Shown here piece by piece: positions 1 to 64,000 of a stretch of 64,000 nucleotides of DNA (positions are counted from its first letter, which is position 1; each line of letters opens with the position of its first letter). The DNA lies in assembly GCA_025359565.1 (NCBI GenBank), contig JANYFY010000016.1:1-64000 (forward strand). Reading direction: 5' to 3'. This DNA comes from Gammaproteobacteria bacterium (GTDB taxonomy: Bacteria > Pseudomonadota > Gammaproteobacteria > Steroidobacterales > Steroidobacteraceae). The translations under genes and the position numbers were made by a program. The notes under the pieces were generated by a model. It was not told the origin of the DNA. It saw only the letters and a program-made list of their open reading frames with translations, and did no database searches.

Positions 1-123
1 AAGACCAAGACCTTCGCCATACAAAGATGCATCAAAATCGATGTCCTCGGGTGAGATATCTAGGTTAAGGGCGTTGACGATCAACTTGGCCAAATTCTGC
101 CGTACCGGTAGTTGCGAATCCAT
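1..123 (-). CDS. Acyl carrier protein, C-terminal part beyond the window
   Basis: The protein starts at ATG 123 and runs off the left edge after 41 codons. The visible part reads like an acyl carrier protein N-terminus: a helix, then the LNLDISPEDIDFDASLYGEGLGL-type pattern that in this family comes just before the Asp-Ser phosphopantetheine site, which lies outside the window. Such carriers hold the growing chain in aryl-polyene and fatty-acid synthesis. The neighbours (chorismatase, halogenase, acyltransferase, glycosyltransferase) make a dedicated aryl-polyene carrier more likely than the housekeeping AcpP. An AGAAG-like ribosome site lies just upstream of the ATG. The missing serine motif leaves some doubt. 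Confidence 0.8.
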   Translation of the reverse strand, partial: MDSQLPVRQNLAKLIVNALNLDISPEDIDFDASLYGEGLGL

Positions 124-135
124 TTAACTTCTTAA

Positions 136-169
136 ATTGTGGGGCATTTAAAATTGTGAGGCATTTAAA
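136..169. repeat. Two 17-bp direct tandem repeats in the divergent promoter region
   Basis: Positions 136-152 and 153-169 are two head-to-tail 17-bp units differing at one base (core ATTGTG[G/A]GGCATTTAAA). They lie 13 bp upstream of the acyl carrier protein ATG and upstream of the divergent methyltransferase. This is a plausible operator or a local duplication; nothing shows which. Confidence 0.6.
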
Positions 170-221
170 GGAGTATTATTGAGGCGTAGGGCGCGAAGCG
201 CAACTATTGCGGTATTGTGAT

Positions 222-974
222 ATGTTTAATATCATGACAGCTCCGCACCTCCCGCTTCGGACTTACTATACTACTGAAGCTGATCGTAGTCTGTGGGTCC
301 GTGAAATTTTCAATCGTACAGCTGGCGACTATGATCGCGTGGAGCGAGTCTTAGCGTGGGGTAGTGGACCCTGGTACCGTCGTCGTGCGTTATTGCGTGC
401 CGGCCTTCTTCCGAGCATGAGCGTGCTTGATATAGGCACGGGAACTGGGCTTGTGGCGCGCGAAGCTGCAACTATCGTGGGCGATCCGACTCGGGTCATC
501 GGCGTCGATCCTAGTCCGGGGATGCTCGATCACGCGCAAGTTCCGGCGGGGTTGAAATTAGTAGCGGGAAGCGCCGAATCCATACCAGTCGCTTCAGAAT
601 CGGCGGACTTTCTAAGTATGGGTTATGCCCTTCGGCATGTAAGCGATCTGCCCCTCGCATTTTCAGAATTTAAACGTGTGCTACGTCCGGGTGGCCGGAT
701 CTGCTTGTTAGAGATTACGCAACCGGAAAGCAGAATTTCGCGTACGTTTTTGAAGGCCTACCTACGGGGCATCGTGCCGACGATTGCGGCGATGGTTTCG
801 CGGCATAAAGATATGCCGGAACTGATGCGTTATTACTGGGATACGATCGCCGCGTGCGTGCCGCCTCAGGTAATTTTGGAAGCACTCAAGACGGCCGGAT
901 TTGTCGCGGTTAAACGTCGCGTCGAATTAGGGATTTTTTCGGAGTATCAGGCGACTAAAAATCATGCTGGGTAA
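222..974 (+). CDS. Class I SAM-dependent methyltransferase (UbiE/MenG-like)
   Basis: This is a Rossmann-fold methyltransferase. The SAM-binding motif I (VLDIGTGTG) is near residue 70, the acidic residue after beta-2 is in VIGVDPS, and a UbiE-like LRPGGRICLLEI motif follows. It is divergent from the acyl carrier protein and tail-to-tail with the glycosyltransferase, overlapping it by 48 bp. In this setting the likely substrate is the aryl polyene or its aromatic head group, but a quinone-type substrate cannot be excluded. Starts are possible at TTG 207, ATG 222 and ATG 234; none has a clear ribosome site, and 222 is chosen as the first ATG. Confidence 0.8.
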   Translation: MFNIMTAPHLPLRTYYTTEADRSLWVREIFNRTAGDYDRVERVLAWGSGPWYRRRALLRAGLLPSMSVLDIGTGTGLVAREAATIVGDPTRVIGVDPSPGMLDHAQVPAGLKLVAGSAESIPVASESADFLSMGYALRHVSDLPLAFSEFKRVLRPGGRICLLEITQPESRISRTFLKAYLRGIVPTIAAMVSRHKDMPELMRYYWDTIAACVPPQVILEALKTAGFVAVKRRVELGIFSEYQATKNHAG

Positions 975-1700
975 ACGCGCTGTAAAACCCAGCAGTAATC
1001 TACAATGCATCCAGGTTAAAAGGGCGTTGTCGCGCCAATAATTAAAATGAGAAATACCACCTTCTTCTTTTCGGAAATACCGTACAGGCGCAGGTAGATT
1101 GATGGGTTCTACACCGCGCCAACAGAGCCGCACGACTGCTTCGACATCGAAGTCAAAGCGCCGCATCCATAATTGGCGTCGCATAATGCGTTCAAGCGGT
1201 ACTAGTGGGTAGACACGAAATCCAAATAACGAGTCATGCACTCCTGCCCATAGGGTTTCGATATTTGCCCACCCATTAGATATTTTTCGCCCCCAAACCC
1301 GTAATGGTGGTGCATCGACACCGAATACCGGCGCGCCTAATATCATGGCCGCCGGGAATTTATGTGAAGTCGACATAAAAATGCGGATACATTGCGCCGG
1401 ATGCTGACCGTCTGAGTCCATGGTGAGTACATGAGTGAAGCCTTGCTGTAACGCCAGTTTAACCCCCATCAGCACCGTACTGCCCTTACCGGCATTGCGC
1501 GGTTGTAGGTACACTTTCAGCCCCGGATCAGTCGCGGCAAGTTGAATCAATTGATCCTGGGTCCCGTCAGTGCTGCCGTCCACTATGACCCATACCGGAT
1601 TCCACACTTGGCGTGCTGCCGCTACGGTTTCGAATACTTTGTCGCCGGGGTTGAAGCTTGGAATGAGCACCAAATGCGTTTTCGAGGCTTCGACGTTCAT
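927..1700 (-). CDS. Glycosyltransferase family 2, dolichol-phosphate-mannose-synthase-like
   Basis: The N-terminus has the GT-A pattern of family 2: VLIPSFNPG, then VIVDGSTDGT, then the metal-binding DSDGQHP. It probably transfers a sugar from a nucleotide or polyprenyl donor on the cytoplasmic face of the inner membrane. The gene follows the acyltransferase, and its ATG (1700-1698) overlaps that gene's TGA as ATGA, which favours this start over ATG 1721. Glycosyltransferases of this kind are regular members of aryl-polyene clusters, where they help join the polyene to its membrane anchor. The acceptor here is not known. Confidence 0.85.
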   Translation of the reverse strand: MNVEASKTHLVLIPSFNPGDKVFETVAAARQVWNPVWVIVDGSTDGTQDQLIQLAATDPGLKVYLQPRNAGKGSTVLMGVKLALQQGFTHVLTMDSDGQHPAQCIRIFMSTSHKFPAAMILGAPVFGVDAPPLRVWGRKISNGWANIETLWAGVHDSLFGFRVYPLVPLERIMRRQLWMRRFDFDVEAVVRLCWRGVEPINLPAPVRYFRKEEGGISHFNYWRDNALLTWMHCRLLLGFTARLPSMIFSRLILRKNP

Positions 1701-2461
1701 GGATTGTTTTTTGCAATCCACTGATTTTGAGGAGAATCGGCGAGTTCAGAGCGGAAATAATGTTCTAATTCCAGGGTAAACGCACGCACATCGGTAGGGT
1801 AGTCGAAACGGCGACCCAGGCGAATGCGATATCTAATGGGTAGCCGGGGGGGTTTATACAACGCCCAGCCCTTACCGAGAAACCCTGAATCCTGTTCGAT
1901 AATCAGGGTTTGTACAGGTACTTTCGCATGCTTAGCGATTATTCCAACTCCCGATCGTAACTCGTTGACGACAGGTCGAGTGGTGCGGGTACCCTCCGGA
2001 AATAGTAACACGATACCGCCGCGCTTCAACTCTTCAATCGCCGCTAGGATCATGTGCCGTGGTGAGTCATTACGGATGTAATTCGCCAGGCGTGCACCTG
2101 CACCGAGAAATATATTATTCATTAAATTGGCTTTCATCACACACGCAACCCGCGGATTGTGCGCGATAACGAAAAGAGCATCGATTAAGCTGGGATGGTT
2201 GGGAGCCAGCACCATCGGCCCGTCTGGAATTTCGATTAAACCCTTAAGATCTAGACGGTAGCCTCGCATCAATCGAAGTGACCAAACATAGGTGCGGAAA
2301 TTTATGAGAATGCCCCAGCGACCGCAGGTGCGGCCGATATGCTGCGGAAGCAAGAAGAGGGGCAGCGCTACGATAGTCCACGCCAAACAAAGGGATCCGA
2401 GTATTAGCAAAGAGAACGCCAGCGATATAGTTTCAACAGCATGAGTAAAGGTCTTTAGCAC
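1697..2461 (-). CDS. Lysophospholipid acyltransferase family protein (PlsC-like)
   Basis: An N-terminal hydrophobic segment (about residues 13-40) is followed by the acyltransferase signature NHPSLID, in which the usual HxxxxD is kept. The substrate-binding FPEGTR motif follows. The family moves an acyl group from acyl-ACP or acyl-CoA to a glycerophosphate or similar acceptor. Inside a polyketide-like pigment locus it more likely transfers the polyene acyl chain to a lipid or sugar than makes phosphatidic acid; this is inference. It is in one strand-wise run with the OmpV-like protein upstream (10 bp gap) and the glycosyltransferase downstream (ATGA overlap). Confidence 0.85.
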   Translation of the reverse strand: MLKTFTHAVETISLAFSLLILGSLCLAWTIVALPLFLLPQHIGRTCGRWGILINFRTYVWSLRLMRGYRLDLKGLIEIPDGPMVLAPNHPSLIDALFVIAHNPRVACVMKANLMNNIFLGAGARLANYIRNDSPRHMILAAIEELKRGGIVLLFPEGTRTTRPVVNELRSGVGIIAKHAKVPVQTLIIEQDSGFLGKGWALYKPPRLPIRYRIRLGRRFDYPTDVRAFTLELEHYFRSELADSPQNQWIAKNNP

Positions 2462-2471
2462 GTGACCCTGA

Positions 2472-3371
2472 TTAGCGGGAACTATCGACCATTACGGAGG
2501 AATAACCAACCATCCAGGTAAATGCCAGCCCTAGGGCCCAATATCCCTTGCTGCGCACCAATGGGCTGTCCGCAAACGCCGCTCCTTTTAAGGTGTCATA
2601 GCGAGCGTAAGCGCCTACCCAAAAATTGGGATAGCGTTTAGATAGGGCACCCAGAAATTGAGTTCCGGCATATCCCCCAGGCGCCTGGTAGCTCGGTCGG
2701 TCCAGCCTCGCGTACTGGGGCGCAACCGCATAGAAATATTGATTGTATTGCCGGTTAGAAAAAATAGGTCCCGCTAGCAGGCCTAGAGACCAACCCGGAT
2801 GGCCGCCTAAGTTCGGCCAATCAACATTGAACTGCGGCGAAAAGCTTAAACCCACGATTTTTGGAACTGCAGCAACACTCATCGCCACTCGTAGCGGCGC
2901 ACGAATATCAAATCGAATACGACGATCTTGCGTTTCATACAGGTGCCAGTCGATCGAAGGACCTATTTCAAAAATCGGTTTGAGGTTAGGCATCCCTTGG
3001 CGCGCTGCTACATTTTGACTGGATACCGGTATGGTACCGCCAGCATTCAAATTGATTTCGACCGCATCACGAGCGAACAGTATACTGCGCACGCCGTTTC
3101 GATCCGCGCGTAAAAATTTCCCTCTGTAAACAAAATAAGGAATTGGAAGAACATAGGTAGTCTGTGTATCCGCGCCCCGGTAGGCATCCATCGTCAACCC
3201 GCCGACGCCCAGACCCAATTCCCAAAGCGGCTGTTTAATGGGCTCTATATCGGCCGCTGCCGATGTGCTTGCGAGGCCACCCATTAGGCAACCGATAGCT
3301 ACGGCCGTTGCTGAGCTTAGTTGGGGCGATTTAAATCGGGGTGATCTAAGCCAGCGCACCAAATGCCTCAA
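2472..3371 (-). CDS. MipA/OmpV family outer-membrane protein
   Basis: A 299-residue protein with a basic N-terminus, a hydrophobic stretch and an Ala-rich cleavage region around residues 36-40, so it is probably exported. The mature part shows the MipA/OmpV pattern: WELGLGVGG near the start, a YRGAD motif, alternating aromatic beta strands and an aromatic-rich C-terminal strand. It is likely a beta-barrel in the outer membrane. The start overlaps the end of the chorismatase gene by 26 bp, so the two are translationally linked. A link to the pigment, for example as an outer-membrane anchor or insertion factor, is suggested only by position. Confidence 0.8.
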   Translation of the reverse strand: MRHLVRWLRSPRFKSPQLSSATAVAIGCLMGGLASTSAAADIEPIKQPLWELGLGVGGLTMDAYRGADTQTTYVLPIPYFVYRGKFLRADRNGVRSILFARDAVEINLNAGGTIPVSSQNVAARQGMPNLKPIFEIGPSIDWHLYETQDRRIRFDIRAPLRVAMSVAAVPKIVGLSFSPQFNVDWPNLGGHPGWSLGLLAGPIFSNRQYNQYFYAVAPQYARLDRPSYQAPGGYAGTQFLGALSKRYPNFWVGAYARYDTLKGAAFADSPLVRSKGYWALGLAFTWMVGYSSVMVDSSR

Positions 3372-4341
3372 TCTCTACTGCAAGGTCAGCGCGACAAATA
3401 TCGGCCTGCAGGTAGGTGGCGGGAAACTTTGAATTAATCTGGCGTGCTAGTTCGGCAGCAACCACGTCCTGATCGCGCGAATCACGTAGGTAGATTTTTA
3501 ATCGAAGTTTGTCGATTGCAATGTGCGCGTCCTCACTGTTGTCATTCACTGTATCCATCAAAGATCTTAAGTTTGCTAAAGTTTCGCGGGTTTGAGCGAG
3601 AACGTTGCCAGCGCCGACCGTACTATGCCCGATAATACTGGACGTGCCTGAGATGAACAACGACATGGCCGATGTCGTTTTTAGCAAAGTTGCGCGTGAA
3701 AATAACGGACGAAAATCTCCATATTCAGCAGGGTAGTCATAGGCTGGGACTTGGCGCGGATTTTCAATCGCTATGGGTGGTACAACACTGGCAATGAAAT
3801 AAATGCTTAGCGCTGTATTACCGCCTGTGCCAATGGCACAGGCGGCAGGGATATAGCCAGCGCAGCTATATTCGCTAAAAAGATCGCCATATTTCTTAAA
3901 AGACTTTTGCCGAGCTGCATTGAACTGACGATAACGCTCAACTCCGTCGTTTTCCTCATTGATGTGCGACATGTAATTCCATACGCGTAATAAATGCGGT
4001 AACCCGGCATCGCGTAAACATACAAAGATTTGATCGTACGCGCCCTCGGTGGCCTGCCATAACGTGCCAGATTCTTGAATAGCGATTCTACCGAATAACA
4101 ACTGTCCGTTGCTACGGCACTCAATATCGCCGATTTTAAAATTGTGCAACGGTTCAGCCGCTCGCCACACTTCGTATATCAGGGGCTCGCCCAATGATTT
4201 CGCCTCAACTCGTGCCACCGGCACTTTGGCTTTAAAGCCCGTGTGGCTGACACCGAGACGCGCAATGCCCAGGACATTAATCCAATCGTCACTGCGGTAT
4301 CGCGCCAAATCCGCTTCAGTTAAATAGTCAACCGTGAGCAA
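3346..4341 (-). CDS. xanB2: Chorismatase, XanB2/Hyg5-type 3-hydroxybenzoate synthase
   Basis: This 331-residue protein matches the FkbO/Hyg5/XanB2 chorismatase family, which cleaves chorismate to pyruvate plus a ring product. The middle holds the RVWNYMSHINEEN and GTGGN regions typical of the family. The C-terminus has a Cys-Arg-Ala-Asp-Leu-Ala-Val-Glu segment (Cys316, Glu323). From memory of the Hyg5 work, a Cys seven residues before the catalytic Glu marks the type that makes 3-hydroxybenzoate (plus 4-hydroxybenzoate in XanB2). 3-Hydroxybenzoate is the xanthomonadin head group, which fits the halogenase upstream (4 bp gap). The symbol is by analogy with Xanthomonas. Confidence 0.85.
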   Translation of the reverse strand: MLTVDYLTEADLARYRSDDWINVLGIARLGVSHTGFKAKVPVARVEAKSLGEPLIYEVWRAAEPLHNFKIGDIECRSNGQLLFGRIAIQESGTLWQATEGAYDQIFVCLRDAGLPHLLRVWNYMSHINEENDGVERYRQFNAARQKSFKKYGDLFSEYSCAGYIPAACAIGTGGNTALSIYFIASVVPPIAIENPRQVPAYDYPAEYGDFRPLFSRATLLKTTSAMSLFISGTSSIIGHSTVGAGNVLAQTRETLANLRSLMDTVNDNSEDAHIAIDKLRLKIYLRDSRDQDVVAAELARQINSKFPATYLQADICRADLAVEIEAFGALA

Positions 4342-4345
4342 TCTG

Positions 4346-5629
4346 TTAAGCCTCGCGAATGTTGCGGCGGCGGTGCAGCATTGCCTTCAACGAACGATGG
4401 ATACCTAATAACGAGGCCGTGCCATACAGAGCTTTAAAAATATTTAGCGCCGTCCAGATGGGTGTTTTTCCGAAAATATCGCCGGCCAACACGGACATCA
4501 GAGCTTCCTGAGTACGGAATAAATTGCGCGGGTTCATAAACAGTTCGCGCATGGTGGGTGTAGTAATGCGATATATAAACCAAGATAATTCGCGCGGACC
4601 GTGCTGCATGATGCGATCAAACCTTTTAAGCGCCGCGATGCTGCTTTCGGGTGTACGCAGACACACGTCTACCGCATCAGCTCCTGCAACGGCACTATTC
4701 ATTGCGAGCCATACACCAGAGGAAAATACGGGGTCTATAAACGCATAGGCATCCCCTAAAAGAAGATAATTGTCTCCATGACTGTGATTGGCGGCATACG
4801 AGTAATTTCCGGTGGCCTCCACGTCGGTTACCAATTGAGCGGCGCTTAGGCGTTTGGCAAGAGGTTGGCAATGCGCAATGGCCTGCATGAAATAATCATT
4901 TAACGGCATGTTGCGGTTTTTCATGTAGTAGGGCCAGACTACCGCTCCTACGCTGGTAGCGCCATCGGCTAGTGGGATAAACCAAAACCATCCGTGTTCG
5001 AACCAGTATATGGAAATGAGCCCTGCCCGGCTGCCTGGGTAGCGTTCTGCGCCACTAAAATGTGCGTACATTGCGGCGCTATTATGTTTTTTATTGCGAC
5101 TTTTTGCCTCAAGTTGCTTGGCAAGTAACGTATCTCGGCCCGACGCATCGATTATGAATTTTGCATCCCAGGTTATGGGCACCTCGTCCGCTAAACTGGC
5201 CTGGACTTTACTCACAGAGCCCGCAAAGTCAACGCGGTTAACTTTGCAATTTTCCAGTACGGTAACCCCACAGGCTGCCGCACGCCGAATCAGGATCTCA
5301 TCAAATTCTGAACGACGTACCTGGTAGCCGAATGGCATGTCCTTGTTCCAGGCTCCTTCAAATAAAAAAGTTTCGCCGCGCCCGTGACTGGGTGATACAA
5401 ATTCAGCACCGGGCTTTTCCAGACTGATGGCACTAATTTGCGGCGCAATGCCGAGGCGTTCAAACAGCGGCAGATTAGCGGGCAGTAAAGATTCACCAAT
5501 ATGAAAACGAGGATGTCGACTTTTCTCCAGTAACGCTACTTTGTAGCCTTTCTCTGCGAGTAGGATTCCCGCGGTAGAGCCAGCAGGACCTCCACCAATG
5601 ATGACTACATCTGCGACGTTGGCGCTCAT
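4346..5629 (-). CDS. Flavin-dependent halogenase-type FAD oxidoreductase
   Basis: A 427-residue flavoprotein. The dinucleotide motif GGGPAG is at residues 12-17. The halogenase signature WxWxIP is present as WFWFIP at residues 214-219, and Lys72 in EKPGAEF sits where phenolic halogenases keep the lysine that carries hypohalous acid. It probably halogenates the aromatic end of the polyene, as xanthomonadins are brominated. Position beside the chorismatase supports this. The frame is open to 5683, but the start is set at ATG 5629, since the longer form would overlap the upstream oxidase gene and add a non-homologous tail. A reductase partner is not seen here. Confidence 0.82.
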   Translation of the reverse strand: MSANVADVVIIGGGPAGSTAGILLAEKGYKVALLEKSRHPRFHIGESLLPANLPLFERLGIAPQISAISLEKPGAEFVSPSHGRGETFLFEGAWNKDMPFGYQVRRSEFDEILIRRAAACGVTVLENCKVNRVDFAGSVSKVQASLADEVPITWDAKFIIDASGRDTLLAKQLEAKSRNKKHNSAAMYAHFSGAERYPGSRAGLISIYWFEHGWFWFIPLADGATSVGAVVWPYYMKNRNMPLNDYFMQAIAHCQPLAKRLSAAQLVTDVEATGNYSYAANHSHGDNYLLLGDAYAFIDPVFSSGVWLAMNSAVAGADAVDVCLRTPESSIAALKRFDRIMQHGPRELSWFIYRITTPTMRELFMNPRNLFRTQEALMSVLAGDIFGKTPIWTALNIFKALYGTASLLGIHRSLKAMLHRRRNIREA

Positions 5630-5645
5630 AATTAATAATACTGCA

Positions 5646-6938
5646 TTACAGCAGATCGCGTAATCGGTAGTAGAGCATTGCAAGCATCAAGGACGGGCGA
5701 CGCAAATATGCGCCGCCTGGAAAATCGCGGTGGGGAATACGGGCGAAGACGTCGAAGCGTTCGGCCGTGCCTGCGAGTGCTTCGGCTACGAGTTGTCCGC
5801 CTAAAGCTGTGAGCGCCATGCCATGACCCGAAAAACCTTGTAGATAAAATACATTAGGCGCAAGGCGTCCAAAATTTGGCGCGCGGCTCATGGTAATGTC
5901 GAGAAACCCGCCCCAGGCATGTTGAACTTTGACGTCGGCGAGCGTTGGGAATATTCGCAGCATGCGCTTACGCATCGACTCTGCGACATTCGGGGGTTCG
6001 AGCGAGCTATAGCTTACGCGGCCACCAAATAACACTCGATAATCAGCGGATAGTCGGAAATAATCGACAATCCAATTGAGGTCGGCGATCGCGGCGTTAC
6101 TCGGAAAAAGTTTAAGTGCGCGTTCCTCGGATAAAGGTTCGGTTGCGATAATGTAGGTGCCGACGCCGAGAATGCGCTTGGCTAAGACGGGTGCTACGCC
6201 ATTCAAGTAGGCGTTGCCGCAAAGCACGAGGTGTTTGGCGAGGATGCGCCCTCTTGCGGTGTGGATAGTGACCGTGTTGCCGTTGGTGTAGTTGAGGACC
6301 TGAGAATTTTCAAAAATTTGCGTACCTAGTTGCTCGGCGGCTTGTGCCAACCCGAGCGTGTACTTCAAGGGGTGGAGGTGGCCACTCTGGGTGTCGAGTA
6401 ACCCGCCTAAATATTGGTCAGTGCTGATATGAGATTGCAATTCGTTGCGATTAAGAAGTTGCACGGAACGATAGTCATTTCGATCACGTAACTCGTGACA
6501 CCATTGTTCGAGTTCGTGCACCTGGCGCGCTTTGACGGCGACGTGAATATGGTTGGGGCGGTATTCGCAGTCTATTTTATATTGATGAATGAGTTGTTGG
6601 GTGAGCTTCAAACCTGCAATGGAGAGGTCAAAAAGGCGCCGTGCGTCGTCTTGCCCTACTTGTTTGGTAAGGGCTTGTTGGGAGGCTGCGAGGCCAAATA
6701 TTATTTGGCCGCCACTTCGACCGGAAGCGCCGTAGCCGATTTCGCGTGCCTCGAGGAGTGCGACCCGGTAACCGCGTTGGCTCAAGTGCAAAGCGGCTGA
6801 TACGCCGGCAATGCCACCCCCGACAACAGCGACATCGGCATGCGTTTCCCCTACCAATGGCTCGCGGGCGGCGCGTACTGGGCCTTCGCTTAAGGAGGCG
6901 GCGTAGTAGGAGCGGGCGGGGGGAGCGGATAGTTTCAT
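5646..6938 (-). CDS. puuB: FAD-dependent amine oxidase, gamma-glutamylputrescine oxidoreductase type
   Basis: A 430-residue DAO-family flavoprotein. The N-terminus has SYYAAS as in E. coli PuuB, then VVGGGIAGVSAALHL (FAD-binding GxGxxG) and the GYGASGRSGGQ motif of this subgroup; the C-terminal FAD-contact region reads FSGHGMALTALGG. The enzyme would oxidise gamma-glutamylputrescine to the aldehyde with release of ammonia and peroxide. It is divergent from puuD-puuA and the Pot transporter genes, which supports the assignment. It lies 16 bp upstream of the halogenase on the same strand, but the functional break between the two clusters probably falls here. Related glycine/D-amino-acid oxidases are the alternative. 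Confidence 0.82.
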   Translation of the reverse strand: MKLSAPPARSYYAASLSEGPVRAAREPLVGETHADVAVVGGGIAGVSAALHLSQRGYRVALLEAREIGYGASGRSGGQIIFGLAASQQALTKQVGQDDARRLFDLSIAGLKLTQQLIHQYKIDCEYRPNHIHVAVKARQVHELEQWCHELRDRNDYRSVQLLNRNELQSHISTDQYLGGLLDTQSGHLHPLKYTLGLAQAAEQLGTQIFENSQVLNYTNGNTVTIHTARGRILAKHLVLCGNAYLNGVAPVLAKRILGVGTYIIATEPLSEERALKLFPSNAAIADLNWIVDYFRLSADYRVLFGGRVSYSSLEPPNVAESMRKRMLRIFPTLADVKVQHAWGGFLDITMSRAPNFGRLAPNVFYLQGFSGHGMALTALGGQLVAEALAGTAERFDVFARIPHRDFPGGAYLRRPSLMLAMLYYRLRDLL

Positions 6939-7149
6939 GTAGGACTATTGACAGAAAGTGGATGCTGTGGGCTCGCTTAGATAATGAAGCTGCGCGTGCA
7001 TTGACGCACCGCACCAAACACAGCTAAGTGTTGGAAATGCTTAAATCTTAGCCTATTTCGCTGGGTAACACAGCCCGGAGTACCCCCTATCTGGTGTAGA
7101 ATGGAGGTCAAGAAAGCCTTCATATCCTTAGGCGTTTAAAATATTAAAC
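6939..7149. promoter_or_regulatory. Divergent intergenic region between puuB and puuD
   Basis: The longest gene-free stretch of the window (211 bp). It should hold both puu promoters. Two inverted repeats are visible: GCTAAG/CTTAGC (7023-7028 and 7047-7052) and GGGTA/TACCC (7063-7067 and 7081-7085). A TAGAAT -10-like hexamer is at 7097-7102, without a convincing -35. No regulator gene is adjacent. Confidence 0.4.
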
Positions 7150-7902
7150 ATGTCTCGCTTGCCGCTTATCGGAATTCCAGCCGATCGCCGGCTGTATGGG
7201 AAGCAGTACTTCCACATGGTCGGCGAGAAGTATATAGAAGCCGTGGCTCACGGTGCGGGCGCTATGCCGGTACTTATTCCGGTGTTGGGGCCAGAGCTTG
7301 ATTTGTCATCGCTTTTAAAAGTGTGCGACGGGTTGTTGTTAACCGGGAGCGCATCGAATGTTGAACCTCACCACTACGGAGGACCGGCGAGTTTGCCGGG
7401 AACGCTACATGATCCAGATCGGGATGCTACGACGCTTCCGTTAATTCCACGGGCAATTGCTGCGGGGTTACCGGTATTGGCGATTTGCAGGGGTTTTCAA
7501 GAAATGAATGTGGCTTATGGCGGAACGCTGTGGCAGAACATTCACGAAGTGCCGGGGCATCTTGACCATCGCGATGACGAGTCGCTTGACCTTGATGCGC
7601 AATATGGACCGGCGCACGAAGTAAACCTGGAGTCAGGAGGCCTGCTGCGTGAAATTGCAGGGTCCGACCGGCTGATGGTTAACTCTTTGCATTGGCAAGG
7701 AGTGCAAAATCTTGGGTCTAATTTAACGGTGGAGGCGCGCGCACCTGATGGGGTTATCGAGGCTTTCCGAGTTGCGGATGCGACTCATTTCGCGGTCGCC
7801 TTGCAGTGGCACCCCGAATGGCAGTTTTCTAAGAATCCATTTTCTAGTGCGCTATTTGCCGCCTTTGGCGATGCATGTCGGCGCACTCTAGCGGCAAGGT
7901 GA
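7150..7902 (+). CDS. puuD: Gamma-glutamyl-GABA hydrolase (class I glutamine amidotransferase, peptidase C26)
   Basis: A 250-residue class I amidotransferase-like hydrolase. The nucleophile is Cys113 in AICRGFQE; the His-Glu pair is in QWHPEW (His221, Glu223). The family releases glutamate from gamma-glutamyl-GABA, the last gamma-glutamyl step of the Puu route. It is first in an operon-like run with puuA, whose ATG begins 3 nt after this stop. Length matches E. coli PuuD (254). No putative aldehyde dehydrogenase (PuuC) is in the window, so that step must be encoded elsewhere. Confidence 0.88.
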   Translation: MSRLPLIGIPADRRLYGKQYFHMVGEKYIEAVAHGAGAMPVLIPVLGPELDLSSLLKVCDGLLLTGSASNVEPHHYGGPASLPGTLHDPDRDATTLPLIPRAIAAGLPVLAICRGFQEMNVAYGGTLWQNIHEVPGHLDHRDDESLDLDAQYGPAHEVNLESGGLLREIAGSDRLMVNSLHWQGVQNLGSNLTVEARAPDGVIEAFRVADATHFAVALQWHPEWQFSKNPFSSALFAAFGDACRRTLAAR

Positions 7903-7905
7903 TTT

Positions 7906-9243
7906 ATGGCGAGTACGATAAAACTTTTTTTGAAAGAACACGGCATTTCTGAGGTAGAAGCCATTATTCCGGACATGGCCGGCGTGGCGCGTGGCAAGTT
8001 AATGCCGGCTGAGAAATTTGCGGAAGAAGAAGGAATGCGTTTGCCGGAGGCGATTTTTCTTCAGACTGTGACCGGGGACTATCCGGACGATCAAAGTGCG
8101 ATGAATCCGTCTGATATTGATATTGTGCTCAAAGCGGACCCTACGACGGTACGCGTAGTCCCTTGGGCGGCGGAACCGACGGCGCAGGTGATCCATGATT
8201 GTTTCTATGGAGACGGCAGTCCGGTCACCATGGCGCCTCGTTATGTGCTTCGTAGGGTGGTAGAGCTGTATGAGGCTCAAGGATGGGAGCCGGTGGTTGC
8301 TCCGGAGTTGGAGTTCTTTTTGGTGGAACCGAATATCGATTCCGATTATCCGCTAAAGCCGCCCATTGGTCGGTCGGGGCGACCGGAAATTGGCCGTCAG
8401 GCTTACAGCATCGCAGCGGTAAACGAATTCGACCCATTGTTCGATGATATGTATTCATTTTGCGAAGCTCAGGATATCGAGATTGATACCTTGATCCATG
8501 AGTCTGGCGCGGCACAGATGGAGATCAATCTGCTGCATGGTTATCCGATGAGCTTGGCCGATCAGGCATTCTTGTTTAAGCGCACCGCACGTGAAGCCGC
8601 TCTGCGGCACAAGATGTATGCCACGTTTATGGCGAAACCCATGGCGAAGGAGCCGGGGAGTGCCATGCATTTGCACCAAAGTATTGTGGACGTAAAGACG
8701 CGTAAGAATATTTTTAGTAATCCGGATGGTTCGGCTTCCGCCTTATTTTTTAGTCATATAGCCGGGCTGCAGAAGTACCTACCGGGGGCCATGTCTTTAT
8801 TTGCTCCGAATGTGAACAGCTATCGGCGCATTAGCCGTTACTCCTCGGCACCTATTAATGTGCATTGGGGGTATGACAATCGTACCGCTGGTTTGCGGGT
8901 GCCGATGTCGGGTCCTGATGCCCGAAGGGTCGAGAACCGGGTGGGTGGCGCGGATGCTAACCCGTATTTGGCCATTGCGGCGTCGCTGGCCTGCGGTTAT
9001 CTCGGCATGATGGAGGGATTGAAGGCGTCTGAGCCGATTTCAGGCAGTGCTTATGAGCTGGCCATTGCCCTTCCACGGACCCTGGCGGAGGCGCTACGCT
9101 TATTGCGCGAGTCGAAGCCGTTGGTGGACTTATTCGGTGATCGTTTCGTGCTGGCCTACACGGCGGTTAAGGAAGCCGAGTACGAAACCTTTGCCCAGGT
9201 CATCAGTTCTTGGGAGCGCGAACATCTTCTATTGAATGTTTAA
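7906..9243 (+). CDS. puuA: Gamma-glutamylputrescine synthetase (glutamine synthetase family)
   Basis: A 445-residue member of the glutamine synthetase fold. It has the metal and substrate motifs of the catalytic domain: PELEFFLV, the GSAMHLHQS region, and the NRVGGADANPYLAIAA C-terminal pattern. It lacks the N-terminal features of GlnA and matches PuuA-type enzymes (gamma-glutamylation of putrescine with ATP). It sits between puuD and an ABC transporter for polyamines. ATG 7906 follows the puuD stop by 3 nt. Another amine, for example spermidine or ethanolamine, could be the substrate. Confidence 0.88.
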   Translation: MASTIKLFLKEHGISEVEAIIPDMAGVARGKLMPAEKFAEEEGMRLPEAIFLQTVTGDYPDDQSAMNPSDIDIVLKADPTTVRVVPWAAEPTAQVIHDCFYGDGSPVTMAPRYVLRRVVELYEAQGWEPVVAPELEFFLVEPNIDSDYPLKPPIGRSGRPEIGRQAYSIAAVNEFDPLFDDMYSFCEAQDIEIDTLIHESGAAQMEINLLHGYPMSLADQAFLFKRTAREAALRHKMYATFMAKPMAKEPGSAMHLHQSIVDVKTRKNIFSNPDGSASALFFSHIAGLQKYLPGAMSLFAPNVNSYRRISRYSSAPINVHWGYDNRTAGLRVPMSGPDARRVENRVGGADANPYLAIAASLACGYLGMMEGLKASEPISGSAYELAIALPRTLAEALRLLRESKPLVDLFGDRFVLAYTAVKEAEYETFAQVISSWEREHLLLNV

Positions 9244-9316
9244 TGCGCTTGGCTCTGTTCCTTAAGCTCAGGCTGCGATATAAAGCAGATGTACCAAGGA
9301 CACAGGGGCAAGATCG

Positions 9317-10525
9317 ATGTTGAATGTGCGTGTGCGCGTGCGCAAGATGGCGATGCTATCCGCAATCGCGGTTGGCTATTGGGCTTTAATGGCTTGCGGT
9401 GGCCGCGGTAGCCCGGCGGCGGGCGGGAGTGTTGCGGCTGGGGCGGTTGGGGGCACGGGCACTGCGGCTGGCGTGGGTGCAACGGCGGGCGAGGGCGGCG
9501 GGCCTAAAGTGCTCAATCTTTATATTTGGTCGGATTATCTTGCACCCAATACCTTGAGTAATTTCGAGGCGCAAACCGGCATCAAAGTGCATGCTGCCTA
9601 CTTCGACGCCAATGAGACTTTAGAGACCAAGTTGTTGGCGGGTCATAGCGGCTATGACGTGGTTGTACCGACCGCGTCTTATTTCGCGCGCCAAATAAAA
9701 GCGGGGGTTTATTTGCCGCTGGACAAACGTAAGCTCCCTAATTTCAAAAATATGGATTCGGAACTCATGTCGCGCGTTTCCATACACGATCCCGGTAATG
9801 CGCACGGGGTAATTTATTTGTGGGGAACCAACGGTATCGGATATAACGAAAAAATGGTGAAGGCATTGATGCCTAACGCACCTTTCAATAGCTGGAGTCT
9901 GATATTTGATCCGGCAGTGGCTGCACAGGTCGCAAAATGCGGCATTAGTATATTGGATTCGCCTGCGGAGATGTTACGTGCGGTGTATAGCTATTTGGGG
10001 AAAGACCCTAATTCGCAAAATCCCGCTGACTTGGAGCAAGCACAGAGCGTCCTTGCGAAAATTCGCCCTTTTATACGCAATATCAATTCTTCCGAATATA
10101 TTGAAGCGCTGGCGAACGGCGATCTGTGTATTGCTGTGGGTTATAATGGCGATGTGTTGCAAGCGCGAGACCGAGCTCACGAGGCTAATAAAGGTGTCGA
10201 TATCTCGTACCAAGTGCCCAAAGAGGGCTCGATTCTGTGGATGGATATGCTGGCTATTCCTAAGGACGCGCCGGATCCCGACAGCGCCTACGTGTTTATT
10301 AACTACATCATGACACCGCAAGTCACCGCCGATATTTCAAATTTCAAACGCTACGCCAATGCGAATGCGGAAGCCCGGGCGCTGGTGTTGCCGGCCGTGA
10401 CGGGGGATCCGGGCATATATCCCGTGCCAGAGGTTCAGAAAAAACTAACGCTACAGTTGGCCGACTCATCGGATCAGACGCGTGCCATTACGCGGGTTTG
10501 GCAGAAATTTAAGACGGGCCAATAG
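9317..10525 (+). CDS. potF: Putrescine/spermidine ABC transporter substrate-binding lipoprotein (PotF-like)
   Basis: A 402-residue binding protein of the PotD/PotF family (LNLYIWSDYLAPNTL; FINYIMTPQV; a GIYPVPEVQKKL C-terminus). It captures polyamines in the periplasm for the PotGHI-like permease encoded next. Unlike E. coli PotF it has a lipobox, LMAC with Cys27, followed by a Gly/Ala-rich linker at about residues 28-63, so it looks membrane-tethered. Starts at ATG 9317. The high-GC linker DNA stands out from its surroundings. Confidence 0.88.
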   Translation: MLNVRVRVRKMAMLSAIAVGYWALMACGGRGSPAAGGSVAAGAVGGTGTAAGVGATAGEGGGPKVLNLYIWSDYLAPNTLSNFEAQTGIKVHAAYFDANETLETKLLAGHSGYDVVVPTASYFARQIKAGVYLPLDKRKLPNFKNMDSELMSRVSIHDPGNAHGVIYLWGTNGIGYNEKMVKALMPNAPFNSWSLIFDPAVAAQVAKCGISILDSPAEMLRAVYSYLGKDPNSQNPADLEQAQSVLAKIRPFIRNINSSEYIEALANGDLCIAVGYNGDVLQARDRAHEANKGVDISYQVPKEGSILWMDMLAIPKDAPDPDSAYVFINYIMTPQVTADISNFKRYANANAEARALVLPAVTGDPGIYPVPEVQKKLTLQLADSSDQTRAITRVWQKFKTGQ

Positions 10526-10529
10526 CGGG

Positions 10530-11669
10530 GTGGCTATTTCCGCGGGATCTGTCGCAAAACCTACTCCCTGGAATGATCCAACGGCACGTGCCTATGTGCA
10601 ATTAGAGCATGTGAGTAAATCATTCGGTGACTTTAAGGCGGTGGATGACATTAGCCTTAAAATTTACCAGGGCGAAATATTCTGTTTGCTGGGGGCGTCG
10701 GGCTGTGGCAAGACCACGCTGCTGCGCATGTTGGGAGGGTTCGAAAAACCCAGCGCGGGTCGCATATTGATTGATGGCGAGGATATGACCGGTGTGCCGC
10801 CGTATTTACGCCCCGTTAATATGATGTTCCAGTCGTACGCGCTATTCCCGCATATGAACGTGGAACAAAACGTCGCCTTCGGATTGAAACAGGACGGTGT
10901 GGGGAAGGCCGAAATTAAAGATCGCGTCGCGACCATGCTGGATCTGGTGAAGCTTGGGGAATTCGCTAAACGCAAGCCGCACCAATTATCGGGGGGTCAG
11001 CGCCAGCGCGTGGCCTTGGCTCGCTCATTGGTCAAGCGGCCGAAGTTATTGTTATTAGACGAACCCTTGGGTGCGCTGGATAAGAAATTGCGTGAACACA
11101 CCCAATTTGAGTTGATTAGTTTGCAAGATAAGTTGGGTGTGACCTTTGTGGTAGTGACCCATGATCAGGAAGAAGCCATGACGCTCGCAAGCCGTATTGG
11201 TGTCATGGATCATGGTGAGATCGTCCAGGCGGGTACACCGTCAGAGATTTACGAATTTCCAAGTTCTAAATTTGTGGCTGATTTTGTAGGATCGGTGAAT
11301 ATTTTTGAAGGGAAATTAATTGAGGATGCGCCAGAATACGTACGCATTGCCTCGCACGAGCTCGACGCGGTTATATATGTAAGTCATGGCATTAGTGCAG
11401 CTCCGGATGCCATCATATGGGTGGCCGTGCGTCCTGAAAAAATACTCATGTCCACCGAGGCGCCTGGTGGTACGGAGAATGTGGTGCGCGGCACCGTTCA
11501 GGATATTGCTTATCTGGGTGATTTATCCATTTATCTGGTCAAATTGCCGACGGGTAAAATTGTACGGGTGACGCAACCGAATACCTCGCGGCACGCAGAG
11601 ACGATTACCTGGGAGCAAAAGGTGTATCTCTCTTGGAATTCTTCAAGTCCGGTGGTAGTGACCCGTTAA
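10530..11669 (+). CDS. potG: Polyamine ABC transporter ATP-binding protein (PotG/PotA-like)
   Basis: An ABC ATPase with Walker A GASGCGKTT, signature LSGGQRQRVALARSL, Walker B LLLLDEPLGALD and the switch His in VVTHDQEEAM. A C-terminal TOBE-like domain follows (about residues 275-375). It powers polyamine import through the two permeases downstream. The frame is open back to 10482, but GTG 10530, 4 nt after the potF stop, avoids a 44-bp overlap and is taken as the start. Confidence 0.9.
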   Translation: MAISAGSVAKPTPWNDPTARAYVQLEHVSKSFGDFKAVDDISLKIYQGEIFCLLGASGCGKTTLLRMLGGFEKPSAGRILIDGEDMTGVPPYLRPVNMMFQSYALFPHMNVEQNVAFGLKQDGVGKAEIKDRVATMLDLVKLGEFAKRKPHQLSGGQRQRVALARSLVKRPKLLLLDEPLGALDKKLREHTQFELISLQDKLGVTFVVVTHDQEEAMTLASRIGVMDHGEIVQAGTPSEIYEFPSSKFVADFVGSVNIFEGKLIEDAPEYVRIASHELDAVIYVSHGISAAPDAIIWVAVRPEKILMSTEAPGGTENVVRGTVQDIAYLGDLSIYLVKLPTGKIVRVTQPNTSRHAETITWEQKVYLSWNSSSPVVVTR

Positions 11670-11682
11670 CGCCATAGCACGA

Positions 11683-12588
11683 GTGGGGTTTTTAAAGAAA
11701 ATCGTCGTTAGTGGACGCGGGCTGGTAGTAGCCCTTCCCTATTTGTGGTTGCTGTTGTTTTTTGTCGCACCGTTTCTCATCGTTCTGAAGATTTCATTTT
11801 CGGATGTTGATCTGGCGATTCCGCCTTATAAACCGCTGTTGGAATGGACCGCTAAAAACGCGGTAGCTGTTAAGCTCAATTTTAATAACTATGCTTTCTT
11901 GTTTACAGATGAGCTGTATCTGAAAGCGTTTATCAATTCGATCAAAGTAGCGCTAGTTTCCACTGTTCTATGTTTGTTGATTGGGTATCCGATGGCCTAC
12001 GGCATTGCACGCTCTCGGCCGGTGACCCGAAATATTTTATTGCTATTGGTGATTTTACCGTTCTGGACCTCATTGTTATTGCGAGTCTATGCCTGGATTG
12101 GATTGTTGAAAGCCAATGGAGTCATTAATAATATTTTAATGTCCGTAGGGTTGATACATGAGCCTTTAGTGATGCTTTACACCCAGTTCGCTATGTATGT
12201 CGGTATCGTGTATTCCTACCTGCCGTTTTTCATATTGCCCTTGTATGCAAATTTGGAAAAAATGGACTGGCAGTTATTAGAAGCCGCTCAAGACCTAGGC
12301 TGTAAACCTTATCAAGCGTTTTACAAAATAACGTTGCCGTTATCGCGCAACGGCATATTGGCAGGCTCAATGCTGGTTTTCATTCCGGCGGTAGGGGAGT
12401 TCGTAATACCGGCCTTGCTGGGAGGACCCAACGCTTTGATGATAGGCCGGATTCTCTGGGACGAGTTTTTCTCGAATCGTGCATGGCCGGTGGCCAGTGC
12501 GGTCGCTATCCTAATGTTGATAATGTTGGTGCCGTTCATGATGTGGTATCAAAGTGTCCAGGCGCGCGAATCGGCGGGCTCACGATGA
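11683..12588 (+). CDS. potH: Polyamine ABC transporter permease (PotH-like)
   Basis: A 301-residue inner-membrane permease with six predicted hydrophobic segments. The EAA loop that docks on the ATPase is present as EAAQDLGCKPYQAFYKITLP. It starts at GTG 11683, 13 nt after potG. It would form a heterodimer with the downstream PotI-like protein. No damage seen. Confidence 0.9.
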   Translation: MGFLKKIVVSGRGLVVALPYLWLLLFFVAPFLIVLKISFSDVDLAIPPYKPLLEWTAKNAVAVKLNFNNYAFLFTDELYLKAFINSIKVALVSTVLCLLIGYPMAYGIARSRPVTRNILLLLVILPFWTSLLLRVYAWIGLLKANGVINNILMSVGLIHEPLVMLYTQFAMYVGIVYSYLPFFILPLYANLEKMDWQLLEAAQDLGCKPYQAFYKITLPLSRNGILAGSMLVFIPAVGEFVIPALLGGPNALMIGRILWDEFFSNRAWPVASAVAILMLIMLVPFMMWYQSVQARESAGSR

Positions 12589-12598
12589 GGTCATTGTC

Positions 12599-13423
12599 GT
12601 GAACGAGCGGCGGTCGTTTTTCGTTATTACGTGTTTAGCGTTTGGCTTTGCGTTTTTGTATATTCCTATATTGTCGATGGTGGTGTTCTCGTTTAATGCC
12701 TCAAAGCTGGTGACCGTGTGGGATTCCGTGAATTCGCCGACTCTTAAGTGGTATCACGTCCTGTTTAGCAATGAGGAAATACTCGATGCGGCTTGGATAT
12801 CTTTGCGGGTGGCGGTTGTCAATGCGTCTGGCGCGGTGGTGCTAGGCACCTTGGCGGGATTCGGGTTGGCACGGTTTGAGCAGTTCCGGGGACGTTTCAC
12901 GCTCAATGCGATGACCACGGCGCCCTTGGTGATGCCGGAAGTGATTACCGGGTTGTCATTGCTGTTATTGTTTGTCGCCTTAGAGGAGACTATAGGATGG
13001 CCTGCGGGGCGCGGCATCACCACGATGACTATCGGGCATATGACTTTCTCGATGGCCTATGCGACGGTGGTGGTTCAGTCCCGATTGGCGAGCTTCGACA
13101 CGGCGTTGGAAGAGGCCGCGATGGATTTGGGCGCGAGGCCGCTGAAGGTGTTTTTTGTTATCACGCTGCCCATTATTTTCCCGGCCATATTATCTGGATG
13201 GCTGCTGGCGTTTACGCTCTCCTGGGATGACCTAGTGATTTCCAGTTTCACTTCGGGTCCTGGCAGCAGCACTTTACCGATGGTGGTGTTTTCTAAAGTG
13301 CGCTTAGGGGTAAGTCCAGAGATCAATGTGCTGGCGACGCTGACGATTGGCGTGGTGACCTTAATGATTGTCGGCGTAAGTTTGTGGATGGCGCGGGCGA
13401 ATCGCCTGGCTAAGGCGATCTAA
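12599..13423 (+). CDS. potI: Polyamine ABC transporter permease (PotI-like)
   Basis: The second permease of the transporter. Hydrophobic segments and the EAA loop ([21 protein letters not shown]) are clear, and the N-terminal [15 protein letters not shown] matches PotI/PotC. The frame is open to GTG 12554, inside potH, but GTG 12599 has a GAGG ribosome site (12587-12590) and gives the expected N-terminus. The gene ends in a 4-bp overlap with the convergent DUF3683 gene. Confidence 0.9.
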
Positions 13424-16400
13424 ACCAAAACGCGCTCAATTCCCCCCGTATTGGCTTGACTCACATATTGTGGCAACCAATTGGCGCCCAATAAATTTTT
13501 AGCGATCTCCACCACGATGTAGTCGGCATCTAAGTCCGCGTCGTCCTTAAAGCGATTTAGGCCCTGCAGGCAAGAAGGGCATGAAGTCAACATTTTTATT
13601 TCACCGCTGTGCCCAGCGGCCAGAATTTTCTCGGCGCCGAAACGTATTTCCTCTTCTTTCCGAAAACGTACTTGCGTGGAAATATCGGGGCGACTAATGC
13701 TTAAGGTGCCGGATTCCCCGCAACAACGTTCGTTTTGTTCGATACGGCCGTTTTGCTCAGCGTTCATAAGTGTATTAACCACGACTAACGGGTCGTATTT
13801 TTTCATCGGCGAATGACACGGGTCGTGATACATATAGCGCACGCCAGTGACCGACTCGAGCCGCACCCCTCGTTCCATCAGAAATTCATGGATGTCCATA
13901 ATTTTACTGCCAGGAAATATTTTGTCGAATTCATAGCCTTGCAATTGGTCAAAGCAAGTGCCGCAACTGACTAGCACCGTCTTAATGTCGAGATAGTTTA
14001 GGGTGTTAGCGACACGATGAAATAACACGCGATTATCCGTAATAATTTTTTCCGCCTTGCCGAATTCACCAGCGCCGCGTTGTGGGTAGCCACAACACAA
14101 ATATCCCGGTGGTAGTACGGTTTGGACACCCACATGCCAAAGCATTGCTTGAGTGGCCAGACCCACTTGGGAGAACAGACGCTCGGAACCGCAGCCAGGA
14201 AAATAAAATACGGCTTCGGACTCAGCTGTCGTTTTTAGCGGGTCGCGAATGATGGGTACGTAGTTACGATCTTCAATGTCGAGCAGTGCGCGGGCGGTCC
14301 TCTTAGGCAGTCCACCCGGCATGCGTTTGTTGACGAAGTGGATGACCTGTTCTTTGATAGGTGTTTTGCCGGTGGTGGCGGGCGGGGAAGTTGTTTGCGC
14401 CTTAGCAAAACGCTGCAGAGCGCGATTGGCGAATCGCTGCGCTTTGTAACCCCAGTCGATCATGATTTTGCGAGTAAGTTTAATCGTCTGCGGATTAGTG
14501 GCATTCAAGAAAAACATAGACGCCATTGTGCCGGCGTTGAAGCGCTTCTTGCCCATGCGACGTAGTAGATCACGCATCGCCATGGATACATTCCCAAAAT
14601 CAATGTCGACCGGGCAGGGAGCTAGGCATTTATGACAGACGGTGCAATGATCTGCGACATCGGACAGCTCATCCCAATGCTTAATCGACACGCCACGGCG
14701 GGTTTGTTCTTCGTACAAAAAAGCTTCGATTAATAGCGAAGTCGCAAGAATTTTATTGCGTGGAGAATAGAGCAAATTGGCACGCGGTACGTGGGTGGCG
14801 CATACCGGTTTGCATTTTCCGCAACGCAGACAATCCTTGATAGCGTCCGAAATGCTGCTGATGTCCGATTGTTGCATGATCAATGACTCATGCCCTAAAA
14901 GCCCAAAGCTCGGAGTGTAGGCTCGTCGTAGATCGCCACCTGGCATGAGCTTGCCTTTGTTAAAACGGCCTTGTGGATCAATCCTTTGTTTGTAAGCTCT
15001 GAAATTTACCAATTCGTCTGTTGTTAGGTATTCCAATTTGGTAATTCCGATACCATGTTCCCCAGAAATAACTCCATTGAGATCACGAGCGATACGCATA
15101 ATCTTTGCCACTATGAGATTAGCGGTGTGTAACATGGCATAGTTATCGGAATTGACTGGGATATTGGTGTGCACGTTGCCGTCTCCCGCATGCATGTGGA
15201 GCGCGATCCAAAGTCGGCCGTGCAAAACGCGTTTATGGATAGCGTCGCAGTCGATTATGCTCTGAGAAAACTCAGCTCCCATGAATATGCGTAAAAGCTC
15301 CGCCCGTAGTTCAGTCTTCCAGCTGACGCGAATGCTACGATCTTGTAGCCGATCCAATAATCGTGCGCCCTGAGGTGCGCCCTGAGGAGCGTCCTGAGCC
15401 GCGCTGCGGACTCCGCTCGCGTCGGCGGCCGCGTCCAGGTTGTTAAGCAGGTAAGTCCATCGTTGCCGTAGTTTCTCGATAGCTTCGCGTGCTTGAATGA
15501 CTTTATCACTGCGCGTCAGTAGCTTAAAGTACTGATCGAGTTCGACCAATAGTTCGAGTTTATTACTGATGGATAGCTCAATATTAATGCGCTCGATTGC
15601 ATCCGTATATTCGCCGAGTCGCTCGAGCGGAATAACCACATCCTCGTTAATTTTAAAAGCATTGGTATGTTTGGCAATTGCTGCGGTCTTGGCGCGATCC
15701 GCCCAAAATTTCTTGCGGGCATCGCTATTTACCGCAATGAATCCTTCACCAGCACGTGCATTGGCAATCCGCACCACTTCCGAAGTAGCTGTTGCTACTA
15801 GCGATTCGTTGTCGCCGACGATATCGCCCACCAGCACCATTTTCGGTAGCGCACCGCGCTTAGATTTCGTGGCGTAGCCGACCGCGCGTAAATATCGTTC
15901 ATCCAAGTGTTCAAGGCCGGCGAGAATGGCCCCACCGGGTTTACGCGATGCCAAAAAATCTCTTATTTCTACGATACTGGGGATTGCATCGCGCGCCTCA
16001 CCAAAGAATTCCAGGCAAACGGTACGCACATAGGCTGGCATGCGATGCAGGATCCAGCGGGCGGAGGTAATGATGCCGTCGCAGCCTTCTTTTTGGACGC
16101 CTGGAAGACCCCCTAAGAATTTGTCGGTCACGTCTTTACCGAGCCCCAACTTGCGGAAAGCTACGCCTTTAATATCGAGTCGTTCAGAGCGTAAAGTGGT
16201 GGCGTGCGTAGGGGGCGCGGCGCCGTCCTTCCACACTAATTGGAAGCTTGCCACTGCTACGTCGTGAATTTTACCCAGACTATGATTAAGGCGTGTAACT
16301 TCAAGCCAGTTGCCTTCCGGATCTACCATGCGCCACCACGCAAGGTTATCGACCGCCGTGCCCCAAACGACGGCCTTCTTGCCGCCTGCATTCATAGCGA

Positions 16401-17268
16401 TATTGCCACCCACACAGGATGAGTCCGCGGAGGTTGGGTCGACCGCAAAAACCAATCCTGCCCGCTCGGCGGCCTCACTCACTCGCTTAGTAACCACTCC
16501 CGCTTCGCAGAAAATGCTGGGCGTCTCAGTTGAGTGGCCAGATAAACGTACGTTCTCAACAACGCTCAGCGTTTCAAGTTTTTCGGTGTTAATTATCGCC
16601 GACCACGGTGTCAAGGGGACCGCGCCGCCCGTGTAGCCGGTACCACCGCCGCGGGGGATAATCGTCAATCCCAATTCGATGCAGTCCCGTACTAGGAACG
16701 GAATTTCAGCTTCTGTGTCGGGGTTTAGCACTACCATCGGCAATTCAACTCGCCAATCTGTTGCGTCAGTAACATGCGAGACGCGTGCAAAGGCGTCGAA
16801 ACGAATATTGTCCGCCCGAGTGTGCTTGCTCAAAATGTGTCGAGCGCGCTTACGTTGCGTGATGAGGTCTGTAAATTCTTGCTCAAATTTCTCCACGGCC
16901 TTGCCCGCCGCACCCAACAGTTCTGCTACTTTGATATCTCGGACGGCATCGCTGGCATCGCGTCGTTTTCCAATCTCATGTAGACGGTGCTGTAACGCCT
17001 CAATTAATTGTCGCCGACGTTTAGGGTTTTCAATCAGATCGTCTTGCAAATACGGATTGCGCTGGACTACCCAAATATCACCGAGTACTTCGTACAGCAT
17101 GCGGGCGGAACGCCCGGTGCGCCGCTCATGGCGCAATTCCTTTAGAATTTCCCAGGCGGCATCCCCGAGTAAACGAATGACAATTTCGCGATCTGTCAAA
17201 GAAGTATAATTATAGGGGATTTCGCGCAACAGTACCGGCACAGCATTCATAGTGTTAAGTTTACTCAC
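13420..17268 (-). CDS. Giant FAD-binding and Fe-S oxidoreductase (DUF3683 / GlcD-GlpC fusion)
   Basis: A 1282-residue fusion. Residues about 1-130 are DUF3683-like. An FAD-binding type 4 domain follows ([15 protein letters not shown]), then an FAD-oxidase C-terminal domain ending in [10 protein letters not shown]. Next come two 4Fe-4S motifs ([11 protein letters not shown] and [14 protein letters not shown]) and a GlpC-like part with CCG motifs ([16 protein letters not shown]). Such proteins oxidise 2-hydroxyacids (lactate, glycolate or 2-hydroxyglutarate) and pass electrons toward quinone; the substrate is not known here. It is longer than E. coli YdiJ (about 1018) because of the N-terminal domain. 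Divergent from the PLP gene by under 50 bp. Confidence 0.82.
15363..15398. repeat. 12-bp tandem repeat, three units, inside the DUF3683 gene
   Basis: GTGCGCCCTGAG occurs twice exactly (15363-15374, 15375-15386), then once with two changes. On the coding strand it encodes an Ala/Pro/Gln/Gly-rich stretch (about APQGAPQGA) that interrupts the FAD-oxidase C-terminal domain. It is in frame, so it is likely a loop insertion. Confidence 0.7.
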
Positions 17269-17307
17269 GAATTCGACAAAATGTAGCGAAACCTTGTGCG
17301 CTCGACT

Positions 17308-18489
17308 ATGGTGTCACTTATGAAAGATAATACTCGGGTCAACCACCCGCCTGCCGTTCACCTTGCGGCGGACAATCGGCCTCTTGTGGCACCGATATAC
17401 CAGTCAGTAAAATTTTCTCTCGATAGTGTTAATGAGACGGTGCGACTTTTGCGTCACGAGCGCGAGGGGTTTTTTTATTCGCGCTCCTCTAACCCTACCT
17501 TGCGGCAATTAGAGCTGTTGTTGGCGGAGCTGCAGGGTCGTGAGGATTGCCTATTGACCGGCTCAGGGGTAGCCGCCATCGCGGCATGCCTCTTGTCGCT
17601 TTGTAAACAGGGCGACCACGTGCTCTTATTTGTCGAGTCGTACGGTCCGACTCGCTACTTGGTGCAGAATATAATGGCGAGATATGGGGTGACGCATACC
17701 TTGTTGTCGATCGAAGATCTGACTGGGATCGATCAAGTCCTACGCGAAGTGCCGACGCGCCTAATAGTGTTCGAAAGTCCTACTAATCCTGTGACTAAAA
17801 TCGCCGACATTGAGCATTTGCTCGCAGCGGCACGGCATGCAGGCGCGTTGACCATAATGGATAATACGTTCGCGGGGTTTCACAATCACGGTCAGTATCC
17901 GATCGATATTTTTTTGCATAGTTTGACGAAATATGCCTCGGGTCATGGTGACGTGATGGGGGGCGCGATTATCGCGAGCGCGGACCTGATCGGCTCGATG
18001 CGTAAAGATATCAATACTTTAGGGCCAACACTGGATCCGCATGCGGCATTTCTAATCCAGCGCGGCATGCGGACGTATTTTTTGCGCTATGAAAGGCAAT
18101 GCGCCAATGCGTTAGCGGTGAGCCGTTTTTTGAGCGCTTCTACGCGCGTAAAGCGTATTTTTTATCCGGGGCTTGAAGATCATCCGCAACATCTTCTGGC
18201 GCGCCATCAAATGCGCGATTTTGGCACCGTGGTGAGTTTTGAGATGGAAAGCGGTCACGAATCTGCCGGGCGGTTTTGCGAAGCGTTGAAATATTTTTCT
18301 ATCACGGCGAGTGTGGGTTCCACCGAGTCGCTGGTGATGCCGCCGCAGCTATTGGGCGGTCACGAATTCGACGCCACGCAGCGACGCGCTTCCTGTCTGG
18401 GTCCCGGTACCATTCGCCTTTCGATTGGCCTCGAAGATCCGGAGGATCTTATCGACGATCTGCGTCAGGCTTTAGAGGTTGCGTATTAG
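17308..18489 (+). CDS. Cystathionine gamma-synthase-type PLP enzyme (Cys/Met metabolism family)
   Basis: A PLP enzyme of the trans-sulfuration family, 393 residues from ATG 17308. The PLP lysine is in [16 protein letters not shown], the YSRSSNPT motif near the N-terminus binds the cofactor phosphate of the neighbouring subunit, and the C-terminus has the usual [14 protein letters not shown]. The reaction could be cystathionine gamma-synthase, cystathionine gamma-lyase, O-acetylhomoserine sulfhydrylase or methionine gamma-lyase; the sequence read here does not decide. The 3' end overlaps the convergent icd by 18 bp. GTG 17296 and ATG 17320 are other possible starts. Confidence 0.83.
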
Positions 18490-19779
18490 GCAGTCGGCGA
18501 ATTCACTGCATTTTACCTCTCTTGCTCCTTCCATCAATCGTGCGAAATCATAAGTCACGGTTTTTTGGGCGATAGTGCGGTCCATCGCATTAATAATCGC
18601 ATCGGCCGCTTCGGTCCAACCCAAATATCTAAACATCATTTCGCCAGAGAGAATTACAGACCCAGGGTTCACCTTATCAAGGTCGGCGTATTTTGGCGCG
18701 GTTCCATGGGTCGCTTCAAATACGGCGTGCCCCGTTAGATAGTTGATGTTACCGCCGGGTGCAATACCAATTCCGCCGACTTGAGCCGCTAATGCGTCCG
18801 ACAGATAATCTCCATTTAGGTTCATAGTGGCGATTACATCGAATTCGTCGGGGCGAGTGAGAACCTGTTGTAAAGTAATATCGGCGATAGCGTCTTTAAT
18901 GATGACTTTAGCGGCTTTTTTTGCAGCTTCCATTTGCGAGTTGGCTTCTTTCTCGCCATGCGCGGATTTTATGCGTTCCCACTGCTCCCAACTGAAAGTT
19001 TGCTGAGGGAATTCGCGTTCAGCCAATTGATAGCACCAATTGCGAAAGGCACCCTCCGTAAATTTCATGATGTTGCCCTTGTGCACAATCGTCACGCTCT
19101 TGCGCTTATTGACAATGGCATACTCCACCGCGGCCCGAAATAATCGATCGGTACCTTCCTGAGAGGCGGGTTTGATACCTATGCCAGAAGTGTTAGGGAA
19201 ACGAATTTTGGAAAACTGTGACGGAAAAGTCTGTTTAAATAAATCGAGGAATTTTTTACATTCTGTGGCGCCCGCCTCAAACTCTATGCCGGCGTAAATA
19301 TCCTCAGTATTTTCGCGAAAAATGACCATATCGACTTTTTCTGGAGTTTTAACCGGGGAGGGTACCCCTTTAAACCAGCGTACGGGTCTTAAGCAGACAT
19401 ACAAATCAAGTAGCTGGCGCAGCGCGACGTTAAGTGAGCGGATGCCCCCGCCGATGGGCGTTGTCAGCGGACCTTTAATGGAGACTAAGTAGTCGCGACA
19501 CGCAGTGACTGTTTCATCAGGTAGCCAGCTGTTGTAGCTCTTATGCGCTTTTTCGCCAGCGAAAACTTCCATCCAATGAATTTTGACTCTACCGCGGTAG
19601 GCTTTTTGCACGGCTGCGTCAAACACCCGCACGCTCGCTCGCCAAATGTCACGCCCAATGCCATCGCCCTCGATGAAAGGAATAATGGGCTGATTGGGAA
19701 CGTGTAACTTACCGTTTAGTATGGTAATTTTTTCGCCGGATGGTGGAATTTGGAGTGTGGGTTGATTCAAGCCGGACAT
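18472..19779 (-). CDS. icd: NADP-dependent isocitrate dehydrogenase
   Basis: A 435-residue enzyme closely following E. coli Icd: [30 protein letters not shown] (with the serine that IDH kinase phosphorylates in enterics), [27 protein letters not shown] and [17 protein letters not shown]. The HGTAPKYAD segment has the Lys-Tyr pair of NADP-dependent forms. It makes 2-oxoglutarate and NADPH in the cytoplasm. About 20 residues longer than E. coli Icd, mostly through an Ala/Lys-rich insertion near residue 270 ([11 protein letters not shown]). Confidence 0.95.
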
Positions 19780-19896
19780 TGCTTTCTCTCCTATAATCTG
19801 GGGTGCAATGTTAGCATGAGCAGCGAATTGAACTTATTCTAAGCGTTCGCCGTCGAAAGTCTTTATCCTATTCAGATCTTAAGTTCAAGGAAGCTG

Positions 19897-21801
19897 TTGC
19901 ACCCCATGATTTTAAAAATCCCTCCTGTATGGGCCACCCCTTTGCTCTGTGTTTTCGTTTGCCTAGGCACAGGTTGCCACAGTCGGCATGTCACTAGTGG
20001 CTATGGCGTTGCTTGGGTCACCTTGACTGCCGAACCTTCTGACTTCGCGAGTTACATTGTTAAAGTGGATTCAATTACTTTGACTCGTAGTGACGGGGTG
20101 GTGGTGACTGCTTTGGCGAGTGTCGAAACCGTTGATTTCGCTAAATTAAGCAACATCGCCGAATTGTGGGGTTCGGCCACGATCCCGAACGGTAAATATT
20201 TGTCGGCAAAAATTACACTGGATTACACCTCGGCAAAAATCGCGACCATCGTGAACGGAGCGCCGCAATTGGCAACTATCGTGGGAGCCACGGGGGCGGC
20301 CGTTACCACGGTGCCGGTGGTGGTCACTTTCGATACGAACAATCCATTAGTGGTGCTACCGACGGGCGCTACTTCGAATGCTACTCGATTGGCGTTTGAT
20401 ATTAATTTGCCGGCTTCCGGTAAGTTAAACACCGCTACCAACCCAGCGACGTTGACCGTAAATCCGTACTTCACAGGGGGTATTTTAGCGTCCGATGCCA
20501 AGCCGATTCGCGTGCGAGGACCGTTAATTAATTCCAGTGTTGTCGAAGGGACGTATACGATCTATATCCGGCCGTTCTACGACGAGGTTAATAGCTTGGG
20601 TGCTTTGACCTTATTTAACGATGCGAACACGATTTATGCCGTTAATGGTACGACCTTCGTGGGCAAACCCGGTCTTACTGCGTTGTCGCAGTCTTCGGCT
20701 GGCACTACTATTACCGCAGCGTATACCACCTTTCAACCGACTACCAACACGTCGCTTAACCCCCCTATTTCGGCTGGTAAGTTCAATACCATTTATGTGG
20801 TCGCCGGGAGTACGCTTGAGGCGGGATACACGCAAGGGATCGAGGGTGATGTGATCGCGCGCTCGGGCAATAACTTGACTCTGCGAGGGTCTACCACCAG
20901 TTTCAATTCAGGTGCTTCGACATATAACGTGTTGGATTCCATCGTAACAGTAGGGACGAGCACCATCGTGACTGTCGATGCTGCTACGGTGTCAGGCCTT
21001 AATGCCGGTTCAATTGCAGTGGGGCAGCATATTGCCGCTCGTGGTCTTTACAGCGCGAATACAGCGGGTGTTGTGACTGTAGATGCTAGCGGCGCCACTA
21101 ACGTCAACACCGGTTCCGTACGTTTGTTGCCGACCGAAATTTATGGTTCGGAGATCTCGACCGGTGCCGGTGTACTCGCGCTGAAGCTGTTAACCATTAA
21201 TAATTGGCCGGTCGGCAATTATAATTTTGCTGGGAATGGTGCTACGGCTGCACAAGACTCGTTGGCAACCAATTACAATGTACAAGTGGGCTCTGTCCCG
21301 GTTCCGGCGGGCGGTGCGGGTACGTTGCTGTGGGTCGATGGTTTTATGACTCCGTTCGGTAGCGCGCCACCAGACTTTAGTGCGACGCGCATCACTGCTG
21401 AGGCGGCGGTTGCGGCGAGTCTGCGGGTGAATTGGAATGGTCCTGCCGCAGCTTCTCAACAGTTGACAGCGGTTAGTGCTGCCGGATTCTCCATCAACTT
21501 AAGTCTTGGGACGTACAATGGCGGTGTTATTCGAATCGGTCCGGAGAGTATCGATTTGACTAAGTTGCCAGTTAGTCCGCAAATCGTCCCGAGCAACGAC
21601 GCAACGACGTCAATTTTTGCGCCGACGTTTGCTTTAGGTAGCGCTGCACATGGCGTTACGGAATATAACGGCTTCGCAAGTTTCGTAACCCAGTTAAATA
21701 CCACTCTGATCACTACACCGGTCCAGCAACTTGAAGCTAGAGGTACCTATAATCGGGTGACCAATATTTTCACTGCTAGCACCGTTGACATCGTGCTTTA
21801 G
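19897..21801 (+). CDS. Exported DUF4382-like protein, probable lipoprotein
   Basis: A 634-residue protein with a hydrophobic N-terminus ending in LGTGC (Cys27), a lipobox-like site with Gly rather than Leu at -3. The next part (AWVTLTAEPSDFASYIVKVDSITL) resembles DUF4382; the rest is Thr/Ala/Val-rich beta-type sequence with DUF5666-like blocks (TVDAATVSGL..., IAARGLYSANTAG). Function unknown; the secretion signal places it at the cell surface or periplasm. TTG 19897 has an AGGA site 5 nt upstream, while ATG 19906 is 14 nt from it, so the TTG start is favoured. The patatin gene follows by 13 nt. Confidence 0.65.
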   Translation: MHPMILKIPPVWATPLLCVFVCLGTGCHSRHVTSGYGVAWVTLTAEPSDFASYIVKVDSITLTRSDGVVVTALASVETVDFAKLSNIAELWGSATIPNGKYLSAKITLDYTSAKIATIVNGAPQLATIVGATGAAVTTVPVVVTFDTNNPLVVLPTGATSNATRLAFDINLPASGKLNTATNPATLTVNPYFTGGILASDAKPIRVRGPLINSSVVEGTYTIYIRPFYDEVNSLGALTLFNDANTIYAVNGTTFVGKPGLTALSQSSAGTTITAAYTTFQPTTNTSLNPPISAGKFNTIYVVAGSTLEAGYTQGIEGDVIARSGNNLTLRGSTTSFNSGASTYNVLDSIVTVGTSTIVTVDAATVSGLNAGSIAVGQHIAARGLYSANTAGVVTVDASGATNVNTGSVRLLPTEIYGSEISTGAGVLALKLLTINNWPVGNYNFAGNGATAAQDSLATNYNVQVGSVPVPAGGAGTLLWVDGFMTPFGSAPPDFSATRITAEAAVAASLRVNWNGPAAASQQLTAVSAAGFSINLSLGTYNGGVIRIGPESIDLTKLPVSPQIVPSNDATTSIFAPTFALGSAAHGVTEYNGFASFVTQLNTTLITTPVQQLEARGTYNRVTNIFTASTVDIVL

Positions 21802-21814
21802 ACGGCTTCCCTGG

Positions 21815-24046
21815 ATGGGAAGAAGCGGGCTACAGTTTTTATGCGGTTGGGCACTAACTGTCGGGATTGGATGGCATACCTGCGTTTGGGCCGCTGATTT
21901 ACCGCAAGACTCGATTGCTCGTCCACGCATCTGTGTCGTGCTGTCCGGTGGCGGTGCACGAGGCTTGGCGCATATCGGTGTGCTCAAAGTGCTTGAAGAG
22001 CTTAAAGTGCCTATCGATTGTATTGCTGGCACAAGTGTGGGCGCGATAGTCGGCGGATTATACGCGAGTGGAATGACCGCAAGTCAAATTGACACAGCCA
22101 TGCGTTCGGTAGATTGGCAGGAGTCATTTCGGGACGCTCCGCCACGTCGTGCGCTAGCCTTTCGACGTAAGCAAGATGATCGTAATTTCCTAGTGCGTTT
22201 TCCCTTAGGCTTGCAACACGGTGATGTGCTGTTGCCGAAAGGACTCATTCAAGGTCAGAAATTACAACAGCAACTACGTAGGTTAACGCTGTCCTTTAGT
22301 AACAGTACGAGTTTCGATCAATTACCCACGCCGTTTCGTGCAGTGGCGACGGATTTGGAAACCGGAAATGCGGTCGTGATGAAAAGTGGCGATCTCGCGC
22401 TAGCGATGCGGGCAAGCATGTCGGCGCCGGGGGTGTTTGCGCCGGTTGAAATGGACGGGCGCCTTCTGGTGGACGGTGGACTTGCCGAGAATCTACCGAT
22501 GGATGTGGCACGATCAATGGGTGCGGATATTTTGATTGTGGTCGATGTGAGATTTCCGTTGCAATCGCGCGAGCAAATGAAATCCGCGTTATCCATTTCC
22601 AATCAAATGATTGCAATCTTGGTGCGTAAAGATGCCGATCGGCAACGCGCCACTCTAAAGCCTCAAGATATTTTGATTGAGCCAATGTTAGGCATTACAA
22701 GTTCTACCGATTTTGGAGAAGTCGTCAATACAATTGCCCTGGGAGAAACTGCGGTCCGCGTTGCAGCTACAAGACTCGCAAGCTTAAGACTAAACGATAC
22801 GGCGTATGAGCAATATCGTTTGCGACGACAACCAACTGAAACAAATTCATCGAGGATTGAATTTGTGCAGGTGGATGCGCAATCAAGACGCTACGAGAAG
22901 ACCATTGCGGCTGAGATGCAGCCCTTGATTGGAAAAACGCTTAATTTGGTCCAAGTAGATGATCATATTGCGGATTTGTACGGACTCGGCTATTTCGAAA
23001 CGCTAGATTATGTACTTGCCAATCATGGGACGAAATCTGGAATGGAAGTACGCGCACGGCGAAAGTCGTGGGGACCTAATTATTTACGCTTCGGCCTTAA
23101 TCTGCAGGACGATTTTCAAGGTAATAGCCGCTATAACGCGGCTGCCCGCTTTATTCTCACGGAAATTGACCCGTTAGGAGCGGAATTACTCACCGATGCA
23201 CAAATCGGCAGTAACCCAAAACTCGTGAGTGAATTTTATCAACCTATGGATGCGCAGCGACGTTGGTTTGTGGCACCTAGTGCGCGAATTGAGGCGCGGG
23301 ACTTGCCTATTTATAGAAACGATATCGAGGTCGCTGATTTTAGATTGCGTGAGGTGGAAGCGGATTTAGATTTCGGACGGAATTTAGGTAATTGGGGTGA
23401 AGTCCGTGCTGGATATCATCGACTCAACAGTGCGGCGAGGGTGCGTTTTGGAAATCCGAATTTAGTACAACCCACTTTTAATCGCGGGCAATATTTTTCT
23501 AAAGTTAGCTATGACCGACTCGATAACCTAGATTTTCCACGCGACGGACAGACTTTCTCCTTGCAGTGGGATGCGGATCGTAGCAATTTAGGCTCAGATT
23601 TCGCCGCGGACAAGCTACGCGGTGACTGGTTGGTGGCACGCTCTCGGGAGCGTAATACTTGGGTACTGTGGGGCACCGCTGGAACTACATTAGATGGAAA
23701 TGCCGGCAAACTGCAGGATTTTTATTCATTGGGTGGATTTTTTAATTTATCCGGCCTGTCTCCTGGATCTGTTTTAGGTCCTCATTTTGCTATTGGCCGC
23801 GCGATTTATTTTCGCAAGATTGGTCGCGGTGGCGAGGGATTGTTAGATTTTCCTGCTTATCTGGGTCTGTCGTTGGAAATAGGAAATACTTGGAATAAGC
23901 GTGGGGATATTAGTTATGGGTCGGCTCACAAAGACGCCCTAGCTTTTCTCGGCTTGGATACTTTTTTAGGACCGGTATATTTCGGTAGTGGCTATGATGA
24001 CTCGGGCAATAACGCGTTCTATCTATTCCTCGGCAGGACTTTTTAG
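21815..24046 (+). CDS. plpD: Patatin-like phospholipase with POTRA and outer-membrane barrel (PlpD-type, type Vd secretion)
   Basis: From ATG 21815 the protein has 743 residues: a signal peptide ending near AWA/AD, then a patatin domain with oxyanion loop GGGARG, nucleophile Ser in GTSVG and the catalytic Asp in VDGGLAENLP. After residue about 330 comes a POTRA-like segment and then a BamA/surface-antigen type barrel ending in FLGRTF with a terminal Phe. The layout matches P. aeruginosa PlpD, a lipase that reaches the surface through its own barrel. The frame is open to TTG 21785 inside the previous gene, but ATG 21815 gives the signal peptide. Close spacing suggests co-transcription with the DUF4382-like gene. 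Confidence 0.85.
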   Translation: MGRSGLQFLCGWALTVGIGWHTCVWAADLPQDSIARPRICVVLSGGGARGLAHIGVLKVLEELKVPIDCIAGTSVGAIVGGLYASGMTASQIDTAMRSVDWQESFRDAPPRRALAFRRKQDDRNFLVRFPLGLQHGDVLLPKGLIQGQKLQQQLRRLTLSFSNSTSFDQLPTPFRAVATDLETGNAVVMKSGDLALAMRASMSAPGVFAPVEMDGRLLVDGGLAENLPMDVARSMGADILIVVDVRFPLQSREQMKSALSISNQMIAILVRKDADRQRATLKPQDILIEPMLGITSSTDFGEVVNTIALGETAVRVAATRLASLRLNDTAYEQYRLRRQPTETNSSRIEFVQVDAQSRRYEKTIAAEMQPLIGKTLNLVQVDDHIADLYGLGYFETLDYVLANHGTKSGMEVRARRKSWGPNYLRFGLNLQDDFQGNSRYNAAARFILTEIDPLGAELLTDAQIGSNPKLVSEFYQPMDAQRRWFVAPSARIEARDLPIYRNDIEVADFRLREVEADLDFGRNLGNWGEVRAGYHRLNSAARVRFGNPNLVQPTFNRGQYFSKVSYDRLDNLDFPRDGQTFSLQWDADRSNLGSDFAADKLRGDWLVARSRERNTWVLWGTAGTTLDGNAGKLQDFYSLGGFFNLSGLSPGSVLGPHFAIGRAIYFRKIGRGGEGLLDFPAYLGLSLEIGNTWNKRGDISYGSAHKDALAFLGLDTFLGPVYFGSGYDDSGNNAFYLFLGRTF

Positions 24047-24063
24047 GTGATGAACCTAACTTG

Positions 24064-24330
24064 TTACAGCCCGCGACTTTCCGACAAGCGTTCAACTTTC
24101 TCGACCACTAAGGCGGGTTGATCTCCAAGACGAGAATACTCGTGTTTCCGCGCCATGTTTTGCATTACATTGTCGCGCTCCGCGGCGCTAAAAAACCAAT
24201 GAGTTCTTTGCCAATCGGCGCCTAGGAGTTTAGCGAATGGATCAGCCGGCTTAAGGCGCACACGCACGCCATACGGGCGAGCCATTTGCGGCACCGTGCG
24301 AACTAAATTGTGTGAGCTAGCGATTCCCAT
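24064..24330 (-). CDS. Small conserved protein of unknown function
   Basis: An 88-residue soluble protein without a signal peptide or membrane segment. The pattern RPYGVRVRLKPADPF, HWFFSAAERDNVM and KHEYSRLGDQP resembles a small uncharacterised proteobacterial family that I recall beside parE; no function is known. The conserved part begins at Met16 (ATG 24285), which may be the true start. It is divergent from parE and convergent with the patatin gene (17 bp gap). Confidence 0.6.
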   Translation of the reverse strand: MGIASSHNLVRTVPQMARPYGVRVRLKPADPFAKLLGADWQRTHWFFSAAERDNVMQNMARKHEYSRLGDQPALVVEKVERLSESRGL

Positions 24331-24395
24331 TGGCGATAACGATAGCTTAATCAGACCCCCGCCGCCAGCTGATACGCTTGCTATTCACATGCTAA

Positions 24396-26309
<1,914 letters not shown>

Positions 26310-26321
26310 CGCGCATAGTTC

Positions 26322-28571
26322 ATGAAAGATCAAGAGCTTAATTTCGAGGGAATCGAAAAAGAACCGTTAAAATCTTTTGTTGAACGTTCTTATCTCGATT
26401 ATTCGATGTACGTCATTCTAGATAGAGCCCTACCGCATTTGGGCGATGGCTTGAAGCCCGTTCAGAGGCGCATTGTTTATGCAATGAGTGAGCTTGGATT
26501 GGCCGCGGGCGCTAAGCATAAGAAATCTGCGCGAACGGTTGGCGATGTCATCGGCAAGTTTCATCCGCACGGCGATTCAGCTTGTTATGAGGCCATGGTG
26601 CACATGGCGCAGGATTTCGCTTATCGATATCCGTTGGTCGATGGTCAGGGTAATTGGGGGTCCACGGACGATCCAAAGTCCTTCGCCGCGATGCGTTACA
26701 CCGAGTCCCGGCTGACGCGTTATGCCACCTTGTTATTGCAAGAGCTTGAATCAAGCACCGTGGATTGGGCCCCGAATTTCGATGGATCGCTCGAAGAGCC
26801 CACCATGTTACCGGCTCGCGTGCCAAACCTACTGCTCAATGGCGGTTCTGGTATTGCGGTGGGCATGGCTACTGATATCCCGCCGCACAATTTACGGGAA
26901 GTCGTCAAAGCGTGCGTGGCTATGTTAGATGACCCTGAGCTTAGCACGCGCAAACTGATGACCTTTATCAAAGGGCCGGATTTGCCAACCGGAGCGGAAA
27001 TTGTTTCGCCTCGCGATGAGTTGGTGCAGATGTATGAGACGGGTTCGGGTAGTTTCAAGGCGCGCGCGACGTACACCGTAGATGACGGCGAAATCGTGAT
27101 AGACGCTCTGCCATTTCAGGTTTCTGGTAGCAAGGTGCTCGAACAAATCGGCGCACAAGTGCAGCAAAAAAAACTACCGATGGTCGAAGACTTTCGTGAT
27201 GAATCGGATCACGAAAATCCTACCCGATTGGTAATAGTAGCGAAATCCCCCCGCGTCGATACGGTCGCGCTCATGGCCCATCTGTTCGCCACGACGGATC
27301 TTGAGCGAAGTTATCGGGTTAACCTTAATGTTATCGCGTTAGACGGTCGGCCACGAGTGATGGGCCTTAAAGAATTGTTGTTGGAATGGCTGCAATTTCG
27401 CAAGTCTACGGTCACCCGTCGCTTGTCCTACAGACTGGCTAAACTGAATGCTCGGTTGCATATTTTGGATGGCCTGTTGATTGCATACTTAAACCTTGAT
27501 GAAGTAATTCGCATTGTGCGTAGCGAGGATCATCCCAAACAAGTTCTCATAAAGCGGTTTTCACTGTCTGATGAGCAGGCCGAAGCGATTCTTGAGACTA
27601 AGTTGCGACATCTGGCAAGACTTGAAGAGATGAAAATTAAGTCGGAGCAAAAAGAACTCAGTGATGAGCGCGATGGACTCGAAGCTATTTTGAAGTCGAA
27701 AGCAAAATTGACGAAATTAGTGCGCGATGAACTATTAAATGATGCCGAGCTGTATGGCGATGAGCGTCGTACTCGCCTTGTCGAACGTGAAGCGGCACAA
27801 GCCATCTCGGCAATTGATCTTTTGACAGCTGAGCCTACGACCGTTGTATTGTCGCGCTTGGGTTGGGTGCGTGCGGCCAAGGGACATGATATCGACGCCA
27901 GGGCTTTGAGTTATAAGACCGGTGATGAGTTTCAGGCTTCTGCACGGGGCCGCAACCTACAGCAGGCAGTGTTCATCGACTCCACCGGACGCGCTTATAG
28001 TCTAGATGCGCATCAGCTACCGGGTGCGCGCGGATATGGCGAACCCTTATCGGGCACAGTTGACCCGCCGGATGGCGCGACCTTTGCGGCCGTTCTGATC
28101 GGTGAACCTAGTGATCGCTGGTTATTGGCGAGCGATGCCGGATACGGGTTTATTATAGCTTTGAGTGAGCTGTATTCTCGCAACCGGAAAGGAAAATTGA
28201 TACTCAAAGTACCGGAAAATGCACAAGTTTTACCCGCTGTGGCTCTTTGCAGCGCCCAGTCGCTCGCAGTTTTCGTAAATAATGAGGGTGAGGTGCTGGC
28301 TTTGCCGATCGAAAAAATTGAGACAATGACTTCAGGTAAAGGCCAGAATTTCTATGGTATTCCCGGTAAGAAATCGGCCGATCGGGATGAATATTTGGTC
28401 GCTATGGCGAGCGTTGCGCCAGGAGAGATCTTGACCGTTTTCAGCGGTAATAGCGCCCCGATGAAACTTAAATTTGAGGACTTGAAGCAATTTCAGGAGC
28501 GTAAGGGCCAGCGTCGACAGAAATTTTCACGCGCATACAAGAAAGTGGATCGGCTGGAAGTTTCAGTTTAG
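26322..28571 (+). CDS. parC: DNA topoisomerase IV subunit A
   Basis: A 749-residue type IIA topoisomerase A subunit. The active-site Tyr126 is in AMRYTESRL. The quinolone-resistance region reads [10 protein letters not shown]: the Ser and Glu equivalent to E. coli Ser80 and Glu84 (here Ser86 and Glu90) are both wild type. The C-terminal region carries ParC-type beta-pinwheel blades with no GyrA box seen. Starts 12 nt after parE and ends 1 bp from the convergent fimX-like gene. Confidence 0.95.
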
Positions 28572-28572
28572 T

Positions 28573-30648
28573 TTAGCGGCGGTCACCCGACATAGTGACC
28601 TCTTCGGGCACATTGACGAAGTAACCCTGTATAAACTCGATGCCGAGCTGCCACAGTACTGCCATAGTATTAGCATCTTCAACACGCTCGGCTATAGTTT
28701 CGATTTGTTTTTTCTTGGCTGCTTCCACCAATCCTTTGACACGTTGTTGTTGTAGCTGATTAGTGGATAGACCTTGCATGAGTGAGCCATCGACTTTTAT
28801 AAAATTCATTTCGATACCAGCCAATAGTCGCAAAGGATCCCGTCCGGTTCCGAAATGTTCCAGCGCGAATCCGAGTCCCAATCTACGCAAATTCGCCGCA
28901 AAATGCTTGGTTTGCTCTAGGTGCTGAGTCGCCATTGCTTCAGTTACCTGAATGCATAAGCGCTTCGCGTCAATCTTAAGGGATTTGAGTTGAGTTTCTA
29001 ACCAGGCGATTATGCCTTTATCAAGCAGTGTATCTTTTGACACGCGCACAAATATACAGCCAGATTTCCGATTAGCACAAAATGACATTGAAGCACCAAT
29101 GACCCAACGATCAATGTTTTTCATAAGATCATTGCGTTCAGCAGCCGCGATGAACTCGGTCGGCAATACTTCATTGCCTTGCTCATCGAGCATGCGCACT
29201 AGTACGTCGAACATGCCTTTATCATCGCCCAGCAGACTTGCGATCGGTTGTTGAACTAAGCGGAAACGATTTTCCATCAGAGCGCTTTTAATGTGCTTTA
29301 CCCAAATCTTGTCGTAAGCCAGTACGCGGGTGTCGGTGTCGGCTTTGTCGACCACATACATCTGATTGCCGCCCTGCTCACGTCCGCGACGCGTTGCATT
29401 GACCGCATCGGCAATGGCTGCCTCAATGACCGGTGTATCGATATGCGGCGCTGTCGCGGGGAGTAAACCTAAACCGACGGTTACCGTAGCTGACAAAGTC
29501 TTATCGCCGATGCTGAAAATATGCTCTTGGATTCGCTTTACGATATTTTCCGCCCAGGTCTCAATATCCCGCGCTGTGCCTCGCTCGAGCAAGACCAACA
29601 GGGCATTACCACCGAATCGGCCACAGATATCTCCAGGCACTATTTGTACCCGCAATAATTCGGCAAGTTGACCTATGAACTCTTCACTCGCGAGTACGCC
29701 GATGGCGGTTTGGATTTCGAGAAAACGATCCGGTTTAATATGGGCAAATTGACGCACCCCTCCTTTAATGCTTTGCGCGCAGCGCTCATTTATAGCGTCA
29801 ATTAAATAGCGTTGTTGCAGGAATCGGGTGGAGCCATCATTTTTTACCGCATCAGTCAATTGATTTTCAAGATTAACCGATTTTTTTCCGGCTGTAATGC
29901 TGATACGAATGGCGGGCTCATTGTCGTAATCTGCTTTAGCAAGATGGAGTTCAAGGGGTAAGCTTGAGCCATCAGATAATAGCGCTTGAACTTTGAGCTC
30001 ATGATCGATCCATTTGCCTTGCAGGCAGGCGACCAAGGCGCCTTTCAGGGCAGGATGCGTTTCTAGTTCAAATAAGTCCATTAATGGCGTGCCGTGTAAG
30101 GCAGCGTCGGTCGAATAGCCAAAAAGTTCTGACCAAGCATTATTAGTATCAACAATAATACCTTCTTGGACATGAGTAATAGCGTCGGCAGATCCATCCA
30201 GGAAATTCTGTAATTGTTCGCGATATTCACGGGCCGATGAGAGAGTGGCGGAAAGGGCGCGCTCTAGTCGGTAAGAGCGTAATTCCCGGGTGGCTACCGC
30301 CTGCAGGCGGCTACGGTTTGCAAGGGTTACTACATCTTGTGCGCCCAAGCGCATGGCGTCCGCGATCGCAGCCTCGTCCACATGCTCGCGTACGATTAGG
30401 ACCGGCATTTCTGGCGCGCTTTGTTTCTTGACCGCAATAATTGCGCTGAGGTCCGTCCAGACTTCATCAATGAAGACCAGTAGCATTTCAGGATTGAGCT
30501 GAACCACCGCCTCGCCGAGATCGCCAGCGTCCGAAAGCCACGTACAGTGCACGGGATGACCCGCATTGCGCAGCGTGCTGTTGATAGCCTCGACATGATC
30601 CTCGGATCGGGTCATCACAATGAGTGAAACGGCTGCTTGATCTCGCAC
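28573..30648 (-). CDS. fimX: FimX-like type IV pilus regulator (receiver-like, PAS, degenerate GGDEF and EAL)
   Basis: Domains in order: an N-terminal receiver-like domain, PAS (near EGIIVDTNNAWSELFGYS), GGDEF and EAL. The GGDEF motif is degraded to GGNAL and the EAL motif reads DVL in MFDVLVRM, so neither cyclase nor phosphodiesterase activity is expected. FimX of Pseudomonas and Xanthomonas has the same plan and binds c-di-GMP through its dead EAL domain to control type IV pilus assembly. GTG 30648, with GAGG upstream, gives 691 residues, the length I recall for P. aeruginosa FimX; the frame is open to GTG 30687. FimV is also encoded in this window. Confidence 0.82.
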   Translation of the reverse strand: MRDQAAVSLIVMTRSEDHVEAINSTLRNAGHPVHCTWLSDAGDLGEAVVQLNPEMLLVFIDEVWTDLSAIIAVKKQSAPEMPVLIVREHVDEAAIADAMRLGAQDVVTLANRSRLQAVATRELRSYRLERALSATLSSAREYREQLQNFLDGSADAITHVQEGIIVDTNNAWSELFGYSTDAALHGTPLMDLFELETHPALKGALVACLQGKWIDHELKVQALLSDGSSLPLELHLAKADYDNEPAIRISITAGKKSVNLENQLTDAVKNDGSTRFLQQRYLIDAINERCAQSIKGGVRQFAHIKPDRFLEIQTAIGVLASEEFIGQLAELLRVQIVPGDICGRFGGNALLVLLERGTARDIETWAENIVKRIQEHIFSIGDKTLSATVTVGLGLLPATAPHIDTPVIEAAIADAVNATRRGREQGGNQMYVVDKADTDTRVLAYDKIWVKHIKSALMENRFRLVQQPIASLLGDDKGMFDVLVRMLDEQGNEVLPTEFIAAAERNDLMKNIDRWVIGASMSFCANRKSGCIFVRVSKDTLLDKGIIAWLETQLKSLKIDAKRLCIQVTEAMATQHLEQTKHFAANLRRLGLGFALEHFGTGRDPLRLLAGIEMNFIKVDGSLMQGLSTNQLQQQRVKGLVEAAKKKQIETIAERVEDANTMAVLWQLGIEFIQGYFVNVPEEVTMSGDRR

Positions 30649-30710
30649 GGGTTGAATTCCTCGGAAAATAAGCTCAAATTGTAACACCAGGAGGCCAAAC
30701 TGCGTCTAAA

Positions 30711-30740
30711 TTGGCTTAAAGTGGGGGTTGCAGCTATGAT
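30711..30740 (+). promoter_or_regulatory. Candidate sigma-70 promoter of efp
   Basis: TTGGCT (30711-30716) and TATGAT (30735-30740) are separated by 18 bp, and lie 27 bp upstream of the efp ATG. The efp ribosome site TGAGG is at 30757-30761. It reads away from the fimX-like gene. Confidence 0.55.
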
Positions 30741-30766
30741 ACGCGCCCGCAATTCCTGAGGCCGCG

Positions 30767-31336
30767 ATGGCAAACTACAGTACCAATGAATTTAAATCTG
30801 GATTGAAGATCCTGATAGACGGAGATCCGTATTCCATCGTTGAGAACGAAATGGTTAAGCCAGGCAAAGGCCAGGCTTTCAACCGGGTTCGAGTCCGAAA
30901 TTTGAAAACGGGGCGTACGATTGAGCGGACTTGGAAGTCCGGCGATACAGTGGAAGGTGCGGACGTCGTGGATACAGAATTGCAATATCTGTACCGTGAA
31001 GGAGATTTTTTCCACTTTATGGCACCGGAGACTTTTGAACAGCTAACTGCCTCTAAAGAGGCGGTCGGCGATGGCGCTCAGTGGCTTAAAGATGGCACCG
31101 TTTGTATTATTACGTTGTGGAATGGCGTACCGCTACAAGTTACCCCGCCCGCGCACATGGAACTCAAGGTGATTGAAACGGACCCCGGTGTACGGGGTGA
31201 CACGGCAACGGGTGGATCCAAGCCTGCAAAGCTTGAAACGGGTGCCATGGTGCGGGTGCCGCTGTTCATCAATGAGGGTGAAATGTTGCGTATTGATACT
31301 CGAACTGGCGAGTACTTATCACGAGGTAAGAGCTAA
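30767..31336 (+). CDS. efp: Elongation factor P
   Basis: A 189-residue EF-P with the three beta domains of the family. The modifiable residue is Lys34 in KPGKGQAF, as in E. coli, so the EpmA-type beta-lysylation is expected rather than rhamnosylation of Arg. EF-P rescues ribosomes stalled at polyproline. The epmA gene sits directly opposite, ending 2 bp from the efp stop. FimV, DedD-like and other Pro-rich proteins of this window are possible clients. Confidence 0.96.
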
Positions 31337-31338
31337 TT

Positions 31339-32304
31339 TTAACGAGGCGCTAGCGAAAACGCCATCGTTTCGCTTAGGTTATCGGCACCGGTGCTGATGG
31401 CAACCAGTCGATCAAATCCGAGAGCTACGCCGGCGCACTCGGGTAATCCGGCGGCTAATGCGGCGAGCAGTTCTTCATCTAACGGCGGTTCGACCTGGCC
31501 GCGGACGCGTCTGGTTGCAAGATCCCGACTGAAGCGAGCGCGTTGCTCCCCAGCCTCGCCTAGTTCGTGAAATCCGTTTGCAAGTTCAAGACCGTCAACG
31601 TAGAGCTCAAATCGGGCAGACACCGCTGGGAAGCCTGGTTTCACTCGGGCGAGCGATGCCTGGGACGCGGGATAGTCGTATATAAAACAAGGACGTTCGC
31701 GCCCCAATTTAGGACCCACCACCAATGCCATTAACAGATCAAGCTTAGCGTCTCTATCCAATGCGGCCTCGCAGACGATTCCATGCTGTTCAGCTGCCTG
31801 AGATAGTTCAACTTCGCTCGCCCCATGGGCATCGACGCCCGCGTACCGATATAAAGCTTGTGCATAAGTCACGCGCTCCGCCCCCCGCGCTTTTGATTGG
31901 GGATAGAGTAGAGCATTGACCAAGTCCTCAACTTCGGTCATCAGGGCCATCTCATCAAATCCTAGACGATACCATTCGATGAGCGTGAATTCGGGGTTAT
32001 GCCAGCGGCCGTGTTCTGCATCACGGAACACCTTACAGATTTGAAAAATATCGCCGCTTCCTGCTGCTAGTAGGCGCTTCATCGCAGATTCGGGTGATGT
32101 ATGCAGGAAAAACGCTTCGGTGATGCCGCTAATTCGAGTTGTGAGCGATTCGATTTGGCAGTCACTCACTCCTGCGGTACTTAAAACCGGAGTTTCCACT
32201 TCTTGGACGTGACGAGTTGCAAAAAAATCGCGAACTGTTGCAAGCAATTGCGCACGTCGTCTGAGGGTCGGGAGTGTCGCGCTAGGTTGCCATGACCTAT
32301 TCAA
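31339..32304 (-). CDS. epmA: EF-P lysine ligase (EpmA/GenX/PoxA)
   Basis: A 321-residue class II aminoacyl-tRNA synthetase-like protein related to the LysRS catalytic core but without the anticodon domain. Class II motif 2 is in FRDAEHGRWHNPEFTLIEWYR and motif 3 in GVALGFDRLV. It attaches (R)-beta-lysine to EF-P Lys34. The start is TTG 32304, which overlaps the psd TGA as TTGA, so it is coupled to psd as in enterics. EpmB, the 2,3-aminomutase, is not in the window. Confidence 0.93.
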   Translation of the reverse strand: MNRSWQPSATLPTLRRRAQLLATVRDFFATRHVQEVETPVLSTAGVSDCQIESLTTRISGITEAFFLHTSPESAMKRLLAAGSGDIFQICKVFRDAEHGRWHNPEFTLIEWYRLGFDEMALMTEVEDLVNALLYPQSKARGAERVTYAQALYRYAGVDAHGASEVELSQAAEQHGIVCEAALDRDAKLDLLMALVVGPKLGRERPCFIYDYPASQASLARVKPGFPAVSARFELYVDGLELANGFHELGEAGEQRARFSRDLATRRVRGQVEPPLDEELLAALAAGLPECAGVALGFDRLVAISTGADNLSETMAFSLAPR

Positions 32305-33158
32305 ATGAGCCTTCCAATTACTTGACCGAACCTTACAAGAGATCCCTTTGTAAGGTTAAGACTTAAGCGTACGCGATCCTTTTCAAATAGTAGGATTACG
32401 GTTGAGCCCATATTGAAACGCCCTAACTCGGCTCCTTTTTCAAGATCAAGTTGAGTTTCAGGTAGGCGAGTGACCGTTTTGCGCCGGGTGGAGGTAATAT
32501 CGCCTGCCCAAACGGTGCTCATGCTGCCGACATTCAATGCTCCGACCATAACCAGGCTTAAAGCGCCGCCCGCGGTGTCGAATAGCGCTAAGACCCGCTC
32601 GTTGCGAGTGAATAGCCGCGGTACGTATTGTGCGGTTATGCCGTTTACACTAAAGAGCCGACCGGGCACATATAGGGTGTCGCGCAATTGACCGCGAATA
32701 GGCATATGAATGCGGTGGTAATCGTAAGGCGCAAGATAGAACGTGGCGAAAGTACCGCCTTCGAAGCGTCTTGCCCACGTTTGGTTAGCCAACAGGTCCG
32801 CTAAGGAATAGGAATGATTTTTGGCTTGTATGAGTTGGTCGAAATTCAAAGTGCCGCATTCGCTGACAGTGCCGTCTACTGGACTTGCGATAGTATGCGT
32901 ATCGGCAGTAATGGGACGAGCGTCTTTAGCCAGTGCACGAGTAAAAAAATCATTAAATGTGGCATAACGTAACGGATCGCTTGGAGTAGCCTCTTGCATA
33001 TTGACGGCATAAAGCTTGAGGAAGCCGGCTATTAAAAAATTTTTAAACCAGCCAATTTTTACTCGGGTAGCTTTAAGGACTAAGCGCGAAACCGCGTGTT
33101 GCGGCAATATATATTGTAGTAGTACAAATAACGGCGGAAAGTTATTCTGCAAATTCAT
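32301..33158 (-). CDS. psd: Phosphatidylserine decarboxylase proenzyme
   Basis: A 285-residue inner-membrane pyruvoyl enzyme that makes phosphatidylethanolamine. The N-terminus (LLQYILPQHAVSRL) matches E. coli Psd. Self-cleavage is expected between Gly251 and Ser252 in the MGST motif, which replaces the usual LGST; the triad His is likely in DYHRIHMP. The ATG (33158-33156) overlaps the divergent prmB ATG in the sequence CATG. It is followed by epmA with a TTGA overlap. Confidence 0.94.
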   Translation of the reverse strand: MNLQNNFPPLFVLLQYILPQHAVSRLVLKATRVKIGWFKNFLIAGFLKLYAVNMQEATPSDPLRYATFNDFFTRALAKDARPITADTHTIASPVDGTVSECGTLNFDQLIQAKNHSYSLADLLANQTWARRFEGGTFATFYLAPYDYHRIHMPIRGQLRDTLYVPGRLFSVNGITAQYVPRLFTRNERVLALFDTAGGALSLVMVGALNVGSMSTVWAGDITSTRRKTVTRLPETQLDLEKGAELGRFNMGSTVILLFEKDRVRLSLNLTKGSLVRFGQVIGRLI

Positions 33159-34062
33159 GCATCAATTATCTCATAGAGCCTCATCAAATGCCGGCGCTAC
33201 CACTGTCGGCGCGGTTATTAGGCGTTGTTCTCAAACGCTGTTGCAGGCCCGAGTACATTTTGGTCACGGTACGGATAATGCTTGGGATGAGGCCGCTGAG
33301 CTAGTGTTTTACGTGGCGGGAATTGCACATTCAAAAGGAAGTAATGCGTATCTAAAAAACTTGACCCCACGGTGTATTGCGCGGGTGAATGAGTTACTTC
33401 TGAGGCGTGTTCATGAGCGCTTACCGTTACCTTACCTGACCCATAGAGCCTATTTTGCGGGTCTTGAACTGTATGTAGATGAGCGTGTTTTGGTGCCACG
33501 TTCGCCGATCGCGGAACTTGTATTGGCGCGATTCCGACCTTGGATAAAACGGCGGGTGCGCAATATATTAGACTTAGGTACCGGCTCTGGAGCGATCGCG
33601 CTCGCATGCGCAACTGCGTTCCCGAAGGCCAGCGTCGATGCGCTCGATATTTCCGTGGCGGCGCTGCAAGTCTGTCGTCGCAATGTGCGCGCCTTACGGC
33701 TCAGTGAGCGAGTGCGGGTGTTAAAATCGGATCACTTCGCTGCGGTAGAGGGCCGCTGTTACGATATCATTGTAAGCAATCCACCTTATGTCGGTCGCGC
33801 CGAAATGCGTAATTTGCCAAGTGAATATCGGCATGAACCGCGGTTAGGGCTGGCAGCGGGAGCGGATGGTCTGGATTCGGTACGTAAGATACTTGGTTCC
33901 GCTCGTCATTATATGCATGCAAACAGTTTGCTAGTTGTTGAAGTGGGTAATACGGAGGGTGCATTGTTGCGGGCATTTCCACGTATGCCCTTTGTATGGC
34001 CAGAAATCGCCATGGGCGGCGGTGGAGTGTTTATGCTAACAGCTTCGGACATGGAGAAATAA
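33157..34062 (+). CDS. prmB: Ribosomal protein L3 glutamine N5-methyltransferase
   Basis: A 301-residue PrmB-type enzyme. [12 protein letters not shown] and [13 protein letters not shown] are PrmB landmarks; the SAM motif is [11 protein letters not shown] and the glutamine-binding NPPY is in VSNPPYV. It methylates a glutamine of ribosomal protein L3. The frame stays open back into psd (33016), but ATG 33157 gives the expected N-terminus and length. Start codons of psd and prmB overlap by two bases. Confidence 0.93.
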
Positions 34063-34064
34063 CG

Positions 34065-35162
34065 GTGGCTGGTAATACGTTTGGCAAAATATTCACTCTA
34101 ACTACTTTTGGCGAAAGTCATGGTCCGGCGTTGGGCGGCGTGGTGGATGGTTGTCCGCCGGGTCTGGAGTTAACGGAGGCAGACTTGCAGTTAGACGTTG
34201 AACGACGTCGTTCAGGAACTTCTCAGTTTACAAGTCAGCGTCACGAATCTGATAAAGTAAAGATATTATCTGGGGTTTTTGAAGGTAAGACTACTGGAAC
34301 TCCGATCGGTATACTGGTGGAGAACGAGGATCAACGATCGCGCGACTACGACAAAATCAAGGACCGATTTCGTCCGGGCCATGCTGATTATACTTATCAG
34401 CAGAAATACGGATTTCGTGACTATCGCGGTGGGGGCCGCTCCTCCGCTCGCGAGACGGTGGTGCGCGTGGCGGCTGGTGCCATCGCGCGAAAATATTTAG
34501 CGGAGCGATTGAATATCAGCATACAGGGATTTTTGTCTCAAATCGGTTCCAAGGTGCTTGACCCGGTGGACGTAGCCAGTTGCTACGACAACCCATTTTT
34601 TTGTCCTGATCCTAGTCGCGTTAAGGAGCTGGAGGCTTTCATTTGGGAGCTTCGTGAGGCGGGTGATTCGGTGGGTGCACGGGTAACTGTGATCGCGAAA
34701 GGTGTTCCGCCTGGCTTAGGGGAACCTGTGTTTGAGCGGCTGGATGCTGACTTGGCAAGTGCAATGATGGGAATAAATGCTGTAAAAGGTGTCGAAATCG
34801 GAGCAGGTTTTGGCGCAGTGGCGCAGCGCGGTTCTGAGCATCGAGACGAGCTGACACCGCAGGGATTTAAGAGTAATCATGCGGGTGGCATATTAGGGGG
34901 TATTTCGTCTGGGCAAGATATCGTGGTTAGTATCGCGTTAAAACCCACCTCAAGTATTACCGTGCCTGGTGACACTATTGATGTGCGAGGCTATGCCACA
35001 AAAATCATCACCACTGGGCGCCACGATCCTTGTGTCGGAATCCGCGCGACGCCAATTGCTGAAGCCATGCTGGCGATTGTGCTCATGGACCATTATTTGC
35101 GGTTTCGCGCGCAATGCGCTGATGTGGTGACGACTACCCCAGTCATTACGGTGCGCAATTGA
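34065..35162 (+). CDS. aroC: Chorismate synthase
   Basis: A 365-residue FMN-dependent enzyme that ends the shikimate pathway. Signatures are [18 protein letters not shown] near the start, RPGHADYTY with [23 protein letters not shown], and [12 protein letters not shown] 34065, preceded by GGAG, is 2 nt after the prmB stop; the track upstream of it is non-homologous. The product feeds the chorismatase of the pigment cluster as well as aromatic amino acids and folate. Confidence 0.96.
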
Positions 35163-36157
35163 AGCCGCGCGTAGCGGTGGTGGGTGCAGCAAGTCTTATT
35201 GGTGAAGCGCTGGTAGAAGAACTGCACATCCGCAAAATTAGTTGTGCTGAATTGTACTTGCTGGATGAAGCGCGTCACTTGGGAGTTAAGGTGAGCGACG
35301 ATGCGCTATCGGATGTGGAAGCCTTTGATTTCTCGACCGCTGATCTGGTATTTTTTTGTGGCAGATCAGCGCTGACTGCACGTTACGCCGAAGCCGCAGC
35401 TCAACATGCCTGGGTAGTTGACTGTTCGGGCGCGCTGCGCGATCGCTATGACGTTCCCATGGTGGTTGCCGATGTTAATGCCGATATGCTTGAGGGCATA
35501 GCTCACTGCGGCCTTATTGCACTACCAGGTAGCGCTAGTGTGGCGCTCACCACGGTGCTGGCCCCCTTGCATTCATTGGCGGGTTTGGCGCGTGTCGAGG
35601 TGGTAACCTATCAGGCAGTATCCGGTGGTGGTCGTAGTGCGATGGAGGAATTGGCGAGCGAAACTGTGGCAATGTTGAGCGGAGCTAAGGCAAGTGGTAA
35701 GGCTTTTGGTACTCAAATTGCATTTAATGTCATTCCTCAAGTTGATGCTATTGATGCGGACGGTGTGTCGAGAGAAGAGCGTCGGTTGCTCAATGAATGT
35801 CGCCGCGTGTTGGCGCTGCCGCATTTGGCTGTTAACGCTACTGCGGCGCGGGTTCCGGTATTTTTTGGCCATAGCTTCGCAGTACACGCAACCTTTGAGC
35901 GTGCCATTCGCACCGCCGAGGCGATCGAGATGCTGCATCGCAACAAGGAGTTGAGTGTCATGGAGGCGGGAATGGAAACCCAGTTGACGCCAGCGGCCCT
36001 GGCTGCAACACCCGATCGGATCTATGTTGGACGACTGCGGGCGGACATTACCCGTGATCAATCTCTAAATTTTTGGGTGGTGGCCGATAATATTAGAAAA
36101 TGTGCGGCTTACAACGCACTTTCGGTCGCCCAGATTTTGGTAAATCGGTCTCATTAA
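35159..36157 (+). CDS. usg: USG-1-type aspartate-semialdehyde dehydrogenase homologue without the catalytic Cys
   Basis: A 332-residue protein with the fold of aspartate-semialdehyde dehydrogenase: NAD(P)-binding [12 protein letters not shown], then a dimer domain with [15 protein letters not shown] and FGHSFAVH. The position of the nucleophilic Cys (PxC) reads Pro123-Gly-Ser125, so ordinary catalysis is not expected, as for Usg of E. coli and Pseudomonas. TTG 35159 overlaps the aroC TGA as TTGA. The role is unknown; fimV follows 39 bp downstream. Confidence 0.83.
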
Positions 36158-36196
36158 GTTATAGTCGAGAATTCGAGTATAACGTCATCTGTTGCA

Positions 36197-39196
36197 ATGA
36201 ACTTTAGACGTTTATTTGTTGGTACCCTGGGAGTAGAAATGTCTGCGATGATGCCTCGACTGGTGCTTTTGGCGTACGTGTTCTGCCCGACCTTAAGCGT
36301 GGCTTTGGGTCTCGGTGAAATTCATTTAAATTCCGCGCTCAACGAACCGTTAAGCGCGGAAATTGATCTTGTGGCGGCTGCGCCTGACGAATTAACGGCC
36401 CTGCGGGCGACTCTTGCTGGCCGCGAAGTGTTTACTCGCTACGGAATCGATCGGCCGCCGTTTTTGAATTCTTTAACTTTCAAGGTTGGCAAGGGTAAAA
36501 GTGGCCGAGAGGTGTTGCAGGTCCGGTCACTGGATGCGATTCCGGAACCGTTTGTAACATTTTTAGTGGAAGTCAATTGGGCGCGTGGACACCTCATGCG
36601 CGAGTACACGGTGTTGCTGGACCCACCGATTTACACCCCTGGCGAAGCCGCTAATAATGCGGCACCGGTAGTTATGCCAAGCGGTAAGCCTGCAGCTACA
36701 AAAGATGCGGCGACTATTGCCCCCCCGGTAGACACAGCGGTAAAACCGTTATCTTCCTCAGCGAGTAGTTATCGAGTTGCGGGCGGAGATTCCCTATCAA
36801 AAATCGCTCGTAGCTTGCAGTCTGGGTCGGCTGCCAAGATAGATCAAACCATGGTGGCTTTGTATCGAGCCAACCCCGATGCATTCGGCGGCAGCATGAA
36901 TATACTGCATAAAGGCTCGGTATTGCGTGTTCCTGGCGCCACCGAAATTGCGGCCTTGAGCCAATCGGAAGCCGTCAGCGAAGTCAATCGTGAGATTCAT
37001 CGCAGTACGTCCGGCACTCCAGGTGCGGCTAAGGGCCACCACTTACGGCTCGTCACTCCTTCTACGGGTGACGGGGCAGGCGTTGGTAATAATGTGGAAG
37101 CTCAGGCACTCAAGGATCGCGTCAAGATTTTAGAGTCTCAGCTGGCGGAATCGCATCGCTTGATTGATGTGCGTAATGCGGAACTGAGCGCATTACAACG
37201 CAAGCTAGGGGTGCCCATTACGCCGCCGGTCACAGCTCCGGTGACGCCACCGGTGGTTGCCCCCCCTGTGAAGACTCCTGAAGTGGTAAAACCGTCGGCG
37301 GTTATTAAGCCGGAAGTCCCACAGGTTCCCGTCGATACCGCAAAACCGCAATTTCCGGTTCCGGAGCCGGTACCTGCACCGGCTGTACCTAAGATCAAAG
37401 TTAAGCCTGTGGTTGCAGTGCCGGTGGAGACTGGTTCATGGATTGACTGGGTGGCCGCAAACTGGTGGTGGCCATTGGCAGCTATTGCCGCTTTACTGGC
37501 CGGCCTTGGTTTTGCATCGTTTAAAAAGCGACGTGCTGAAGGTTTTGGGGACTTACCGAATTTCGTGGAGACCGACGTAGCGGATCTACGCAACACTACG
37601 TCACGTGTTACGGCGGGTCGCAAGGGCGATGATTCTTTTCTGGTGGAAGAGTCCGGCGAACACAAACTGCCGGATGCAGCACCGCAAGGATCCGTATCGG
37701 ACGATACGATGTCCAGCGAAAGCGCGGTAAATTTAGATCAAGGTGATCCGCTGGCAGAAGCGGATTTCCATATGGCTTACGGTCTTTATGATCAAGCGTC
37801 TGATCTGGTGCGCATTGCTTTGGAGCGTGAGCCCGATCGGCGCGATTTGCGCTTAAAGCTGCTAGAAATTTATTTTGTGTGGGGTAATAAAGATCTGTTC
37901 CTGCAGACGGCAAAGACCCTTGAAGCTAGCCGTGAACATGCGCCCGCTGGCGAATGGGACAAAATTGTTATCATGGGTAAGCAAATTTGCCCGGATGAAG
38001 CGATCTTTAAGAATTCTGTCGGCGGTGGTCGCGGTGCCGGAGCGCTAGTCGATTTGAACCTTGAAGGTGGAGAGAATCGCGTTGATATCGATTTGTTTGG
38101 TGATCCGGAAGGTGAGCATAGTCGCCTTGATCATCCGTTGGCGCACGAATCGGCTGATTCGGCCGTTACCGGCGAAATGCCGGTTCTAGGGAAATCCTCG
38201 AATCTAGACTTCACTTTGGATGCGCCCGAGCGCGGTGCTGATAGTTCTCCGACTCGCGACCAGCCGATCCGCGAGGAACCCACCGTAGAATCGGAAATAG
38301 CCGATTTTTCTTTGACGCATACTGGCGAACGACGCGGTATTGCCACGAAAACGGGTTCTGAGCAAACTGCCGAAGTTTCCATAATGGATTTAGGTTTGGA
38401 CCTCGGGAGTCTTGAGGAAACCAATCATCCCGCTGATGCGCCTACGATGATTTCTGGCCTCGACGAACGTTCACGTCAGATGATGGCTGCGGCTGCAGCA
38501 AGCGCCAGCGCACGCGATGGCACGCACGCAGATGTTGTCGACGCTCATGCCAAAACGCATGCAGCAGAAAGTTCGGTTACTCATGATCAAGACCTAACTG
38601 AGCTTGAGCGCGAACTGGAAGCGTCCTTTGTGGCTGATCTCGACGTTGATCATACCGAGCTTAAAACTGCGGTCCTGAGCCCAGAATCGGCCCCGACAGT
38701 CCTGGTACCTCATCGTGTGGATGTAAACGATACTACGCGTTCTAAATTGCCAAGTTTAGCCGTCACTGATTCCGGAGCACATACGGATATCGAAGCTACT
38801 TCCAGACTGCGCGGCCTCAGCGGCGATAGTGTTGATTTGGATCTAGATAACCTTAGCAAAGCATTTGGCACGGCCGACACCGTTAGCCAACCGCAGCATG
38901 CCGAGGAATTGTTTTCCACTGAGGTGTTTGAAGCTAGTCAGCGCAGTCGCCGGGTAGACTTGGACGTGGGTGATGTGGCCGCCAAAACAGCGAACATACA
39001 AACACACAAATTGGCTATGCCGGAACTCGAGCCGGTAACCATGAGTGAAGTGGGAACTAAGCTTGATCTTGCTCGCGCCTATATGGATATGGGTGATCCA
39101 GAGGGTGCACGAAGCATTCTGGACGAAGTGGTGCACGAGGGTTCGGCGAGTCAAAAGCAAGAAGCCCAACGTCTTATCGAAACTTTGCCAGGCTGA
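36197..39196 (+). CDS. fimV: FimV/TspA family pilus-assembly hub protein
   Basis: A 999-residue FimV. The N-terminal periplasmic domain opens with LGLGEIHLNSALNEPL and is followed by a LysM-type peptidoglycan-binding domain (YRVAGGDSLSKIAR), a coiled coil, a Pro/Val-rich linker, one membrane span (WWWPLAAIAALLAGLGF, near residue 425) and an acidic cytoplasmic part. TPR-like repeats occur after the span, and the conserved C-terminal module ends in LDLARAYMDMGDPEGARSIL. It organises type IV pilus and polar proteins. The stop is in the same frame as truA, which follows at once. Confidence 0.93.
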   Translation: MNFRRLFVGTLGVEMSAMMPRLVLLAYVFCPTLSVALGLGEIHLNSALNEPLSAEIDLVAAAPDELTALRATLAGREVFTRYGIDRPPFLNSLTFKVGKGKSGREVLQVRSLDAIPEPFVTFLVEVNWARGHLMREYTVLLDPPIYTPGEAANNAAPVVMPSGKPAATKDAATIAPPVDTAVKPLSSSASSYRVAGGDSLSKIARSLQSGSAAKIDQTMVALYRANPDAFGGSMNILHKGSVLRVPGATEIAALSQSEAVSEVNREIHRSTSGTPGAAKGHHLRLVTPSTGDGAGVGNNVEAQALKDRVKILESQLAESHRLIDVRNAELSALQRKLGVPITPPVTAPVTPPVVAPPVKTPEVVKPSAVIKPEVPQVPVDTAKPQFPVPEPVPAPAVPKIKVKPVVAVPVETGSWIDWVAANWWWPLAAIAALLAGLGFASFKKRRAEGFGDLPNFVETDVADLRNTTSRVTAGRKGDDSFLVEESGEHKLPDAAPQGSVSDDTMSSESAVNLDQGDPLAEADFHMAYGLYDQASDLVRIALEREPDRRDLRLKLLEIYFVWGNKDLFLQTAKTLEASREHAPAGEWDKIVIMGKQICPDEAIFKNSVGGGRGAGALVDLNLEGGENRVDIDLFGDPEGEHSRLDHPLAHESADSAVTGEMPVLGKSSNLDFTLDAPERGADSSPTRDQPIREEPTVESEIADFSLTHTGERRGIATKTGSEQTAEVSIMDLGLDLGSLEETNHPADAPTMISGLDERSRQMMAAAAASASARDGTHADVVDAHAKTHAAESSVTHDQDLTELERELEASFVADLDVDHTELKTAVLSPESAPTVLVPHRVDVNDTTRSKLPSLAVTDSGAHTDIEATSRLRGLSGDSVDLDLDNLSKAFGTADTVSQPQHAEELFSTEVFEASQRSRRVDLDVGDVAAKTANIQTHKLAMPELEPVTMSEVGTKLDLARAYMDMGDPEGARSILDEVVHEGSASQKQEAQRLIETLPG

Positions 39197-39205
39197 GCTG
39201 CGCTT

Positions 39206-39997
39206 ATTGGACGTCTTGCCGCCCTAGTTGAGTATGACGGCAGTAATTTTGCCGGTTGGCAATCGCAAGCTCACGCGCTTTCGATTCAAGATACGGTACA
39301 GGAGGCGTTGAGTTTCGTGGCGGGTCATCCCATCACCGTGATATGTGCGGGTAGGACCGATAGTGGTGTACATGCAGTAGGACAGGTTATTCACTTCGAA
39401 ACGGCAGTGAAGCGCACATCACGCGCTTGGGTGTTAGGTGCAAACACGAAATTACCGCCTACCGTTGCGTTGCAATGGGTGGGTGATGTCTCGGGGGGAT
39501 TCCACGCTCGGCACAGCGCAACTCTGCGACACTATCATTACTGCATATTAAATTGCAGCGCGCGTTCAGCGTTGCAGCGTTTAAGATCTGCGTGGATACA
39601 CCGGCTCCTCAATGCTGACGCAATGCATCTCGCTGGCCAAGTTCTGGTCGGCGAACACAACTATTCGGCTTTTCGATCCGTCGAGTGCCAGTCGAAAACC
39701 GCCGTGCGGCGCGTGGAGCGGTTACTGGTGAAGCGCGAAGGGGATGTATTGTGGTTAGAGATCGTTGCCACCGCCTATTTGCATCATATGGTCCGTAATA
39801 TTGTCGGTACGCTTGTTAAAGTACAGAGCATGGCGGACCCTGTTGGTGCAATGGCGACAATTTTGGCTGAAGGTAGTCGGCACTTGGCAGGTGTTACTGC
39901 ACCGGCAGCGGGATTATTCTTGTGGCGTGTGGAATATCCGCCGATGTACGGTATTCCGACCCGTGAGCCAGGGTTGATGTTGCCGCCTATGTCGTGA
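39206..39997 (+). CDS. truA: tRNA pseudouridine synthase A with a non-canonical start
   Basis: TruA makes pseudouridine 38-40 in tRNA anticodon stems. The homologous N-terminus GRLAALVEYDGSNFAGWQ begins directly after the fimV stop, and the catalytic Asp (residue 52) is in AGRTDSGVHA. Between the in-frame TGA (39194-39196) and this N-terminus there is no ATG, GTG or TTG. The best candidate is ATT 39206, giving 263 residues and 8 nt from a GAG element; TTG 39308 would delete the first strand and part of the active site. Stop readthrough from fimV is the other option, as both share a frame. Confidence 0.9.
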   Translation: MGRLAALVEYDGSNFAGWQSQAHALSIQDTVQEALSFVAGHPITVICAGRTDSGVHAVGQVIHFETAVKRTSRAWVLGANTKLPPTVALQWVGDVSGGFHARHSATLRHYHYCILNCSARSALQRLRSAWIHRLLNADAMHLAGQVLVGEHNYSAFRSVECQSKTAVRRVERLLVKREGDVLWLEIVATAYLHHMVRNIVGTLVKVQSMADPVGAMATILAEGSRHLAGVTAPAAGLFLWRVEYPPMYGIPTREPGLMLPPMS

Positions 39998-40015
39998 TTT
40001 GGTTTAAACTAACGT

Positions 40016-40876
40016 ATGTCCTGGTTTGAACGAATTGTGCCTTCACGCATCAAGACCGAGCGCCGTACGCGCTCGGTTCCAGAGGGCCTTTGGACTAAAT
40101 GCCCGGTTTGCGATGCGGTTTTATATCGCGCGGAAATTGAACGAAATTTGCATGTTTGTCCCAAGTGTAGTCATCACATGCGTATCAATGGGCGCGAGCG
40201 GCTCCTTAAGTTTCTGGATCCGGGACCCAAGGAATTAGCCGCCAAAGTAGAGTCAGAAGATCCACTTAAATTTAAGGATTCGAAGCGTTATAAAGATCGG
40301 TTAGTACAGGCGCAAAAACAAACCTTGGAGCGTGATGCGCTTATTGTGATGGCGGGCAGGTTAGCCGAGTTGGAGATTGTCGCTTGTGCTTTTGAATTTC
40401 GGTTTCTCGGAGGATCAATGGGTTCCGTGGTCGGTGAGAAATTTGTGCGCGCCGTGGAGCATAGTTTGGAACATCGTATGCCATTGGTTTGTTTCGCTGC
40501 TAGTGGTGGTGCGCGAATGCAAGAAGCACTCTACTCACTGTTGCAAATGGCGAAAACAAGCGCTGCCCTGAAGCGCCTGTCGGAAGCGCGTATACCCTTT
40601 ATTTCAGTGATGACAGACCCAACTACGGGTGGAGTTTCCGCGAGTTTGGCGATGTTGGGGGATGTCAATATAGGCGAACCTAAGGCTCTTATCGGCTTCG
40701 CAGGACCTCGCGTTATTCAGCAAACTGTGCGCGAGACCTTGCCCGAAGGTTTCCAGCGCAGCGAATTTCTTTTGGAGCATGGTGCTATTGATATGATCAT
40801 TGATCGTCGTGAGTTGCGCGATCGCATCGGTGCCATATTGCGTATGCTTACGGGTAAGGGACCGGTAGCCGCTTGA
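40016..40876 (+). CDS. accD: Acetyl-CoA carboxylase carboxyltransferase subunit beta
   Basis: A 286-residue AccD. The N-terminal zinc ribbon has CPVC and CPKC pairs; the crotonase-like domain has [12 protein letters not shown] and GGARMQEA. It works with AccA to make malonyl-CoA. First of the accD-folC-dedD-cvpA-purF series common in gammaproteobacteria. Its TGA overlaps the folC TTG start. Confidence 0.96.
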
Positions 40877-42216
40877 AGTTAAAGGGAGACCGCTTAGGGC
40901 GGAATCTCGAAGAATGGCTGGCCTATCAAGCACAGGCGCACTTCCAGCCTATTGATATGGGCCTCGAAAGGCTTTCTAAAGTCCTTACTCGCTTGCAATG
41001 GAATCAGCCCAAAATTCCGGTAATTACTGTTGCAGGTACCAATGGTAAAGGCTCGGTGGTGGCCTATTCAGCTGCGATATTAGCGGCCGCCGGATACCGC
41101 GTTGGAGTTTTCACGTCGCCGCATTTGTGCGATTACCGAGAACGGATTCGATTGCATGATCGCCTCGCGAGTGGAGATGAGCTCGTGTGGGCTTTTGAAA
41201 AAATTGAAGCTGCGCGCACCTGCGATAGTCTCACCTTCTTCGAGTACAACACTTTGGCCGCGTTGTTACTGTTTGAAGCCTCCAAACTTGACGCTTGGGT
41301 ATTAGAGGTCGGTATGGGCGGACGCTTAGATGCGGTGAACGTTGTTGACCCCACCGTTGCCGTGGTGGTGAGTATTGGGTTCGACCACCAAGAATTTCTA
41401 GGTACCAGTCTCGAGGCGATTGGACGTGAAAAAGCCGGTATTTTTAGAGCGGGGCGCCCTGCCGTGTTGGGCAGTGCGAACCTTCCAGAGAGTATTGAGA
41501 CGGTTGCTTTGTCGTTAGGTGCAATGCTCAAACGGCCAGATGTAGAGTTCGCTTTTTCACGGCAACGCGATACTTGGCAATACCGCGGCACGCGTTGGAG
41601 TTTGCCGAATCTCAATCCCCCTGCTTTGCTAGGCGACACCCAGTATCACAACGCAGCCACGGCCGTGGCTGCGGTTGAGGAGTTATTAGATCTGGAAATC
41701 CCGGTGCAGGCGATACAGCAGGGTTTGCGGTCGGCACAGCTCGTGGGGCGGTTTCAAATGATTAAACCGGATGTGGCTAGTCCGACTTGGATCCTAGATG
41801 TTGCTCACAATCCTGACGCGGCAAAGGTGCTCGCACACAACTTAATGGAATATCAATGCACCGGTAAATCCTATGCGATCTGCGGTATTTTGTCTGATAA
41901 AGACGCGCCAGGAATAGTAGGCGAGTTGCACGCTTGTGTAGACGCGTGGTGGTTTTGTTCTACGATTGGGGCTCGTAGTTGTACGGCTGCAGAGCTGCGT
42001 GAGCGTGTGGCAGGACTGTTGCTAACCCCGGTTAGTGTGTCGCACAGCGTTGCCGCGGCGTGCGCCGCCGTTCTAGAGGTTGCTGCTCCGCAGGATCGCA
42101 TTCTAGTATTTGGGTCGTTTCACACGGTCGGACCCGCATTGGACTGGCTTGATGCCAAAGGCGTATTCACGCGCACTGTTGTTCCCGAATATAATGGTCT
42201 CGAAAACTTAAGGTAA
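40873..42216 (+). CDS. folC: Bifunctional dihydrofolate/folylpolyglutamate synthase
   Basis: A 447-residue Mur-ligase-like enzyme. The P-loop is [14 protein letters not shown], followed by the folate-binding [13 protein letters not shown], and the C-terminal domain has [12 protein letters not shown]. It adds glutamate to dihydropteroate and folates. The start is TTG 40873, overlapping the accD stop as TTGA. Confidence 0.95.
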
Positions 42217-42230
42217 GGATTTTTTTACGC

Positions 42231-42809
42231 ATGGAACGTCGCGTCAGAGAGCGCCTTATTGGTGCCGGTTTTTTGGCTGCGCTAGTGGTGCTGGTCGTGC
42301 CTGAAATATTGTCAGGACCGAAGCCTGCGCAGGTGCCGAAAATTAGCCAGGTGCCAGTTCGCAATGTTACGGTCGATCTCTCGGCGTCGGCTAATGCTCC
42401 GCCAACGCCGACGCCGACGCCTGCGCCCGCGCCTGCGTCTGCGCCCGCGCCCACGGCCATGCCTGCGCCACAGGCGCCGCTGGCTCCTACGCCACAGCTG
42501 ACTTCTGCTCCAGTGCCGCTTCCGGTCCCTGACCAGCGGGTGGCACCGGTTGCGGTGCCCCCCCGGGATCATTCATGGTCTGTGCAACTGGGTAGCTTTG
42601 CAGGCCACGGCAATGCGGATAAGTTGTTGGGTGAAATACACGCAAACCAGTTTCCCGGCTACCTTTCAACAATTGGAGCGGGATCAAGCCAACGTTATCG
42701 AGTTCGGGTAGGTCCCTACAAAGACCGAGAAACCGCCCTAAGGGCGCTCGCAAAACTCAAAGTATTAAGACATACCGGCAGCATCGTACCCCCCGCTGAC
42801 GTAGAATAG
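42231..42809 (+). CDS. dedD: SPOR-domain protein (DedD-like)
   Basis: A 192-residue inner-membrane protein: one hydrophobic span near residues 9-25 (GAGFLAALVVLVVPEIL), a Pro/Ala/Thr-rich periplasmic linker (about 50-100) and a C-terminal SPOR domain (SWSVQLGSF to RVRVGPYKDRETA). SPOR domains bind denuded septal glycan, so the protein acts in cell division. The linker DNA (about 42400-42500) is a low-complexity run of GCC/GCG-type codons. Followed by cvpA after 3 nt. Confidence 0.88.
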   Translation: MERRVRERLIGAGFLAALVVLVVPEILSGPKPAQVPKISQVPVRNVTVDLSASANAPPTPTPTPAPAPASAPAPTAMPAPQAPLAPTPQLTSAPVPLPVPDQRVAPVAVPPRDHSWSVQLGSFAGHGNADKLLGEIHANQFPGYLSTIGAGSSQRYRVRVGPYKDRETALRALAKLKVLRHTGSIVPPADVE

Positions 42810-42812
42810 ACA

Positions 42813-43292
42813 ATGGGTGGATTCTCCGCTATCGACGGCTTGATACTCTGCATTGTCTTGATTTCTACGGTAATCGGATGGTTGCGGGGATTTGTGCGCG
42901 AGGCAGTATCTTTAGTTTTTTGGATAGGGGGAATTTGGGCGGCGTGGCGTTTTGGAGTGCTTCTCGAGCCGCATTTGGGGGGACTGCTTTCAGACCCCCG
43001 CGTTCGTTCTTGGGTCGCCCGGATTGTTCTCCTGGTAATTATTTTATTGACAGGTACCGCAGTTGGTTTTTTATTGCGATTTCTCCTGCGAAGCGTGGGG
43101 TTAGGGCTGTTGGACCGTGGTACTGGACTGATTTTCGGGGCTGCTCGTGGCGCGGTAGTCGTCGGACTTCTTACGTTGGGCGGTCAGTTGTTGCACTTAA
43201 ATCACGAAAGTTGGTGGCATCAGGCCAAATTGGTGCCGTATGGCGAAGCTGCTGCCGGATGGATTAAAGCTATGGTGGGCGAAAATCGATAG
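42813..43292 (+). CDS. cvpA: CvpA family membrane protein
   Basis: A 159-residue protein with four hydrophobic segments and the family pattern IDGLILCIVLISTVIGWLRGFVREA. CvpA is needed for colicin V export in E. coli and for envelope stress survival; the molecular role is not settled. Position between dedD and purF is the conserved one. Confidence 0.92.
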   Translation: MGGFSAIDGLILCIVLISTVIGWLRGFVREAVSLVFWIGGIWAAWRFGVLLEPHLGGLLSDPRVRSWVARIVLLVIILLTGTAVGFLLRFLLRSVGLGLLDRGTGLIFGAARGAVVVGLLTLGGQLLHLNHESWWHQAKLVPYGEAAAGWIKAMVGENR

Positions 43293-43311
43293 CTAATCAG
43301 AGGACTACAGT

Positions 43312-44820
43312 ATGTGCGGAATCGTGGGAATGGTGGGTGTAAGTGCGGTCAATCAACGGATCTATGATGCGTTGACAGTTTTGCAACATCGAGGTCAGGA
43401 CGCGGCAGGTATCGTGACCTATGAAGGCGGTGAGTTGTTTATCCGCAAAGATTCAGGGTTAGTACGCGATGTTTTTCAGCAAAAACACATGCTTAAATTG
43501 AAAGGTAACGTAGGCCTTGGGCATGTCCGTTACCCCACATCGGGTTGTGATAGTGCGCATGGCGCGCAGCCTTTTTATGTGAACTCACCCTATGGAATTT
43601 GTCTGGCGCATAACGGCAACCTCACCAATGCGCGCGAACTGGCGGAAGTGATGGTGCGCGAGGACCGTCGCCACTTGAATACCAGTTCGGATTCTGAAGT
43701 ATTGCTTAATGTACTAGCCTCCGAAATGCAACGTGTTGGGACGCCGCGTGTGACTCCTGCAGACATATTTGCGTCTGCCAACGCGGTGTATCGTCGTTGT
43801 CGTGGGGGATACGCAGTGGTTGCGATGGTGATTGGTCATGGAATTCTAGGGTTTCGTGATCCGAACGGAATTCGGCCTTTAGTGATCGGTAAACGCAGTA
43901 CTGACAAGGGTTGCGAATGGATGCTTGCATCCGAGAGCGTGGCGCTAGATATGTCGGGATTTGAGTTGGTGCGTGATGTGGCTCCGGGTGAGGCGGTTTT
44001 CATCGACGAACAAGGTCGATTTTACGCGCAGCAATGTGTTGCTGCGGTACGCCACACACCTTGTATTTTTGAATATGTATACTTTGCGCGTCCCGATTCC
44101 ATCATCGACAACATATCAGTTTACAAGGCGCGTTTGCGAATGGGTGAACGCTTGGCAGATAAAATAAAGCGAGAGCGACCCGATCACGATATCGATGTGG
44201 TTATTCCTATTCCCGATACAAGCCGCACTAGCGCGGTACAAGTCGCGCAGCTTCTCGGCGTCAAATATCGCGAAGGCTTCATAAAGAACCGATACATTGG
44301 GCGCACTTTTATTATGCCGGGTCAGGAACAGCGTGCAAAGTCAGTGCGCAGTAAGTTAAATGCCATTGATCTTGAATTTCGCGGGAAAAATGTGCTGCTT
44401 GTCGATGACTCGATTGTGCGTGGCACGACTTCTGCGCAAATTATTGATATGGCGCGTGAGGCCGGCGCTAAAAAAGTGTATTTTGCGTCCGCAGCACCTC
44501 CAGTGAGGTACCCCAATGTTTATGGAATCGACATGCCGAATACCACCGAGCTTGTAGCTGCGGGGCGCAGCAACGACGAAGTGCGAAAAGTTATTGGTGC
44601 GGATTGGCTCATTTACCAGGATTTGCGCGATTTGGAACAAGCGGTGCGACACGATAACGCTAATATTAAGGACTTTGATACCTCATGCTTCTCCGGTGAA
44701 TATGTTACGGGGGACGTGACGCCTGATTATTTGGCGCGCCTTCAGGCTGAGCGCTCAGACGAAGCGAAACAGCAACGTCGCGGTGTCGATCGCGGACTTA
44801 AGTCGATTAGAGTTCTTTAA
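43312..44820 (+). CDS. purF: Amidophosphoribosyltransferase
   Basis: A 502-residue first enzyme of purine synthesis. Cys2 after the initiator Met (MCGIVGMVG) is the glutaminase nucleophile. The PRPP loop is [18 protein letters not shown]. An AGAGGA ribosome site precedes the ATG. Last of the accD-to-purF series; the kinase gene starts 14 nt after it on the same strand, so co-transcription is possible. Confidence 0.96.
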
Positions 44821-44834
44821 TTGTTCGTCGGACG

Positions 44835-46112
44835 ATGCTCCGTCCAGTCATGAAGTTACGTCTTTTAGTGATAGCCGCGCAGAATGAGCAACGCCTATTA
44901 ATTCAAAAGCATGTGGAAATTGAATGGCCTGATGCCGTTATTATTGAACACAGACTTGGGCTAGACCCACCTTTGGATCATGAGTTCGCTGCAAGCGGAT
45001 TTGATGCGGTGGTTGTTGTCGGCGCTGCGCCAGCAGTCGCCGTAGAAAACTTTTGTTCGGAGCTGTTGCAGCGTAGTGAATTTGCACCGATTGTGTTGAT
45101 ATTATTGCAACCCGATCCGGTACCCGCACCGTTGGTGGTACGCGGGCTACGGCGTTTGTACGGTTCAAAAATCGATCGTATGCGTTTGCTTAATGCGATT
45201 ACAGATGCGGCGCTTGAGCGCAAGAAAAACATATTGCAATTGCGAGCACGTCCCGAGTACTTGGAACGTTATCGTTTCGGAACCTTACTTATCCGCGGAC
45301 ATCGTTGCATTAAGCAGATTGGTAGCGGCGGTATGAGTAGGGTTTATCTTGCAGAAAGCGAGCGCGCAGCTACTTTGGTGGTCCTTAAGGTGTTTAGCCA
45401 AGTGCCTGATGTTTCCGAGCGCATGGTTAACTTTGATCGATTTTTACAAGAATATGAAATTGTGGCAGGTTTAAAACACGATAATATTGTACGTATTTAC
45501 GATCTGGGCGTTGCGGATGATCATGCCTACATTGCAATGGAATATTTCCCGCAGGGTGATTTGCGTACGCGGATGAAAACGGCATTGTCACCGGCGACGG
45601 CGCTGCAGTACGTGAAACAGATTGCCAGCTCTCTGGAAGCTATTCATGCCGTCGGAGTCTTACATCGCGATTTGAAACCGGCTAATGTAATGTTGCGAGC
45701 CGATGGTACCGTGTGTTTAATCGATTTCGGTTTGGCAAAGGGTAATGAGCTTGATGTCGAGTTAACCGGAACACGTGAAATTTTCGGCACTCCTTATTAT
45801 ATGAGTCCCGAGCAAGGGCACGCAGAGGCCATTGACGCTCGAAGTGATTTATACAGCTTAGGCATTATGTTTTACGAAATGCTGATTGGCCATAAACCCT
45901 ACGTAGGATCGAATGCGATGGAAGTTATTTATAAGCACAAGCGTGCTGAAGTGCCGGAGATTGCGCCGCAATTTGCAGCATTTTCGCCAGTGTTGCAGCG
46001 TATGATGGCGAAATCTCCTAGTGATCGATTCCAGTCTGCGCGCGAGTTGCTAGAAGAGCTTGATACTGTAAAAGTTGCAAGTTGCGAGGTTGTACCAGGA
46101 TTAGTGGTTTAA
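44835..46112 (+). CDS. Hanks-type Ser/Thr protein kinase with N-terminal pseudo-receiver
   Basis: A 425-residue protein without a membrane segment. Residues about 6-130 look like a receiver domain, but the strand that normally ends in the phosphorylated Asp reads VVVVGAA, so the acceptor is missing. The kinase domain is intact: glycine loop GSGGMS (163-168), Lys185, HRD (277-279), KPANV and DFG (297-299), followed by GTPYYMSPEQ. It should phosphorylate Ser/Thr in the cytoplasm; the target is unknown. ATG 44850 is an alternative start. Its end overlaps lpxH by 12 bp, convergently. Confidence 0.88.
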   Translation: MLRPVMKLRLLVIAAQNEQRLLIQKHVEIEWPDAVIIEHRLGLDPPLDHEFAASGFDAVVVVGAAPAVAVENFCSELLQRSEFAPIVLILLQPDPVPAPLVVRGLRRLYGSKIDRMRLLNAITDAALERKKNILQLRARPEYLERYRFGTLLIRGHRCIKQIGSGGMSRVYLAESERAATLVVLKVFSQVPDVSERMVNFDRFLQEYEIVAGLKHDNIVRIYDLGVADDHAYIAMEYFPQGDLRTRMKTALSPATALQYVKQIASSLEAIHAVGVLHRDLKPANVMLRADGTVCLIDFGLAKGNELDVELTGTREIFGTPYYMSPEQGHAEAIDARSDLYSLGIMFYEMLIGHKPYVGSNAMEVIYKHKRAEVPEIAPQFAAFSPVLQRMMAKSPSDRFQSARELLEELDTVKVASCEVVPGLVV

Positions 46113-46823
46113 TACAGTCAAGGATGGACCATTAGAATCCCACCGGACTACGCTACCCTGGGTATACCAGTCACCTAGGACGATGCGCTTAAAGCGACGA
46201 TCCCCTAGTTTAATTTCGTGTACGGCGGGTCGGTGGGTGTGTCCGTGTAGTAGGAGCACGTTCGCACTGGATTTTAATACCACCGCCACACTATCAGCGT
46301 TTACGTCAGTAATAGCATATTCCAGGTTCGAAGTATGATCGCGGCTGGCATTACGCGCCGTGTTGGCGAGGGCTCGCCGCCTGGCTTTGGACAACTGTAG
46401 GAAACGCGCTTGCCAATCGGGATCACGCACGATGGCTCGGAGGCGCTGATAGGCGTGATCGTCTGTGCATAGCGCATCGCCGTGCATGACCAACACCGAT
46501 TCGCCATATAAAGTTAACAGAGAGGGATCGGGTAATAGTTGGCAGCCTGTAAACTCTGCGAATCGCGATCCTAATAGAAAATCACGGTTACCGTGCATGA
46601 CAAAACACGGTACGCCTTGCGATGTGAGGTGTTGAAGTCCTTCCATCACCAACTCTTGCGCTGTGTCGGCGGCGTCATCACCAACCCAAGATTCAAATAG
46701 ATCGCCCAGGATGTATAGGGCATCCGCCGTCGCAGCTTCAGTTCGTAGAAAAGTTAAAAATTGTGTACATATATCCGGTCGTGCGGCGTCTATGTGCAGA
46801 TCGGAAATGAAAAGCGTGGTCAC
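46101..46823 (-). CDS. lpxH: UDP-2,3-diacylglucosamine diphosphatase
   Basis: A 240-residue metallophosphoesterase of lipid A synthesis. Metal-binding motifs are SDLHID, GDLFESWVGDD, GNRDFLLG and HGHTHRP. It hydrolyses UDP-2,3-diacylglucosamine to lipid X at the inner membrane. It follows the cyclophilin gene by 9 nt, an arrangement common in gammaproteobacteria. Confidence 0.94.
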   Translation of the reverse strand: MTTLFISDLHIDAARPDICTQFLTFLRTEAATADALYILGDLFESWVGDDAADTAQELVMEGLQHLTSQGVPCFVMHGNRDFLLGSRFAEFTGCQLLPDPSLLTLYGESVLVMHGDALCTDDHAYQRLRAIVRDPDWQARFLQLSKARRRALANTARNASRDHTSNLEYAITDVNADSVAVVLKSSANVLLLHGHTHRPAVHEIKLGDRRFKRIVLGDWYTQGSVVRWDSNGPSLTVLNH

Positions 46824-46832
46824 CTCAGCCTA

Positions 46833-47513
46833 TTACGGACTTGTTGAGCGCTCGATTCGCTCTATCGTGACGGGTTGTAGCGGCGCGTCTTCCTTGAACG
46901 CACCTCGCGCTCCCGTCGATAAGTTGCCGATGCGGTCAACGACATCCATGCCCTGAATGATTTTACCAAATACGGCGTACCCCCAGCGACTGGGATTCGG
47001 ATCGAGTGCGCCATTGTCAACCAGGTTGACGTAAAACTGGGCGTCGCCACCATGGGGATCTTGGGTGCGTGCAAGGCCGATCGTACCGCGTTGATTGGTC
47101 AGTCCATTGCCCGATTCATTGTTAACCTTGGTAACGGCGGGCTTGAGCTGGTATTGGGTATCAAAACCGCCGCCTTGCACCACGAAATTAGCGATTACTC
47201 GGTGGAAAATTGTCCCGGAATAGTGACCTTGGTCAACGTAGCGCAGAAAATGCGCCACGGTCAGCGGTGCCCGCTCACCATTTAGCTCAACAATGAAATT
47301 TCCCAGCGAAGTAACTACCTGTACGCGTGAGGCTCCAGCAGTCGGCGTAGCTTTCGGAGCGTCAAAAATAGTGCGCGATTTTGCGGTGCCGGTGGCTTCT
47401 GCCGGCGTCAGTGCGGCTGAAGAGCGGGTGGTGGTGTCCGGTCCGGTTTCGGCGGCTTGCGCGGGCAAAACCCCCGTAGCTGACAGACTCAAGATTAGTA
47501 ATAGGTATTTCAT
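46833..47513 (-). CDS. Cyclophilin-type peptidyl-prolyl isomerase, exported
   Basis: A 226-residue protein with a signal peptide (hydrophobic core LLLILSLSATGVLPAQA) and a Thr/Ala-rich spacer before the cyclophilin domain. Visible family motifs are FHRVIANFVVQGG, the MARTQDPH-like GLARTQDPHGGDAQF and GYAVFGKIIQGMDVV. It is a PpiA-type periplasmic folding enzyme; E. coli PpiA lacks the long spacer. In one transcription unit with lpxH and divergent from gltX by 38 bp. Confidence 0.9.
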   Translation of the reverse strand: MKYLLLILSLSATGVLPAQAAETGPDTTTRSSAALTPAEATGTAKSRTIFDAPKATPTAGASRVQVVTSLGNFIVELNGERAPLTVAHFLRYVDQGHYSGTIFHRVIANFVVQGGGFDTQYQLKPAVTKVNNESGNGLTNQRGTIGLARTQDPHGGDAQFYVNLVDNGALDPNPSRWGYAVFGKIIQGMDVVDRIGNLSTGARGAFKEDAPLQPVTIERIERSTSP

Positions 47514-47551
47514 ACTCCGAGATTCTACTCGAATAGGTACAATCTTGAGCT

Positions 47552-48946
47552 ATGTCATTACCAGCTATTACGCGGTTTGCACCAAGTCCGACCGGGGCCT
47601 TGCACTTAGGTAACGTGCGGACTGCCCTTTTTAGTTACCTATGGGCGCGCAACAGTGGCGGGCGTTTCATTTTACGCATTGAGGATACCGACGGTGAGCG
47701 TAGTCAGGCGCGTTTTCGCGACGACTTGATGGCCCAATTGCGTTGGTTGGGCCTCGAGTGGGACGAGGGGCCTGACATTGGCGGGCCTGCCACCCCCTAT
47801 TGTCAGGCGGAAAGAGGTGCCTACTACCAAGAACTATTCATTCGTCTGGAAACTCAAGGACTGGCCTATCCTTGTTACTGTACGCCTGCAGAATTAGAGT
47901 TATCGCGAAAATTGCAGCGAATGGCAGGAAAGCCGCCGCGGTACGCGGGGACCTGTCGACACTTAAGTGCAGTCGAGCGCGGGCAACACGAAGCACGTGG
48001 ATTGCGGCCTTCGCTCAGGTTCGCGGTACCGCCTGAAGTCATTGAGTTTGTCGATATCGTGCATGGTCCGCAGCGCTACGATGCTGGGGATATCGGCGAC
48101 TTCATTATCCGACGCGAGGACGGCACTTCCGCGTTTTTCTTTTGTAATGCAGTCGACGATGCGGTTATGGGTATTACTCACGTACTCCGCGGAGACGACC
48201 ACTTAACCAATACACCCCGGCAGCTCATGATATTAGATGCATTGGGTTTGCGCCGGCCTGGATATGGGCATGTTGGACTTCTCGTTGGGACCGATGGAGC
48301 GCCTCTCTCCAAACGACATGGAAGTACCAGCGTGCATGACTTCCGCGAACGTGGATTTTTAAGTATAGCCATTCTAAATCAGTTGTTTCGATTAGGCCAT
48401 GCGAGCGATATCGATGGTTGGCTGCCAAAGTCCGACATGCCGAAGCATTTTCGCCCTGAACATTTAGGCCGCGCACCGGCGAGATTTGAGGACGCCCAGC
48501 TGATGCATTGGCAAAAGGAGAGCTTACAACACTTGTCGGTACCGCAATTTACCGATTGGCTTGGTCAAGGGATGGGAGATCATGATTCGACCATAGTGGA
48601 TTTGTTAAGGCCTAACATTTTGCTGCCAACAGATCTTGCTCCGTGGTTAACAGTGTTGCGCGGTACATTGCCACTCTTTGGACCGAATGAGCAGCAGATA
48701 ATTAATAAAGCCGGGTCTAAATTTTTTCAAGCGGCCGTCGGTGCTTTAGTTGAGTCAAATGGTGATTTAAAGATACTGATAAAAATATTGAAAGAGCTTA
48801 CCGGCGCAAAGGGGCCAGATTTGTTTATGCCCTTACGCGTCGCACTAACAGCACAAACTCATGGTCCTGAGCTTGCGTCGTTGCTAAAGCTTATGCCGTT
48901 AAACATTGCTCTGACTCGATTGAAATTACATGCTCAAAATATATAA
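47552..48946 (+). CDS. gltX: Glutamyl-tRNA synthetase
   Basis: A 464-residue class I synthetase. HIGH-type motif is HLGN after FAPSPTGAL, the KMSKS-type motif is LSKRHGS, and a zinc site CYC with YAGTC is kept. No strong ribosome site precedes ATG 47552, and a TACAAT hexamer lies only 8 nt before it. The last 17 bp overlap cysS. Some bacteria have a second GltX that charges Glu onto tRNA-Gln; this cannot be judged here. Confidence 0.94.
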   Translation: MSLPAITRFAPSPTGALHLGNVRTALFSYLWARNSGGRFILRIEDTDGERSQARFRDDLMAQLRWLGLEWDEGPDIGGPATPYCQAERGAYYQELFIRLETQGLAYPCYCTPAELELSRKLQRMAGKPPRYAGTCRHLSAVERGQHEARGLRPSLRFAVPPEVIEFVDIVHGPQRYDAGDIGDFIIRREDGTSAFFFCNAVDDAVMGITHVLRGDDHLTNTPRQLMILDALGLRRPGYGHVGLLVGTDGAPLSKRHGSTSVHDFRERGFLSIAILNQLFRLGHASDIDGWLPKSDMPKHFRPEHLGRAPARFEDAQLMHWQKESLQHLSVPQFTDWLGQGMGDHDSTIVDLLRPNILLPTDLAPWLTVLRGTLPLFGPNEQQIINKAGSKFFQAAVGALVESNGDLKILIKILKELTGAKGPDLFMPLRVALTAQTHGPELASLLKLMPLNIALTRLKLHAQNI

Positions 48947-50315
48947 TTCGCTGACTAGAGAAAAGCAAGAATTCAAGCCGATTCGATCGGGTGAAGCGAG
49001 AATGTATGTTTGTGGCCTTACGGTCTATGACTATGTTCATTTGGGTCATGCGCGTATGTTGACCGTGTTTGATGTTGTTCAGCGGCACTTGCGTGCCCTC
49101 GGGTATCAACTGACCTATGTACGAAATATCACGGATATTGACGATAAAATCATTGAACGAGCTGCGTTGAACGGTGAGAGTTGGCGGGAGCTCGCGCAAC
49201 GATTCATTTTGGCAATGAACGAAGATTGCGCCAAGTTGGGATTACAACGGCCCGATCAGGAGCCGCGCGCAACTGATTATATCGCTGAGATAATAGATAT
49301 GACCCAGACTTTGATTGCTAAGGGCTATGCCTATCCCGCGGCCAGTGGTGACGTTAATTATTCGGTTAGAAAATTCGCTCAATACGGTCAGTTATCTGGG
49401 AAAAAAATAGATGACTTGATTGTCGGTTCCCGTGTTCAAGTGGATGACAGTAAACTTGATCCGCTAGATTTTGTGCTATGGAAGCGCGCCAAGCCCGGAG
49501 AGCCTTCGTGGCCGTCGCCCTGGGGTGAAGGTCGCCCGGGATGGCATATCGAGTGTTCCGCGATGTCGGTACGCTTACTCGGCGAACACTTTGATTTGCA
49601 TGGTGGCGGAATGGATTTGCAATTTCCACATCACGAGAACGAGATAGCTCAGTCCTGTGCGGCATGCGATTCGCCCTTTGTTAATGTTTGGATGCACAAC
49701 GGGTTTGTACGCCTTAATGATGAAAAGATGTCAAAGTCGCTCGGAAATTTTTTCACTGTACGTGAAGTCCTGAAGACTCTACGTGATCCCGAAGTATTGC
49801 GGTTTTTCTTGCTAGGCAGTCATTATCGCGGACCCATTAATTACTCTGCTGCGCAATTAGCTCAAGCGGATGAAACTTTGCTAGGCCTTTATCGGGCGCT
49901 CCAGGATGCGCACGATGCTGGCGTCTGTAAGGCTGAGTGGATGGCGGAATTTCGTGCAGCGATGAATGATGATTTCAATACACCGGAGGCGCTAGCGGTT
50001 ATGCAGGCGGTGGCGCGAGCTCTTAATAGCGCCAAGGAAGCGGGCGATAAATCCGCCGTTGCCGAGGCTGCTGCCTCGCTTCGTGCCATGGGGTTATCAC
50101 TGGGGATCTTGCAGCAAGACCCCAGCGAATATTCTAAGCGAGGCGTGGGAGCGACGTTAACCGACGCGGCGATCGAGGTATTGATGCAGGCGCGTCGCGA
50201 GGCGCGCTCAGTTAAAAATTTTCTTGAGTCAGATCGAATTCGTAACGAACTTAGCACCTCCGGGATATTGCTGGACGATAAGCCCGGAGGAGTGACTGAG
50301 TGGCGACGCGCCTAG
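48930..50315 (+). CDS. cysS: Cysteinyl-tRNA synthetase
   Basis: A 461-residue class I synthetase with CGLTVYDYVHLGHAR (zinc Cys and HIGH-type motif), ECSAM with HGGGMDLQFPHHENE, and KMSKSLGNF. Charges tRNA-Cys. It starts within the end of gltX (17-bp overlap), so the two are translated from one transcript. Confidence 0.96.
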   Translation: MLKIYNSLTREKQEFKPIRSGEARMYVCGLTVYDYVHLGHARMLTVFDVVQRHLRALGYQLTYVRNITDIDDKIIERAALNGESWRELAQRFILAMNEDCAKLGLQRPDQEPRATDYIAEIIDMTQTLIAKGYAYPAASGDVNYSVRKFAQYGQLSGKKIDDLIVGSRVQVDDSKLDPLDFVLWKRAKPGEPSWPSPWGEGRPGWHIECSAMSVRLLGEHFDLHGGGMDLQFPHHENEIAQSCAACDSPFVNVWMHNGFVRLNDEKMSKSLGNFFTVREVLKTLRDPEVLRFFLLGSHYRGPINYSAAQLAQADETLLGLYRALQDAHDAGVCKAEWMAEFRAAMNDDFNTPEALAVMQAVARALNSAKEAGDKSAVAEAAASLRAMGLSLGILQQDPSEYSKRGVGATLTDAAIEVLMQARREARSVKNFLESDRIRNELSTSGILLDDKPGGVTEWRRA

Positions 50316-50340
50316 TTTACGCAGCTGCTGCACGCTGCTG

Positions 50341-51864
50341 ATGTACGACCTATTAATTATAGGCGGTGGTATCAATGGTGCTGGAATTGCCCGTGATGCG
50401 GCGGGTCGTGGCCTTAAGGTTCTTTTGTGTGAAAAAGGCGATCTAGCGAGTGGCACTTCCTCGTCGAGTTCCAAATTGGTGCATGGCGGGCTTCGGTATC
50501 TAGAAACGTATGAATTCGGTCTGGTTAGACAGGCTTTAGCGGAACGCGAAGTATTACTACGAATAGCTCCTCACATCATTTGGCCACTGCGTTTTGTCTT
50601 GCCGGTCGAAGAGAAAATGCGTGCTGCTTGGATCCTACGATTGGGCCTGTTTTTGTATGACCATTTGGCAAAACGGTCGTTGCTGCCCGCTACTCAGACT
50701 CTCGCCCTACGCAAATGTTCGCAAGGTGCACCCCTTCAAGATCGTCTAACGACTGCGTTCGAATATTCGGATTGTTGGGCCGATGACGCACGCCTGGTGG
50801 TACTGAATGCGGTAGATGCCGCTGAGCGAGGTGCGACGATTGCTACTCGTACAGAATGCATGGCTTTGGCGCGAACAGAGAAGTATTGGGTCGCGACACT
50901 TCGGGCTGCTGACGGCTCTAGTAGACAGTTAAAGGCTCGAATTGTGATCAATGCTGCGGGTCCCTGGGTGGGTGTGATGCTTGGCAAGATTAGCCCGAGG
51001 CGCGATCGGAATAGCCTACGACTGGTGAAGGGCAGCCACATTGTTGTTAAACGTTTGTATGAAGGCGAGCATGCCTACATTCTTCAGGCGGAGGATCGCC
51101 GGGTGGTTTTTGTTATTCCGTATGAGCAAGACTACACTCTAATAGGAACTACCGAAGAAGAATGGTCGTTGAGCCGCGGGGAACCGCTAATATCTGAGGC
51201 TGAAGTGGACTACCTTTGTGCGGCCGTTAATCGCAGCTTTAAAAAACATATCACGCCCAAGGATGTCGTTCACTCCTATGCCGGAGTCCGGCCGTTATTT
51301 GATGATAAGAACTTATCTGCATCGGTGGTCACCAGAGACTACGTATTTGATCTCGATGCGGCGAATGATCGAATGGCCCCAGCACTTTCGATTTTTGGTG
51401 GTAAGTTGACAACTTATAGGCGTCTCGCTGAACAAGCAATTACTAAATTGTCACCCTATCTGGAAAAACTGGCACCTAATTGGACCCACATCACTCCTCT
51501 GCCGGGCGGTGGCTTCTCAGCCTCCCATCCAGCAGCTCTAATCGCCCAGCTAACTGATCAATATCCATGGGTTCCCTTCGCGCAATTGGCACGAATGGCG
51601 CATGCATATGGTACGCGTGTCTCAATTATTCTAGGTGCTGTATGCTCGTTAAAAGAACTGGGGCGGCACTTCGGCGCTGGCCTCTATGAAAATGAAGTAC
51701 AGTATTTATGCAGTACTGAATTTGCGCGCACCGCTGATGATATTCTATGGCGTAGGTCGAAAATAGGATTGCATATGAATAGCGATGAGAAATTAGAATT
51801 GCAAGCGTGGCTGGAACTTCGGTCGGGTGAAGGGTTGCCTTGCGGTAAGGAAATAGAATGTTAA
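50341..51864 (+). CDS. glpD: Aerobic glycerol-3-phosphate dehydrogenase
   Basis: A 507-residue FAD enzyme of the inner membrane. FAD motif IIGGGINGAGIARDAAGRGL, then SSSSSKLVHGGLRYLE and the C-terminal domain with WRRSKIGLHM. It oxidises glycerol-3-phosphate to dihydroxyacetone phosphate and reduces quinone. No glpF or glpK is nearby. The SPFH gene overlaps its end by 7 bp. Confidence 0.94.
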   Translation: MYDLLIIGGGINGAGIARDAAGRGLKVLLCEKGDLASGTSSSSSKLVHGGLRYLETYEFGLVRQALAEREVLLRIAPHIIWPLRFVLPVEEKMRAAWILRLGLFLYDHLAKRSLLPATQTLALRKCSQGAPLQDRLTTAFEYSDCWADDARLVVLNAVDAAERGATIATRTECMALARTEKYWVATLRAADGSSRQLKARIVINAAGPWVGVMLGKISPRRDRNSLRLVKGSHIVVKRLYEGEHAYILQAEDRRVVFVIPYEQDYTLIGTTEEEWSLSRGEPLISEAEVDYLCAAVNRSFKKHITPKDVVHSYAGVRPLFDDKNLSASVVTRDYVFDLDAANDRMAPALSIFGGKLTTYRRLAEQAITKLSPYLEKLAPNWTHITPLPGGGFSASHPAALIAQLTDQYPWVPFAQLARMAHAYGTRVSIILGAVCSLKELGRHFGAGLYENEVQYLCSTEFARTADDILWRRSKIGLHMNSDEKLELQAWLELRSGEGLPCGKEIEC

Positions 51865-52826
51865 ATCAATTCCGCTCCATTGTTCAGTGGGACAAGCCCG
51901 AGCAGTGGGAAATTTTTCGTCAGTTTACAGATCGCGGTGATGAGCTTAAGAATGCCTCAAAACTCATATTGCAACCAGGTCAAGGTTGTATTTTTACCTA
52001 CGAGGGTAAGATTCGATCGGTCTTTGATCATGAGGGCATGTACGATTTAGCCACCGATAACACACCGTTCATTACAACCATCAAAAAGGTTATGAACGCG
52101 TTTGAAAGTGAGCATAAAGTAGGACTATGGTTTTACCGCAAGGCTGATATTGTTAATATTCGTTGGGGCACCCGTGTAGCCATTACCTACAGCGATCCGC
52201 AATATGGCTTTCCTGTGAATTTACGCGGTTACGGAAATTTCTCTATTCGCATTAGCCAGCCCGCTGCCTTTTTTACTAACGTTGTAGCCGGTAAAGAGCA
52301 CTACTATGCCGATGATCTACAGGAGCTTTTTCTATCGCGAATCGGGCAGCCAATTTCTAACTACTTAGCTAATGCCAAATTCTCTTATGCCGAAATTGGC
52401 AGCAATATTGAGAATATTGCCAAAGAAGCTCGTGATCGCACTCAAACAGTATTTGAAGAGTTGGGTTTCCAAATATTGGACTTTCGCATTGAAGGAACGT
52501 CCTTTGATGACGAGACATTTCGACGTATTGCGGGGATTTCCGACACACAGGCTGAGATGAAGGCCGCGCAGGCGGCGGGGCTGAGCTATGTCGACTACCA
52601 AAAAATGAAGGCAATGCGTGATGCCGCTGGTAATCAAGGTGCCGCTGGTGCTGGAGTTGGCTTGCTCGCTGGCCTAAATTTGGGCGGGATGATGGGGCAA
52701 CCTACCGCGGAATCCAAGCCCGATATTAAATCTAAGTTGATGACATTAAAAGGTCTGCTGGATGGTGGCCTCATCGACGAGGCAGAGTTCAAAAAGAAGA
52801 AAGCGAATTTATTAAATGAGATGTAG
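51858..52826 (+). CDS. SPFH-domain (virion-core/YdjI-like) protein with C-terminal SHOCT motif
   Basis: A 322-residue protein without a signal peptide. The first ~215 residues match the SPFH (stomatin/flotillin) domain of the YdjI-like group; then a Gly/Ala-rich linker (GAAGAGVGLLAGLNLGG) and a SHOCT-like end (KLMTLKGLLDGGLIDEAEFKKKK). Function is not known; such proteins often bind membrane or oligomerise. ATG 51858 overlaps the glpD stop. Confidence 0.8.
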   Translation: MLNQFRSIVQWDKPEQWEIFRQFTDRGDELKNASKLILQPGQGCIFTYEGKIRSVFDHEGMYDLATDNTPFITTIKKVMNAFESEHKVGLWFYRKADIVNIRWGTRVAITYSDPQYGFPVNLRGYGNFSIRISQPAAFFTNVVAGKEHYYADDLQELFLSRIGQPISNYLANAKFSYAEIGSNIENIAKEARDRTQTVFEELGFQILDFRIEGTSFDDETFRRIAGISDTQAEMKAAQAAGLSYVDYQKMKAMRDAAGNQGAAGAGVGLLAGLNLGGMMGQPTAESKPDIKSKLMTLKGLLDGGLIDEAEFKKKKANLLNEM

Positions 52827-52853
52827 TCGCTGCAAATTCCGCTCATTTATTGC

Positions 52854-54173
52854 TTAGTGCAACTTGAGTTTGGGACGAACTATTCGGTTTACGTGACCGA
52901 CTACGATCAAAGCCAGTCCTCGCAACCATCCGTGTATGGCAATCAAATGCATGCGGTACAGCGATAAGTAAACAAAACGGGCTAGCCTGCCTTCTAGGGC
53001 CATACGCCCCCCGACCAAACTACCCATCAAGCTGCCAACGGTAGAGAAGCGACTTAAGGACACTAATGAGCCGTAATCACGGTAGACGAAATTTACCAAA
53101 GGCCGGTTTAATATTGACCGAGTGAGATTGTCAAATACCGTGTTGGCCATCTGATGTGCGGCCTGTGCTCTGGGTGGAATCGGACTCAAGTTTGGTGCCA
53201 ATATGCAAGAGCAACAATCTCCCAAAGCAAAAATCCGATCGTCGCGGGTCACTTGGAGTGTTGGTCGTACCACTAGTTGGCACGACTTAGTTGTCTCAAG
53301 ACCGCCAATTTCTTTCAAGATCGGCGCGCCGCGCACGCCTGCCGCCCATACTTTAAGATCAGCTGGAATTGTCTCGCCGTTATGGGTCACTATCGCCTTA
53401 TCTGTTACTGCGGTGACCCGTACGTCGGTTAATACGCGTACGCCCAGAGCTTCCAATTCGGTGCGGGCAGCTTGTGCCAATTTGTCAGGCAGCGCGGGTA
53501 AAATACGGGGACCCGCTTCAACTAGGGTTACCTTAAGTCGACTCGAATCGAATACCTCTAATCCATAGTGAGCTAAGGCTGCGGCCGAATTATACAGCTC
53601 GGCAGCAAGTTCCACGCCGGTTGCGCCAGCGCCAACGATAGTGATACGTACGGCATCATCGCCACGCCTGTTACTACTAAGCGCCCGCGATACTCGTAAA
53701 CACTGATTAAGCAAACGGTGCCGGAAGCGATCCGCCTGAGAGCGTTCATCGAGAAACAAGCAGTTCTCTGCCGCACCCGGAGTGCCAAAGTCATTGGTAA
53801 CCGAGCCTGTCGCGAGCACTAAGTAATCATAGTGAATACGATGAGCGCCAATAAGTTCGCGTCCGTCTTCGATCAACGGTGCAATGCATAATATCCGCGA
53901 TTCGCGATCAATACCGCTCATGGTGCCTAGAAAATAGCGATAGTGCCAACGATGACCGTGTCCACGATAGCCTACTTCGTCCATGTTCGCATCGAGCGAA
54001 CCCGCCGCCACTTCATGAAGTAAAGGCTTCCAGATGTGCGAACTGTTACGCTCTACTAAGGTAATTTCAAGTAGATTTTTTCCGTACTTTGAGCCGAGTT
54101 TTCGGACCAGCTCTAAGCCCCCCGCACCGCCTCCCACCACGACAACTTGCGTCCTAGGACTATGCACCTGCAA
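52854..54173 (-). CDS. ndh: Type II NADH dehydrogenase
   Basis: A 439-residue NDH-2. Two Rossmann motifs are seen, VVVGGGAGGLELVRKLG (FAD) and IVGAGATGVELAAEL (NADH), and FALGDCC near the FAD C-terminal site. It oxidises NADH at the inner membrane without pumping protons. The C-terminal helix region (YLSLYRMHLIAIHGWLRGLALI) fits membrane attachment. Confidence 0.92.
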   Translation of the reverse strand: MQVHSPRTQVVVVGGGAGGLELVRKLGSKYGKNLLEITLVERNSSHIWKPLLHEVAAGSLDANMDEVGYRGHGHRWHYRYFLGTMSGIDRESRILCIAPLIEDGRELIGAHRIHYDYLVLATGSVTNDFGTPGAAENCLFLDERSQADRFRHRLLNQCLRVSRALSSNRRGDDAVRITIVGAGATGVELAAELYNSAAALAHYGLEVFDSSRLKVTLVEAGPRILPALPDKLAQAARTELEALGVRVLTDVRVTAVTDKAIVTHNGETIPADLKVWAAGVRGAPILKEIGGLETTKSCQLVVRPTLQVTRDDRIFALGDCCSCILAPNLSPIPPRAQAAHQMANTVFDNLTRSILNRPLVNFVYRDYGSLVSLSRFSTVGSLMGSLVGGRMALEGRLARFVYLSLYRMHLIAIHGWLRGLALIVVGHVNRIVRPKLKLH

Positions 54174-54304
54174 TATTTACTACAGCTGCGTCCGGCGTAT
54201 TTTTCAGAAGCGTTGCAAGGGTCATAATTTCCTGTCCACTTGGCTGGTATTTTTACAATCTTCGCACGAAACACTTTTGAATACTGAATATTGTTTTATT
54301 AGGC

Positions 54305-55117
54305 TTAGACAAGATTGAGTTCGCTTTCGATTTTCTCAACAGCCAGGCGCATCTTAGGCAAAAACTGTTCTACGGCCGTGCTTAAAGGGACTGCGGTCGC
54401 TGCGTATCTCACCGACAGCGTTGCCATTACTTGTTCCTTCACACGTACCGGTATCGCAAGACTGGTTTCTTCAGAGACTCGGCGAGCCCGCCTGGCCATC
54501 CCAAAACCTTGGGTACGCGTCTCGGTTAGAATTTGCTGTACTTCCTGGCGATTATTACCCAGCCGATCTTCCGGTCGCGATGAACAGGCTAATAGCTTTA
54601 GAAGCTCTTCACGCTGTGGCTCTGTGCAGTAGGCTAAGTAAGTGCGTCCTGCGGCAGAAGTCAGAATCGGCATACGAATTCCAGCGCCAAAATGCTCTAA
54701 GGCTAGCGGGCTTTCATAGTCAGTGGTTTCGCGGATCATCATACAAGGACCGGCCGGAGTCGAGATGGCGACCGGCCAGACAATAGCGGTACAGAGCGAC
54801 GCTAGATGTGGCTTAGCGACATGGGCTACCATGGCTTTATCGTCGAATCCTTGCGCTAAACCGCGGACCCGAACGGTCAGCTGATAGGAGCTGTCTTGCG
54901 CATTACGGTCAAGATAGCCCGCCAAACGCAAGGTCTCGAGTATTCGATAAGTGGTGGTTCGTGGTAATCGGACCGACTCCGCTAAAGTATTAATCGTTGC
55001 CCTTTCTAGTCTGTTCATGGCAGCCAATAGTGCAAGGCCGCGATTTAACGAGCGGATCGGACGAGCAGGTAGTCCCGGTGTCTTTAAATGCTCTTGAATG
55101 GATGCATGCATAGTCAT
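54305..55117 (-). CDS. IclR family transcriptional regulator
   Basis: A 270-residue regulator. Winged helix-turn-helix at about residues 20-85 (RPIRSLNRGLALLAAMNRL, LPRTTTYRILETLRLAGYL) and an IclR effector domain with TSAAGRTYLAYC. The closest-looking named relatives control aromatic or hydroxyphenylpropionate use (MhpR-like), so an aromatic acid ligand is a guess. A palindrome about 20 bp upstream of the ATG may be its operator. Confidence 0.87.
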   Translation of the reverse strand: MTMHASIQEHLKTPGLPARPIRSLNRGLALLAAMNRLERATINTLAESVRLPRTTTYRILETLRLAGYLDRNAQDSSYQLTVRVRGLAQGFDDKAMVAHVAKPHLASLCTAIVWPVAISTPAGPCMMIRETTDYESPLALEHFGAGIRMPILTSAAGRTYLAYCTEPQREELLKLLACSSRPEDRLGNNRQEVQQILTETRTQGFGMARRARRVSEETSLAIPVRVKEQVMATLSVRYAATAVPLSTAVEQFLPKMRLAVEKIESELNLV

Positions 55118-55136
55118 ATACGCCTTTAAAAGATTT

Positions 55137-55153
55137 TGTACCTGGATTGTACA
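55137..55153. promoter_or_regulatory. Candidate operator upstream of the IclR-type gene
   Basis: TGTAC (55137-55141) and GTACA (55149-55153) form a perfect inverted repeat with a 7-bp spacer, 20 bp upstream of the IclR ATG. It lies in the short gap between the IclR gene and the end of the MerR gene. Autoregulation is an inference. Confidence 0.45.
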
Positions 55154-55193
55154 CTATATTTACAGGACAATACAAGGTCATATCATGTGCATT

Positions 55194-56192
55194 TTAGTAT
55201 GCCGGTAGCGAAATGCCCTCTGATTCCGCCACGCGGATCAGCGCCGCTTCCAACATGGCTCTTGAGCTACCCGCTATCTGACGCAAATATTGATGCAAGG
55301 CTGCATCAGCTGGACTACGACTTTCACACTCAGCGCTGTAAATTTCAAAGTTTCCAAGACGCGTGAGTAGATCGGAAAGGTGGTGCGGACATTCGCAGTT
55401 TAGGCTGACGGCCGCTAACGCAATTTCGGCTAGCGCCTTATTGTCAAAGCGGCGAGGAGCAATTGGCTGAGGCGGCGGGGGTGGCTGACTATTCGTATTA
55501 ACAACACTCGAGGTCTGGGCAAAAATAGTCTCAAGTTCAACCATCGCGAGAGGGGCTTTTGCCGTATGCCAGCCCAGAGCACGCAACTCCTGTTCGACTC
55601 GTCTGGAGCTAAAGCCGTATTCCACAACTACACGCGGCGTCCCTAATTGCTGGGCAAGTGAGCGAATTACGGCCGATGTTTCACTCTGAAGTGAGGGTAA
55701 TTCGATTATCAGGCAATCCGTCGTGACTCCCTGCATTGTTTCTAACGCATGCGCAAGGTTCTGAGCACTCGATACAATTTGCGCAGAGGGAAATCGATGA
55801 CGCCCCACGCGCAAGGCCATCGCCTCGCCAACGATCGCGACGCGTATCAGACCTGGGACCTGCGATCGCAGGCTCCCGGTTACGGGTGTTCTTACGACGT
55901 TCGCAGAATGCTCAAACATAGATTTTAACTGATCCAAATCAAGGGCTGCGATTGAACCAATAGCATGCCCTAAATCCACTAAGCGCTTGACCAGCGTTAG
56001 GCGGGTAACATCTTGAGCTGAATAATGGCGCTGTCCTGTGGCGCTCTGTCGCGGCCCAACAATGTTGTAGCGCCGCTCCCAAACGCGTAATGTTTCTACA
56101 GGAATTCCGCTGAGTCGCGCCACCGCACCGCTTCGATAAATAGGCCCGTCACTGGATCTGGGATCGCTATCTTGCTTCAATGGTTTCTGCAT
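55194..56192 (-). CDS. MerR family transcriptional regulator with a C-terminal Cys/His module
   Basis: A 332-residue regulator. The MerR helix-turn-helix (SGAVARLSGIPVETLRVWERRY, then GQRHYSAQDV) spans about residues 20-90. The middle has a flavodoxin-like pattern resembling the cobalamin-binding fold of CarH/LitR but lacks the DxHxxG signature. A Pro-rich linker leads to a C-terminal module with Cys266-x-Cys268-Pro-His270-His271 and Cys289. I recall the same module in Burkholderia and Caulobacter MerR proteins without a known role. Divergent from the short-chain dehydrogenase gene. Confidence 0.82.
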   Translation of the reverse strand: MQKPLKQDSDPRSSDGPIYRSGAVARLSGIPVETLRVWERRYNIVGPRQSATGQRHYSAQDVTRLTLVKRLVDLGHAIGSIAALDLDQLKSMFEHSANVVRTPVTGSLRSQVPGLIRVAIVGEAMALRVGRHRFPSAQIVSSAQNLAHALETMQGVTTDCLIIELPSLQSETSAVIRSLAQQLGTPRVVVEYGFSSRRVEQELRALGWHTAKAPLAMVELETIFAQTSSVVNTNSQPPPPPQPIAPRRFDNKALAEIALAAVSLNCECPHHLSDLLTRLGNFEIYSAECESRSPADAALHQYLRQIAGSSRAMLEAALIRVAESEGISLPAY

Positions 56193-56365
56193 AATTTTTC
56201 ATTAACGAACTGTAATTGAACTCAATATTATCACAAATCGGCTGGTTAAGCTGCTAGTTAATGACTCCCACACCGCTGAATGGATCAAAATCCTGTATAT
56301 TGCTGGCAAGTTAAGAGTGCAAAGAACGTTCATTCTTGGTTCATAATAAAAGGTTGCCTGCACTG

Positions 56366-57098
56366 ATGCAGTGGTCGAACGAAACAAACTCGTTATTGTC
56401 ATTTCCTACAGGTGGAATGGCGTTAGTCGTTGGTGCGACGGGAGGAATCGGAGCTGCCTTGCTAGGGCAATTGAGGCAAAGCAATCGTTTTGCTAAGACT
56501 ATCGGATTGTCTCGGCACGCTGAACCACGTTTGGATATTACTTCAGCGACCAGTATTGAATCCGCGGCTAGAAGTGTAGTTGGGTGCGCCTTACCGCTGC
56601 GCATAGTTATTGTCACAACTGGGCTATTGCATGGAGAAGATTTACTGCCCGAGAAAAGCTGGCGCGAACTTGATGCTTTGAAGCTTGCACGTTCCTTTGC
56701 AGTTAATACTATCGGCCCTGCTGTACTTATGAAAACTTTTTTTGCCTTTGTTGCCCCAGGACGGGAAATCAGTGTTTGCAGTGCTATCCGCACGGGTGGG
56801 GAGCATCGGGGATAACCGATTGGGCGGTTGGTATAGTTACCGCGCGTCCAAGGCTGCCTTAAACCAGATTGTACGCACTGCGGCGATTGAACTCGCGAGG
56901 TCTAGGCCGCACGCAGTTTGTGTCGCGCTACATCCTGGAACAGTAGCAACGCCCTTATCTGCGCCGTTTGCCAAGTCTCAACCGCAAGTCCAATCGCCCG
57001 AAGTCGCAGCGATGCGACTCTTAACGGTGCTTGAAAACCTAAGAAGTCACGATTCTGGCAAATTTTATGACCATCTAGGCAAGGCTGTGGATTGGTGA
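56366..57098 (+). pseudogene. Short-chain dehydrogenase/reductase broken by a +1 frameshift
   Basis: Two frames together make one SDR of C-factor/CsgA type. The first (from ATG 56366, or TTG 56336) carries the NAD(P) motif GATGGIGAAL and ends at 56815; the second continues in the next frame with SARVGS, YSYRASK (Tyr-x3-Lys) and LHPGT to 57098. The switch falls at a run of seven T (56737-56743). With six T the text reads MKTFLPLLPQDGKSVFA, which fits the family. It may be a real mutation, a sequencing error or slippage. Active-site Ser, Tyr and Lys are all intact, so the loss looks recent. Confidence 0.82.
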
Positions 57099-57215
57099 GC
57101 ACTCACGCTTGCCAGCGACATAGCGATCGGTACGAAGCCAAGTCAGTTAAGCTGTGACTTGAGCTAGTTTGATCGAAAAGCCGAATTCCGAGCCAGCCCC
57201 TAAATTATTTTCGCC

Positions 57216-58463
57216 GTGAACTTAACCCCTAAAATCATCACCTCAAATCCTATCGGCTTCAAAGAGTTTGTGGCTCTTGCCGCCGCTTTGATGTCAATTC
57301 AGGCGCTCGCAATCGACGCGATGTTACCGGCATTGCCGGAAATCGTTAGGGAACTTCAGGTAGCGAATGCAAATCATGCTCAATGGGTTATCACCATCTA
57401 CATAGTAGGGGTTGGAGTTGGTCAGCTTTTTTGGGGAGTAATGGCCGATCGCTTTGGGCGACGCCCCGTGCTGATGGGTGGTGTTGCTCTTTATATCTTG
57501 GCAGCCGTACTGTGTAGTTTAACGGACAATTTTTCGGTGCTATTAGTGTGGCGCTTCACCCATGGATTAGCGGCCGCCAGCACCGTAGTCATACGCTCGG
57601 TCATTCGTGATTTATATTCTGGTCGAAATATGGCCCGGGTCATGTCCTTAACTTTTGTAGTGTTTCTGACAGTGCCGATTATTGCACCGAGTCTCGGGCA
57701 GCTAATTCTTTGGATATTGCCATGGCGTTCGATATTTATTTTGTGTGGGGTTGCGGGTATCGTCGTCTGGTATTGGGCATATCTGCGCCTGCCGGAGACT
57801 TTGCATGTTGAATATCGTTTAACTTTAGATCGTCGACATATCCTCAACTCTATTGGTGAGGTGCTTAGTAATCGCATCTCTTTATTTTACACGTTGGCAA
57901 CCACACTAATGTTTGCATCGTTACTGGCCTATGTGAGTACTGTGCAGCAAATATTTTCCGACGTGTTTCATCAAGCCAACCTGATGCCCGGCATGTTTGC
58001 CTTGTGTGCGATATTCATGGGAATGGCAGCTTATTTGAATTCGCGCATTGTCGCAAAATTAGGTATGCGGCGTATTTCGCACGCCGCATTAATGACGTTT
58101 ATTGCGGTTACTGCGATGCATTCGCTGGTCGCTTTTTTCGGTTTTGAGAAGATTTGGACTTTCGTATTGTTACAATCTTTGACTATGGCAACCTTTAGTC
58201 TTTCGGTATCCAATTTCGGAGCAATGGCAATGGAACCTTTAGGCAAGGTCGCAGGCAGCGCCGCCGCTTTACAGGGCTTTATTTCATCATCGGGCGGGGC
58301 GTGCGTAGGCGCTCTTATTGGCTGGCAATTCGATGGCACTACGTTGCCACTGGTGTTGGGCGCCCTGTGTTGCGGTTTGTTAGCGCTATTTTGTGTAATG
58401 ATCGCCGAGAAAGGCCGCTTATTTAACGGCCAGCATAATACTGCTGAAGTCGTCGGCGCTTGA
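57216..58463 (+). CDS. MFS exporter, Bcr/CflA family
   Basis: A 415-residue transporter with twelve hydrophobic segments. The loop 2-3 motif GVMADRFGRRPVL and the early LPALPEI motif after TM1 are typical of Bcr/CflA drug exporters. Substrates in this group include bicyclomycin, chloramphenicol and sulfonamides; here unknown. It begins with GTG 57216 and ends 2 bp from the convergent PQQ gene. Confidence 0.87.
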   Translation: MNLTPKIITSNPIGFKEFVALAAALMSIQALAIDAMLPALPEIVRELQVANANHAQWVITIYIVGVGVGQLFWGVMADRFGRRPVLMGGVALYILAAVLCSLTDNFSVLLVWRFTHGLAAASTVVIRSVIRDLYSGRNMARVMSLTFVVFLTVPIIAPSLGQLILWILPWRSIFILCGVAGIVVWYWAYLRLPETLHVEYRLTLDRRHILNSIGEVLSNRISLFYTLATTLMFASLLAYVSTVQQIFSDVFHQANLMPGMFALCAIFMGMAAYLNSRIVAKLGMRRISHAALMTFIAVTAMHSLVAFFGFEKIWTFVLLQSLTMATFSLSVSNFGAMAMEPLGKVAGSAAALQGFISSSGGACVGALIGWQFDGTTLPLVLGALCCGLLALFCVMIAEKGRLFNGQHNTAEVVGA

Positions 58464-58465
58464 AT

Positions 58466-60655
58466 TCAGTTGGGTTTTTTTGCGGATTCCTGCGCTCGGT
58501 ATGCAAGCCAGCTTTGCTCAATCAGATAACTATGAATGTTATCGGCGTCTTGTTCGCTAAGTAAATCGTCAAAGCGCTCCATGCCATTTGCGCCCAGTGC
58601 GCCACGTAAAACTATTTCTTTAAAAGCCTGATGTAGCCCGGCGTTTAGCTTGCGAAGATCAGGAGTGCTGCTGGGTCCTAAAACGTGGCAGCGCGAGCAT
58701 TCTTCGATAAATTTCAATTCGCCTGCTTTGATTTCGGCGGCGCTGGCGCTTTGTGCAGGCGGTGGAAAAAATGGCTCATCGATACGCAGTGCTGGCGTAG
58801 GGACAAAAGCTCCACCTAGCTTGAATGCGATGATGCGATTCATGTTTTGATACTTTAGTGCGGCGCTGTGCGGAGGGATGGGTCCCACCGTAATAGCGGC
58901 GCCGCCATAACCGACCTGTACTGCGACGAATTGTTCGCCATTAATGGCATAGGTCATTGGGGCAGCCATGATATGGCTTCCTGTTTGAATGGTTTTCAGG
59001 ACCTTACCGGTGTCGGCGGCATAAACCCAGAGTTCCCCATTCCCGCGCCCTTGAAACACCAGATTGCCAGCGGTTGACATTATCCCGCCGTCGTAACCTC
59101 TGACTCCCGTAGAAGTCTCGTGCTCCCAGACGGTTTTTTGCGCCACTGGATCCCATGCACGTATGAGTTCTCTTACGGGGTTTACATTGCGACTAGCCTT
59201 AATGTCGTTGAGGTCGGGTACGGGTCCGTATAAGCGCTTCATATCGGCGGCATCATAGGTATCGTCCGGTATCACCCCATTGACGGTAAAAAATCCGTCC
59301 AGATATTTCATTGAACCGCCGTTATGTAGCATATCAATCCAAACGCTCGAAACGTCAAGCGCGGGGATATAGACGAGCTTTGTTAACTGGCTATAGGACA
59401 TTGGATTCCAGGTGTGTCCGCCAGCCCAGGATGGATAAATGTTTTTGGGCGACGAATACCAATCAGCTTGTGAAGTTAGCTTCGGCCGACCGGTTTTCAA
59501 ATCAACGCCCGAGGCCCAGTTCACATAGGTGTAATTATTGGCAGACAGCAGTTTGCCAGTTTTACGGTTGAGAACGTAGAAAAATCCGTTCTTTGACGCT
59601 TGCATGATGACTGGTTCGCGTTTCCCATTTAAGCTGATTTGCGCAAGGATCATTTTCTGGACGGAATCAAAATCCCAACTGTCGCGCGGTGTGGTTTGGT
59701 AGTACCACGCCATCCTGCCCGTTTTTGCGTGTAAGGCAATTATGGAGGCGGTGTATAGCGCGTCTAATTTCGCAGCGCCCAATTGCCTTAAGTCATAAGG
59801 TGCGGCGTTAGCTGTACCAAAGTACACGAGATCCAAATCCGGATCATAAGAAAATCCGTCCCAGGCGGTGCCACCGCCTTGGTAGACTGCATTTCGATGT
59901 ATATCCCAGGTCTTGGCAGCGGCAGCAAGTTCTGGATTTTCGAAAGGCTGCCCTACGGCGGGTGGAACTGTATAGAAGCGCCATTTAAATGCGCCGGTTT
60001 CAAGGTCGTAGGCAGAGACATAGCCGCGAACACCACCACGCCCCATATCGGAGCCACTATTGCCGATGACTACTACCTTTCCCGCCACCTGGGGAGCTCC
60101 GGTGCTGGAATAGGGAAGCGAATGGTCAGTAATAGTGTCCGCCTCCCAAATTTTTTGACCAGTTGCGGCATTTATAGCATGTAATTTGCCATCTACCGCC
60201 GCCACATAGACTCGGCCTTGCCATACCGCGACGCCACGATTAACAAGATCGCAGCACGGATTTCGTGCTGCCGATTGAGTCGCCTTAGGATCGTAACGCC
60301 ATAATTCACGGCCGGTAGCGGCATCGATGGAATATACATAGCCCCAAGTGCCAGAGGTGTACATGACGCCGTCAATGACTATGGGCGTCGCTTCCTGGCC
60401 GCGCTGCGGGCTTCCCAGGTCGTAGTCCCACGCAAAGCCCAGCTTCGTAACATTTCCAGCATCAATGGATTTAAGGGGCGAGAAATAACTACCCTCTTGA
60501 TCTCGACCGCCGGTGAACCAGTTTTGCGGTTCAGTAGCGGCCGCTTGGAGTCGAGTGTTGTCGACTGCCCCGGGTGCTGGCGGGGTTACCCCTACGGAAA
60601 CCGACACTGACGCCGTGGCCATTATCAACGCTGTTAGCCAGGAAAGAGTCTTCAT
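58466..60655 (-). CDS. PQQ-dependent quinohemoprotein alcohol dehydrogenase
   Basis: From ATG 60655 the protein has 729 residues: a signal peptide, an eight-bladed propeller with repeated GxxxW motifs, and a C-terminal cytochrome c domain with CSRCH. The adjacent cysteines that form the active-site disulfide are Cys134-Cys135 (NPCCD). The catalytic Asp is in DSWDFDS (Asp328); the residue two further on is Asp330, which in XoxF-type enzymes marks lanthanide use. Typical oxidation of a primary alcohol in the periplasm is expected. The frame is open to 60679, overlapping the regulator gene; ATG 60655 avoids this. No PQQ biosynthesis genes are in the window. Confidence 0.88.
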   Translation of the reverse strand: MKTLSWLTALIMATASVSVSVGVTPPAPGAVDNTRLQAAATEPQNWFTGGRDQEGSYFSPLKSIDAGNVTKLGFAWDYDLGSPQRGQEATPIVIDGVMYTSGTWGYVYSIDAATGRELWRYDPKATQSAARNPCCDLVNRGVAVWQGRVYVAAVDGKLHAINAATGQKIWEADTITDHSLPYSSTGAPQVAGKVVVIGNSGSDMGRGGVRGYVSAYDLETGAFKWRFYTVPPAVGQPFENPELAAAAKTWDIHRNAVYQGGGTAWDGFSYDPDLDLVYFGTANAAPYDLRQLGAAKLDALYTASIIALHAKTGRMAWYYQTTPRDSWDFDSVQKMILAQISLNGKREPVIMQASKNGFFYVLNRKTGKLLSANNYTYVNWASGVDLKTGRPKLTSQADWYSSPKNIYPSWAGGHTWNPMSYSQLTKLVYIPALDVSSVWIDMLHNGGSMKYLDGFFTVNGVIPDDTYDAADMKRLYGPVPDLNDIKASRNVNPVRELIRAWDPVAQKTVWEHETSTGVRGYDGGIMSTAGNLVFQGRGNGELWVYAADTGKVLKTIQTGSHIMAAPMTYAINGEQFVAVQVGYGGAAITVGPIPPHSAALKYQNMNRIIAFKLGGAFVPTPALRIDEPFFPPPAQSASAAEIKAGELKFIEECSRCHVLGPSSTPDLRKLNAGLHQAFKEIVLRGALGANGMERFDDLLSEQDADNIHSYLIEQSWLAYRAQESAKKPN

Positions 60656-60659
60656 CTTC

Positions 60660-61328
60660 TTAATCCTCATCGTTCGCATAAATGATCAGCGATAACATTT
60701 TAATGGGTACTTTTTCCAGAAGTTCGGGCCCGTGAGCAACTTCGCCACGAAAGGTTAACGTGTCTCCCGGCCGCAGTACATACGTGTGGCGACCATGTCG
60801 ATAATGAATTATGCCTGAAAGCATATGGATAAACTCAATGCCGGGGTGCTGAAAGCCTGGGAACACTTCGCTGCGATCATTAAAGGTCACCAAAAAAGGC
60901 TCAAAAATTTTACGTGGGCCGCGCTGCGCGGCTAGTAGGTGATAGGTATGGCCTCGTCGAGTGCCACTACGTACCGTCTCTAGGCCTTCACCGGCACGAA
61001 TTAATTGAGCACCGCCATCATCGGTGCCCACGCGTTGCATAAGCATAGCCGCAGTGATGCCAAGCGCGGCGGCTAGCGCAACTATGGTCTCAAGACTGGG
61101 AGAGACTTGGCCGGTCTCAAGTCGACTTAGCATCGCGCTGCTGATGTCAGCGCGATGTGCAACGTCGTTCAGTGTGAGGTTCTGGCTTTCGCGCAATCGG
61201 CGTGCCGTGCGCCCAAGATCTACGGCGGGACTTGCAGCGCGCTCCAAAATAGCGGCCGCGCTACGCAAAATGGGCCTTAAATTGCGTTTTTGACCGGCAG
61301 AACGAGTTTTACGCGTCAATGTAGGCAT
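60660..61328 (-). CDS. XRE-type helix-turn-helix regulator with C-terminal cupin
   Basis: A 222-residue regulator. The helix-turn-helix is at about residues 42-97 (LRESQNLTLNDVAHRADISSAMLSRLETG), the cupin barrel at about 145-215 (HPGIEFIHMLSGIIHYRHGRHTYVLRPGDTLTF). Such proteins sense small molecules such as amines or sugars. It is divergent from soxB and stands 4 nt upstream of the PQQ gene, so it could control either side. Two inverted repeats lie in the divergent gap. Confidence 0.87.
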   Translation of the reverse strand: MPTLTRKTRSAGQKRNLRPILRSAAAILERAASPAVDLGRTARRLRESQNLTLNDVAHRADISSAMLSRLETGQVSPSLETIVALAAALGITAAMLMQRVGTDDGGAQLIRAGEGLETVRSGTRRGHTYHLLAAQRGPRKIFEPFLVTFNDRSEVFPGFQHPGIEFIHMLSGIIHYRHGRHTYVLRPGDTLTFRGEVAHGPELLEKVPIKMLSLIIYANDED

Positions 61329-61385
61329 TGCACAATACGCAATTCAGTTTGCTCCACAGTTAAATTTTGTGCTTATATTCGCACA
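61327..61385. promoter_or_regulatory. Candidate operators between the XRE-cupin gene and soxB
   Basis: Two inverted repeats: ATTGC/GCAAT (61327-61331 and 61339-61343, spacer 7), overlapping the regulator start codon, and TGTGC/GCACA (61368-61372 and 61381-61385, spacer 8), 25 bp upstream of soxB. Both are plausible binding sites for the divergent regulator. Confidence 0.45.
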
Positions 61386-61409
61386 CTTGAGTTTTTTAAT
61401 TAAGGCCTT

Positions 61410-62651
61410 ATGCCCTATCGATTGTTGCGGTTTGCGATGTCCAGGAAACACCCGGAACCACGGATGTTTACTCGTCATGACACTTTGAAGCCGGGTTACG
61501 ACGTCGTGATTATCGGCGCGGGTGGTCATGGGCTGGCTGCGGCTTACTATCTGGCGCGTGACCATGGAATTCAAAATGTGGCGGTATTGGATAAAGGGTA
61601 TCTCGGTGGTGGTAATACTGGCCGTAATACCACTATCATTCGCTCCAATTACTTAACCCCGGAGGGAGTTAAGTTTTATGATGAAAGCGTTCGCTTGTGG
61701 CAGGATTTGGCTGAAGATTTTGATTTAAATTTGTTCTATTCAACGCGTGGACATTTCACGCTGGCACACACGGATTCAGCGATGCGTACTATGCGCTGGC
61801 GTGCCGAAGTCAATAAGCACTTCGGTGTACGGTCGGAAGCCGTAGATGCTGCCTTTGTAAAACGCGCAATACCTAGCATTGACCTTAGCTGCGGTGGACA
61901 CGCTCCGATTCTAGGCGCTTTGTTTCATGCGCCAGGAGCCATAGCACGCCATGATGCTGTGGCCTGGGGATATGGTCGAGGAGCCGACAGGCGCGGTGTG
62001 GAAATTCACCAACAGACGGAGGTCACCGGTATTCGTGTCCAAGCGGGTAGGGTCGCTGGTGTTGAAACGACACGCGGCTTTATTGGGACTTCGCGTGTGC
62101 TATGCGCAGTCGCTGGTTTCACTCCGCGAATACTCGATATGGTGGGTTTGAGTACGCCCATCTACGTGCATCCGTTGCAAGCTATGGTCTCTGAGCCTAT
62201 TAAGGCTTGGCTCGATCCCATTGTTGTTTCTGGCTCGTTACATGTCTATGTGTCTCAGACTGCACGAGGCGAGCTTGTGATGGGCGCATCGCTTGATCCC
62301 TATGAGTTGCATAGTACCCGTTCAACCTTGGATTTCGCTGAAAATCTTAGCGCTCACATGCTCGACATGTTTCCGTTTCTCTGTGAGGTAAAAGTCAATC
62401 GGCAATGGGCTGGACTTGCCGATATGACCCCGGACTTCGCCCCAATTATGGGCGTCACGCCGGTGGATGGTTTCTACATTGATGCCGGATGGGGCACTTG
62501 GGGTTTCAAGGCAACGCCTGTATGCGGCAAGACGATGAGCCATACGCTTGCAACGGGGCGGAATCACGAGTTGATTGAGGGCTTTACGATAGATCGATTT
62601 GCACGTTACCAGCTCACCGGTGAAAAAGGTGCGGCTTCGGTCGGTCATTAA
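61410..62651 (+). CDS. soxB: Sarcosine oxidase beta subunit
   Basis: A 413-residue flavoprotein subunit of heterotetrameric sarcosine oxidase. FAD motif IIGAGGHGLAAAYYLA, the GGGNTGRNTTIIRSNY signature, and the FMN-attachment region IARHDAVAWG are all clear. The complex converts sarcosine (or a related N-methyl amine) to glycine and formaldehyde or methylene-tetrahydrofolate. It starts the soxBDA run. ATG 61410 aligns with the usual N-terminus. Confidence 0.9.
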   Translation: MPYRLLRFAMSRKHPEPRMFTRHDTLKPGYDVVIIGAGGHGLAAAYYLARDHGIQNVAVLDKGYLGGGNTGRNTTIIRSNYLTPEGVKFYDESVRLWQDLAEDFDLNLFYSTRGHFTLAHTDSAMRTMRWRAEVNKHFGVRSEAVDAAFVKRAIPSIDLSCGGHAPILGALFHAPGAIARHDAVAWGYGRGADRRGVEIHQQTEVTGIRVQAGRVAGVETTRGFIGTSRVLCAVAGFTPRILDMVGLSTPIYVHPLQAMVSEPIKAWLDPIVVSGSLHVYVSQTARGELVMGASLDPYELHSTRSTLDFAENLSAHMLDMFPFLCEVKVNRQWAGLADMTPDFAPIMGVTPVDGFYIDAGWGTWGFKATPVCGKTMSHTLATGRNHELIEGFTIDRFARYQLTGEKGAASVGH

Positions 62652-62662
62652 AGTATGAATAC

Positions 62663-62947
62663 ATGAAACTGTTGGTTTGTCCCCTCAATGGACCTCGCCC
62701 GGTGACGGAATTCGCGTACGGAGGTGAAGTACGCGTGAGCCCCGATCCGGATGCCTGCAGTGATGCAGAATGGGGTAATTATGTATTTAACCGATCCGGA
62801 TCACCGGGTCAAAAATATGAGTGGTGGTGTCATGCTGCCTCTGGTTTTTGGTTTATTGCGCTACGTGATACCACCACTGACTTAGTCATTGCGACCTATC
62901 CAGCTGAGTTTGTGCAAACCGGATTTAGTCGGGTCCGACCGCAATGA
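62663..62947 (+). CDS. soxD: Sarcosine oxidase delta subunit, zinc ligands mostly lost
   Basis: A 94-residue SoxD with family pattern GPRPVTEFAYGGE and RDTTTDLVIATYPA. In classical SoxD a zinc is held by CPxC and a His/Cys pair; here the first motif is CPLN and the later Cys is missing near CHAASGFWF. I recall other SoxD-like proteins with this form. Its TGA overlaps the soxA ATG as ATGA. Confidence 0.87.
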   Translation: MKLLVCPLNGPRPVTEFAYGGEVRVSPDPDACSDAEWGNYVFNRSGSPGQKYEWWCHAASGFWFIALRDTTTDLVIATYPAEFVQTGFSRVRPQ

Positions 62948-64000
62948 TGTACCGCCTTGCTCCTCATGCCGATGAATGGATCGATCGGTCGATAATTGTG
63001 AACTTCTTCTTTGAAGGCAAGGAATGTCAAGGATACGAAGGCGACACTATCTCGTCAGCTTTGGTCGCAGCCGGGGTACCTTTTCTCGGTCGAAGCTTCA
63101 AATATCATCGGCCCCGCAGCCTGTTGTCGTTCAGTAACCATGACAGTAATACGTTATTTCAGGTGGGAGAGGTTCCCAATGTTCGCGGTGACGTGACGCC
63201 GCTTCGCGCCGGCATGCGAGTGTCGGCTATTAATACTTTCGGCGGTTTAAGCAAGGATAGGGCGCGGGTATTAGACCGTTTAAGTAGCTTTTTACCGGTC
63301 GGTTTTTATTATAAAGCGTTTCATTCTAAGCGCCTTTTCCCACATTGGGAGCGCATGTTTCGCGCCTTGACCGGTTTAGGCCGAGTGTCGCTCGACGCAC
63401 CACGAAAATTCACCGCAAAGCGCTATGCTTTTTGCGACGTGTTGGTCGTCGGTGCCGGGGCTAGCGGTCTATCGGCAGCACTCGCGGCCGCCGCTGCGGG
63501 CGCGCACGTAGCTTTAGTGGATGAGTCATTACAAGGTGGAGGTATCACACCACTGAGAACGCCAAACTCAACGTTAGAGGCGTTGCTGCGGAAGTTAAGT
63601 CAATCCGACAAGATTACATTTTATTCTGCAACTGTAGCTGCAGGGTATTACGCTGACCATTGGCTAGCACTTGCTGAGCCACTACGAATGACAAAAATGC
63701 GCGCTAAGGCAGTGGTGTTTGCAACCGGCGTGATTGAGCAACCCGCAGTGTTTCGCAACAACGATTTGCCAGGCGTGATGCTGGCCTCAGCGGCGCTTCG
63801 ATTGCTTGCGTGTTATCGCATTGCGCCGGGGCGAACCATTGTTATTGTTGCTGCGAATCGGGAGGCGTACGAGGCATGTTTAGAATTAGTCGCAAATTCG
63901 TTGCGGGTTGCGGCAATTCTTGAATTGCGTTCTACTTTGCAGCACTCCTTGGAGGACCTGAAACTCGCTCGACGATGTGAAGATCTTGGCGTCAAAATTT
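62944..64000 (+). CDS. soxA: Sarcosine oxidase alpha subunit, N-terminal part, cut by the window end
   Basis: The frame from ATG 62944 is open to the last base (352 codons). It begins with a 2Fe-2S-like fold lacking cysteines (EGDTISSALVAAGVPFLGRSFKYHRP), as in SoxA, then an FAD/NAD(P)-binding domain (VLVVGAGASGLSAALAAAAAGA). SoxA is usually about 950-1000 residues, so the folate-binding C-terminal half lies beyond the window, where soxG is also expected. The ATG overlaps the soxD stop. Confidence 0.88.
   Translation, partial: MMYRLAPHADEWIDRSIIVNFFFEGKECQGYEGDTISSALVAAGVPFLGRSFKYHRPRSLLSFSNHDSNTLFQVGEVPNVRGDVTPLRAGMRVSAINTFGGLSKDRARVLDRLSSFLPVGFYYKAFHSKRLFPHWERMFRALTGLGRVSLDAPRKFTAKRYAFCDVLVVGAGASGLSAALAAAAAGAHVALVDESLQGGGITPLRTPNSTLEALLRKLSQSDKITFYSATVAAGYYADHWLALAEPLRMTKMRAKAVVFATGVIEQPAVFRNNDLPGVMLASAALRLLACYRIAPGRTIVIVAANREAYEACLELVANSLRVAAILELRSTLQHSLEDLKLARRCEDLGVKI

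Follow-up and report, generated by a model that had tools for sequence, protein, structure and literature searches.

truA without a canonical start codon behind fimV: a probable AUU start

To our knowledge, few bacterial genes start on AUU or CUG. The infC gene begins with AUU in Escherichia coli and with ATC in Streptomyces (PMC5472188), and with AUA in Staphylococcus aureus (PMC13009471). The pcnB gene of E. coli has an AUU start that is said to limit its expression (Binns and Masters 2002, by its title as cited in PMC13009471), and sigR of Streptomyces starts on GTC and is repressed by IF3 (PMC5472188). In S. aureus, the non-canonical starts of cvfC1 (AUU) and ccpN (AUA) are kept among relatives, and the AUU and AUA starts of this species carry extended Shine-Dalgarno (SD) sequences (PMC13009471).

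Restart of ribosomes that have just terminated on an upstream gene is also relevant here. Ribosomes of E. coli have been observed to restart without an SD sequence where stop and start lie close together, and additional IF3 reduces such restart; restart efficiency drops twofold already at 4 nt and is below 3% at 40 nt (PMC2268962). The part played by IF3 in translational coupling is disputed (PMC12548453). The restart sites described in the available parts of these two sources are AUG or other canonical codons, except in reporters used with mutant initiator tRNA and in cells without ribosome recycling factor. Reinitiation at non-canonical starts as described in PMC4648390 was considered as a parallel and set aside, since it concerns a eukaryotic system.

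The window analysed here is a stretch of 64,000 nt from a genome of 3.14 Mb (33 contigs, 98.35% complete). It carries truA close behind fimV, with the following features at the joint of the two genes:

36197..39196, + strand: gene for the polar landmark protein FimV/HubP (fimV/hubP), intact up to the conserved C-terminus (TIGR03504 FimV_Cterm, residues 954-997 of 999)
39194..39196, + strand: fimV stop TGA, in the same frame as truA, 9 nt ahead of the ATT
39197..39205, + strand: spacer of 9 nt between the fimV stop and the ATT
39206..39208, + strand: ATT, proposed truA start codon, 24 bases ahead of the E-Y-D-G motif (-24), where 92 of 169 genomes have a canonical start; predicted strand 5-13 lies right behind it
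39206..39997, + strand: truA, tRNA pseudouridine(38-40) synthase, 263 aa with the ATT start (TIGR00071, PDB 1dj0)
39308..39310, + strand: TTG, first canonical in-frame start codon in truA, rejected as the start

FimV ends in ...QEAQRLIETLPG at the TGA, and its terminal LPG is common to the genus members shown in the alignment. Behind this stop, the truA frame reads GCT GCG CTT ATT (39206) GGA CGT CTT GCC GCC CTA GTT and then GAG TAT GAC GGC for E-Y-D-G. Among the 11 codons that lie between the TGA and this motif, the ATT is the only one of a type described as a start codon in bacteria. Reading in frame from the fimV stop bore out the observation in the earlier note that truA has no ATG, GTG or TTG, as none occurs from the TGA at 39194-39196 to the TTG at 39308. 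The statement that truA shares the fimV frame and is separated from it by TGA and three codons also fits, the ATT being the fourth codon after the TGA. This situation is unusual in the window: from 77 listed stop-to-stop ORFs we picked 49 likely genes, and the first ATG, GTG or TTG is preceded by 37 codons in truA and by at most 18 in each of the other 48.

We propose the AUU at 39206, read as fMet, as the start of TruA translation. This is the best explanation and, on the evidence of sequence comparisons and a structure model, a probable one. The product would be complete and begin M-G-R-L-A-A-L-V-E-Y-D-G. Most initiation on truA would come from ribosomes that finish FimV at the UGA at 39194 and restart 9 nt downstream, which would allow a weak start codon to be tolerated; TruA would then be made at a low level and be sensitive to initiation factor IF3. 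We infer that such a restart is the likely mechanism behind truA initiation. The distance of 9 nt between the fimV stop and the ATT is short, as in termination-reinitiation pairs; the fall in restart reported in E. coli at 4 nt and at 40 nt weighs against the proposal.

The comparison with described systems shows likenesses and differences. The window's own genome has an infC gene (L144, G000:C7:406516-407022) with an ATC start behind a GGAGGA Shine-Dalgarno sequence, and no canonical codon separates its in-frame stop from the conserved N-terminus; thus, the classical gene for a non-canonical start has one in this organism, too. Like infC, truA would be a conserved gene with a non-canonical start codon. 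In contrast to truA, with its weak SD and its position close behind fimV, infC has a strong SD in this genome and autoregulation through IF3. The anti-SD energy is -2.5 kcal/mol for the truA ATT versus -9.3 for the infC ATC, and no strong SD precedes the former. However, the 25 window genes scored have a median of -2.5 kcal/mol as well, and hence the weak SD of truA is not special. The pcnB gene resembles truA in that AUU would again start a gene for an enzyme acting on RNA, but it is another gene, and the limit on expression is one described for pcnB. The sigR gene, too, has close neighbours in its operon and a non-canonical start, which had been missed by annotation. However, the odd codon of sigR-rsrA is on the upstream gene and that of fimV-truA would be on the downstream one, where control by IF3 is a conjecture. 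The cvfC1 and ccpN genes have AUU and AUA starts as proposed for truA, but these come with extended SD sequences. The truA site is devoid of an extended SD, which counts against the AUU start, and the odd codon of truA is not the same in all relatives. As for termination-reinitiation coupling, the fimV-truA pair shares with the described cases the short stop-to-start distance and the weak downstream SD (PMC2268962, PMC12548453).

The protein and its predicted fold also bear on the position of the start. The window TruA scores 193.6 bits against TIGR00071 (cut-off 142.85), and E. coli TruA (PDB 1dj0) matches it with E=1.3e-70, aligned over query residues 6-257. It contains GRTDSGVHA, with eight of the nine columns invariant across 24 sequences; we take this motif to be the holder of the catalytic Asp. 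The structure predicted by AF2 from 24 sequences has a mean pLDDT of 89.5 and a pTM of 0.86. In our numbering of the ORF, the ATT is residue 4 and the TTG at 39308 is residue 38. The first strand in the AF2 model comprises residues 5-13 and would thus begin one residue past the ATT codon.

We examined the truA starts of related genomes. Within the genus, truA was found in 22 of 23 genomes (G011 gave no match); the joint is N-masked in G014, leaving 21 readable genomes, the window included. In 13 of these 21, the fimV stop is followed at a distance of 1 or 2 nt by an in-frame GTG, and G005 has a TTG. No in-frame ATG was present within 90 nt ahead of the motif in any of the 21. The survey was widened to 125 of the 175 other genomes of the family with a truA match, and to 23 other members of the order (140 stretches and 8 further loci); the fimV stop was recognised in 123/125 and 19/23, respectively. 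A canonical truA start is missing in 3/20 readable genus mates (G007, G013 and G017), 3/125 other family members (G167, G026 and G072) and 1/23 other members of the order (G042). Overall, it is absent in 8 of 169 genomes, 4/21 in the genus versus 4/148 outside (Fisher p=0.009), and the candidate starts in these genomes are CTG or ATT.

Position -24 from the motif is a canonical start in 92 of the 169 genomes (ATG in 72, GTG in 13 and TTG in 7). Four of the eight genomes without a canonical start have a near-cognate codon there, namely ATT in the window and G042, and CTG in G026 and G072. ATT, ATC, ATA or CTG thus occupies -24 in 4/8 start-less genomes versus 2/69 with a canonical start elsewhere (Fisher p=0.0007; 3/7 and p=0.005 without the window), in a test that was devised after the pattern was seen and on genomes that are related. 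Of the three options raised in the earlier note (an ATT start, readthrough from fimV and a missed frameshift), the ATT start is the best supported, as its position is the one most often used to start truA and agrees with the predicted first strand.

The start-less genomes differ in their arrangement. The three genus mates (loci L005, L004 and L007 for G007, G013 and G017, respectively) have no near-cognate codon at -24 and share a candidate CTG at -42; truA is out of the fimV frame in G013 and G017, and G007 has two tandem fimV stops. In G042 (L147), from another family of the order, ATC ATT ATT occupies -27 to -21, and G056, of the same genus as G042, has an ATG at the corresponding position. 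In G072 (L188), an AAGGG element precedes two CTG codons at -24 and -21. Restart behind fimV is consistent with five of these genomes (G026, G167, G007, G013 and G017), in which the candidate start either overlaps the stop of fimV or follows it at 8-11 nt, but not with G042 and G072, with fimV stops 81 and 127 nt ahead of the motif, respectively. Tight coupling is hence not general, and coupling alone does not explain the weak truA starts. In a tree of truA from the genus, the four members without a canonical start account for 3 changes; only 1 is forced by branches with good support, and equally low numbers came from 72 of 500 shuffles, so the number of origins of the loss is uncertain.

Neighbouring genes served as controls. 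Canonical starts were found for accD in 21/21 anchored genus genomes (G018 was not anchored), for folC in 22/22 (leaving out a weak match in G011) and for asd in 18/18 anchored of 19 scanned (G018 again not anchored; G005 and G006 without a match, G008 with a fragment and G011 with a weak match were left out). For folC and asd, the nearest canonical start is at most 36 nt ahead of the anchor. Within the genus, a canonical start is therefore missing for truA in 4/21 genomes versus 0/61 anchored neighbour-gene starts (Fisher p=0.0034), or 3/20 versus 0/58 without the window (p=0.015). In the wider set, accD has a canonical start in 33 anchored of 36 loci. In the window, asd and folC have TTG starts that overlap the upstream stop as TTGA (35159-35162 and 40873-40876). 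The aroC gene, suspected as a second gene without a start, has a GTG at 34065.

Could the odd codon be an artefact of assembly or sequencing, with a canonical truA start in the real genome and a wrong or missing base at the joint? The ATT is one base from a canonical codon, and one other gene in the window is interrupted at a T7 run (56737), which may reflect either an indel error or a genuine mutation. However, no base occurs more than twice in a row in 39187-39221, and among the 84 runs of at least six bases in the window, which were not each inspected, a gene break was noticed only at this T7. An indel in particular is opposed by the gapless alignment of the joint with that of G024, from another genus of the family, which has TGA, 9 nt and then TTG at -24. 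The canonical start is also absent in seven other genomes, and the sister species G013 and G017 show the same arrangement. We therefore consider such an error quite unlikely. The missed frameshift suggested earlier is limited to a few bases, because FimV is intact up to its conserved end and the homology of TruA sets in shortly behind the ATT; this leaves room for a base error within them. Decay of truA after a recent loss of its start codon, with little or no TruA made, is very unlikely. Deletion strains of truA are viable in E. coli and two Pseudomonas species (PMC9481147), and of 106 columns that do not vary in the rest of the genus, the window TruA deviates at 7, the highest value among the 21 genomes (next is G004, with 6/105). 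Against this, the reading frame is intact over its full length, as are the GRTDSGVHA motif and the family score, and in a wider set of 25 it deviates at only 3 of 72 columns, below G024, G029 and G031 (5 or 6). The protein is 71% identical to that of G021 and conserved, with a dN of 0.217; dS is saturated, and thus no dN/dS ratio is given. The window copy is also the sole truA match in its genome.

Readthrough of the UGA into a FimV-TruA fusion was the other option of the earlier note, prompted by the shared frame and the few codons behind the TGA, and we regard it as most improbable. Reported UGA readthrough reaches ~12% in an E. coli reporter but 1/2500 in Pseudomonas aeruginosa (PMC9481147). 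FimV stops at its conserved C-terminus, and truA is out of the fimV frame in five of the seven other start-less genomes (G013, G017, G167, G026 and G072); G007 would need two tandem stops to be read, and only G042 would allow readthrough simply. No RNA structure was found at the joint in one fold (stability versus shuffles, z 1.12) or by Rfam, which returned no match. A start at the TTG at 39308, as a gene caller limited to ATG, GTG and TTG would annotate it, is hardly credible. The resulting protein of 229 aa still scores above the TIGR00071 cut-off (155.6 vs 142.85 bits), but it would lose residues 1-37, including strand 5-13, 8 of the 13 residues of helix 30-42 and E12, Y13, G15, G20, W21, Q31 and V34, which are invariant in 24 aligned sequences. 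It would also leave 111 nt between fimV and truA. The TTG was rejected on account of the strand and these seven residues.

If TruA is indeed translated from the AUU, truA would be a new addition to the genes with non-canonical starts, next to infC, pcnB, sigR, cvfC1 and ccpN. Among titles and abstract beginnings in the open-licence literature, we found no mention of a non-canonical start for truA. The unusual part is that, judging from the sequences, canonical truA starts have been lost in several related genomes. A gene caller limited to ATG, GTG and TTG would cut the N-terminus of TruA, including its first strand. In the genomes examined, the truA start losses with intact neighbours form a natural series for asking whether restart from an upstream gene relaxes the choice of start codon.

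In E. coli, TruA lowers stop readthrough and frameshifting (PMC9481147), and a feedback reading is for this reason worth stating. Conceivably, although we find it doubtful, truA may have been repeatedly selected in this order for very weak starts (ATT, CTG), so that the level of a fidelity enzyme would be set by start-codon stringency and IF3 in an infC-like loop, the losses probably having several origins and restart from fimV carrying truA through them.

Two further loci of the window deserve mention. At 56315-57098, a short-chain dehydrogenase-like gene is split at the T7 run (56737) into two overlapping frames. The first half has no Pfam match and has relatives in four genomes of the genus; the second matches adh_short with 26.1 bits, just below the cut-off of 26.6. 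The gene is either a real pseudogene or the product of an indel error. Directly behind purF, at 44835-46112, lies an ORF that, judged from its translation, resembles a Ser/Thr protein kinase.
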